The notes beneath the pieces are model-generated. The model was not told where the DNA came from, did not search any database, and worked only from the letters and a program-made list of their open reading frames with translations. Position numbers and translations under genes: made by a program. 39,549 nt of DNA from a virus: IMG/VR virus record IMGVR_UViG_3300044970_001933, positions 1 through 39,549 of that record, one strand, 5' to 3'. Shown in pieces: positions 1-39,549 of this stretch. Numbering within the stretch: the stretch's first letter is position 1; every line of letters starts with the position of its first letter.

Positions 1-155
1 TTTCTGAAAGAAATATATACTGGAATGAAGTTGGTGAAGTCGTAAAGGGCTATAACATTGTTACCAAGGAGGTTTCCGAAAAGTGGCTTACGCACGAAAA
101 GGTTCGCATAGCGACTCCTCAAGAAGTAGCAAGGCATTACGGTAAACAAGTATGA
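1..155 (+). CDS. 3' end of an unidentified gene (partial)
   Basis: The frame starting at position 3 is open from the left edge to a TGA at 153-155 and encodes about 50 C-terminal residues ending in HYGKQV. The stop overlaps the ATG of the next gene in an ATGA junction, the same coupling used by the following neck genes, which supports a real gene. The visible part is charged, with no signal, membrane segment or motif I recognise. From its position just before the head-tail connector it may belong to the head or neck module, but that is inference from place only. Confidence 0.75.
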   Translation, partial: SERNIYWNEVGEVVKGYNIVTKEVSEKWLTHEKVRIATPQEVARHYGKQV

Positions 156-1144
156 TAATTCTTAGACTGCCCCCATACCCAATTGAAGTTAAGTACGATG
201 TCCCTTTAGCAAATACCGACTACTTAGTTACTATTGAAAACTCTACAAGAACAGTCAGGGCATCTGAAGTAATTCGATCTAGTGTAGCAAAAGAAGTTAC
301 TCTCACCCTTGCTGGTGACTTAATTAAATATGACCACGACTACTCTGTTGAAATTTATAAAATTAATGATGATGAAGATTCAGAAGACAACATTGTTGTT
401 CAGGATATGCTTACAATCATACGACCATATGTTAATCCAAACATACTAGGAACAACTGCAACAGAGATTGCAGAAGCAAAATACAATGAAAGTATTGCCA
501 GAGCAATAGTTGACGCACTAACTACTCGTGGATTTACATTTGAAAGAAAAATTCTTGAGGTTGTTGGTCAGGGAACAGACTATATACCTGTTTGGGGCAC
601 AATATATAAGGTCAATCAAGTATTTGAAAACGGCAAACTTGTTTATGATATTACAAATACTGTTGATGGCCCTGCTCTAGACGGATTTAGTTATGAGGTT
701 ACAAAAGATAGAACTGCAATTGTAAAAGTTCCTACAGACTCATCTTACTATGACTCAAAAGATCGTTCAGAAAGAAAACCTCTTAAATATAGAGATGCAG
801 GCTCAGACTCATTTTACGTCTACGCCCCATACGAGAATTATGACAACATGTGGACCAATACAAAAAATACAGCAGTCGCATTCCCTGAAGGATTTGATTA
901 TATAATTGACTATGACTCTGGATACAAAGTTATTCCAAATGATATACAGGATGCAATGACAATGATTATTAATGATCTTAAGTGCGGAAAAATGGACCAT
1001 TATAAGTCCTATGTTACCGAATATGAAACAGACCAGTTTAAAATAAAATATGATTCATCTAAATTTGATGGAACTGGGAATATCTTAGTTGACATTATTC
1101 TTGACAAGTATACAACAAACTTTCGCACCCCAGGGATGCTGTGA
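152..1144 (+). CDS. Putative head-tail connector (adaptor) protein with N-terminal beta domain
   Basis: This 330-residue protein is the first of four consecutive neck genes. Residues 1-90 look like a beta-sandwich. Residues about 100-150 are helical (TEIAEAKYNESIARAIVDAL). A beta-rich middle follows, and residues about 265-325 form a two-helix region (IPNDIQDAMTMIINDLKCG) ending in a hydrophobic tail. Helical connectors of the gp6/gp15 class dock on the portal and usually have about 100-150 residues, so this would be an enlarged version with an extra beta domain. The call rests on gene order and helix pattern, not on a signature motif. It is translationally coupled to the gene before it (ATGA) and to the one after it. 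Confidence 0.5.
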   Translation: MIILRLPPYPIEVKYDVPLANTDYLVTIENSTRTVRASEVIRSSVAKEVTLTLAGDLIKYDHDYSVEIYKINDDEDSEDNIVVQDMLTIIRPYVNPNILGTTATEIAEAKYNESIARAIVDALTTRGFTFERKILEVVGQGTDYIPVWGTIYKVNQVFENGKLVYDITNTVDGPALDGFSYEVTKDRTAIVKVPTDSSYYDSKDRSERKPLKYRDAGSDSFYVYAPYENYDNMWTNTKNTAVAFPEGFDYIIDYDSGYKVIPNDIQDAMTMIINDLKCGKMDHYKSYVTEYETDQFKIKYDSSKFDGTGNILVDIILDKYTTNFRTPGML

Positions 1145-1590
1145 TGAACTGTGATACAACAGACTTTATGTACCCAATGCTTGCTGATGTTTATTATCCA
1201 ATAATTAAGCAAAGCGAATATGGCAAGGCTATTAAGGAATGGATCTTTGATAGAACAATCACATGCAATGCACAGTCTCTAACTCAAAAATCAAACGAAG
1301 AAACCTCACCAGCAGTATTTCTAGTATCTGAAGGCAAACTTATTGCAAGATCAAAATCAGACATAAGAACATCTTCAAAAAATGAAAACAACAATATTAC
1401 TAATATTCTTATAACGAATGTTAGACTTCCAGGAGACAATCTAGTTTATAGAGAAACAGCAGGACCAAGAAACGGAAGAGGAACAATATTTGAAATTGCA
1501 ACTGTTGAGCCTTTTGTTGGAGGGCTTCAGAGCATTGAGTACTACCACATGGTATGGCGTAGATCTGAAAACCAGACGGTGGGCGACTAA
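1144..1590 (+). CDS. Putative head-closure (head-tail stopper) protein
   Basis: This 148-residue protein follows the connector. Its opening (MYPMLADVYYPIIKQSEYGK, then a DRTITC stretch) resembles SPP1 gp16-type head-closure proteins, which seal the DNA exit channel and receive the tail. The beta-rich C-terminal half (IFEIATVEPFVGG, YYHMVWRR) fits a small barrel. I chose the ATG at 1144, whose A is shared with the upstream TGA. An in-frame GTG at 1141 would add one residue. The end overlaps the next ATG by one base, so the neck genes are likely translated as a coupled set. Confidence 0.6.
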   Translation: MNCDTTDFMYPMLADVYYPIIKQSEYGKAIKEWIFDRTITCNAQSLTQKSNEETSPAVFLVSEGKLIARSKSDIRTSSKNENNNITNILITNVRLPGDNLVYRETAGPRNGRGTIFEIATVEPFVGGLQSIEYYHMVWRRSENQTVGD

Positions 1591-2267
1591 TGAATATTGT
1601 TATGAACACTAAACATCTTGAAAAAATTATAGGCAATGCCATAGATTATTCTGTTGGATTTTTAGACGGAGCACAAAAAGGCAAGAGCATATTTTTAAAA
1701 AATCTTGGAAATAGTACAATTAATATATTAAAAGATTACGTAGATGTTGAAGCACGATCTAACCCAAAAGCCCTACACCACATTTATGAGTGGTATCAGG
1801 TTGGCAGCCCTAAAGCAAGACTATATGATTTTACATATGCGGTTAGCAATGCTGGACTTTCTTTTAGGTCAAATTTTAAACAATCACAAAGTTTACCCTC
1901 TGGATCATCTGTACCTTTTGAAAATAAAGCAAAGGTTATGGAGGATGGAACTCCAGTTACTATATCTCCAGTAAGATCAGATGTTTTAGCATTTGAAGCA
2001 GACGGACAAACAGTGTTTACAAGAAGAGATATAGATGTTCAAAATCCTGGAGGAACAGAAGTGCAGGGCTCATTTGAAAAAACTGTAGATGAATTTTTTC
2101 GTGTATACTTTAAACAGTCATTCTTAAAATCTTCAGGACTATACTCTTATATAAAGAAGCCAGTTATATACAAGAAAAACTTTGCTTCTGGTTCAAGAGC
2201 GGGAAGATCTGTTGGAACTGAAACAGGCTTTAAATGGATTGCAAATGCACATATTGGGGTAGAATAA
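1590..2267 (+). CDS. HK97 gp10-like neck/tail-completion protein
   Basis: This 225-residue protein occupies the slot of HK97 gp10-like tail-completion proteins, between the closure protein and the tail terminator. An N-terminal helix (about residues 5-45) precedes residues with HHIYEWYQVGSPKARLYDF, a pattern common in this family. The C-terminal half is beta-rich, with FENKAKVMEDGTPVTISP and an FFRVYFKQSFL helix. It starts at a TAATG overlap with the upstream stop; an alternative ATG lies four codons in (1602). It is larger than most gp10 proteins (about 110-150 residues). Neck location and family are inferred from order and these patterns. Confidence 0.5.
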   Translation: MNIVMNTKHLEKIIGNAIDYSVGFLDGAQKGKSIFLKNLGNSTINILKDYVDVEARSNPKALHHIYEWYQVGSPKARLYDFTYAVSNAGLSFRSNFKQSQSLPSGSSVPFENKAKVMEDGTPVTISPVRSDVLAFEADGQTVFTRRDIDVQNPGGTEVQGSFEKTVDEFFRVYFKQSFLKSSGLYSYIKKPVIYKKNFASGSRAGRSVGTETGFKWIANAHIGVE

Positions 2268-2271
2268 GACT

Positions 2272-2811
2272 ATGGCGACAGTAGCAGCAGAAACAGGCTT
2301 TCCACCCATTTTTATCAATAAGTATATTATTGCTCAATTAAAAGAGTTTGAAATAGTTACGGGCATTGAAGGAATAGACCCAATAGTACCAGTTCAGTCC
2401 ACCAATCTAGATGACTTATTTGGGGAAATAACGGTAACGGGGGATGCATTTTTAATAGCATATGACAGACTTGCAAGATACAGACCAAACACAATGTACA
2501 GACATAAGAGAGAACAACTAGTTTATACGATCCACTCGTCTAGCGATGCCCAAGGGTTTGATATAGCCAGAATTATTACGGCTGCCCTAGATAGGGAAGA
2601 CTCAGCAGCACAAGATGTGAATAAATGGCTTATCAATAATCCAGATCAAATCCCAGCATTAAATGTGTTTTTTCATCGTTTTAAGGTTTTTCAAATTGAT
2701 GAGACAAGAGATCTCGTTGAACTAGGCTCTATCAAGTTCAACTGGAGGGGCAAACTGATAATTGAGTATGACTACCACACCAAAGACTCAGACCTGCCTT
2801 TGTATACTTAA
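2272..2811 (+). CDS. Putative tail terminator protein
   Basis: This 179-residue protein sits directly before the major tail protein, the usual place of the tail terminator that caps the tube and joins it to the neck (SPP1 gp17 / lambda gpU role). It shows an alternating alpha/beta pattern typical of that fold: an N-terminal helix (PPIFINKYIIAQLKEF), a strand region with AFLIAYDRLARYRPNTMY, a central helix (FDIARIITAALDRED) and C-terminal strands (GSIKFNWRGKLIIEYDYH). Only four bases separate it from the upstream stop and the Shine-Dalgarno match is weak, so coupling is likely. The neck transcription unit may end here, since a promoter follows. Confidence 0.6.
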   Translation: MATVAAETGFPPIFINKYIIAQLKEFEIVTGIEGIDPIVPVQSTNLDDLFGEITVTGDAFLIAYDRLARYRPNTMYRHKREQLVYTIHSSSDAQGFDIARIITAALDREDSAAQDVNKWLINNPDQIPALNVFFHRFKVFQIDETRDLVELGSIKFNWRGKLIIEYDYHTKDSDLPLYT

Positions 2812-2826
2812 AAACGCTGTTATAAT
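2799..2826 (+). promoter_or_regulatory. Promoter for the major tail protein gene
   Basis: A perfect TATAAT (2821-2826) is preceded by TGT, giving the extended -10 form TGTTATAAT. A loose -35 (TTTGTA, 2799-2804) lies 16 bases upstream. It falls at the end of the tail terminator gene, in the only sizeable gap of the neck region, and would give a leader of about 55 bases carrying a strong ribosome site before the ATG at 2888. Confidence 0.6.
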
Positions 2827-2887
2827 AAATACGAGGAAACAGCGCCAAACAACTTAATAACCCTATCTAAGAAAAAGAGGTGAACAT

Positions 2888-3526
2888 ATGGCCACTTACA
2901 GTCGTGGTACATCAACCAACATTATCGTTGGTGCAGCAGCGCTATTCGTTGCTGATACAACTTTGGACGCTTCATCATTAACCGCCTTTGAGTCTTCAAA
3001 GACTTTCAGAGACACACTTACTAATGATGCTGACTATACAAACGTTGGTTATACAATGAACGGTCTCGAACTACAGTTCCAACCTGACTTCGGCGAAGTT
3101 ACAGTTGACCAGATTCTTGACGTTGCAAAACTTTACAAGCAAGGTATGCAGGTTTCTCTTGCAACAGCATTCGCTGAAGCAACACTAGAAAACCTTCTAC
3201 TTGCTTTGGCTTACGGAGATTCTAAACTCTCTGGAACAAAGTCAACTTCAAACGGACAGGCACTTAACCTTTCTGCAGGAGATATTGGCGAATGTCCAGT
3301 TGAGCGTGGTATCGTTGCAGTAGGCCCAGGAACAGGCGATTGCGTAGATTCTGCTTATATCGAGCGTGTATACACAGCATACCGTGCACTTTCAATTGAA
3401 AATGTTACAGTATCTGCAAAGCGTGACGAGGCTTCAATGTTTGAAGTTTCATTCCGTCTACTTCCAGAAGATGTTTCTGGTTCATATGGTAAGATCGTAG
3501 ATCGTACCTGGACACCAGCATCATAA
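2888..3526 (+). CDS. Major tail (tube) protein
   Basis: This 212-residue protein should form the tail tube by stacking hexameric rings. The evidence is position (after the terminator, before the assembly chaperones), size, and a composition rich in Ala, Thr, Ser and Val with strand-like segments (GLELQFQPDFGEVTVDQIL; YIERVYTAYRALSIENVTV; FEVSFRLLPED). It has its own promoter, a strong ribosome site (AAGAGGTGA, 5 bases before ATG) and a terminator. Its codon use differs from its neighbours: Arg is mostly CGT and Lys often AAG, whereas adjacent genes favour AGA and AAA. That fits very high expression. I am confident of the role even without a signature motif. Confidence 0.8.
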   Translation: MATYSRGTSTNIIVGAAALFVADTTLDASSLTAFESSKTFRDTLTNDADYTNVGYTMNGLELQFQPDFGEVTVDQILDVAKLYKQGMQVSLATAFAEATLENLLLALAYGDSKLSGTKSTSNGQALNLSAGDIGECPVERGIVAVGPGTGDCVDSAYIERVYTAYRALSIENVTVSAKRDEASMFEVSFRLLPEDVSGSYGKIVDRTWTPAS

Positions 3527-3545
3527 TTTAATATAAAAGCGACAC

Positions 3546-3578
3546 GGCCCATCTCTTAGGAGGTGGGCCTTGTTGTTT
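3546..3578 (+). terminator. Rho-independent terminator after the major tail protein
   Basis: A 9-bp stem (GGCCCATCT at 3546-3554 with AGGTGGGCC at 3561-3569, one G-T pair) encloses a 6-base loop and is followed by the T-rich run TTGTTGTTT. It lies 19 bases after the major tail protein stop. The T-rich tail overlaps the -35 box of the next promoter. Confidence 0.85.
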
Positions 3579-3601
3579 AATAGGGCATTTTGTGGTAGAA
3601 T
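3573..3601 (+). promoter_or_regulatory. Promoter for the G-T chaperone gene, nearly leaderless
   Basis: TTGTTT (3573-3578), a 17-base spacer and TAGAAT (3596-3601, preceded by TGG) form a good sigma-70-type promoter. The expected start point near 3607-3608 is only about 3 bases before the ATG at 3611. No Shine-Dalgarno sequence precedes that ATG, so the transcript would be almost leaderless, as is common in actinobacteria. A second TAGAAT lies at 3601-3606. Confidence 0.6.
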
Positions 3602-3610
3602 AGAATTTAT

Positions 3611-4321
3611 ATGGCTACAACAATATACAGAAGTGCTATTATTCATTTATTTGATGGCACAGAATTAGAGATTATCCCATTAAAGATTAAGTATCTTCGT
3701 GAGTTCATGGATGCTTTTGAAAAGGTAAAAGATACAAGTGGGGATCAAGAGGCAATAGAAAAACTTGTAGAATGTGTAAGAATTTGCATGAAGCAGTATT
3801 ACCCAAGAATATCTAGTTCCACTGAAGATATAGAAGACAATGTTGACATGCAGACAATCTATACTATTTTAGATATTGCTGCAGGAATAAGAATTAATAA
3901 GCAATCTAAAGAAACAGTTAAAAACCAAGTAGAAGAAAGTGGCGATACCTGGGATACTTTAGATTTAGCAAAGTTAGAGTCTGAGGTTTTTTTGCTGGGA
4001 ATTTGGAAAGACTACCAAGAGTTAGAAAAATCTTTGTCAATGGCAGAACTGATGGCAACACTAGAAAGCAGCAGAGAACTTGACTATAATGAAAAAAAGT
4101 TTTTGGCTGCCATTCAGGGGGTTGATTTAGATAGTGAATCTGGCAGCAGTAAAGGCCAGAAAGAATGGGAAGACATGAAAGCCAGAGTATTTAGTGGCGG
4201 GGCAACTTCTGATGCAAATGATGTTCTTGCTTTACAGGGTCAGAATGCACAAAAAGCAGGGTTTGGAATTGGGATGGGTCTTGACTATGAAGACGGTAGA
4301 GACCCCTCTCTTATGCTATAA
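3611..4321 (+). CDS. Tail assembly chaperone, continuous G-T fusion
   Basis: This 236-residue protein is a tail assembly chaperone, the class that coats the tape measure and recruits tube subunits. Residues about 10-100 form the G-like domain (FDGTELEIIPLKIKYLREFM). Residues about 128-236 form the T-like tail (LGIWKDYQELEKSLSMAELM, then a run with KKFLAAIQGVDLD, and an end with QNAQKAGFGIGMGLDY). In most siphophages the T part is reached by a programmed frameshift; here it is read through in one frame. The run GTTTTTTTG at 3986-3994 lies exactly at the G-T junction. Its G domain is paralogous to the next gene. It appears weakly translated: no ribosome site and AT-rich codons, fitting a minor product. 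Confidence 0.8.
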   Translation: MATTIYRSAIIHLFDGTELEIIPLKIKYLREFMDAFEKVKDTSGDQEAIEKLVECVRICMKQYYPRISSSTEDIEDNVDMQTIYTILDIAAGIRINKQSKETVKNQVEESGDTWDTLDLAKLESEVFLLGIWKDYQELEKSLSMAELMATLESSRELDYNEKKFLAAIQGVDLDSESGSSKGQKEWEDMKARVFSGGATSDANDVLALQGQNAQKAGFGIGMGLDYEDGRDPSLML

Positions 4322-4322
4322 T
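4314..4322 (+). promoter_or_regulatory. Extended -10 promoter candidate for stand-alone G
   Basis: TGCTATAAT is a perfect extended -10 overlapping the stop codon of the G-T gene, 25 bases before the next ATG. I see no good -35 at normal spacing; extended -10 promoters can work without one. It would let the stand-alone chaperone be transcribed separately from the fusion gene. Confidence 0.5.
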
Positions 4323-4347
4323 TAACATAGCCTATCTAGGAGGAAAA

Positions 4348-4680
4348 ATGGCAACAACAGTACATGAGGGTGAAGAACTTATTCTTATGGATGGCTCAAA
4401 GATCAAGGTTCGTCCCTTGAAGATTTCTTTGCTACGTCCATTTATGAGTAAGTTTGAACAGGTGGCAGCGGTGGCAGAAGATAACGAAAAGTCTATGACT
4501 CTTCTTATTGAATGCGTACAAATTGCTATGCAGCAGTATAAGCCAGAACTTGCAAAAGATCTGAATGCTTTAGAGGAGATCATGGATCTTCCAACAGTCT
4601 ATAAGGTAATTGAGGCGGCTTCGGGCGTCAAACTTACTGATGCAAATTCTTTGCTGAACACAGTTCTTGCAAACAATTAA
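4348..4680 (+). CDS. Tail assembly chaperone, stand-alone G-like copy
   Basis: This 110-residue protein contains only the G-like domain. It aligns with the first part of the preceding gene: MDGSKIKVRPLKISLLRPFM here against FDGTELEIIPLKIKYLREFM there, then LIECVQIAMQQYKPEL against LVECVRICMKQYYPRI. By eye this is about 40% identity over 55 residues. A strong AGGAGG ribosome site lies 5 bases before the ATG and the gene uses host-preferred Arg codons (CGT), suggesting an abundant product, as expected for gpG relative to gpGT. It ends 17 bases before the tape measure gene, the normal gene order. Confidence 0.8.
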   Translation: MATTVHEGEELILMDGSKIKVRPLKISLLRPFMSKFEQVAAVAEDNEKSMTLLIECVQIAMQQYKPELAKDLNALEEIMDLPTVYKVIEAASGVKLTDANSLLNTVLANN

Positions 4681-4697
4681 ATAAAGAGGTGACATAG

Positions 4698-7600
4698 ATG
4701 AGTGATGTTAATGCCAATATTGGCGTACATATTGATACGTCGTCCGCATTAGCAGAACTCAAAAATCTACAACGTCAACTTGCAAATTTCCACGCATCAA
4801 TAGCAAAAACTAGTGCCGCAGCAACAATGGCACAAAAGGGATTGCAAAACAATCTCCTGAATTCTATCAATGCTACGGGGCAGTTTTCTGCCACGATGGG
4901 CACTGTTAGATCATCTACGGAGTCGTTTACTCACGCATTAGAGTCTAATAAACTTTCAATGCGTGAGTATTTCCGTTATGCTGGAGGGTCATCAAAAACC
5001 TTTGGAAGACTGTTCAGACAAGAGTTTGACACAATTGGCAAGGTAGCAGAAGATCGTGTCAAGAAGATGCAGACTCAATATATTAAGATGGGTCGTGACG
5101 CTAGCGGTGCTATAAAGGCTATGGCAATTACGCCACAAACCTTGAACATGAACGACTATGCCACAAAGACAGCATTAGCAGCACAAAAACAAGCACTTTT
5201 TAATCAGGTAGTTAGACAAGGATCAACTAGCCTTTTAAACTTTGGTAAGAATACACAATGGGCTGGCCGCCAACTTATGGTTGGTTTTACAATTCCGCTT
5301 GCTTACTTTGGCACAACTGCTTCTAAGGTATTTATGGATCTTGAAGCGCAGGCTATCAAGTTTAAGCGTGTTTATGGCGATATGTTTACAACTGCCGATG
5401 AAACAAACAAAGCATTAGCAGAAGTTGAAAAATTAGCAGAAGGTTTTACTAAGTATGGAGTTGCAGTAAGTAAGACTATGGAAATGGCAGCAGCGGCTGC
5501 GGCAATGGGTAAAACTGGTGCAGACCTCACAGCGCAGGTATCTGAAGCAACCAGACTTGCAGTCCTTGGTGGCGTTGAACAAGAGCAGGCGCTTGAAACT
5601 ACAATTTCTCTTACAAATGCTTTTGGTATAGCAGCAGAAGATCTTGCATCAAAAATTAACTTCCTTAACTCTGTAGAAAACCAAACAGTTGTATCTATTG
5701 AAGATCTGACAATTGCAATTCCAAAAGCAGGACCAGTTGTTCAACAACTTGGCGGAGATGTAGAAGATTTAGCATTCTTCCTTACAGCAATGAAGGAGGG
5801 TGGAATTAATGCATCAGAAGGCGCTAACGCACTTAAGTCTGGTCTTGCGTCATTAATTAACCCAAGCACAAAAGCAAGTAAAATGCTTGCAGAACTTGGT
5901 ATAAATATTAAGGCGATAGTTGAAGGAAATGATGGTAATGTCAGACAAACTGTAATTGATTTTTCAAAAGCACTTGACACACTTGACCCCCTTAATCGTG
6001 CTCGTGCAATTGAACAATTATTTGGTAAGTTCCAGTTTTCTCGTTTGTCAACACTGTTTCAAAATGTAACCAAAGAAGGAACACAGGCAAGTAAAGTTTT
6101 AAAGATGGCTGGCGCTTCAATAGAAGAACTTGCAATTTTATCTGAACGAGAATTAAAAACAGTAGAAAACTCTGTTGGTGTACAGTTTAAATCAGCGGTA
6201 GAAGAACTTAAATTGGCAATTGCCCCAATTGGAAAGACCTTCCTTGAAGCAGTAACTCCAATCATTAAAACCATTGGAGGCCTTCTTGATAAGTTTAATA
6301 ACCTTGGAGATGGAACAAAGAAGTTTATTGTAATTGCTTCTACCCTTGTTGGCATTATTGGTCCAACACTTTTGATGACCTTTGGTTTGCTTGCTAACGG
6401 TGTAGCAAACATCATTAAACTATTTCTTGCTCTTCGTGGAGGATTTTTAAGATTAGGCGGAAATAGTAAGATTCTTGCAGAGCAAACTAACTATTTGAAT
6501 GCAGAACAGTTAGAATCAGCAACAGTTGCCGCATCTCTTAATCAGGCACACACAAGACTTACACAATCATTTACTGCAGAAACTTCTGCTGTAAGAGCAC
6601 TCAGACAGGCATACATAGAAGCAACATTAGCCGCAGCAAATTTTGCTAGAGCAAACCCAGGAATGATGATGCCAGGAGGCGCCAAGGTCCCTAAGAAGTT
6701 TTCAAGAGGAGCAACCTATGTTCCAGGAACAGGAAACAAAGACACAGTTCCATCTATGCTTACTCCTGGAGAAGCAGTAATACCAAAACGAGTTGCACAA
6801 GACCCTAGGTTCCAGCCAATAATTGATGCAATGGTTAACGGCAATCTTCAAGGGTTTTCAGAAGGATCAGTCAGTGTAGGATCAAAGTCATTTAAAACAA
6901 GTAGTCAAAAAACTGCAAGAGATCTTGAAAAGACAATTGCTGAACTGATATCTAAGGGAATTCCTGAAGAAAAAATTGTTCGTGCATTAGAAAGAAATAT
7001 TGAGCGTGGCCGCCCAATGAATGCCTCACAATTAAAGAGAAGACTTTCTATTGGTAGAGGTTCTTCATCTGGATCATCTGCTCCTTCATCAATAAGAACA
7101 CTTGCAAAGCAGTCCCAATCTGGGTTCCTTCAAGAAACAGAAGCGGTAAAGAAAGCATTAAAGGAACAAGGCGTAGTATTAACTCCTGCACAAGAAAAGA
7201 ATTTGTTTAATGTTCAAGCGTCCCACATTGATGAAGCACGAACTGGTGGAGTAAAAGAGTGGAAGGCCAATAATCTTGTTGCTGATTTAGGATATGTAAA
7301 TAACTACATCAACACAGTAAAGGGTAAACTTGGAACAGATTTACTTAAGATGACTGATGCTAGATTACAAGAACTTGGCATTGACAGAAAAGAACTTCAA
7401 AAACTTCAGGCTGGAACACACCCAACTACAGCGGACGCAGCAAAAACATTAAGAGCAGTTGCACAATACGACTCAATTCGTAATCCAGCATCCTATCAGG
7501 CAAAAGCAGTTGTTGCTGGGCTAGAGCATAGATCTAGAACTGGTTTTTATGCACAACCAATGAAGACATTGGCAGAGACTCAACCAGTTTCAAGCAGGGC

Positions 7601-10600
7601 AGAAAGAGCAATAAAGTCTAGAGTAGACTTAATAGAGCAAGAAAAAAATGCAAGAGCAGGTAACGACTCTCAGCAGATAATGAAACAAATAGATAGAGAC
7701 ATAAGAAGAAGCGCATTAGGAAAACAATCTCCAACAAACTTTGGAACTCAAATATCTCCAACAACTGGGCATAGTTTTCCAGTTAAAGGTTTGGGTGGCG
7801 TTTATCAAAAGCCAGACGGAACCCTAGCATTTGTTAAGCCAGTTATTGATGCAAAAGCGGCATTGGCTGAACAAAGAGCAACAATTATTGCAAGAGATGT
7901 ACATGGTCTAGATGCGCCTGAACAGCAAATTAGAACTATGCTTGACCCAACAGATCCAACAGGAAAAAGAAAACTTATTGTACTAGAGTCTCCTTTTGAT
8001 CCTAGGTTTGATCCAAGTAAGATGACTGGCAAATTTACAAAAGATCAATACTTTAGACAACTCGTTGCTGCAAACCTGCGTGGAGACAAAGACTTAGGAA
8101 GAGGAAATCTTTCAGGAAATGTGCTTGCAGATGTTGGAACTGCAGGAGTTTTTGAAAAGGCTTCAGGAAAAAGAGATTTTGCTAAAACTATGCCTTCTAT
8201 GGCAGAGCAAGCAAAGATTAATCTTCTTGGAGTAAAGGGCGGAGCAAAAAGATTCTTTGCCGAATCAACACTTGATATTCCTAGAGGAATGACTGCAGAC
8301 GAATACCACAGTAGAATGATAAAAGAAATTGACAAGGTTCTTCCAAAACTAAGGGATACTCTTTCAAGGCTTGATCTAACACCTGCAGAAAAAACTGTCT
8401 ACTCTGGAATGGTAGCAAGACTTGAAGAAGGAAGAAAAGTTAACTGGAGAGAATTCCACAAGATGCATTCTTCTGCTCTTGTAACTAAAAAAGAAGCACT
8501 CCAGGATAAAAAGACTGGTGATATAACAGCGATTAAAGGCAAGCCAAAACCTAAAAGGGCTGTATCAAGTTCTGGCAAAATATCTGACAGCGTAATTACT
8601 CAAATTCCTCCAGGTAAAACAGTTGTTCAAAAACCAAAGGGATTTATTAGTTCTCGTATTGCAGGTAAGTTTATGCTTCCAGGCTATGCGAAAGCCCCTA
8701 CTGCAGCAGGTGCAACCATTGGAGATATTTCTCAATCACAAAGACTGTCAAGGGCACAAATTCTTGCTGCTACAGAAAAAATAAGTTTAAACCAGGCCAA
8801 AAAGAAAATTGCAGCAGAGGCAAAACTAATTGCTGCTATGAAAGAAACAACAGAAGCACAAAAAACAACAAAAGAAAAACTAACAAACTTTAGTAACAAG
8901 GCAAATCTTGGTATGGGTGCAATGAGTGGTTTGACAATTGCAGCATCCTTTGCTGGTGGAAGACTTGGAGAAGTGGCTAACACACTTATGCCATTTGTAT
9001 TTGGTCTTCAGGGTATTGTATTGTTGTTGCCTCTATTGGCTAATCCTTGGGTTGCCGCAATCGCTGCCATCGCAGCGGTAGGTGGAATGATGTGGAAACT
9101 GGCTCGTGATGTTGAAAATGCGAGAAAAGAAGGAGTTAATCTTGCTAAGGCAATGAGTATGACTTCTGAAAAACTACAAAGTCTTTCATCCATAACTGGG
9201 ACAGTAAGTGCTACGGAAGCAGCAGACAGAAAACGACAAAATACATTAACTGGTGAAAGTGCAGTTCAAAGAAAAGTTGGTCAAAATATTCTTGGTAGTG
9301 ATTTTGGTAAAGGTCTTTTGGCTGATATTGAAAAACAAGCAAAGTCTGGACAAGGAATTCAAGAAATTGGTAGAAATATATCTACCAGTCTTTCTTATGC
9401 AATTATTCAAGGAGTAATAACAACAGACCAAGCAAAAAGTATTGCTTCTGCACTTGGAGAAGAACTAAAGAGTTATGAAATACCAGCAGTTATTAGCGGT
9501 AGATTAGTTAAACTTTTTGGACCTAATGGTGAAAACCTAGCAACAGATCCTCTTAAGATTACTCTTGAAATTCAAGAAGAGTCAATGACTAGACAGGCTG
9601 ACTTCTTTAAGACTGCGCTTGAACAATCAGTTAGCACAATAACATTTACAAACTTAGGAAATGTTGTCACGGGCGGCGTTATGGCAGCCATAGGTGGAAC
9701 CATGGCAGTAGCAGGCGTTCCAGCCTTTGCTGCAGGCGGAGTACCAGGTGTTGGGCTTATGGCATCAGGAACTGCTCTAACGGCGGCAGGTACAGCAAAG
9801 GTAGCATCTGGATTTTCAGATCAAAATCAACGTAGAGAAGTAAATGCAAACCTTGGTGCCGCAGCCCTACAACTTGGTTTAGAGCAAGTAGTTCTAAACA
9901 ATGGGCTAGTTGACTCATTAAATAAACAGTATGAAATTAAACTTAAGATGGCTCAAACAGATGCCGAAATTAAAAAAATTGAAGATGAAAGAGCAGCAGC
10001 AATAGATGCACTTAATGCAAAAAATACAGAAGCGCTAAATCTTCTTATTTCTCAAAAAGATGCTTTTGGCCCAGAAATATTTACTAAGGGTATAAATGCA
10101 GCAATAGATGCACTTTATCCAACAGGACCTCTTAAGGTTTTTGCTGATGAAGCAAAGAAAGAACTAGAAGGAATTAAAGATGCAGACTTTAAGGCACTGC
10201 TACAGGTTCAATTTGCTGGTGGTGCACTTGACCCAGTAACCATAATGAAACTTGCCAACAACCAAGAACTACAAAGTAAATTTACAGTTATGGTTGAACA
10301 GCAGGGTAGTGAGCAGGCAAACCTAGTAATGCAACTACTTATGAAGGCTGGAACAGACGAAACTAACCTTCCAATCTTTATGGACATTTTAAATAAAGAT
10401 AAAAAGAATTTTGATAAAAACCTTGATGCTATTTCAGTTCTCGCTAACATGCAACAAAAATATGGAATAACAATTGATGTTAATGATGACGGCGTAACAC
10501 AGATTAAAGAAGTTGTTGCAGTAACCGACAAACTAAAAGGAATAAAAAATGAAGAACTTTCTAAAGAGGCATTCTTTGATCTTGGAATAACTGGAGATAT

Positions 10601-13600
10601 GACAGGACCAGACTTTGATAAACTCTGGACCACTCTTGTCGGAACAGCAAATACAATTAACAAAAAGGTAGTAATTGACTTTGTTGCTTCTCAGGACAAG
10701 AATGTCGTAGATCAGTATATGGCTGCTATGGGAATTACTGCTCCAAAGGGCAGGCTTGGAGCAATGCTTCGTAAATCACTTGAGCCAAAAGCAGCAGCAT
10801 GGAATACTGGAAGACAGGGTAAGGTTACTGTAGATCCCGATCCGACTGAAGAGACGGATGTAACAACAACAGGAAGAAACACAGTATTTGATAGTATACT
10901 TCAAGATCTTAAAAACACTAGAAATGCAACTATTAATGCCATGGGTGGTGCTAAAGAATTAATGCGTATTCTTGGCGGTAAAAAAGATATACAGTTATTT
11001 AATGGAATAGATCAACAACTATCTAAGTTGGGGGCTAACTCTGATTTTATAGACTTTGTTGGTGGGCTAGAAAATGCTGTTAAAGAAAAAATTATTAAGA
11101 TTAACAAGCAGGGAGTTGTTTCATACGGAGAATTTGGTGAGGCAGCCAAGAAGGCATTTGATGAAAAACAACTTGGAGCGTTTAGTTCTAAGTCAGCAAT
11201 AGCAATAAAAGAATTACAAGGGCAGCGTTCAGGGTTTGTGGCACTAAGGGCTGCTGGAGTTGAGACCGCAGATGCCGTTGAAATGGTTGCAGATGCCACG
11301 TTCATGGTTTCTCTTGCTGCTCAAAAAAATCCTGAAGAAATTAAAAGAATGACCGATGAGTGGAAGATAATGAAGAGAGAGATGGATCTTACCACCGCCG
11401 CAACAAATCCACAAGAATATTTCAATGACCAGATGGCTATTGCAGAAAGACAACTTAGTCATCAAGAAGAGATGGCAAGAAGAACTTACGAACCACAAAT
11501 TGAGGCTACAGAGAAATTAGTTAAAGCAAACAACATCCTTATTGAGCAGGCACAGCGTAAACTTGAACTAGATGCTACATATGGTAGCCGACAAATTGAC
11601 AAGATTAATGCTGAGATTGATGCATTAAACAGACAGATTGCCACAGGGATAGATGCGACAATTCAAGCACTTTCAGAAGAGTCAGCCAAACTCTCTGAAG
11701 ACCAAGCAACCATTGCTAAAACAGTTGATGCTATTAATGAAAAATATGATTTACAAGAAGAAGCACTTTCAAAAATATCAGATCTAAATAAAGATATTAT
11801 TGATGAAAAGAAAACTCAGATATCTCTTGCTGATGCATTAACACGAGGAGATATTTCAGCAGCAGCCCAGGCTGCAGAAGATATGAGGTCCGCTTCTGCA
11901 AGTCGAGCACTTAGTTCTGCCTCAGATGCAATTTCTTCAGCAAGAGGGTTTGAGGTTGACGCAGTTACTGGATCTATAACTGGAAAAAATTCATCTGCTA
12001 TTACAGAAAGACAATATCAGATTGATCGTGAAACATATAGACTTGGAGTAGAACGTGCCAAGACAGAAGCATTAATTGCAGCAAAACAAGAAGAAATCTA
12101 TAAGATTGACTTGTTGCGTAAACCAATTCTTGCAGAAATTACAAGACTTGAAGATCTTAATTATAATTATCTAAACAATGAAATTCCTTTATTAAGAAGT
12201 AAGTTAGACCAAGAACTTTCAGCAATTGATGCTCAACGTGAAAAGTGGACAACTGCACAACTTGCTATTGATTCTGCTAATTTAAGCACCGAAACATTTA
12301 AGGGCAAACTTGAAAAAGCAGAAAGTTTTGTAGACTCTATAGCAAAACTATGGGGAAAGATTACAGACAAAGATGTTAAAATAACAATTCAAACAATTGA
12401 AGAAGTTATTAAGCAACAGGCATCATTCGTAAAAGCAGGAACTGTAACAACACAAAGTGGAGCAGTCATAGCAGTAGATGCTAACGGAAGAGCAGCAGAT
12501 GGATCTGTTCCTATATCGAAGTCTTCTGAAACTTCAGGAACAACGCTAGTTCCTGTTCCTAATTTTACTCCATACCTAGATCCACCAAAGAACACACTAA
12601 GCCCAGGAGATAAAGGCTTTGTTGGTCCCGTTGCACCAGAACCACCTATTGTAACTCCAAAGGCAACAACAAACTCCGCAAGAAGGCTTATGCCATTAGA
12701 AAGGCTGGCTCTTGCTAAGGGTGGAATGGTTCCTAACAATTTTATTGCTGGAGAATATGCCCAGGGAACAGATACAGTTCCAGCAATGCTTACTCCAGGA
12801 GAATATGTACTAAGAAGAGATGCAGTAAAGAAGTATGGAGTTAAGCAACTTGATGCAATGAATGTTGGATATTATGACAAGGGTGGAGAAGTATCTAAGT
12901 TTGCATCAAGACCAAAATATGGAATAAAATCTAATCCTGAAGAAAAAGGTATAGGTAGTTTCTTTAAAAAGAGTGACCGAGATAAATGGACCGCAGAATC
13001 TAAGTACAATAGTTTTCTGTCTACACACGCTAGAAAACTGGCAGAACGAGATAAACGAATACAAGAAATGCTTAACAAGTCTCCTCTTACGTCTTGGATG
13101 GGCGCAGAAGGTCTTGGTACTTCTGGTTTACTTAAGTCCATGACTGGACAGGGAACTAAGTCTGACAAAGTTATGGCTGCACTATTCCCACTAAATTTCA
13201 TGGGTATGGGAAAATTTACTAAAGAAGGATCAAAAGCAATAAAACCAGTATCTTCTGGAGTTGAAGAGTTGGGTTCAAAGATTTTGAAAGACAACTTAGT
13301 AACTAAAATATCATCAATGCTTCCAAAAATAAGTGCTCCTGCTGGCAAATTTATGGGCACACTAAAGAAAATAATTAATTTACCACAAACCAGAAGAGCA
13401 GAAATAATAGCAGCAGAAGCAGCAGAAGCAAGAAAAACCGCAGAGGCTGTAGAGTTTCTTAAAAATAATCCACCAGCATCAAGGCCTACTGGTCCTGGTG
13501 CGCCACCATCACTATGGGATGGGGTAGACGATAGTTCTGGCATGCCTGATGATTTTTGGACTTCTATAGATGATGCTCCTGTTGATCCTAATAGTTTTTT

Positions 13601-15473
13601 CATGCAAAACGCTTTACAGCAAAAACCCCCAAGTGCTTTAAGAAAAACTTTAGGTAAAATTGGTTCTACTGTTGCTAAGCCTGTAACCGTTCCAGCAAAA
13701 CTTTTAGCAAGAGCCGCCAAGATAGGTAAAAATTCTTGGGACGTAGGACAATCCAGTTTTAGATGGGCTGGAGATTTTGACTATTACGGCAGAACTACGC
13801 TGATGAGAGAAATTGCTAGTAGAACAATTGGAAAACTTGCAGAAAAGGTTAATCCAAAGGTAACAATGGGCTTAAAATTTGACCAATTTCACGCAGGGAA
13901 AGCCAAATCAATTTTAGATCTGATTTCTCCATTGCAAACATACATGAGGCCACTAGACGATACAACTATTGGTCTAAGATTTGGGCTTAAATATAGAAAT
14001 ATCCCGAAAAATATTTTAGAAAAAAACATAAAGCCTCCAGTAATGAAAGCATTAAGTTCTGCTACTGAACTAAAAAATTCAGTAAAAAATAAATTTACCA
14101 CAATAAAAGACAAAATTACTCCAGATATATTGTCAACAGATAATCGTTTATTTAATTATCTTTATTCTAGTACTCCTGTTGGTGGATTGATCGCAAGAGG
14201 AGCAGCAGCAAGACTAGGTTTCAAAAAAACAGAAAAGGTTAATAAATCAGGCCTAGAACTTTCAATGGAAAAACTTTTAGAACAGGCTTTCTATCATGGA
14301 GGAAATCTTCCAGGTAAAATAAAAAATAGATTCCCAGTTCCTAATCCCATGGATAACAGCAACTACGTTCCAGCAAATAGAACTTCAAATTGGTTTGCAC
14401 ATGATTTTTTTGCAACAGTGGGCATTCCTCAAGCACAACAATATGCAATAACAAAAAATGCTGAGGGGATGGCAGAAGGAGCCTCTGATATATTTAGAAC
14501 ATTTTTTAATCTAGATAAATCAAAAACTTGGGATATGAGACCAGGATTCAAATCCCTGTATTCTCAAAATCCAGAGGCATACAGATTACTTGAGTCATAC
14601 ATAGCAAAAACAAGAGGCATTAAGGCTGCAAGGGAATTTTTACTGGGAGAGCGTGTTGCTGGAACAGCAATGGGTAAAATGGAAGGATTCGGTGGTACAC
14701 CGTTTGAAAGAGGAACTCAAGGAGCAACACCTTTTACTGGTCTTAATCTTGGTGATGTTTTGGCTAAGACAGTTGATGGTGTACCGACAAGAGTTATAGA
14801 TAGTATAATTCATAAAGGTGGAATTGGTAATTGGGGACTTCCAGAAAACCCACACACAGTTATTGCAACTATGAATCCAAAAACAGTTACACAAAATTTA
14901 ACAAAACTTTTTCCAAGAGAACTTGTTGCCTCAACAATAGGTGCGCCAGAAGAAATGATACCAAGCATAATGGAAAGAATGCTAGATCAGGTTGCCAAAA
15001 CAGGTAAAGCAACTCCACTTCTTGCTCAAGGACACGTGGGAAGAAGAGTAATATCAGGGCCTACAGATAGAATAGCCATGGCAAGTGGTGGACTAGTTCC
15101 AAGATATTTGTCTAATGGTGGATACGCAGTGGGAACAGATACCGTACCCGCAATGCTAACTCCTGGGGAGTTTGTTATAAACAGAATAGCAACCAAGAAG
15201 TTTGGTCCAATGCTTAATGACATTAATAATCTTCAGTATCCGTCCATGATGCAGGATCTAAGCCCTGCAACATATAAAAATACCAGATCTTCAACTGTTG
15301 TCCCTGCTGTTAATACCATGTCCACAAGTGTAAGCGACAACTCCAGAACCATGTATAATTATGGTATCAGCGTTAATGTTTCTAACTCTAATGCAAGCAC
15401 AGATGATATTGCAAGAGCAGTTATTACTCAAATTAGAAACATTGATGGTCAAAGAATTAGAGGGCAGAGATAA
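4698..15473 (+). CDS. Giant tape measure protein with embedded enzyme-like modules
   Basis: At 3591 residues this sets tail length and is ejected with DNA at infection. In order I see: a helical N-terminus; a TP901-type tape measure core (about 210-420); hydrophobic segments (about 540-580, 1435-1475, 1655-1705) that could enter the host membrane; a PI3/4-kinase/HipA-like region (about 1010-1290); an EF-hand-like loop (1927-1938); a long coiled coil (about 2240-2515); an ADP-ribosyltransferase-like region (about 3190-3405); and three DTVPxMLTPGE motifs at about 680, 2690 and 3480. The ribosome site AAAGAGGTGA is strong. Typical tape measures have 700-2000 residues; the excess here is largely the globular-looking inserts. 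The tape measure identity is firm; the enzyme folds are inference. Confidence 0.92.
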   Translation: MSDVNANIGVHIDTSSALAELKNLQRQLANFHASIAKTSAAATMAQKGLQNNLLNSINATGQFSATMGTVRSSTESFTHALESNKLSMREYFRYAGGSSKTFGRLFRQEFDTIGKVAEDRVKKMQTQYIKMGRDASGAIKAMAITPQTLNMNDYATKTALAAQKQALFNQVVRQGSTSLLNFGKNTQWAGRQLMVGFTIPLAYFGTTASKVFMDLEAQAIKFKRVYGDMFTTADETNKALAEVEKLAEGFTKYGVAVSKTMEMAAAAAAMGKTGADLTAQVSEATRLAVLGGVEQEQALETTISLTNAFGIAAEDLASKINFLNSVENQTVVSIEDLTIAIPKAGPVVQQLGGDVEDLAFFLTAMKEGGINASEGANALKSGLASLINPSTKASKMLAELGINIKAIVEGNDGNVRQTVIDFSKALDTLDPLNRARAIEQLFGKFQFSRLSTLFQNVTKEGTQASKVLKMAGASIEELAILSERELKTVENSVGVQFKSAVEELKLAIAPIGKTFLEAVTPIIKTIGGLLDKFNNLGDGTKKFIVIASTLVGIIGPTLLMTFGLLANGVANIIKLFLALRGGFLRLGGNSKILAEQTNYLNAEQLESATVAASLNQAHTRLTQSFTAETSAVRALRQAYIEATLAAANFARANPGMMMPGGAKVPKKFSRGATYVPGTGNKDTVPSMLTPGEAVIPKRVAQDPRFQPIIDAMVNGNLQGFSEGSVSVGSKSFKTSSQKTARDLEKTIAELISKGIPEEKIVRALERNIERGRPMNASQLKRRLSIGRGSSSGSSAPSSIRTLAKQSQSGFLQETEAVKKALKEQGVVLTPAQEKNLFNVQASHIDEARTGGVKEWKANNLVADLGYVNNYINTVKGKLGTDLLKMTDARLQELGIDRKELQKLQAGTHPTTADAAKTLRAVAQYDSIRNPASYQAKAVVAGLEHRSRTGFYAQPMKTLAETQPVSSRAERAIKSRVDLIEQEKNARAGNDSQQIMKQIDRDIRRSALGKQSPTNFGTQISPTTGHSFPVKGLGGVYQKPDGTLAFVKPVIDAKAALAEQRATIIARDVHGLDAPEQQIRTMLDPTDPTGKRKLIVLESPFDPRFDPSKMTGKFTKDQYFRQLVAANLRGDKDLGRGNLSGNVLADVGTAGVFEKASGKRDFAKTMPSMAEQAKINLLGVKGGAKRFFAESTLDIPRGMTADEYHSRMIKEIDKVLPKLRDTLSRLDLTPAEKTVYSGMVARLEEGRKVNWREFHKMHSSALVTKKEALQDKKTGDITAIKGKPKPKRAVSSSGKISDSVITQIPPGKTVVQKPKGFISSRIAGKFMLPGYAKAPTAAGATIGDISQSQRLSRAQILAATEKISLNQAKKKIAAEAKLIAAMKETTEAQKTTKEKLTNFSNKANLGMGAMSGLTIAASFAGGRLGEVANTLMPFVFGLQGIVLLLPLLANPWVAAIAAIAAVGGMMWKLARDVENARKEGVNLAKAMSMTSEKLQSLSSITGTVSATEAADRKRQNTLTGESAVQRKVGQNILGSDFGKGLLADIEKQAKSGQGIQEIGRNISTSLSYAIIQGVITTDQAKSIASALGEELKSYEIPAVISGRLVKLFGPNGENLATDPLKITLEIQEESMTRQADFFKTALEQSVSTITFTNLGNVVTGGVMAAIGGTMAVAGVPAFAAGGVPGVGLMASGTALTAAGTAKVASGFSDQNQRREVNANLGAAALQLGLEQVVLNNGLVDSLNKQYEIKLKMAQTDAEIKKIEDERAAAIDALNAKNTEALNLLISQKDAFGPEIFTKGINAAIDALYPTGPLKVFADEAKKELEGIKDADFKALLQVQFAGGALDPVTIMKLANNQELQSKFTVMVEQQGSEQANLVMQLLMKAGTDETNLPIFMDILNKDKKNFDKNLDAISVLANMQQKYGITIDVNDDGVTQIKEVVAVTDKLKGIKNEELSKEAFFDLGITGDMTGPDFDKLWTTLVGTANTINKKVVIDFVASQDKNVVDQYMAAMGITAPKGRLGAMLRKSLEPKAAAWNTGRQGKVTVDPDPTEETDVTTTGRNTVFDSILQDLKNTRNATINAMGGAKELMRILGGKKDIQLFNGIDQQLSKLGANSDFIDFVGGLENAVKEKIIKINKQGVVSYGEFGEAAKKAFDEKQLGAFSSKSAIAIKELQGQRSGFVALRAAGVETADAVEMVADATFMVSLAAQKNPEEIKRMTDEWKIMKREMDLTTAATNPQEYFNDQMAIAERQLSHQEEMARRTYEPQIEATEKLVKANNILIEQAQRKLELDATYGSRQIDKINAEIDALNRQIATGIDATIQALSEESAKLSEDQATIAKTVDAINEKYDLQEEALSKISDLNKDIIDEKKTQISLADALTRGDISAAAQAAEDMRSASASRALSSASDAISSARGFEVDAVTGSITGKNSSAITERQYQIDRETYRLGVERAKTEALIAAKQEEIYKIDLLRKPILAEITRLEDLNYNYLNNEIPLLRSKLDQELSAIDAQREKWTTAQLAIDSANLSTETFKGKLEKAESFVDSIAKLWGKITDKDVKITIQTIEEVIKQQASFVKAGTVTTQSGAVIAVDANGRAADGSVPISKSSETSGTTLVPVPNFTPYLDPPKNTLSPGDKGFVGPVAPEPPIVTPKATTNSARRLMPLERLALAKGGMVPNNFIAGEYAQGTDTVPAMLTPGEYVLRRDAVKKYGVKQLDAMNVGYYDKGGEVSKFASRPKYGIKSNPEEKGIGSFFKKSDRDKWTAESKYNSFLSTHARKLAERDKRIQEMLNKSPLTSWMGAEGLGTSGLLKSMTGQGTKSDKVMAALFPLNFMGMGKFTKEGSKAIKPVSSGVEELGSKILKDNLVTKISSMLPKISAPAGKFMGTLKKIINLPQTRRAEIIAAEAAEARKTAEAVEFLKNNPPASRPTGPGAPPSLWDGVDDSSGMPDDFWTSIDDAPVDPNSFFMQNALQQKPPSALRKTLGKIGSTVAKPVTVPAKLLARAAKIGKNSWDVGQSSFRWAGDFDYYGRTTLMREIASRTIGKLAEKVNPKVTMGLKFDQFHAGKAKSILDLISPLQTYMRPLDDTTIGLRFGLKYRNIPKNILEKNIKPPVMKALSSATELKNSVKNKFTTIKDKITPDILSTDNRLFNYLYSSTPVGGLIARGAAARLGFKKTEKVNKSGLELSMEKLLEQAFYHGGNLPGKIKNRFPVPNPMDNSNYVPANRTSNWFAHDFFATVGIPQAQQYAITKNAEGMAEGASDIFRTFFNLDKSKTWDMRPGFKSLYSQNPEAYRLLESYIAKTRGIKAAREFLLGERVAGTAMGKMEGFGGTPFERGTQGATPFTGLNLGDVLAKTVDGVPTRVIDSIIHKGGIGNWGLPENPHTVIATMNPKTVTQNLTKLFPRELVASTIGAPEEMIPSIMERMLDQVAKTGKATPLLAQGHVGRRVISGPTDRIAMASGGLVPRYLSNGGYAVGTDTVPAMLTPGEFVINRIATKKFGPMLNDINNLQYPSMMQDLSPATYKNTRSSTVVPAVNTMSTSVSDNSRTMYNYGISVNVSNSNASTDDIARAVITQIRNIDGQRIRGQR
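6726..6782 (+). repeat. Tape measure DTVP-x-MLTPGE motif, copy 1
   Basis: Residues 677-695 read GTGNKDTVPSMLTPGEAVI. This is the first of three copies of a motif often seen in tape measure proteins of Gram-positive phages. It follows a glycine-rich link and marks the border between the membrane-like segment and the first large insert. Confidence 0.85.
7725..8565 (+). other. Kinase-like (PI3/4K/HipA-type) region inside the tape measure
   Basis: Residues about 1010-1290 show, in order, a glycine-rich strand pair (GLGGVYQKPDG), a Lys in FVKP (K1047), a helix with Glu (AEQRATIIARDVHGLDAP, E1058), a hinge-like LESPF, and then GDKDLGRGN followed by NVLADVG (D1130, D1132, N1137, D1145). That order matches the ATP-grasping Lys, helix Glu, catalytic loop and metal-binding Asp of atypical kinases. 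The catalytic loop is not canonical (no DRH), so activity is uncertain. This is a fold guess from pattern only. Confidence 0.42.
12765..12818 (+). repeat. Tape measure DTVP-x-MLTPGE motif, copy 2
   Basis: Residues 2690-2707 read GTDTVPAMLTPGEYVLRR, directly after a glycine-rich linker (NNFIAGEYAQ) and before DAVKKYG. It separates the coiled coil from the C-terminal insert. Confidence 0.88.
14250..14915 (+). other. ADP-ribosyltransferase-like region inside the tape measure
   Basis: Residues about 3190-3405 contain FYHGG (H3200), then NWFAHDFFAT and an AQQYA helix, then a strand with FRTFFNLDK, and finally IHKGG followed by TVIATMNPKTV. This resembles the HxG, YFT...A..YA and closing strand pattern of ADP-ribosyltransferase domains found in phage polyvalent proteins. 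The final catalytic Glu is not obvious at the usual place, so the domain could be inactive or divergent. Confidence 0.48.
15132..15185 (+). repeat. Tape measure DTVP-x-MLTPGE motif, copy 3
   Basis: Residues 3479-3496 read GTDTVPAMLTPGEFVINR, again after a glycine-rich link (RYLSNGGYAV) and before ATKKFG. It closes the ADP-ribosyltransferase-like insert and precedes the short C-terminal tail. Confidence 0.88.
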
Positions 15474-16099
15474 TGGCTACATCATCATACATGAACCAAA
15501 GAAAGAGATACCAAAGACCACAAGGAATTTTATGGTCAGAAAATTCTGGAACACTAACAAATGGATTTTATGTACCTCAAGGCTATGAAGTTGGTGGGGC
15601 ATATCCAGAAGGAACATCTTCAGACTTAATTGATCAATTTTTGGTGTTGTCAGATCACAATAGAAATGACATGTCCTTTAGTCCGCAAAGAATTGAGCAG
15701 CGTCAAAGAACCATTAATGGAAGAATGAGATCTTATCACATTGCAGATAAATTACAGATATCTGTTTCTTGGAATAACTTGCCATCAAGATCACATAATG
15801 CAAATCCAAACTTTTCCGATGAAGATGGAGCAGCATCTGCTGCAGAGTATACTGCTGATGGCGGCGCAGGTGGTGGCGAACTACTTGACTGGTACGAAAA
15901 CCACAAGGGTCCATTCTGGATGTTTTTAGCATACGATAAATATAAAAATTTTGAAACAAGTGAAAATCAATATGCACATCTTTCACAGTATAACCAGATA
16001 CTTCAGGTTTATGTTTCTGATTTTAGTTATACAGTTGTAAAGCGTGGCGGAACAAACCATGATCTTTGGAACATAAATGTAAGTCTAGAAGAGGTTTAA
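15473..16099 (+). CDS. Distal tail / minor tail protein
   Basis: This 208-residue protein directly follows the tape measure, the position of the distal tail (Dit) protein that links the tube to the hub. It is rich in aromatic and beta-prone residues (SYHIADKLQISVSWNNLPSR; NQILQVYVSDFSYTVVKRGG). A flexible Gly/Ala stretch lies at about residues 120-140. The ATG overlaps the tape measure stop (TAATG), with GAGGG upstream as ribosome site. No signature motif confirms Dit. It could equally be another minor tail protein in the same complex. Confidence 0.6.
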   Translation: MATSSYMNQRKRYQRPQGILWSENSGTLTNGFYVPQGYEVGGAYPEGTSSDLIDQFLVLSDHNRNDMSFSPQRIEQRQRTINGRMRSYHIADKLQISVSWNNLPSRSHNANPNFSDEDGAASAAEYTADGGAGGGELLDWYENHKGPFWMFLAYDKYKNFETSENQYAHLSQYNQILQVYVSDFSYTVVKRGGTNHDLWNINVSLEEV

Positions 16100-19000
16100 A
16101 TGTTTGTTAACGAAACACTAAAGACTCACTTTGAAACTTCATCAACAGTAAGACTTGAATCACTTGTTCTGGCTGAGTGGAACATGAATATGCCAGATAA
16201 TATTTTTAAGATTGGCAACTATAGATATAGGCCACAAGAGCCAGGAAGTCAGTACCATACTCTTTTGCAAAGTTTTGACCAAAGTGATTCAGGAAATTAT
16301 TACACTGGGGCACTTGAATCTTATACTATAGTTAACAGCGGACTGACGGATCAAGATGTTCCACAAGCATTTCTTTCTACAAAAGAAAAAAATAAACTTT
16401 TTTATTCTTTGCAAGATTGTTTAAATCCATTTAGACCGAGATCAGGAATAAATAAACCACTTTATTTTTCAGGTAAATACTTAGCAAACTCAGGGAAAAA
16501 CATTGCAGAAAGACCAAGATACTACATGCCCTCTAGGTATGATCAATTTAAGTATTGGACTTCATACAGAACAGAGTCAAATAAGGAATACGGAATTTCT
16601 AACACTAAAGTAGGAACAGAATTCTACATAGCAGACACAGCACCATTTGTTGTCTATAAAGAGGCTGTTCCCGCAAATAGAATTGTTGTTAAGATGCAAA
16701 CAAATACTGGAACAGTTGATCTAGGTCCTTTTCAAACCCCCACTGCATCTTTGCCAGACCCTTTGTATGGGGACCAAAATAAAACAACTCCAATAAAATG
16801 GAAAATTCAGTACCTAGACAACAATAACTGGGTTGACCTATATTCATTTGATCAGAATACCCTTAGAGATGATGGAACCGCTGCAATTAAATCAGACGGA
16901 TACGTTGAACTTCAGTATGGTTTAGATGTTCCGGAAAAATATAAAGATATATTTGTTTATGCAGAGAGTTTATCTAGTGCGACTTTGCTTCCAGGTCTGT
17001 CTATAACTGGATACACCTATCACGTTGTTGAAAATGATGGGGATGCAGGAACATTCTATATCTGGACTGGTTCAGAATATGAAACATTCCCAGCAACATA
17101 CGGATGGTCACTAGGCTCAGAGTCAATAAACAACAATATAGATTTTGTTACAGACTTTACTTCTCCATCTACCTACATTAACTATGAAAATGATTCAACT
17201 CTATACAGAGAGTTTTTATATATTAAGGGTTTAAGAATTGTTGTTGATACGATGAATAAGTTTGACTCAACCTTTGATTTAATTGAAATGTCTCCAAGGC
17301 TTGTAGCAAATATATCAGATAAAGTTGTTGACTACAAAGTAACCAAGGTTCTTTCTGATGTTGGCTCAACGTCTTTGCCAGTTGGACAACTCCTTGCATC
17401 AACTGGAGAATTAAATTTATTTGACGATGATCAATCTTTTAATTATGAAAATCCATCAAGTATAATTTATAAGTATATTAGAAAAAATATTAAATTTAAT
17501 TTTTATGAAAACATTCTAGATGTTGATGGTTTTAACTATTATGTTCCAATAAAAACTTTATATTCGGATGGAATCCCACAAGCAAATAACACTGGGGCAA
17601 GCATAAGTATAGGTCTTCGTGACTTTTATTTTTATTTTGAATCAATGACTGCTCCAAGACTGTTGCTTACAAATGTTTCACTGAGTTATGCAATTTCTGT
17701 TTTACTTGACTATGTTGGCTTTACTAACTATAGTTTTAAGAGATTAGAAAATGAAAGCGATCCAATAATTCCGTACTTTTTTGTTGCACCAGATCAAAAT
17801 GTTGCAGAGGTCTTAAATCAACTTGCAGTATCTACTCAAAGCGCAATGTTCTTTGATGAGTTTAACAATTTTATTGTAATGAGTAAAAACTATATGATGC
17901 CATCCAGCACAGATAGACAAACAGATTTTGTGTTGTCTGGAACAAATAATCAATCTTCTAGCGGAATAATAAACAATCAGTCCTCTGGAAAACTTCCTAA
18001 CATTTTACAGATATCATCAAAAGACAAAAACGTTTACAATGACGGACAGATAAACTATACAACTAGATATATCCAACGCTCTTATGGCTCAGTGCGCCAA
18101 GCAAGCCTTATAGACAAAGAGCAAACATGGATATACAAGCCTGTGCTTTTATGGGAAGTTGCTGGTACAGAACAGACAAAAACAGTAAACTCTGCTTCAT
18201 CAAACCAGAGCACCTACGTACTAGGAGCAATGCCGATTAATTCAGACTTATCTTCAAATCCTCCTCTTGTGGTAAACAATGCAATAACAAATAATATTTT
18301 TGATCTAGGAGAAAACGTTTTTTGGCTTACAAGATATAGAGGATATTTTTATTCTAATGGAGAAATCATTAAGTATGATGCGGCAGAATTTAATATAACT
18401 GGAACTGGAAATGTTTGGATATCAGATAATCAAGAATATCAAAAATACTTTGCATCCTTACCATTTAACGGAAAGATATATCCTACTGGACTAGTTCGCA
18501 TATATTCAAAGCCTTATTATGAAATAGTAGAAGGAACCACAAAGTTAAAAAATGGAGAAGTTGAGTCTCACGGTAGAGGACAATTTGGTACAAAAATAAC
18601 ACAGCACTCTGCTGGACTTCCATCGTATTGGTCAAATAATGATTATGTTCGTGCTTGTAGAATGAAGTCGCAATATTTATTTACAACGGAAATTAGTCCA
18701 ACTTTGCCTGCTACAGAAACAGGAGCCGCAGGAGTAGATAACGTTATATCAAAACAAACTACTAGAAATGGCGTGATTAAAAACTTTATGGCAGTTTCAA
18801 ATAAAACAGAAACTGATGTAAACCTATTTCAGGCAACACAAACTGGAACAATTCAGTCTTCTGCCTTAGTGATAAACGGTCCATCGTTTAAAACAAATGA
18901 AATTCCACTGAACTATATTTCTTATGTTTACAAAAACCTTGATAGCGCATATAAACATTTTGGAACAAGATTACGTATTGTTGGAAAAATAGAAAATAAC

Positions 19001-20404
19001 GTTGATCGCTTTCAAACGCCAATTGGATCAACATCTTATTATCAGGTAAATCCTTCAACCCCTAATCAAAACCCAACAATTGGCGGTGGTTCTGGCGGAC
19101 TAGCAGTAATGGTTAACCCTGAAACAAATAATGGATATTACTTTGAAGTTGTTGCATTAACTGAAAGTAACATTGAGTCATACTTAAATATTGATGAACA
19201 AGGACAAAGTTCAATTTCAATTAACAATGTTGTTTTTTATAAGATTAAAAAAGAAACAGGAACCTCAGAAGCAATACCAGTAAAACTTTGGGGTGGTCTT
19301 GCAAGCATACTTGTCGATGATGGACGATTCACGGGACAGTACAGAATGACAGGACAAGAAAATCCAACGGTATATGACCTATCTATTGAGTACGAAAATA
19401 TTGGCTCTACAAGAAGATTCTATCTTTACATTAACAATAAGTTAATTAGGGTGGTAGACGACACAGACCCTCTACCAATTTATAACAATATGGCACTGTT
19501 TACTCGTGGAGCATCACGCTGTATGTTTGAAAACATTTATGCAATATCTGAAAATTATTCACAAAATACTGTTTCAACAGTTGCAGAAAACATTTCAGAT
19601 GTATTTGGCCAAGACCAAATTAATACCAGTGACTCCTTTAGAAAATATGCCATGAGCGGAGTTGTTCAGGCAACGTATCTTTCTGGTATAAGCGCACAAC
19701 AACCACCAAAATATAATATGTATTTTGAAGAGTTTGGCACAATAATGAGAGAATGCTCATACTTTAATATTAAGTATGATCGTGCATACCCAGCCCTATA
19801 CGCTAAACTTTCTCCCACATTTAACAGAATCAAGGGATACACCCACTCTGGGTTTTATGCAGACTCTTACGGGGCAGAGTTTTTAGTTTTTAACTCTACA
19901 GATAAAGCATTAAGCCTAGACGAAACTAGTGGAAATTATTTAAGAATTCAAGGTGTAACATTTACACAAGATACAACTCATTCATTAACTGTAGATGAAT
20001 ATTATAATAAAAGAGGAAATCTTGCAGACCCAGAATTAAAAGGAACAACTCTTGTGTATTCTCCATTAGTTGAACAAGAAAAATATGACAAAATTAAGTT
20101 AAGTAGGCTAACGTATGGAAAAAATGAGTTTACAATTGATACACCTTATATTCAGACAGAAGATGATGCCAATTCTTTAATGGGATGGATTACAGATAAA
20201 TTAATGACTCCTAAAAAATCAATAGGATTAAACATTTTTGCAATACCAACTATTCAACTTGGAGACATTGTTACAATTGATTACAAAGACAATAACAACA
20301 TTGACATGGTTGCATCAGCAGATTCAAGGTTTGTTATTTATAACATAGAGTATTCAAGAGGATCAGATGGTCCATCCATGACGCTATATTTGAGTGAGGT
20401 GTAG
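16100..20404 (+). CDS. Large minor tail protein, probable tail hub with ConA-like insert
   Basis: At 1434 residues this is probably the central tail hub or fibre. The region at about residues 500-600 (DFYFYFESMTAPRLLLTNVS; VAPDQNVAEVLNQLAVSTQS) and the C-terminus (LGDIVTIDYKDNN followed by a VIYNIEYSRGSDGPSMTLYL stretch) resemble hub proteins of Gram-positive siphophages. Residues about 945-1155 look like a concanavalin/LamG-type sandwich (HFGTRLRIVGKI; FYLYINNKLIRVVDD; FENIYAIS), a likely sugar-binding insert. There is no transmembrane segment or peptidase motif. AGAGG precedes the ATG, which directly abuts the preceding stop. The tail role is firm; the exact position in the tail tip is inferred. 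Confidence 0.72.
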   Translation: MFVNETLKTHFETSSTVRLESLVLAEWNMNMPDNIFKIGNYRYRPQEPGSQYHTLLQSFDQSDSGNYYTGALESYTIVNSGLTDQDVPQAFLSTKEKNKLFYSLQDCLNPFRPRSGINKPLYFSGKYLANSGKNIAERPRYYMPSRYDQFKYWTSYRTESNKEYGISNTKVGTEFYIADTAPFVVYKEAVPANRIVVKMQTNTGTVDLGPFQTPTASLPDPLYGDQNKTTPIKWKIQYLDNNNWVDLYSFDQNTLRDDGTAAIKSDGYVELQYGLDVPEKYKDIFVYAESLSSATLLPGLSITGYTYHVVENDGDAGTFYIWTGSEYETFPATYGWSLGSESINNNIDFVTDFTSPSTYINYENDSTLYREFLYIKGLRIVVDTMNKFDSTFDLIEMSPRLVANISDKVVDYKVTKVLSDVGSTSLPVGQLLASTGELNLFDDDQSFNYENPSSIIYKYIRKNIKFNFYENILDVDGFNYYVPIKTLYSDGIPQANNTGASISIGLRDFYFYFESMTAPRLLLTNVSLSYAISVLLDYVGFTNYSFKRLENESDPIIPYFFVAPDQNVAEVLNQLAVSTQSAMFFDEFNNFIVMSKNYMMPSSTDRQTDFVLSGTNNQSSSGIINNQSSGKLPNILQISSKDKNVYNDGQINYTTRYIQRSYGSVRQASLIDKEQTWIYKPVLLWEVAGTEQTKTVNSASSNQSTYVLGAMPINSDLSSNPPLVVNNAITNNIFDLGENVFWLTRYRGYFYSNGEIIKYDAAEFNITGTGNVWISDNQEYQKYFASLPFNGKIYPTGLVRIYSKPYYEIVEGTTKLKNGEVESHGRGQFGTKITQHSAGLPSYWSNNDYVRACRMKSQYLFTTEISPTLPATETGAAGVDNVISKQTTRNGVIKNFMAVSNKTETDVNLFQATQTGTIQSSALVINGPSFKTNEIPLNYISYVYKNLDSAYKHFGTRLRIVGKIENNVDRFQTPIGSTSYYQVNPSTPNQNPTIGGGSGGLAVMVNPETNNGYYFEVVALTESNIESYLNIDEQGQSSISINNVVFYKIKKETGTSEAIPVKLWGGLASILVDDGRFTGQYRMTGQENPTVYDLSIEYENIGSTRRFYLYINNKLIRVVDDTDPLPIYNNMALFTRGASRCMFENIYAISENYSQNTVSTVAENISDVFGQDQINTSDSFRKYAMSGVVQATYLSGISAQQPPKYNMYFEEFGTIMRECSYFNIKYDRAYPALYAKLSPTFNRIKGYTHSGFYADSYGAEFLVFNSTDKALSLDETSGNYLRIQGVTFTQDTTHSLTVDEYYNKRGNLADPELKGTTLVYSPLVEQEKYDKIKLSRLTYGKNEFTIDTPYIQTEDDANSLMGWITDKLMTPKKSIGLNIFAIPTIQLGDIVTIDYKDNNNIDMVASADSRFVIYNIEYSRGSDGPSMTLYLSEV

Positions 20405-20405
20405 A

Positions 20406-21254
20406 ATGAGATATTACGGAGTCGTGCATGATGGTGGCGGATATGTACCTGATGAAGTAGATGCAAAAGCCAAAAAACTTGCCGACATGAAAGCAAAGCG
20501 AGAAGCAGAACTTGCTGAAAAGTCAAGAATTCGCAGAGAAGCCGCAGGCCTTTCTACTGACACTGGTTTCTGGGCTGATAGGAATCGTGCAGTCACCGAT
20601 GTTAAAAATGCTCTTGCCGCTGTTGAAGCAGACACAGGAGTAGAGGAAGCGCTAGCAATCATTGCAGCACAGCAAGCCCTTGAGGCTGCGAGAGATGCGG
20701 CTCCAGTAAGAAACATAGTTGCACAAAATCAATCTGCGCCAGGCCCAGTTTACGCTGTTCCGTTAACCCCAGCCCCAGTAACATATGCTGAGTCTTCAAT
20801 AGCAAAAACGGAAACAGTGGCAATAAAAACAGCAACACCAGATATTATTTTATTTGATGATTCTGCAATACCAGTACAACTAATGCAAGATCTTTTATTT
20901 GAAGATATCGGCGGACAAGAATTAATCAACATATCAAGGACTGACACTATAAATGGACAAAACATTATATATCAGCCAATTAAAAATATTAACTCTATCA
21001 ATCAAGAGTATAATCCAGGAAACATTCTTGGTCTTCAAAAAACATCAGACAAGTATTTTTCTGGATATGCAATTAAACTTGAAGAGCGTGTCCCAAAAGT
21101 AAGTAACTCTTTAGATGGAAACCCCGTTTACTTAGATTCTAATGGCAACTTAGTCGTTGACAGTATTAACTTAAATGCTGATGAGCAGGTTGAGATTCAA
21201 ATCACCGTAAGTGGTACAATATATGAAATAGAACTTGGAGAAATCATCTCATGA
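20406..21254 (+). CDS. Minor tail protein with N-terminal charged helix
   Basis: The protein has 282 residues. I start it at the ATG at 20406, one base after the hub stop; an upstream GTG at 20394 would add four residues and overlap the hub. Residues about 20-100 are highly charged and Ala-rich (AKAKKLADMKAKREAELAEK), a likely coiled coil that may trimerise a fibre. A Pro/Ala linker (about 105-135) leads to a beta-rich C-terminal half (IPVQLMQDLLFEDIGGQELI; VEIQITVSGTIYEIEL). I do not recognise the family. The context between hub and fibre-like genes says virion tail protein. Confidence 0.55.
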   Translation: MRYYGVVHDGGGYVPDEVDAKAKKLADMKAKREAELAEKSRIRREAAGLSTDTGFWADRNRAVTDVKNALAAVEADTGVEEALAIIAAQQALEAARDAAPVRNIVAQNQSAPGPVYAVPLTPAPVTYAESSIAKTETVAIKTATPDIILFDDSAIPVQLMQDLLFEDIGGQELINISRTDTINGQNIIYQPIKNINSINQEYNPGNILGLQKTSDKYFSGYAIKLEERVPKVSNSLDGNPVYLDSNGNLVVDSINLNADEQVEIQITVSGTIYEIELGEIIS

Positions 21255-22591
21255 TAACTAATACTGGTAAGGAAATTATTGCTAAGTACATGCTTGGCCA
21301 AGCACCCGCCTTTGCCTCCTATTTGGCCGTTGGTTGCGGTTCTAAGCCACTTTTAGACGCTGACCCATATGGAGACTACTCCGACAAGACAAGCCTTGAT
21401 TTTGAGATGTTTCGTGTTCCAATTTCTTCAAGGGGATTTGTAAATGAAAATGGAATATCAAAGTTAGTATTAACAGCAGAACTTCCTACAGAAGAAAGAT
21501 ATGAAATTTCTGAAATAGGATTATATTCGGCTGGATTAAACTCCGCAGCAGGTGCCTACGATAGCAAAACAATTCTTGCATTTTCTCAAACAGAAAATTG
21601 GCAACACCATACATTAACACAGGTTAGTACAATCCCAACAATTACTGAGCCATTAGATGATCCGCTTGATGACAACAATATAGCAACAACAGAAGCAGTA
21701 TTTCAAACAAACGCAGACAATAGTATTTTTTACAAAACAACTCGTGCAGAAAGATACGAAAGATGTAGGTTTTTAAATAACGTAATTATTATTAATGGAG
21801 AAGAATCTAATCTAGCAAAAAGTGTTTCTTTAACAACTGTTGCAGGAAACGGAACCAGAATTACCTATACAACTTCAAAGGACCATAACCTAAAGGTTGG
21901 AGACTCTGTAACCGTAACAGGGGTTAACCCCGTAAACTATAACATCACTGGTTTAGTAAACACCATTCCGTCAACTACAACTTTTACAATCTTAAGTAAC
22001 CAGGTTGGAACTTATGTTTCTGGTGGATCAACAACTGTTTCACATTTCTATATTGAAAGTGGTTCAAACCATATTCACCTACAGGGAACAGTGGTTGATT
22101 TTTCCAAAAACTCTCCAATTGATGAATTAAAGTTGGCATTCTCTGTAATTAATAAAGATGGTACTTCTACTGCAGCACCAGACACCGTTAGAGTTTTGGT
22201 TGAGTTTGCTTCATCTGATAATATTGATGGAGAATACGCAAGATTTGAGGCAAACATTGTTAAGGGCACTAGTGCTGGACAATATGACTTATTAAATAAT
22301 CGTTACTGCCTTGTAACAAAACAACTTCAGGAATTATATACAACCCCTAACTTCACCTGGGACTCTGTAGCGGTCATTAAGATATATGCCTCTACCTTTG
22401 TCGGTAGTTCATTGTCCGACAATTTTTATGTTGCTCTTGACTCTTTACGCTTAGAGAATGTTTCTTCTATAAATCCACTTTATGGACTAACAGGATATTC
22501 TGTTATTAAAAATACAGATGCTTCAACAATTATTAAATCCCCAAATACAACAAACTATATTGAGTTTAGATTTTCAATAGGTGTTTCATAA
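21251..22591 (+). CDS. Tail fibre / receptor-binding-like protein with inserted module
   Basis: The protein has 446 residues. The N-terminal part (residues 1-120; GKEIIAKYMLGQAPAFASYL followed by YEISEIGLYSAGL) resembles the attachment domain of tail fibre proteins. Residues about 192-262 look like a separate small beta module (VAGNGTRITYTTSKDHNLKV; VPSTTTFTIL-like strands ending GTYVSGGSTT) of a type that recurs in phage tail proteins. The C-terminal part is a beta sandwich (FYIESGSNHIHLQGTVVDF). Its ATG overlaps the upstream stop (ATGA), with GGAGAA as ribosome site. It may recognise host surface glycans, by inference from place and fold. Confidence 0.6.
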   Translation: MITNTGKEIIAKYMLGQAPAFASYLAVGCGSKPLLDADPYGDYSDKTSLDFEMFRVPISSRGFVNENGISKLVLTAELPTEERYEISEIGLYSAGLNSAAGAYDSKTILAFSQTENWQHHTLTQVSTIPTITEPLDDPLDDNNIATTEAVFQTNADNSIFYKTTRAERYERCRFLNNVIIINGEESNLAKSVSLTTVAGNGTRITYTTSKDHNLKVGDSVTVTGVNPVNYNITGLVNTIPSTTTFTILSNQVGTYVSGGSTTVSHFYIESGSNHIHLQGTVVDFSKNSPIDELKLAFSVINKDGTSTAAPDTVRVLVEFASSDNIDGEYARFEANIVKGTSAGQYDLLNNRYCLVTKQLQELYTTPNFTWDSVAVIKIYASTFVGSSLSDNFYVALDSLRLENVSSINPLYGLTGYSVIKNTDASTIIKSPNTTNYIEFRFSIGVS

Positions 22592-23091
22592 TGGCCGACA
22601 TTGGTATTAAGAAGTCCATTGTCCCTTCTAACGAACTCCCTGCAATCAATCCTATTCTAGAAGGATATAAGGTTAGATATAGAATCGTATCTGAAGACAA
22701 GAACAGAACGTCTCACTGGTCACCATCTTATTTAATTACTCCAGACTTTACATATACTCCTGGAACTATAACATGCAACACTAGTGGCGGAATTGCAACG
22801 GTAGTATGGAACGATGTTGATATATATAAAGGAACCAAGTACGTAAGAACAGCAACAGATTATGATATTTGGGTAAAATGGGATAGATCAGATGGTGGAG
22901 ATTGGTTATATAGAAGTCGTGTTGCTAACACTAGCGTGTCCTTGTTAGTTCCTTCAGAATACAAAATAAATGGAGTAGTACAATCACAAACTCCAAACAA
23001 GTTAACAGTTGAGATTTACCTAAAGGGTGACCCCATCACAAGAGATACAACATTTTTGCGGGTGTATAATCCTGCACACTATAACGTTTAA
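22591..23091 (+). CDS. Minor tail protein, Ig/FN3-like
   Basis: This 166-residue protein is almost entirely beta-prone, with a layout like an Ig or fibronectin-III sandwich (GYKVRYRIVSEDKNRTSHWS; TATDYDIWVKWDRSDGGDWL; NKLTVEIYLKGDP). Such domains are common accessory parts of tail fibres and bind cell-surface carbohydrate weakly. The ATG overlaps the preceding stop (TAATG). I do not recognise a named family. It is assigned to the tail by its place in the run of coupled tail genes. Confidence 0.5.
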   Translation: MADIGIKKSIVPSNELPAINPILEGYKVRYRIVSEDKNRTSHWSPSYLITPDFTYTPGTITCNTSGGIATVVWNDVDIYKGTKYVRTATDYDIWVKWDRSDGGDWLYRSRVANTSVSLLVPSEYKINGVVQSQTPNKLTVEIYLKGDPITRDTTFLRVYNPAHYNV

Positions 23092-23109
23092 TGATATAAT
23101 GGAGAGATA
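23092..23109 (+). promoter_or_regulatory. Extended -10 box and short leader before the last tail gene
   Basis: TGATATAAT (23092-23100) is a perfect extended -10, nine bases before the ATG at 23110. GGAGAG (23101-23106) could act as ribosome site on a read-through transcript, but a start near 23107 would give an almost leaderless message. I see no -35 at normal spacing. Confidence 0.45.
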
Positions 23110-23550
23110 ATGGCTAAAGTACCACTACCCGAAAGAGGGCAACCACTAGATGTAACATACATCTATCAATTGGCTGAGACAGTTAATGAACTGGCTACTC
23201 AGGTTTCTTCTGCTACATACAATTACACAACAATAAATAATGGATCATCTGGCGCCCAGAGCGTTAAAACATCAGAAACAAAAATTGTTGGTGGGTATGT
23301 TCAAGTTGCAAATAATACAACCGTAAATGCATCGTCAGAGGTTTCATTTTCTTATACCTTTGATGATTTCAAGTATTCACCGATAGTATCAGCAACACCC
23401 TACAATATTGGAAATACCCCTGCTGGACAAAATGTCTCTGTTATTTTAAAAACAGTTACAACCAGCAAAGTTGAAGGTGTTGTAAGATTTAATGCATCTG
23501 GAAATTTATCTTTGGCTGTACATCTAATCATTATTGGCATACCAAACTAA
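23110..23550 (+). CDS. Probable virion tail protein
   Basis: The protein has 146 residues. The opening (PLPERGQPLDVTYIYQLAET) and a helix to about residue 35 look like a short trimerising stalk. A Ser/Gly/Thr link follows, then a compact beta domain (TVNASSEVSFSYTFDDFKYS; LSLAVHLIIIGIPN at the end). This is a common layout for short tail tip or fibre heads. It is the last gene of the tail run. The family is not named to my knowledge. The start is supported by GGAGAG just upstream. Confidence 0.5.
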   Translation: MAKVPLPERGQPLDVTYIYQLAETVNELATQVSSATYNYTTINNGSSGAQSVKTSETKIVGGYVQVANNTTVNASSEVSFSYTFDDFKYSPIVSATPYNIGNTPAGQNVSVILKTVTTSKVEGVVRFNASGNLSLAVHLIIIGIPN

Positions 23551-23562
23551 TAGAAAAAATGG

Positions 23563-23763
23563 GTGGAGAAGTTGATTAGTTGCAAAAAGTGCAATGGAAG
23601 AGTTTTTATTGATAGACAATTTACATCTATTCTTCACATTGAAACTTACTGTGTACGTTGTGGGAAAAGAGAATTCTATCATCCCCCGCAAGATAGTAGG
23701 GAGGGCAGATGGCTACTGCTAAACGAAAAATACAGAGCGAAGAATACAATAACGAGTCTGTAA
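23563..23763 (+). CDS. Small zinc-ribbon protein
   Basis: This 66-residue protein has two CxxC knuckles (C7-x2-C10 and C30-x2-C33), which make a zinc ribbon. The start is uncertain: GTG at 23563 keeps the full frame, while TTG at 23572 sits better behind GGGTGGAG. Its last 55 bases overlap the next gene in another frame, a longer overlap than any other here. It is probably a DNA- or RNA-binding or adaptor protein at the start of the DNA-metabolism block. No function can be given from sequence. Confidence 0.55.
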   Translation: MEKLISCKKCNGRVFIDRQFTSILHIETYCVRCGKREFYHPPQDSREGRWLLLNEKYRAKNTITSL

Positions 23764-24251
23764 TAAAAGGAAACCAGAAGATTTGGTTTTTAAATAATGA
23801 CTTAGTTAGAATACACCACAGTTCAAGATCAACTGGCATGGTTTCTTTTTATAATATTACAAAAGATAGACTTGAAACTTGTCTTCGTACAGACTTTCGT
23901 CGTAACAGAGAAAGAGCCTACACCATAGCAGAAACTTCGGTACTTGTCAATAGACATCGCAAGTATATGCCAAGACTAATTAAATCAGGAATAATTCCTG
24001 CTCCAACAGGATCAAGTTTTGGAGGAAAGACAGGATTTCAAATTAGGGCATACTATTCAGAATCTAAAGTTAAAGAGATCCGTGCTATACTTGCAAGTAT
24101 ACATATAGGACAACCAAGAAAAGATGGACTAATAACAAATAACATGACTCCTACTACGCAAGAGTTGACAAGGCGTATGGGAGACGGTATACTTACATAT
24201 ACAAAGACAGAAGATGGAAGATTTATTCCAACTTGGTCAGAGAGCATTTAA
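23709..24251 (+). CDS. Putative helix-turn-helix DNA-binding protein
   Basis: The protein has 180 residues. Residues about 70-110 (YTIAETSVLVNRHRKYMPRL, then IKSGIIPAP) resemble a MerR/excisionase-type winged helix: a helix-turn-helix followed by a wing with conserved Arg and Pro. The N-terminal part (WFLNNDLVRIHHSSRSTGMV) is beta-like, and the C-terminus is helix plus a short beta end. A very strong ribosome site (GGGAGGG) precedes the ATG, although it lies inside the zinc-ribbon gene. It may regulate the switch to replication genes or mark origin DNA; this is inference from place at the head of the block. Confidence 0.5.
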   Translation: MATAKRKIQSEEYNNESVIKGNQKIWFLNNDLVRIHHSSRSTGMVSFYNITKDRLETCLRTDFRRNRERAYTIAETSVLVNRHRKYMPRLIKSGIIPAPTGSSFGGKTGFQIRAYYSESKVKEIRAILASIHIGQPRKDGLITNNMTPTTQELTRRMGDGILTYTKTEDGRFIPTWSESI

Positions 24252-24269
24252 AATAAGAATGGGTGGACA

Positions 24270-24479
24270 ATGGAAAACGATTCAACAAAAGTAAACGTAA
24301 CTCTTGGATATACTCTTAACCTGGGAAATTTCCAGTCACTAAGACTTGATCTAGGCGTTATTGATAGTAAGCGTGATGGTGAAACAACAGAGCAGGCTTT
24401 TGATCGTGTCTATAAGTTTGTAGAAGATAAACTTACAGATAAGATTAAAGAAGCACAAGAAGAGGCTTCTGAAGGATAA
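24270..24479 (+). CDS. Small conserved phage protein of unknown function
   Basis: The protein has 69 residues. A beta hairpin (KVNVTLGYTLNLGNFQSLRL) leads to a conserved-looking turn (GVIDSKRDGETTEQAFDRVY) and a C-terminal helix. I recognise the pattern as a small phage protein type near replication genes but know no function. The upstream GGGTGGA is an unusual ribosome site. Its stop overlaps the next ATG by one base. Confidence 0.55.
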   Translation: MENDSTKVNVTLGYTLNLGNFQSLRLDLGVIDSKRDGETTEQAFDRVYKFVEDKLTDKIKEAQEEASEG

Positions 24480-24787
24480 TGGCAGACCGCAAAGACAGAA
24501 TGGCTTTGCTCAGTCGCTACAACAAATTTTATACACAACGCTATGAGCGTAAGTCTAATATCAATTTAAATGTTGAGCAGTGGGCAGCAGATGCTCTCGT
24601 AGAATCATATGGCATTTCGCAGTGTTATGATTTGCTAGAGTATTACTTTAGTATCGCACAAGATCCCACATGGAATTACTTTGCTTATAATGCAGAAAAA
24701 ATTCTTAATGGTAAACTAGAAGTACAAGAAGACATTAAACAAAGAGCAGAATTAAGAAAAAAGGCAAAGGAGTGGCTGAGTGAATAA
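24479..24787 (+). CDS. Small helical protein before DnaB, possible helicase partner
   Basis: The protein has 102 residues, mostly helical: MALLSRYNKFYTQRYERK, then VEQWAADALVESYGISQCYD, and a charged C-terminal helix. It overlaps the helicase start by 8 bases, so the two are made together. Small helical proteins just before a phage DnaB are often helicase loaders, but this one lacks an ATPase motif. A loader or adaptor role is inference from place alone. Confidence 0.5.
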   Translation: MADRKDRMALLSRYNKFYTQRYERKSNINLNVEQWAADALVESYGISQCYDLLEYYFSIAQDPTWNYFAYNAEKILNGKLEVQEDIKQRAELRKKAKEWLSE

Positions 24788-26003
24788 TACAGAAGCAAAG
24801 GTAATCTCAGCAGTCCTAGCAGATAAACAACTACATGTTTTACTACAGGCAAACGTAGAAACATTGCTTCGTACACACAATGATGTATGGAATTTTATTA
24901 GACTATATGCTGAAAACAATGGAATGGTTCCTCCAACATCTTTGGTTGTAGAAAAGTTTAGAGACTTTCAGCCAGTACAAGGAATTGGTGCAACTAAGCA
25001 TCACCTTGAAGAACTTCAGACAGAATATTTAAATGATAGCCTTAAAGATATTTTAAGATCCGCAGCAGGAGAAGTTCAAAATGGACAAGGCTCAATGGCG
25101 CTTGAAGAACTCATCACAAAGACTTCCCAACTAAAGAAAAACACCTCAGCAATTCGTGATATTGATGCAACAGATATTGATTCTGCAATTGCATATTTTG
25201 AACAAGTAAAAGAACAACAGGCATTAGGGCACAGAGGAATTAAAACAGGTTTGCCAGGGTTTGATAACTATCTACCATCAGGAATTATGCCAGGGCAGTT
25301 GGGAGTCTTTCTAGCATATCCAGGTATAGGAAAGTCATGGATGGCTTTGTACTTTGCTGTACAGGCTTGGAAGCAGGGCAAGACACCACTTATTATTTCT
25401 CTTGAAATGAGTGAGACAGAAGTTCGTAACCGTGCATTTACTATCATGGGTGAAGGACTTTGGTCACACCGCAAACTTTCAAATGGTGAGGTTGAACTTG
25501 ACATGATGAAGAAATGGCATGCGAACAAAATTGAAGGTCGTCCACCGTTCCACATTATTTCTAATGACTCTGGTGGGGAAGTAACCCCTTCAGTTATCCG
25601 TGGAAAACTAGATCAATACAAGCCTGACTTTGTTGTTGTTGATTATTTGCAGTTGATGAATCCAAACCAAAAGGCTGATAATGAAACGGTAAAGATGAAA
25701 AATCTTTCACGAGAACTTAAACTAATGGCTATTAGCGAAGAAGTTCCTATTATTGCTATTTCATCTGCTACCCCAGATGACGTTAAAGATCTTTCTACAG
25801 TTCCTACTCTTGCACAAACGGCATGGTCAAGACAAATTGCATATGACGCTGACTGGGTATTAGCCATGGGTCGTGCAACTAATAGTGACATTATTGAGTG
25901 TGCATTTAGAAAAAATCGTAATGGTTTTATGGGAGATTTCCTAGTTCAATGTGACTTTGATAAGGGCTATTATCGCTATAAAGATTTTGAGGATTCAAAA
26001 TAA
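24780..26003 (+). CDS. dnaB: DnaB-like replicative DNA helicase
   Basis: The protein has 407 residues. An N-terminal helical domain (about 1-120) is followed by a RecA-like motor. Walker A is YPGIGKS (K185) and Walker B is DFVVVDYLQLM (D288). The stretch LIISLEMSETEVRNR is the DnaB motif 1a region, and ARNRNG-like FRKNRNG near the C-terminus matches the arginine-finger area. It unwinds the fork 5'-3' ahead of the DnaE-type polymerase and recruits primase. The start is a GTG with AAAGGAG seven bases upstream. At 407 residues it is shorter than bacterial DnaB (about 450-470), mostly in the N-terminal domain. Confidence 0.88.
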   Translation: MNNTEAKVISAVLADKQLHVLLQANVETLLRTHNDVWNFIRLYAENNGMVPPTSLVVEKFRDFQPVQGIGATKHHLEELQTEYLNDSLKDILRSAAGEVQNGQGSMALEELITKTSQLKKNTSAIRDIDATDIDSAIAYFEQVKEQQALGHRGIKTGLPGFDNYLPSGIMPGQLGVFLAYPGIGKSWMALYFAVQAWKQGKTPLIISLEMSETEVRNRAFTIMGEGLWSHRKLSNGEVELDMMKKWHANKIEGRPPFHIISNDSGGEVTPSVIRGKLDQYKPDFVVVDYLQLMNPNQKADNETVKMKNLSRELKLMAISEEVPIIAISSATPDDVKDLSTVPTLAQTAWSRQIAYDADWVLAMGRATNSDIIECAFRKNRNGFMGDFLVQCDFDKGYYRYKDFEDSK

Positions 26004-26734
26004 TGCTTAATAAAAATAAAAAGATATCCTTTAGACCATCTACGGAAAAGTCGGAACTTCTTACAAATCATCCAAGTCCAGGATACCATCACATACCAGA
26101 GTGGTTTAAAAAACAAAAACTATTTTCTAATAATGAAAATGATTATTTTAAAGCATTTAAAAAGTCTAGGTTTGCAAAAACATTCAAGATGTGCACACCA
26201 CTTGTAGACTCTATTTCCTCTGGGTATATGTTTACTCTTCCAGTTGATATTGCTGTATTAAATGTTTCAACTAACGGTGGTTATGTTCCGCAGATTACTT
26301 GGCATGTTTCTTGGCAAGTTGTTGATCCACAGCCAAAGGAGGTTTTAGGTCAATACCCAGTGCCAGATGGATTTTATCCACAAATGTTTAGATGGCACCC
26401 AGAATGGATTGTAGAGACTCCAACTGGATATAGTTTATGGATTACTCACCCATCACATAGATATGACTTGCCTTTTATAACCATTAATTCATTTGTTGAT
26501 ACAGATAAACATCCAAACGCACTAATGTTTCCATTTTTTATTAAGCAAGGCTTTGAGGGCATTATAGAAAAAGGCACTCCAATTGTTCAAGTTATACCAA
26601 TTAAAAGAGAATCTTGGGTAACAAGAGTTAAAAAGTTTAATATAAAAAGCATTTTAATAGGCTTTGATAATGTTGATTTAAAATTTTCTAGAGTGTATAA
26701 ACATAACTATTGGTCAAAGAAAAAATATGAATAG
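26003..26734 (+). CDS. DUF6065-like conserved protein of unknown function
   Basis: The protein has 243 residues and lies between helicase and primase, overlapping both. Conserved-looking blocks are PSPGYHHIPEWFKKQK, CTPLVDSISSGYMFTLP, TGYSLWITHPSHRYDLPF and KQGFEGIIEKGTPIVQVIP. I recall this pattern from many phage and bacterial proteins of the DUF6065 type, with no known activity. The ending (GFEG.IEKGTPIVQVIP) looks like a beta strand and turn of a jelly-roll or dUTPase-like core, but no catalytic residues can be named. Its place inside the replication operon suggests a role in DNA or nucleotide metabolism (inference). Confidence 0.6.
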   Translation: MLNKNKKISFRPSTEKSELLTNHPSPGYHHIPEWFKKQKLFSNNENDYFKAFKKSRFAKTFKMCTPLVDSISSGYMFTLPVDIAVLNVSTNGGYVPQITWHVSWQVVDPQPKEVLGQYPVPDGFYPQMFRWHPEWIVETPTGYSLWITHPSHRYDLPFITINSFVDTDKHPNALMFPFFIKQGFEGIIEKGTPIVQVIPIKRESWVTRVKKFNIKSILIGFDNVDLKFSRVYKHNYWSKKKYE

Positions 26735-27647
26735 TATATATACAGAAGAACAAATTCGTCGTGTTCTAAATGGAGCAGGAATTGATGTTGAGGCAGAGTT
26801 TGGCTCTGATTTTATTATCTTTTGTCCTTATCACAACAACAACAGGACACCTGCTGGAGAAGTATCTAAAGAGTCTGGGTTATTCTTTTGTTTTGGCTGC
26901 CAAGTAACTAAAAATTTAACTGAACTCATTATGTTTATGTCAAATAGAACATATTTTGAAGCAGCACGATATATTAAAAGTAAAGAGCAAGAGTCAAACC
27001 TTTCTTCTGTAATTGATAAAGCGCTGTATGCTCCTGCAGACTTTGTGCAGTATGATGAACTATTAATTAAAAGACTTAACAACCAGGCTATTGAATCTCC
27101 AAGAGCAATGAGATACTTTGAAGGTCGCAGCATCACTAAGGATTCTGTGATAAAATTTAATCTAGGATATTCAGAAAAGCAAGATTCAGTAACTATACCA
27201 ATGGCAACACCTGATGGAATGTGTATTGGTTTTGTTGCTAGAACTATTGAGGGCAAAGACTTTAAGAATACACCAGGTCTACCAAAGAGTAAGATTTTGT
27301 TTAACTTGCACAGAGTTAAAACATCAACAACGGTCTATGTAGTTGAATCATCATTTGATGCTATTAGACTTGATCAAGTAGGTTTCCCAGCAGTTGCAAC
27401 ACTGGGGGCTAACGTTTCTGCATCACAGATTAAACTATTATCAAAGTACTTCAACAATGTTGTGCTTGTTGCAGACAATGATGAGGCTGGCTCTATAATG
27501 AAAGATAAACTAGTTGAGAAACTAGGTCATCTTGTCACAGCAATACAGTTAGATAAAAAATACAAAGACATAGGGGATATGGATGATGAGACAATTAAAA
27601 AGTTGGAGTTCCAATTTGACAACTCAATCATTGCTATGCTAAAATAG
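26727..27647 (+). CDS. DNA primase (zinc finger plus Toprim)
   Basis: The protein has 306 residues. The N-terminal CHC2-type zinc finger has C33, H36, C55 and C58 (FCPYHNN, FFCFGC). The Toprim domain has the Glu in VVESSFDAIRL (E207) and the DxD in VADNDEAG (D250, D252), which bind metal for RNA primer synthesis. It is about half the length of bacterial DnaG and lacks the C-terminal helicase-binding domain, which is common in phage primases. The start overlaps the upstream gene by 8 bases. Confidence 0.88.
   Translation: MNSIYTEEQIRRVLNGAGIDVEAEFGSDFIIFCPYHNNNRTPAGEVSKESGLFFCFGCQVTKNLTELIMFMSNRTYFEAARYIKSKEQESNLSSVIDKALYAPADFVQYDELLIKRLNNQAIESPRAMRYFEGRSITKDSVIKFNLGYSEKQDSVTIPMATPDGMCIGFVARTIEGKDFKNTPGLPKSKILFNLHRVKTSTTVYVVESSFDAIRLDQVGFPAVATLGANVSASQIKLLSKYFNNVVLVADNDEAGSIMKDKLVEKLGHLVTAIQLDKKYKDIGDMDDETIKKLEFQFDNSIIAMLK
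27616..27645 (+). promoter_or_regulatory. Strong promoter inside the primase 3' end
   Basis: TTGACA (27616-27621, perfect -35), an 18-base spacer and TAAAAT (27640-27645) with TGC before it. It is the best consensus match in the window. It would transcribe the membrane protein gene and the single-strand DNA-binding gene. Confidence 0.65.
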
Positions 27648-27661
27648 AGTAAAGGAAAATA

Positions 27662-27955
27662 ATGAAATTTAGAACACAATGGATAGAAGCACTAAAGACA
27701 ATGAGATTTAAGTCTTATTGGAATAAGCCAAATACGGTAGAGTTCTTTGCATTTATGACAAAGATTTGTATTATCTTCCCTGGCCTTCTTTTAGGCAAAC
27801 AGTTTTGGTGGCTATATATATTTGCATTGGTATCAAGCCTTGCATTAATTTGGTCATCAACAGTAAAAACCTTGCCAACAATTATTTGGTTTAATATATT
27901 GTGGTCTTTACTGGCAATTTTATCAATTGCAAAACATTTTGGCGTAATACTATAA
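27662..27955 (+). CDS. Small membrane protein of unknown function
   Basis: The protein has 97 residues with probably three membrane segments: about residues 27-45 (FFAFMTKICIIFPGLLL), 48-68 (WWLYIFALVSSLALIWS) and 72-95 (LPTIIWFNILWSLLAILSI). The N-terminus is basic and probably cytoplasmic. It lies between primase and the DNA-binding protein, behind a strong promoter. Possible roles include membrane anchoring of replication, holin-like activity or exclusion of other phages. None is shown by the sequence, and it does not resemble a known holin. Confidence 0.6.
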   Translation: MKFRTQWIEALKTMRFKSYWNKPNTVEFFAFMTKICIIFPGLLLGKQFWWLYIFALVSSLALIWSSTVKTLPTIIWFNILWSLLAILSIAKHFGVIL

Positions 27956-27956
27956 C
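27927..27956 (+). promoter_or_regulatory. Second promoter before the DNA-binding protein gene
   Basis: TTGCAA (27927-27932), an 18-base spacer and TATAAC (27951-27956) overlap the end of the membrane protein gene. This may add a separate transcript for the downstream gene, which looks highly expressed. Confidence 0.4.
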
Positions 27957-27979
27957 AAAACATATAAACAAAACATATA
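27954..27979 (+). repeat. Tandem 13-bp direct repeat in the leader
   Basis: AACAAAACATATA occurs twice without a gap, just before the ribosome site AAGGAG. It overlaps the last bases of the -10 box upstream. Possible uses are an operator, a leader element or simple slippage. Confidence 0.8.
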
Positions 27980-27993
27980 AGGAGAAATAAAAG

Positions 27994-28647
27994 ATGGCTA
28001 TTGTAAAGGGACTAAAAAATATCAACGCATTGGTAGACAAGCCCAAGTATGAAAGCACAGGCAGTAAGGTTCGTTGGCTAAAGTTGGCTGATGGACAATC
28101 AGTAAAGATCCGATTCATTGAAGAACTTGATGAAGATTCAGCAAATTATAATGAGGCTCGTGGTCTTGCACTCGTTGTTTCAGAACACACAAATCCAAAG
28201 GACTATAAGCGTAAGGCTGTAGACACAATGGACACAGAAGGTCGTGACTGGGCAGAAGAGATGCACCGCAAGGACATGAAGGCAGGCTGGAGAGCACGTC
28301 TTCGCTTTTATTGCAACGTACTTGTAGATGACGGCATTGAAGCACCATATGTGGCCATTTGGTCAATGGGTGTTAGCAAGCAGTCTGCATTTAACACTAT
28401 TCGTGAATACGCACTGGAGACAGGCAGTATTTCAAATCTTACTTGGAAGGTAAAGCGCAATGGTCAGGGAACTGAAACATCGTACACACTTATTCCAGGT
28501 GGTCCAGATAAGGAACCATTTGATTGGACAACGGTTGAGCCATTCCCTCTAGAGAAGGCTCTCAATAAGATTCCTTATGCTGAACAAGAAGCCTTTTATC
28601 TAGGCTTTGACACACCAAGTAATACATCCACAAACACGGACTGGTAA
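27994..28647 (+). CDS. Single-stranded DNA-binding-like protein
   Basis: The protein has 217 residues. The blocks VRWLKLADGQSVKIRFIEEL, RARLRFYCNVLVDDGIEAPY and YVAIWSMGVSKQSAFNTIRE match a phage protein type annotated as gp32-like ssDNA-binding, with a beta core and a C-terminal tail ending in an aromatic residue (NTDW). It should coat ssDNA at the fork. It is unlikely to be a standard bacterial SSB, since it lacks the usual OB pattern and the DDDIPF tip. A strong AAGGAG site and CGT/GGT-type codons suggest high expression. Polymerase follows eight bases later. Confidence 0.6.
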   Translation: MAIVKGLKNINALVDKPKYESTGSKVRWLKLADGQSVKIRFIEELDEDSANYNEARGLALVVSEHTNPKDYKRKAVDTMDTEGRDWAEEMHRKDMKAGWRARLRFYCNVLVDDGIEAPYVAIWSMGVSKQSAFNTIREYALETGSISNLTWKVKRNGQGTETSYTLIPGGPDKEPFDWTTVEPFPLEKALNKIPYAEQEAFYLGFDTPSNTSTNTDW

Positions 28648-28655
28648 TATACTAG

Positions 28656-31600
28656 GTGAATTACGTAGGTTTGCATGTCCACACACACTACTCCTTGATG
28701 GATGGTGTTGCTACTCCAGAAGAATACATTGACCGTGCAGTTGAGTTAGGGATGACAGCAATTGCCATTACTGACCACGGTACTTTATCTGGGCATAGGG
28801 AACTGCACCGTATTGCAAAAGCAAAGGGCATCAAACCAATTCTTGGCATAGAAGGCTATCTGGCATTAGACAGACATGATAAAAGGGATAAGTCCGAAAG
28901 GGTAGGTCCACTTGATGTTAACTTTTTCCATATAGTTCTTCTTGCTAAGAATCAACAGGGTTTAGAAAATCTTAACAAATTAAATGAAATTGCTTGGACA
29001 GATGGTTTTTATCGTAAGCCACGTATTGACTTTGAAGTTTTAGATCAGTACGGAGACGGACTAATTGTTTTGTCTGCTTGTCAAGGTGGACTAATTGCAA
29101 AGGCTATTGAAAATGAAGAATACGCACTTGCAAAAGAAAAGGTTCAGTGGTTTAAGAATCGCTTTAAGGATGATTTTTATATCGAACTAATGCCACATAA
29201 CCCAAAAAACATTAACGATGAACTTGTTGCACTAGCAAAAGCATTTAATGTTAAGGTTGTTGTTACGCCTGACTGTCACCACGCTGACACAAGTCAAAAA
29301 GAAATTCAGGAGATGATGCTCCTGTTAAATACTCACGGAAAAGTATTAAAAGAATCGACATTTGAGAAATCAAAGAAGATTGATAACATGATGGAACGCT
29401 TAGACTATTTATATGGTGAAGATCGTCAAATGTCTTTTAGAACTTTTGATATTCACCTTCTTTCATACGAAGAGATGAAGGCAGCGATGGCAGAGCAAGG
29501 ACATTTAGATGAAGAAATGTTTACAAGTTCTTTAGAAATTGCAGATAAGATTGAGGAATACGACATTAAATCTGGACTTGATTTGCTTCCAGTTCAATAT
29601 AAAAACCCAGACAAAGAATTAAAAGACCTTGCACTTGAAGGTTTAAAAGAGCGAAAGGTAGACTCTCAAGAATATCTTGATCGCCTTGATGAAGAACTTA
29701 CAATCATTAAAGATAAAAAGTTTGGTCCTTATTTCCTAGTTGTTCGCAACATGCTTAACTGGGCAAAGAAGGAAGGAATTATGGTCGGTCCAGGTCGTGG
29801 GTCTGCTGCAGGATCTCTTCTTTGCTATGCTCTTGGTATTACTGACATTGATCCAATTAAGCATGGGCTTTTGTTCTTCCGTTTTATTAACCCAGATCGT
29901 AATGACTTTCCAGATATTGACTCTGATATTCAAGACAACCGTCGTGATGAAGTAAAAGATTATTTAGTTAGACAGTATCGCCATGTTGCCTCTATTGCAA
30001 CATTTATGCAGTTTAAAGATAAAAACATTGTCAAAGATGTTTCCCGTGTTTTAAATATCCCACTTGCTGATGCAAATAAAGTAAACAAACAAATTGACAC
30101 TTGGGATGAATATTGCACTTCAAAATCAGCATCATGGTTCCGTGAAAAGTATCCAGACGTTGAGGTTTACGGAGAACAACTTAGAGGCCGTATCAAGGGT
30201 ACTGGTATTCACGCTGCTGGCGTTGTAACCTCTAAGGATCCAATCTTTAGATATGCCCCAATGGAAACACGATCAGTTGCTGGACAGGATGAAAGAATTC
30301 CTGTAGTTGCTGTTGACATGGGTGAAGCAGAAAATATTGGACTTATTAAGATTGATGCTTTGGGCCTCAAAACTTTAACGGTACTTAAAGACTGTATTGA
30401 TATCATTAAAGAGCGTGAAGGAACAAAAATTGACCTGTTAAAGATTAATATGGATGATGCCAATGTATACACAATGCTTTCAGATGGATATACGAAAGGT
30501 GTGTTTCAGTGTGAAGCAGCACCATATACAAATCTTCTTATTAAGATGCGTGTAAAGAATCTTGAAGAACTTTCTGCATCAAATGCTCTCGTTCGTCCTG
30601 GTGCGATGAACACTATTGGAAAAGACTATATTGCTATTAAGCATGGTCGTCAGAATCCAGACTATAAGCACCAAATTCTTAAATCATTTACGGAGGAAAC
30701 CTATGGATGTATTCTTTACCAAGAACAAGTTATGCAAGCATGCGTACACCTTGGCGGTATGTCCATGTCGGAAGCAGATAAAGTTAGAAAGATCATTGGA
30801 AAGAAAAAAGATGCTAAAGAGTTTGATGAGTTTAAGGATAGGTTTGTTTCTGGAGCATCTGCGTACATTTCTCCAAACCAAGCCTTAGACCTATGGCATG
30901 ATTTTGAGGCTCATGCAGGGTACTCGTTTAATAAGTCACACGCAGTAGCATATTCAACACTATCTTATTGGACAGCATGGCTTAAGTACCACTATCCACT
31001 AGAATTTATGTATTCACTATTAAAGAATGAAAAGGATAAAGATGCACGTACTGAGTACCTTATTGAAGCAAAAAGAATGGGAATCAGCATTAAACTACCT
31101 CACATTAATGAATCAGATATTGATTTTAAGATTGAAGGTAAGGGTATACGCTTTGGTTTGTCAGGCATCAAGTTTATCTCGGACAAAATTGCTGAGCGAT
31201 ACATGGCTGCTAGACCTTTTAAGTCATACGCTCAACTTGAGGAGTTTACTTTTACTAAAGGAAATGGAGTTAACTCTCGTGCTCTTCAGGCATTACGAAT
31301 TATTGGCGCAGCAACGTTTGAAGATAATCAACGTAATGATCAAGAGATTAAAGAAAATCTCTACGAGTATTTAAATCTTCCTGAGTTTAATATGACAGTT
31401 CCTCAACACTATTATGCTTATATTCAAGAAGCAGAAAACTATGAAGAGACTGGATCCTTTGTAATGCTTGGAATGATTAAATCAATTAAGCGTGGTAAAG
31501 GTTGGTCAAGAGTTGAGTTCCTAGATAAAACTGGTAGTGTTGGAATTTTTGATGACGAAAATACAACGATTGAAACTGGTAGAACCTATTTAATTCTTGT

Positions 31601-31928
31601 TAGCGATAACAGAATTGTAAATGCAATACCTGCAGATAGCATTAAAGAATCAAAAGATGCTTTAGTAAAGTTTTTAAACTATAAGCAGTTACCTTATAAA
31701 GGTGAAGAACAATTTGTGGTTTCCTTTAAGCCAAGAGTGACTAAGGCTGGCAAGAAGATGGCAAACCTTGTGGTGGCTGATGCAGGAAGAGAACTTCACT
31801 CAGTTCTTGTATTTCCTACAGCATTCTCCAAGGCTTATATGACAATTGAAGAAGGAAATGTTTACAAAGTTTCTTTAGGTAAAACTAAAGATGGAACCGT
31901 TATACTGGAGGATGTAGTAAATGTATGA
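28656..31928 (+). CDS. dnaE: DNA polymerase III alpha subunit (DnaE-like, C family)
   Basis: At 1090 residues this is the replicative polymerase of the phage. The PHP domain starts at residue 1 with HVHTH (H7, H9, H11) and ITDHG (D40, H41), so the metal site looks intact and may give proofreading. The palm holds PGRGSAAGS, then D420, D422 and D424 (PDIDSDI) and D567 (IDALGLKTL), matching the catalytic Asp of C-family enzymes. A C-terminal OB-fold region starts at about residue 930 (VMLGMIKSIKRGKGWSRVEF). The length is near that of bacterial DnaE. The start is GTG; the site AGG lies very close. MazG follows with a small overlap. Confidence 0.93.
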   Translation: MNYVGLHVHTHYSLMDGVATPEEYIDRAVELGMTAIAITDHGTLSGHRELHRIAKAKGIKPILGIEGYLALDRHDKRDKSERVGPLDVNFFHIVLLAKNQQGLENLNKLNEIAWTDGFYRKPRIDFEVLDQYGDGLIVLSACQGGLIAKAIENEEYALAKEKVQWFKNRFKDDFYIELMPHNPKNINDELVALAKAFNVKVVVTPDCHHADTSQKEIQEMMLLLNTHGKVLKESTFEKSKKIDNMMERLDYLYGEDRQMSFRTFDIHLLSYEEMKAAMAEQGHLDEEMFTSSLEIADKIEEYDIKSGLDLLPVQYKNPDKELKDLALEGLKERKVDSQEYLDRLDEELTIIKDKKFGPYFLVVRNMLNWAKKEGIMVGPGRGSAAGSLLCYALGITDIDPIKHGLLFFRFINPDRNDFPDIDSDIQDNRRDEVKDYLVRQYRHVASIATFMQFKDKNIVKDVSRVLNIPLADANKVNKQIDTWDEYCTSKSASWFREKYPDVEVYGEQLRGRIKGTGIHAAGVVTSKDPIFRYAPMETRSVAGQDERIPVVAVDMGEAENIGLIKIDALGLKTLTVLKDCIDIIKEREGTKIDLLKINMDDANVYTMLSDGYTKGVFQCEAAPYTNLLIKMRVKNLEELSASNALVRPGAMNTIGKDYIAIKHGRQNPDYKHQILKSFTEETYGCILYQEQVMQACVHLGGMSMSEADKVRKIIGKKKDAKEFDEFKDRFVSGASAYISPNQALDLWHDFEAHAGYSFNKSHAVAYSTLSYWTAWLKYHYPLEFMYSLLKNEKDKDARTEYLIEAKRMGISIKLPHINESDIDFKIEGKGIRFGLSGIKFISDKIAERYMAARPFKSYAQLEEFTFTKGNGVNSRALQALRIIGAATFEDNQRNDQEIKENLYEYLNLPEFNMTVPQHYYAYIQEAENYEETGSFVMLGMIKSIKRGKGWSRVEFLDKTGSVGIFDDENTTIETGRTYLILVSDNRIVNAIPADSIKESKDALVKFLNYKQLPYKGEEQFVVSFKPRVTKAGKKMANLVVADAGRELHSVLVFPTAFSKAYMTIEEGNVYKVSLGKTKDGTVILEDVVNV

Positions 31929-32265
31929 TAACGTATTTGACAATCTAGCAATAGAGTTGCATAAAAATGCAGTTGAAAAAGGTTTTTGGGGAAGTCCAGA
32001 AGATCACGACGCTATAAATGATATTTTTATTGCTAAACAATGCATGATGATTGTTTCAGAAGTAACCGAGGTAATGGAAGCCGTTCGTAAAGATAAAGGT
32101 GAAGAAGAGATCACCAAAGAGTTTGCAGATATTATTATTAGAACACTTGACCTGTATGCAGGAATGGTTGAAGCAGGGTATACTAGATTATCACTTGATC
32201 AAGCACTAAGAGAAAAAGTCGACTTTAATAAAACTAGACCAGAAAAACACGGGGTACGATTTTAA
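31921..32265 (+). CDS. MazG-like nucleotide pyrophosphohydrolase
   Basis: The protein has 114 residues, an all-alpha NTP pyrophosphohydrolase of the MazG type. The metal motif is E47-xx-E50 (SEVTEVMEAV) and E67-xx-D70 (EFADIIIRTLD). It cleaves (d)NTPs to monophosphates and pyrophosphate and in phages may clean the nucleotide pool or lower ppGpp. GGAGG lies nine bases before the ATG. It overlaps the polymerase stop and the recA start, so it belongs to the same operon. Confidence 0.85.
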   Translation: MYDNVFDNLAIELHKNAVEKGFWGSPEDHDAINDIFIAKQCMMIVSEVTEVMEAVRKDKGEEEITKEFADIIIRTLDLYAGMVEAGYTRLSLDQALREKVDFNKTRPEKHGVRF

Positions 32266-33278
32266 TGTCAGTAACAATGGAAGAAGTATTAGCACAGTTA
32301 GATCCACGCATTCGCAAAAGACTAGGAGATGCCACTGGACAAAAAGTTGATCATGCCGCTACACCTAGTTTTGGTTTAAACCGTGCTTTAAAGGGTGGTC
32401 TCCCATATGGTAGACAAGTACTTGTGTGGGGATCTAAATCGTCTGCAAAGTCCTCTATGTGCCTCCAGATGATTGCCTTAGCACAAGCAGAAGGAAAGGT
32501 TTGTGCGTGGATTGATGCAGAGATGTCATATGATTCTGAATGGGCACAAAAACTTGGGGTAGACTCAACAAAACTTATTTACTCACAGGCAAGAACTATC
32601 AATGAGATGGTAGATGTAGGAACTAGCCTAATGAATGCAGGAGTTGATATAATTGTTATAGATAGTATTACATCTTTGCTTCCTGCTATTTATTTTGAAA
32701 AGGATACAGATGAACTTAAGCAACTTGAAAATACCAAACAAATTGGTGCAGAGTCAAGAGACTTTAGCAATGCATGGAAAATGCTTAACTATGCTAACAA
32801 TAAAGTTAAGCCTACTTTGCTTGTGCTTATTAGTCAGTCTCGTAATAATATCAGTGCTATGTATACTAGTCAGCAGCCTTCTGGTGGTCAGGCTACTAAG
32901 TTTTATTCCTCTACGGTTATTAAATTATTTTCATCAGAATCAGACAACCAAGCGATTAAAGGTAAGATTCAAGTAGGAGATAAACTAATTGAAGAAAAGA
33001 TTGGTCGCAAGATAAAGTGGGAGTTACAATTCTCAAAGACCTCCGCTGGTTTTCAGTCTGGAGAATATGACTTCTATTTCCGTGGAGATGAAGTTGGCAT
33101 TGATAGTATTGGTGACCTTGTTGATACCGCAGAACTTGCTGGTATTGTAGAAAGAACAGGCGCTTGGTACAAACTTGAAGATGGTACAAAGGTTCAAGGT
33201 CGTGAAGGCTTTATTAATCGTGTAAAAGAAGATATAGATTTGCAAGAATCACTTAAGAGTAAGTTGCTAAATGTCTAA
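32265..33278 (+). CDS. recA: RecA-like recombinase with altered Walker A
   Basis: The protein has 337 residues, near the usual RecA length. It carries a Walker A at GSKSSAKSS (G56-K62-S63), the catalytic Glu in WIDAEMSYD (E86) and Walker B IIVIDS (D133). The stretch LVLISQSRNN matches the Q-loop area. It forms filaments on ssDNA for strand exchange and phage recombination-dependent replication. The conserved Gly before the Walker Lys is Ala (A61), which is uncommon in RecA (usual form GPESSGKT). The start overlaps the MazG stop (TAATG). Confidence 0.9.
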   Translation: MSVTMEEVLAQLDPRIRKRLGDATGQKVDHAATPSFGLNRALKGGLPYGRQVLVWGSKSSAKSSMCLQMIALAQAEGKVCAWIDAEMSYDSEWAQKLGVDSTKLIYSQARTINEMVDVGTSLMNAGVDIIVIDSITSLLPAIYFEKDTDELKQLENTKQIGAESRDFSNAWKMLNYANNKVKPTLLVLISQSRNNISAMYTSQQPSGGQATKFYSSTVIKLFSSESDNQAIKGKIQVGDKLIEEKIGRKIKWELQFSKTSAGFQSGEYDFYFRGDEVGIDSIGDLVDTAELAGIVERTGAWYKLEDGTKVQGREGFINRVKEDIDLQESLKSKLLNV

Positions 33279-33453
33279 AGATTTTACCATATATGAAGGA
33301 AAATGGCCTTGCAAAACATGCTCTGAAGTTGTTTTAACTTTAAGGCTATGGAAGGAATCTGGCCATGCAACGTGGATGTGTTCTAAAAAACATTTATCAA
33401 GAGTAGACCTAATACCAACTAAAAAGAAAAAGAAAGACTTTAAAAATGAGTGA
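33271..33453 (+). CDS. Small zinc-finger-like protein
   Basis: The protein has 60 residues. C14-x2-C17 and C37-x3-H41 form a possible zinc site (WPCKTC, MCSKKH). The C-terminus is basic (PTKKKKKDFKNE), so nucleic acid binding is likely. It overlaps recA and the next gene by 8 bases each, indicating a coupled operon. Function unknown. Confidence 0.55.
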   Translation: MSKDFTIYEGKWPCKTCSEVVLTLRLWKESGHATWMCSKKHLSRVDLIPTKKKKKDFKNE

Positions 33454-33739
33454 GCGTTCAGAGTCTAAAAGAATTAATGCCAAACAGCATAAAAATTCTG
33501 GACGTGGCATACATAAAGGTGATGCAACTTGGAGAAACTTTACAGTTGATTTTAAAGAATACCCAAAAGGTATAACAATAAATAAAGATATTTGGGCAAA
33601 AGCAGTAACTGATGCAATTAAAAATCACAACGATCCAGCAATTTTTATTGTGCTTGGAGAAGCAGACTCAAAAGTTCGCTTAGCAGTAATAGAAGTAGAC
33701 TTACTAGAACAATTAACACAGGAGGAAGAAAATGGCTGA
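33446..33739 (+). CDS. Possible PD-(D/E)XK endonuclease / resolvase-like protein
   Basis: The protein has 97 residues. It resembles the core of small PD-(D/E)XK enzymes of the archaeal-type resolvase class: GRGIHKGDATW (Asp in KGD), then FTVDFKEYP (DxK), a helix (INKDIWAKAVTDAIKNHNDP) and a strand with FIVLGEADSKVRLAVIEVD. If right, it would cut branched DNA next to RecA. The central acid is Asp rather than Glu, and the domain is short. It could instead be a structural relative without activity. Confidence 0.42.
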   Translation: MSERSESKRINAKQHKNSGRGIHKGDATWRNFTVDFKEYPKGITINKDIWAKAVTDAIKNHNDPAIFIVLGEADSKVRLAVIEVDLLEQLTQEEENG

Positions 33740-34049
33740 ACAGGTTGAACCAGCAAAGACAACGCTAGAGATGGTAAACGGTTTGAGCGAGATTGCAGAT
33801 TATATGCAGGATGAGGAACTCACGACAGCATTAACATTTATTGCTAAGGTAATAATTAAGCCAGATATTCCAACTCAAGTTGCCAGTATTGAAATTGTAA
33901 GGCTTCAGGCGATAGCAGCAAAGATGGCTTTTAAGGCTACTTGGATGGCCAATGTTGACAAAAATGATAGGGCAAAAAAGAACATTTACTATACTGCAGC
34001 GGAATCTATTAACAACTTGGTGTCGGCACTCAAGTATATAATGCGCTAA
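33732..34049 (+). CDS. Helical protein of unknown function
   Basis: The protein has 105 residues, almost all helix, with no Cys and no catalytic motif (LEMVNGLSEIADYMQDEELT; AAKMAFKATWMANVDKNDRA). GGAGG precedes the ATG. It overlaps the upstream gene by 8 bases. It is found between recombination genes and may be a small partner protein; this is inference from place. Confidence 0.55.
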   Translation: MAEQVEPAKTTLEMVNGLSEIADYMQDEELTTALTFIAKVIIKPDIPTQVASIEIVRLQAIAAKMAFKATWMANVDKNDRAKKNIYYTAAESINNLVSALKYIMR

Positions 34050-34051
34050 CC

Positions 34052-34060
34052 TGCTATACT
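34052..34060 (+). promoter_or_regulatory. Extended -10 promoter candidate before the Cas4-like gene
   Basis: TGCTATACT lies in the 36-base gap before the gene at 34086, followed by the ribosome site AGGGGAA. I see no clear -35. It resembles the other extended -10 boxes in the window. Confidence 0.45.
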
Positions 34061-34085
34061 TATATAAACAAGGGGAATAAGAACA

Positions 34086-34922
34086 ATGACAAAAAGTTTA
34101 CTCAAGCAGGTTATGTTAAAAGAAGCAGAGAAAAAAGAAGCCATAGCAAAGCAGAATATTATTTTTAATTCTGAAGATATGATTGCCAAGATTAGGTCGG
34201 GGTATACAGTATCTCGTGGACCAAAGATGACGACAAAGAAAACTTTTGCTCCATCTACTATTGCATACCAGCATGGCCAATGCCCAAGGTATTGGTATCT
34301 TGCATTTAACGGCAATGTTTTTGATGATTATACAGACGCATATGGTGTTGCCAATATGAGTGCTGGAACTATGGGACACGAAAGAATTCAAAAAGCCATG
34401 CTTGCTTCTGGAGTTGCCGTTCCATACATCAATGACAAGGGAGAAAAAACAACAGAGTTTAAAGTTATTGCAAATGATCCACCAATTTTTGGTTACGGAG
34501 ACGTAATGTTTAATTGGGAGGGTGAAGAAATTGTTGGCGAAATTAAAACAATGATGAGTGAAGCCTTTGAGTACCGAAAGAAAACAAATAAGCCAAAGGG
34601 TGCACATTTAATTCAGTTGCTAATATACATGAAGATTCTTGGTAAATCAAAGGGTGCTCTTGTTTATGAAAACAAAAATAATCATGACCTCCTAATTATT
34701 CCAGTAGAAGTAAATGATGGGTATCGCCAATGGGTTGACTACGCATTTAACTGGATGCGTGAAGTTCGTAATGCTTGGGAAGGACAAACACTTCCAACTA
34801 AAAATTATCGTAATAATTCAAAGATTTGTAAGACATGCCCAGTAAAAGCAGCATGCATTGAGGCAGGAGAGGGAACAGTCAAGATTGCTTCTCTGGAGGA
34901 ACTGAGTGAAACTTTGCAGTAG
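34086..34922 (+). CDS. Cas4/RecB-type PD-(D/E)XK exonuclease
   Basis: The protein has 278 residues. Four Cys (C66, C248, C251, C257) can hold an Fe-S cluster. The nuclease core shows H98 (GTMGHERIQ), D139 (FGYGDVMF), E152-x-K154 (VGEIKT) and Q177 (LIQLLIYMK). This is the Cas4-family pattern used by many phages for recombination and DNA processing, not a sign of a CRISPR system. It lies between RecA and RuvC. No cas1/cas2 or repeats are present. Confidence 0.85.
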   Translation: MTKSLLKQVMLKEAEKKEAIAKQNIIFNSEDMIAKIRSGYTVSRGPKMTTKKTFAPSTIAYQHGQCPRYWYLAFNGNVFDDYTDAYGVANMSAGTMGHERIQKAMLASGVAVPYINDKGEKTTEFKVIANDPPIFGYGDVMFNWEGEEIVGEIKTMMSEAFEYRKKTNKPKGAHLIQLLIYMKILGKSKGALVYENKNNHDLLIIPVEVNDGYRQWVDYAFNWMREVRNAWEGQTLPTKNYRNNSKICKTCPVKAACIEAGEGTVKIASLEELSETLQ

Positions 34923-35196
34923 ATGTGATGCGTACTTCACACCAAAAGTTTCTTACCAGATTTACTGTAGTGAATCCTGTAGAGACGACGCTACAAAAGA
35001 AAAAATAGCAGAGCGCTATCAGGTAACTCGCAGGCAAAAAAGAATAGGCAAGATTAGAAAATGTTTAGGTGGTTGCGGAGTTGATCTCTCAATCTACAAT
35101 GATTCAGGATTTTGTTCTAACTGTAACGTAAGCAAGAAAGCAGTTGACAAAATGCTAAAAGAGTTGAAAGGATTTATAGAGTATGAGCAAGAATAA
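34906..35196 (+). CDS. Double zinc-finger protein
   Basis: The protein has 96 residues with two zinc sites: C4, C7, C21, C25 (CSRC, YCSESC) and C53, C57, C70, C73 (KCLGGC, FCSNC). A basic helix links them (RRQKRIGKIRK). The start is GTG with TGGAGG eight bases upstream. It overlaps the nuclease gene and the resolvase gene. It may bind branched or single-stranded DNA next to them. Confidence 0.65.
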   Translation: MKLCSRCDAYFTPKVSYQIYCSESCRDDATKEKIAERYQVTRRQKRIGKIRKCLGGCGVDLSIYNDSGFCSNCNVSKKAVDKMLKELKGFIEYEQE

Positions 35197-35770
35197 ATGG
35201 GGATATTCTGTTCAGCCAAACACGATTTGTGCAATAGATGCTAGTACTAACAGCCTTGCATTTGCTTCATATACAAAAGATAGTCTTGGGGCAATTGGAA
35301 AGATTAACTTTGAAGGAAACAATACATATGAAAAAGTTATGGATGCTGGCAAAAAGGTAAAGGCGTTTCTTGATTTTTACAATGGGTTTGAAGCAATTAT
35401 TATTGAGCATACCGTATTTATGAATAGTCCTAAAACTGCTGCAGATCTTGCCTTAGTTCAAGGAGCGATCCTGGGAGCCGCAGGACAGTCAGGAACTAAA
35501 GTTATTGGAAAGGTATCTCCAATTACTTGGCAAAACTATATAGGGAATAAAAAAATATCAAAGGATGAGCAATTGTTTATTCGCTCACAGCACCCTGGGA
35601 AATCAGTTTCTTGGTATAAGACTTACGAAAGAAACCTTCGTAAAGAAAGAACAATAAAGTTTATCAATACAATCTATGATAGAACTATTACTGATAATGA
35701 TGTGGCAGATGCTTGTGGTATCGGTCACTGGGCTATCAAGAATTGGTCGAAAGCAATAGGAGTAGAGTAA
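35183..35770 (+). CDS. RuvC-like Holliday junction resolvase
   Basis: The protein has 195 residues with an RNase H-like fold. The acidic residues are D19 (CAIDAST), E75 (IIIEHT) and D173/D176 (DNDVADA), as in RuvC. It resolves four-way junctions before packaging. AAAGGA lies upstream, and the ATG overlaps the zinc-finger gene by 14 bases. It is close to RuvC length (about 170). The C-terminal HWAIKNW helix is typical of the phage branch. Confidence 0.82.
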   Translation: MSKNKWGYSVQPNTICAIDASTNSLAFASYTKDSLGAIGKINFEGNNTYEKVMDAGKKVKAFLDFYNGFEAIIIEHTVFMNSPKTAADLALVQGAILGAAGQSGTKVIGKVSPITWQNYIGNKKISKDEQLFIRSQHPGKSVSWYKTYERNLRKERTIKFINTIYDRTITDNDVADACGIGHWAIKNWSKAIGVE

Positions 35771-35943
35771 TGGAAAGAGAGCCATTTAACTTTAAAGAAG
35801 AAGACAAAGAAGTTATTTTAACGGTCAATACCCTTGTGCCAACAAAGTGGTTATTGGTTGATAGAGAAACGGGTCAAGTTTATCAGGGGAGTCCAAAAGG
35901 ATACTGGGATAAACTAAAAACAGTAGAAAGAGATAAGTCATAA
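35770..35943 (+). CDS. Small hypothetical protein
   Basis: The protein has 57 residues. I start it at the ATG at 35770, which overlaps the resolvase stop; a longer frame upstream lies inside the resolvase gene and is not needed. It is charged, with a beta hairpin (KWLLVDRETGQVYQGSPKGY), and could be a small regulator. Function unknown. Confidence 0.5.
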   Translation: MEREPFNFKEEDKEVILTVNTLVPTKWLLVDRETGQVYQGSPKGYWDKLKTVERDKS

Positions 35944-36587
35944 TGCCTGAGTTAAATGCAAATATACCCCCGATAAACTGTTACGTAAGAGGAAACTATT
36001 TAAGAAACCATCAAGATAGTCACGATAAATATTTTGAATGTGTAGTGTTTGGTGTTTCAAGTTTGAAGTCTAGAAGCCCACTATTTCACATTATGATGCC
36101 AGATGGTGGGCTTTGGTGGAGACTTCCAATATCTGCATTTTGCACTGAGCCAGGAATTCCCGAAGTTGATCTTCACAACCTAGTCTTATGGAACTCTTTT
36201 AGTCATCACATATCTGTAACTCAGTTTGAAAATTTAAAAAACCTCAGAATGTCTTACATAGACAGAACAAAGACAATGCATAAAGGAACCTACCTATTTA
36301 CACTAGACTGGCATAATCCAGACACAAATGTTTTAGATGATGGCTACTCTGAAAGTCCTGCAGATCATAAGTGTGGACATGTCATACAAAGAGATGATGG
36401 AAATTTTGCAATCCAACCTAACAACAGAATTCGTGTGTACGAGCCATCATTTACCCTTGAAAAGGAATACTTAATTGATAGAATAATTAATGAAAGAAAG
36501 TATGATGTTGAAAACCAGGATAAGTGGATTATGGAAAACTCTGATAGGTTTAATTATGATATTAATGAAAAAGAAGTTGACAATTAG
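35943..36587 (+). CDS. Conserved phage protein of unknown function
   Basis: The protein has 214 residues. Blocks such as FECVVFGVSSLKSRSPLFHI, GGLWWRLPISAFC, NSFSHHISVTQFENLKNLRM and HKCGHVIQRDDGNFAIQPNN look strongly conserved, with many His, Trp and Cys. I recall similar proteins from aquatic phages, without a function. The ATG overlaps the preceding stop (TAATG). There is no signal or membrane segment. A metal or nucleotide role is possible but not shown. Confidence 0.6.
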   Translation: MPELNANIPPINCYVRGNYLRNHQDSHDKYFECVVFGVSSLKSRSPLFHIMMPDGGLWWRLPISAFCTEPGIPEVDLHNLVLWNSFSHHISVTQFENLKNLRMSYIDRTKTMHKGTYLFTLDWHNPDTNVLDDGYSESPADHKCGHVIQRDDGNFAIQPNNRIRVYEPSFTLEKEYLIDRIINERKYDVENQDKWIMENSDRFNYDINEKEVDN

Positions 36588-36591
36588 TACC

Positions 36592-36747
36592 ATGCCTGCT
36601 AAACTATATACAAGTGAGAATTGGCTTCGCAAGAGGTTCCTCATGGACAAAAAATCTCCACAAGAGATTGCAAAAGAGTGTGGAACAAGCGTAGAAACCA
36701 TCTACGTGTATTTAGCAAAATTTAATCTAAGGAAAAGTAAAAGATGA
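36592..36747 (+). CDS. Small helix-turn-helix protein
   Basis: The protein has 51 residues. A helix-turn-helix (KKSPQEIAKECGTSVETIYV, then YLAKFNLRK) fills most of it. I chose the ATG at 36592, four bases after the upstream stop; an in-frame ATG at 36565 would overlap that gene. The type occurs as the DNA-binding part of phage regulators and of homing-type nucleases. Here no nuclease is attached. Confidence 0.6.
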   Translation: MPAKLYTSENWLRKRFLMDKKSPQEIAKECGTSVETIYVYLAKFNLRKSKR

Positions 36748-36866
36748 AAAAGTTTGAAAAGATACTAATAGCCACAGCCGTTGTAGGTATGGTTGGATTT
36801 TCATTTGCCATTGCTACACTAAAAGGCTTACCAGAAGAATTTGATTGGGAGGTAGATGATGAGTGA
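36744..36866 (+). CDS. 40-residue single-pass membrane peptide
   Basis: A 40-residue frame begins at an ATGA overlap with the preceding stop and ends in the start region of the next gene. After a basic start (MKKFEK) comes one membrane segment (ILIATAVVGMVGFSFAIATL), then an acidic tail (EEFDWEVDDE). There is no cleavage site. The coupling and clear layout support a real small gene. Roles such as an accessory lysis, exclusion or membrane-anchor peptide are open. Confidence 0.5.
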   Translation: MKKFEKILIATAVVGMVGFSFAIATLKGLPEEFDWEVDDE

Positions 36867-37101
36867 TAGTTTAACGATTACGGTTGATCAGGTAAATCAT
36901 CCACAACATTATACGACAGATCCATCTGGTGTTGAGTGCATAGAGATTACACGACACCGTAATTTTAATATTGGTAATGCCTTTAAATATCTTTGGAGGG
37001 CAGGACTTAAGGATGAATCAAAAACTATTCAAGATCTTGAAAAGGCAATTTTCTACATCAAGGATGAAATCAATAGACTAGAGGGAAAATATGTCAACTG
37101 A
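36859..37101 (+). CDS. DUF3310 family protein
   Basis: The protein has 80 residues. VNHPQHYTTDPSGVECIEIT and FNIGNAFKYLWRAGLKD are the conserved blocks of DUF3310, a small phage family sometimes called nucleotide-kinase-like but without proven activity. GGGAGG lies six bases before the ATG at 36859 and only three before an ATG at 36856, so I prefer the former. It overlaps both neighbours. Confidence 0.8.
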   Translation: MSDSLTITVDQVNHPQHYTTDPSGVECIEITRHRNFNIGNAFKYLWRAGLKDESKTIQDLEKAIFYIKDEINRLEGKYVN

Positions 37102-37627
37102 AGAAGATTTAGTAAAGCACCTTGATCAAGTTAATCTTGTAGTAGGAGAATACTTAAAAGGTACAGACCCAACAAAAATTTCTAAAGAACTTGCTATTCC
37201 AAGAGTAAAAGTTGTAGAACTTATTAATGAGTGGAAAGTAATGGCATCTGCCAACGATGCAATCCGAGCACGTGCAAAAGAAGCATTAGCAGCCATGGAT
37301 GCACACTATGGAAAATTAATTACAAAGTCTTATGAAGTTATTGATGAAGCGTCTATGACCAATAACCTTAGTGCAAAAACAGCGGCAATTAAACTTGTAA
37401 TGGATATTGAAAAAGCAAGAATTGATATGTTACAAAAGGCTGGTTTACTTGAGAACAAAGAACTGGCAGAAGAAATTGTTGAGATTGAAAAAAGACAAGA
37501 GGTTCTTGTTGGTATCCTAAGAGATATTGCTTCATCTCATCCAGAGATTCGTGACCTAATAATGCACAGGCTTTCTGCTGTTGCTAAAGATGGAGAAGTG
37601 ATTACAGTTGTCCACAATGTTCAATGA
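37091..37627 (+). CDS. terS: Putative small terminase subunit
   Basis: The protein has 178 residues and lies directly before the large terminase, overlapping it. Residues about 20-48 (EYLKGTDPTKISKELAIPRV, then VELINEW) form a helix-turn-helix for recognising packaging DNA. The central part is long helices (about 55-150) for oligomer formation. Length and place match small terminases, although no strict sequence signature exists. Confidence 0.7.
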   Translation: MSTEEDLVKHLDQVNLVVGEYLKGTDPTKISKELAIPRVKVVELINEWKVMASANDAIRARAKEALAAMDAHYGKLITKSYEVIDEASMTNNLSAKTAAIKLVMDIEKARIDMLQKAGLLENKELAEEIVEIEKRQEVLVGILRDIASSHPEIRDLIMHRLSAVAKDGEVITVVHNVQ

Positions 37628-39395
37628 TTTTTTTGAAGCACTAAAAAATAATAATTTTGAAGAAATTCCTGTTGATGCAAAAACTTTTGTTGAAGGAGAG
37701 CACTACCTAGCGCAACCTCCACTTTCTGATGTTCAGTATGACATTGTAGAGGCCATGAGCCAGATTTACAGAGAAGAAGATCTTGTTGATATTCTAGGTC
37801 CAGAAGAAGGACATAGATATTACAAGAAGTACACAAAGAACGAAGTAATCCTACAACTTGGCAAGGGTAGCGGTAAAGACTTTACATCTACAGTGGCTTG
37901 TGCATACATAGTATACAAACTGTTATGCTTAAAAGATCCAGCCAGATACTTTGGCAAGCCTGCAGGTGATGCTATTGATATCATTAACGTTGCTATTAAC
38001 GCTCAGCAGGCCAAGAACGTTTTCTTTAAAGGTTTTAAGAATAAAATTGAAAAGTCTGAATGGTTTGCAGGAAAGTATAACGCTAAGGCTGAGAGCATTG
38101 AATTTGATAAAGCCATTACAGTTTATTCTGGTCACTCAGAAAGAGAATCACACGAGGGATTAAACTTAATACTTGCAGTACTTGATGAAATTTCTGGATT
38201 TGCACAAGAGGTTGGCACAGGAAATGATCAAGGAAAGACTGCCGATAATATCTATAAGGCTTTTCGTGCTTCTGTAGATTCACGTTTCCCTGATCTTGGT
38301 AAGGTTGCATTACTTTCATTCCCACGTTTCCCAGGGGACTTTATTTCACAAAAATATGAAGATTCAATAATGGAAAAAGAAACAATAACATATACTCATA
38401 GATTTATAATGAATCCAGACTTTCCAGAAGACCTTGAGGGAAACTATCTAGACATTGCTTGGGATGAAGATCAAATCGTTGCATATAAGTATCCTGGTGT
38501 ATTTGCACTAAAAAGACCAACATGGGTAGTAAATCCAACAAGAAAGATTGATGACTTTAGATTAGCCTTTTTTACAGATATGGGTGATGCAATGCAACGC
38601 TTTGCTTGTGTACCAACATTTGCTTCCGATGCATTCTTTAAACAAAAAGATAAACTAGAAAAATGTATGACGCTTAGAAATCCAATTGACAACAATAAAA
38701 GGTTTGACGAATCATTTAAGCCTGATCCAGACAAGGTATATTTTGTTCACGCTGACCTTGCTCAAAAACACGATAAGTGTGCTGTAGCAATTGCACATGT
38801 AGATAAATGGGTTAATCTTCAGGTTGTTAAAGACTATGAACAGGTTGCCCCGATAATTATTGTTGACGCTGTGGTTTGGTGGGAGCCAAAAGTTGAAGGG
38901 CCAGTAAATCTATCAGACGTAAAGCAATGGATTCAAAATCTTCGTAGGCAAGGATTTAACCTAGGAATGGTTACTTTTGACAGATGGCAATCATTTGATA
39001 TTCAGCAAGAACTTCAAGCAGTAGGAATAAGAACTGATACTGTTTCTGTTGGCAAAAAACACTATGAAGATTTGGCAATGATGATTTATGAAGAACGTGT
39101 TGCTATGCCACACATACCTTTGCTTCTTGACGAAATGTCTGAACTTAAGATCATTAATGATAAAAAGGTTGATCACCCCCGCAAAAAATCTAAAGATCTT
39201 TCAGATGCGGTAACAGGTGCAGTTTTTGGAGCGCTATCTCATACCCCAAAGAATCCTAATCTAGAGATTGATATTCATACTTGGTCTACCTCAGCCTCTC
39301 AGTTTGCCAAGCAACAGAGAGATATGGTAGAATTAGAACCTAAGCCAATGACGGACGATGTTCGTGATTACTTAGACAGGTTGAACTTACTATAA
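37617..39395 (+). CDS. terL: Terminase large subunit
   Basis: The protein has 592 residues and is the packaging motor with nuclease. The ATPase has a Walker A at LGKGSGKD (82-88) and Walker B ILAVLDE (D190, E191). The RNase H-like nuclease has D380 (FVHADLAQ), D455 (VTFDRWQS) and D530 (KDLSDAVTG). I start at the ATG at 37617; a TTG at 37608 would add three residues. It overlaps the small subunit by 11 bases. Its location after replication genes suits a circularly permuted map. Confidence 0.9.
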   Translation: MFNDFFEALKNNNFEEIPVDAKTFVEGEHYLAQPPLSDVQYDIVEAMSQIYREEDLVDILGPEEGHRYYKKYTKNEVILQLGKGSGKDFTSTVACAYIVYKLLCLKDPARYFGKPAGDAIDIINVAINAQQAKNVFFKGFKNKIEKSEWFAGKYNAKAESIEFDKAITVYSGHSERESHEGLNLILAVLDEISGFAQEVGTGNDQGKTADNIYKAFRASVDSRFPDLGKVALLSFPRFPGDFISQKYEDSIMEKETITYTHRFIMNPDFPEDLEGNYLDIAWDEDQIVAYKYPGVFALKRPTWVVNPTRKIDDFRLAFFTDMGDAMQRFACVPTFASDAFFKQKDKLEKCMTLRNPIDNNKRFDESFKPDPDKVYFVHADLAQKHDKCAVAIAHVDKWVNLQVVKDYEQVAPIIIVDAVVWWEPKVEGPVNLSDVKQWIQNLRRQGFNLGMVTFDRWQSFDIQQELQAVGIRTDTVSVGKKHYEDLAMMIYEERVAMPHIPLLLDEMSELKIINDKKVDHPRKKSKDLSDAVTGAVFGALSHTPKNPNLEIDIHTWSTSASQFAKQQRDMVELEPKPMTDDVRDYLDRLNLL

Positions 39396-39399
39396 GAAT

Positions 39400-39417
39400 T
39401 CTGATTAGATAATCAGA
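39400..39417. promoter_or_regulatory. Palindrome between terminase and the last gene
   Basis: TCTGATT-AGAT-AATCAGA is a near-perfect inverted repeat (7-bp arms, 4-base centre) in the 45-base gap before the signal-peptide gene. It is AT-rich and lacks a T run, so it is a poor terminator. It may be an operator for the next gene. Confidence 0.4.
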
Positions 39418-39440
39418 TATACAAAAAAACAAGGAGAAAG

Positions 39441-39549
39441 ATGAATTCATTTAAGAAAATTGCCCTAGGACTCGCTGCAGCCATGTCCTTTGGCGTACTA
39501 TCAGCACTTCCGACAAACGCTGCTGTGATCGCACCAACACTAACGATTG
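39441..39549 (+). CDS. Start of a secreted protein gene (partial)
   Basis: The window ends 36 codons into this gene. The start has a textbook signal peptide: basic MNSFKK, a hydrophobic core (IALGLAAAMSFGVLSAL) and a cleavage site near PTNA-AV. A strong AAGGAG site lies upstream, and codons include several C/G-ending ones unlike the AT-rich average. Sec signals are rare on phage proteins outside lysis and surface factors. The function lies beyond the window. Confidence 0.8.
   Translation, partial: MNSFKKIALGLAAAMSFGVLSALPTNAAVIAPTLTI

Follow-up and report, generated by a model that had tools for sequence, protein, structure and literature searches.

A G-T fusion gene and a second G gene probably replace a frameshifted tail assembly chaperone locus in a clade of uncultured tailed phages

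The window, by which we mean the whole 39,549-nucleotide stretch of viral DNA analysed here (IMG/VR record IMGVR_UViG_3300044970_001933), carries two tail assembly chaperone genes between the major tail protein gene (MTP) and the tape measure protein gene (TMP), all four on the + strand and in the order MTP, GT, G, TMP. MTP (2888..3526), of an Ig-domain family, matches phrog_2175 (E 4.5e-34), and its orthologues in Streptomyces and Rhodococcus phages are annotated "major tail protein". GT (3611..4321) is a 236 aa reading frame that joins in frame a G domain (aa 1-97) and a T domain (about aa 113-236). It is followed by a stand-alone G of 110 aa (4348..4680), a short tail assembly chaperone. 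The TMP gene (4698..15473) encodes 3,591 aa and sits directly after the chaperone genes, as in the relatives; it is recognised by PhageMin_Tail (PF10145, E 1.8e-24). That is the single Pfam match in the protein, at residues 252-443, and the length of the protein implies a very long tail.

Both chaperone reading frames had been picked out by a sequence-only reading, which described them as paralogues about 40% identical by eye in the G domain. The BLASTP figure is close to that, with 36% identity and 67% positives over 96 aa between the GT N-terminus and stand-alone G (E 3e-24). The relatedness of the two proteins also shows in their matches to the same protein family, phrog_10504 (1.4e-21 for GT, 7e-21 for G). 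The C-terminal portion of GT matches phrog_10474, the T part, with an E-value of 1e-14. Pfam holds no useful family for GT or stand-alone G. With tblastn, both proteins match Streptomyces and Rhodococcus phage proteins annotated as tail assembly chaperones, and the T part of GT aligns to the T that Streptomyces phages carry in the -1 frame. Because the Stanwilliamsviridae relatives of the two parts are annotated G and T, we identify the long reading frame as an in-frame GT and the short one as a stand-alone G. An actinobacterial host is likely for this phage, since Streptomyces and Rhodococcus are the hosts of its nearest named relatives and its terminase is 53% identical to a Streptomyces phage terminase.

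AlphaFold2 models of the two chaperones are of middling confidence, with a mean pLDDT of 68 for GT and 75 for G. In a Foldseek search the G fold matches a predicted tail assembly chaperone of an uncultured phage (E 6.5e-7), and clear fold matches are limited to predicted viral models: against the PDB, Foldseek gives no match at E 0.001, and a sequence profile search of the PDB found nothing. Amongst the PDB chains that we realigned, the HK97 chaperone 2ob9 comes out on top, but the match is weak (Z 4.3, rmsd 5.1, 86 aligned).

Scanning IMG/VR and phage records, we collected 247 loci and classified them by stop-to-stop ORFs and HMMs. The window's order, MTP-GT-G-TMP, occurs in 172 of them. Another 55 loci have the order MTP-G-T-TMP, and three more of this kind are cut before TMP (58 in total). 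The remaining loci are cut by contig ends or broken. The fusion could in principle be an error of sequencing or assembly at an ordinary frameshift locus, given that an indel of one base is enough to join two frames in a metagenomic contig and that one locus, L127, does have a broken GT. The agreement of the 172 loci across contigs refutes this explanation, to which we assign practically no probability: the in-frame fusion and a second G with its own promoter-like box recur in many metagenomes, and no stop interrupts the fusion although its linker is variable in both length and sequence.

In all 58 G-T loci, which come from Streptomyces, Rhodococcus and metagenomic phages, T overlaps the end of G in the -1 frame. 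The overlap usually has conserved GAC CCA AAN or GAC CCG GAA codons, and in the Rhodococcus phages NiceHouse and Dorin it has GGGAAAA. Depositors have annotated the joined gene in Yaboi, NiceHouse and Dorin. Judging from the frames, their conservation and this annotation, these relatives appear to frameshift. Among the 50,697 phage records, we found no cultured phage with the fusion arrangement in the matches whose architecture was read; all matches are less than 60% identical, and each one whose architecture was read is of the frameshift type. The sole match in genome_contigs, L247 (CAINGU010000031.1), is also a frameshift-type locus. Its contig is labelled as an uncultured cyanobacterium MAG and is probably a misbinned phage contig. 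L127 (5215-5968) was considered as a further frameshift form and rejected; its GT is disrupted within T by a short tandem duplication, either a sequencing error or a true mutant.

We built trees of MTP and of T, neither of which includes the duplicated domain, and rooted them on the Rhodococcus phages. The fusion phages form one clade in both trees (SH-aLRT 99 each). Together with four frameshift-type phages (L232, L234, L246 and L247), they make up a larger clade (96 for MTP, 94 for T), itself nested in both trees among the remaining frameshift phages. With the fusion phages forming one clade nested among frameshift phages, frameshifting is most simply ancestral and was replaced once. The proposal that a gene duplication stands here in place of a frameshift is well supported by this placement, by the -1-frame T of every G-T relative and by the plain linker of the fusion described below. 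In a tree of the G domain, the N-termini of GT (GTn) form one clade, the stand-alone Gs form another and the two are sisters (supports of 91, 94 and 98, respectively; further G tree supports, in the same order, are 95/53, 100/98 and 100/99). AU tests do not reject trees in which either G or GTn is grouped with the four nearest frameshift-type phages (p 0.23, 0.24). As these tests are indecisive, an origin of the second G copy within the fusion lineage is likely but not proven.

The two genes differ in the signals that precede them. Between MTP and GT there is an intrinsic terminator (3546..3578) consisting of a 10-bp stem (3546-3569) and a T-rich tail, and a terminator-like hairpin is present there in 92 of the 92 pairs checked (median -20.9 kcal/mol). 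Downstream of it, a predicted extended -10 promoter, TGTGGTAGAAT (3591..3601), has its box 9 nt before the ATG of GT. We collected 93 pairs that are distinct and intact, but related to one another and not independent. An extended -10 box lies 5-12 nt before the ATG of GT in 93/93 of these, and a Shine-Dalgarno precedes GT in none, as in the window. A box of this leaderless type was found at 0/86 MTP starts, 28/457 other ORFs and 45/1860 random positions. Leaderless genes, about a fifth of the genes in Actinobacteria, are marked by a TANNNT some 12 bp ahead of the start codon (PMC3160421). With its extended -10 box so close to the ATG, the GT mRNA is predicted to be leaderless or nearly so, probably starting at the ATG or within about 3 nt of it. 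The sequence-only reading was right that the fusion lacks a ribosome site; it missed that GT does have start signals, namely its own extended -10 behind a strong terminator.

Stand-alone G has the features already ascribed to it, an AGGAGG Shine-Dalgarno (4338..4343, + strand) and its own extended -10. The latter is a putative promoter, TGCTATAAT (4314..4322; TATGCTATAAT likewise ends at 4322), and its -10 box overlaps in the window the stop codon of GT (4319-4321). A perfect TATAAT is found 23-30 nt before the ATG of stand-alone G in 92 of the 93 pairs, and a Shine-Dalgarno in all 93. Conservation of the whole anatomy across the 93 distinct intact, though related, pairs excludes a chance origin. 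In the frameshift-type phages that we show, G is likewise preceded by a promoter-like box, a leader and a Shine-Dalgarno, so stand-alone G looks like the keeper of the older layout and GT like the altered copy. In L012 (6712-6886), and also in L013 and L099, the gap between GT and G is widened to 172 nt. Sequence in the widened gap is what remains of the C-terminus of a recombination endonuclease VII family protein (PF02945, E 8.8e-11), which may be a homing endonuclease that decayed in its place between the chaperone genes.

GT might still yield some short product by frameshifting, as dnaX does, with the extra G merely adding to it. The window GT has a potential slip site, A AAA AAG, at codons 160-162, and T TTT TTG at 126; a -1 shift at the former leads to a stop 8 codons on in 13 of the 30 pairs with GAA AAA AAG. 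These sites lie inside T and not at the G/T border, and the heptamer is not conserved, AAA AAG being present in 33 of the 90 pairs bearing the KKF motif, with synonymous variation at background level. In the linker itself, we see no dip in synonymous variation over the 93 pairs, and a slippery heptamer occurs in only six of them. A hidden frameshift in GT was thus rejected for want of a conserved signal, and we hold residual frameshifting to be very improbable. The window has no -1 T frame overlapping the G of GT and no second T frame after stand-alone G. We also rejected a hidden frameshift at the end of G, where TTTAAAT or TTTAAAC is found in 16/93 pairs but not in that of the window; the sequence that follows contains no T-like frame.

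The promoter and Shine-Dalgarno differences, codon use and the conservation of G together point to more G than GT, as in lambda, in which the G:GT ratio is 30:1 and crucial (PMC5009743). The contrast in codons pointed out earlier, AT-rich for the fusion and CGT for G, is seen in the window: among its arginine codons GT has seven AGA and one CGT, and its GC content is 37%, against two CGT and 41% for stand-alone G. A codon index gives 0.49 for GT, 0.60 for G and 0.71 for MTP, which is its own reference, and G is closer than GT to MTP codon use in 86 of 92 pairs. Stand-alone G also evolves more slowly, Gs being more alike than GTns in 919 of 990 comparisons. A difference in expression strength, as proposed in the sequence-only reading, is in this way supported indirectly, by promoter match, Shine-Dalgarno, codon use and the slower evolution of G. 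Actinobacteria can translate leaderless mRNAs efficiently, so a GT without a Shine-Dalgarno need not mean low GT. Moreover, G may also be translated from GT transcripts, in which case the expression of the two genes would not be fully independent.

Alternatively, both genes could be made in similar amounts, with stand-alone G having a new task, possibly at a second tape-measure binding site on the very long TMP, so that the ratio is not what was conserved. Besides the length of TMP, the average sequence difference between G and GTn of about 59% would suit such a division of labour. We find this explanation rather unlikely, because stand-alone G retains the conserved positions of the family and evolves slower than GTn, and because two conserved but differing start signals suggest unequal expression.

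We consider it probable that in this lineage an ancestral frameshift locus was replaced by two genes with different expression signals. The replacement would have happened once, in a single large clade of tailed, uncultured relatives of Stanwilliamsviridae that probably infect Actinobacteria, when a G/T locus read by -1 ribosomal frameshifting gave way to two paralogous genes. The first copy would have become the in-frame G-T fusion, separated from MTP by a terminator and with its own predicted extended -10 promoter giving a probably leaderless mRNA. The second would have become the stand-alone G, which points the same way as TMP and has a consensus promoter, about 20 nt of leader and a strong Shine-Dalgarno. 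Two promoters and two modes of starting translation would in this way keep G abundant and GT scarce. By analogy with lambda, G would form a coat on the tape measure protein, and the T part of GT would bring in tail tube subunits. To the fuller proposal, that the lineage abandoned frameshifting and fixes its chaperone stoichiometry with a leaderless GT and a separately promoted, Shine-Dalgarno-led G, a dosage device of two promoters and two initiation modes, we give an even chance.

The pair resembles the lambda-type gpG/gpGT system, which includes the Stanwilliamsviridae of Streptomyces and NiceHouse and Dorin of Rhodococcus, in its place between MTP and TMP and in that the short and long forms share their N-terminal domain; the G and T domains of the Streptomyces and Rhodococcus members are homologous to those of the window. 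Unlike in that system, T is in frame with G in the window and a second gene supplies the short form, and the fusion loci have neither an overlapping -1 T frame nor a conserved slippery signal. Some T4-like phages are described as having one short gene and one fused long gene (PMC10885494, citing Vladimirov, Gautam and Davidson 2022). As far as that description goes, theirs too are separate short and fused long genes used without a frameshift. The window pair belongs to a different phage lineage, the long-tailed relatives of Stanwilliamsviridae, and according to the trees derives from a Stanwilliamsviridae-like locus; here the relatives of the frameshift type are near enough for the change to be located on a tree. 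Conserved contrasting start signals are a property of the window-type pairs, the T4-like pair being compared by its description alone. In certain Microbacterium phages, two chaperone ORFs appear to be separately expressed (PMC7302621). These are likewise actinobacterial phages whose chaperone ORFs are thought to be expressed without frameshifting, but the text of that paper available here describes two separate ORFs and does not report a G-T fusion with a second G copy. The idea of two genes is therefore already known. What is new is its presence in this lineage, the placing of the switch on a tree from a frameshift-type ancestor, and the pairing of a start of leaderless type with a Shine-Dalgarno-led one.

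For annotation, these loci are a warning that two paralogous chaperone genes can be the complete set, with no frameshift left to "find". Textbooks explain frameshifting in tailed phages by the ratio of short to long chaperone. A lineage without the frameshift, set beside frameshift-type sisters, offers a natural test of how phages fix that ratio, in which one may ask whether frameshifting is needed for something beyond dosage, such as linked synthesis, and in what other ways a many-to-one ratio can be fixed.
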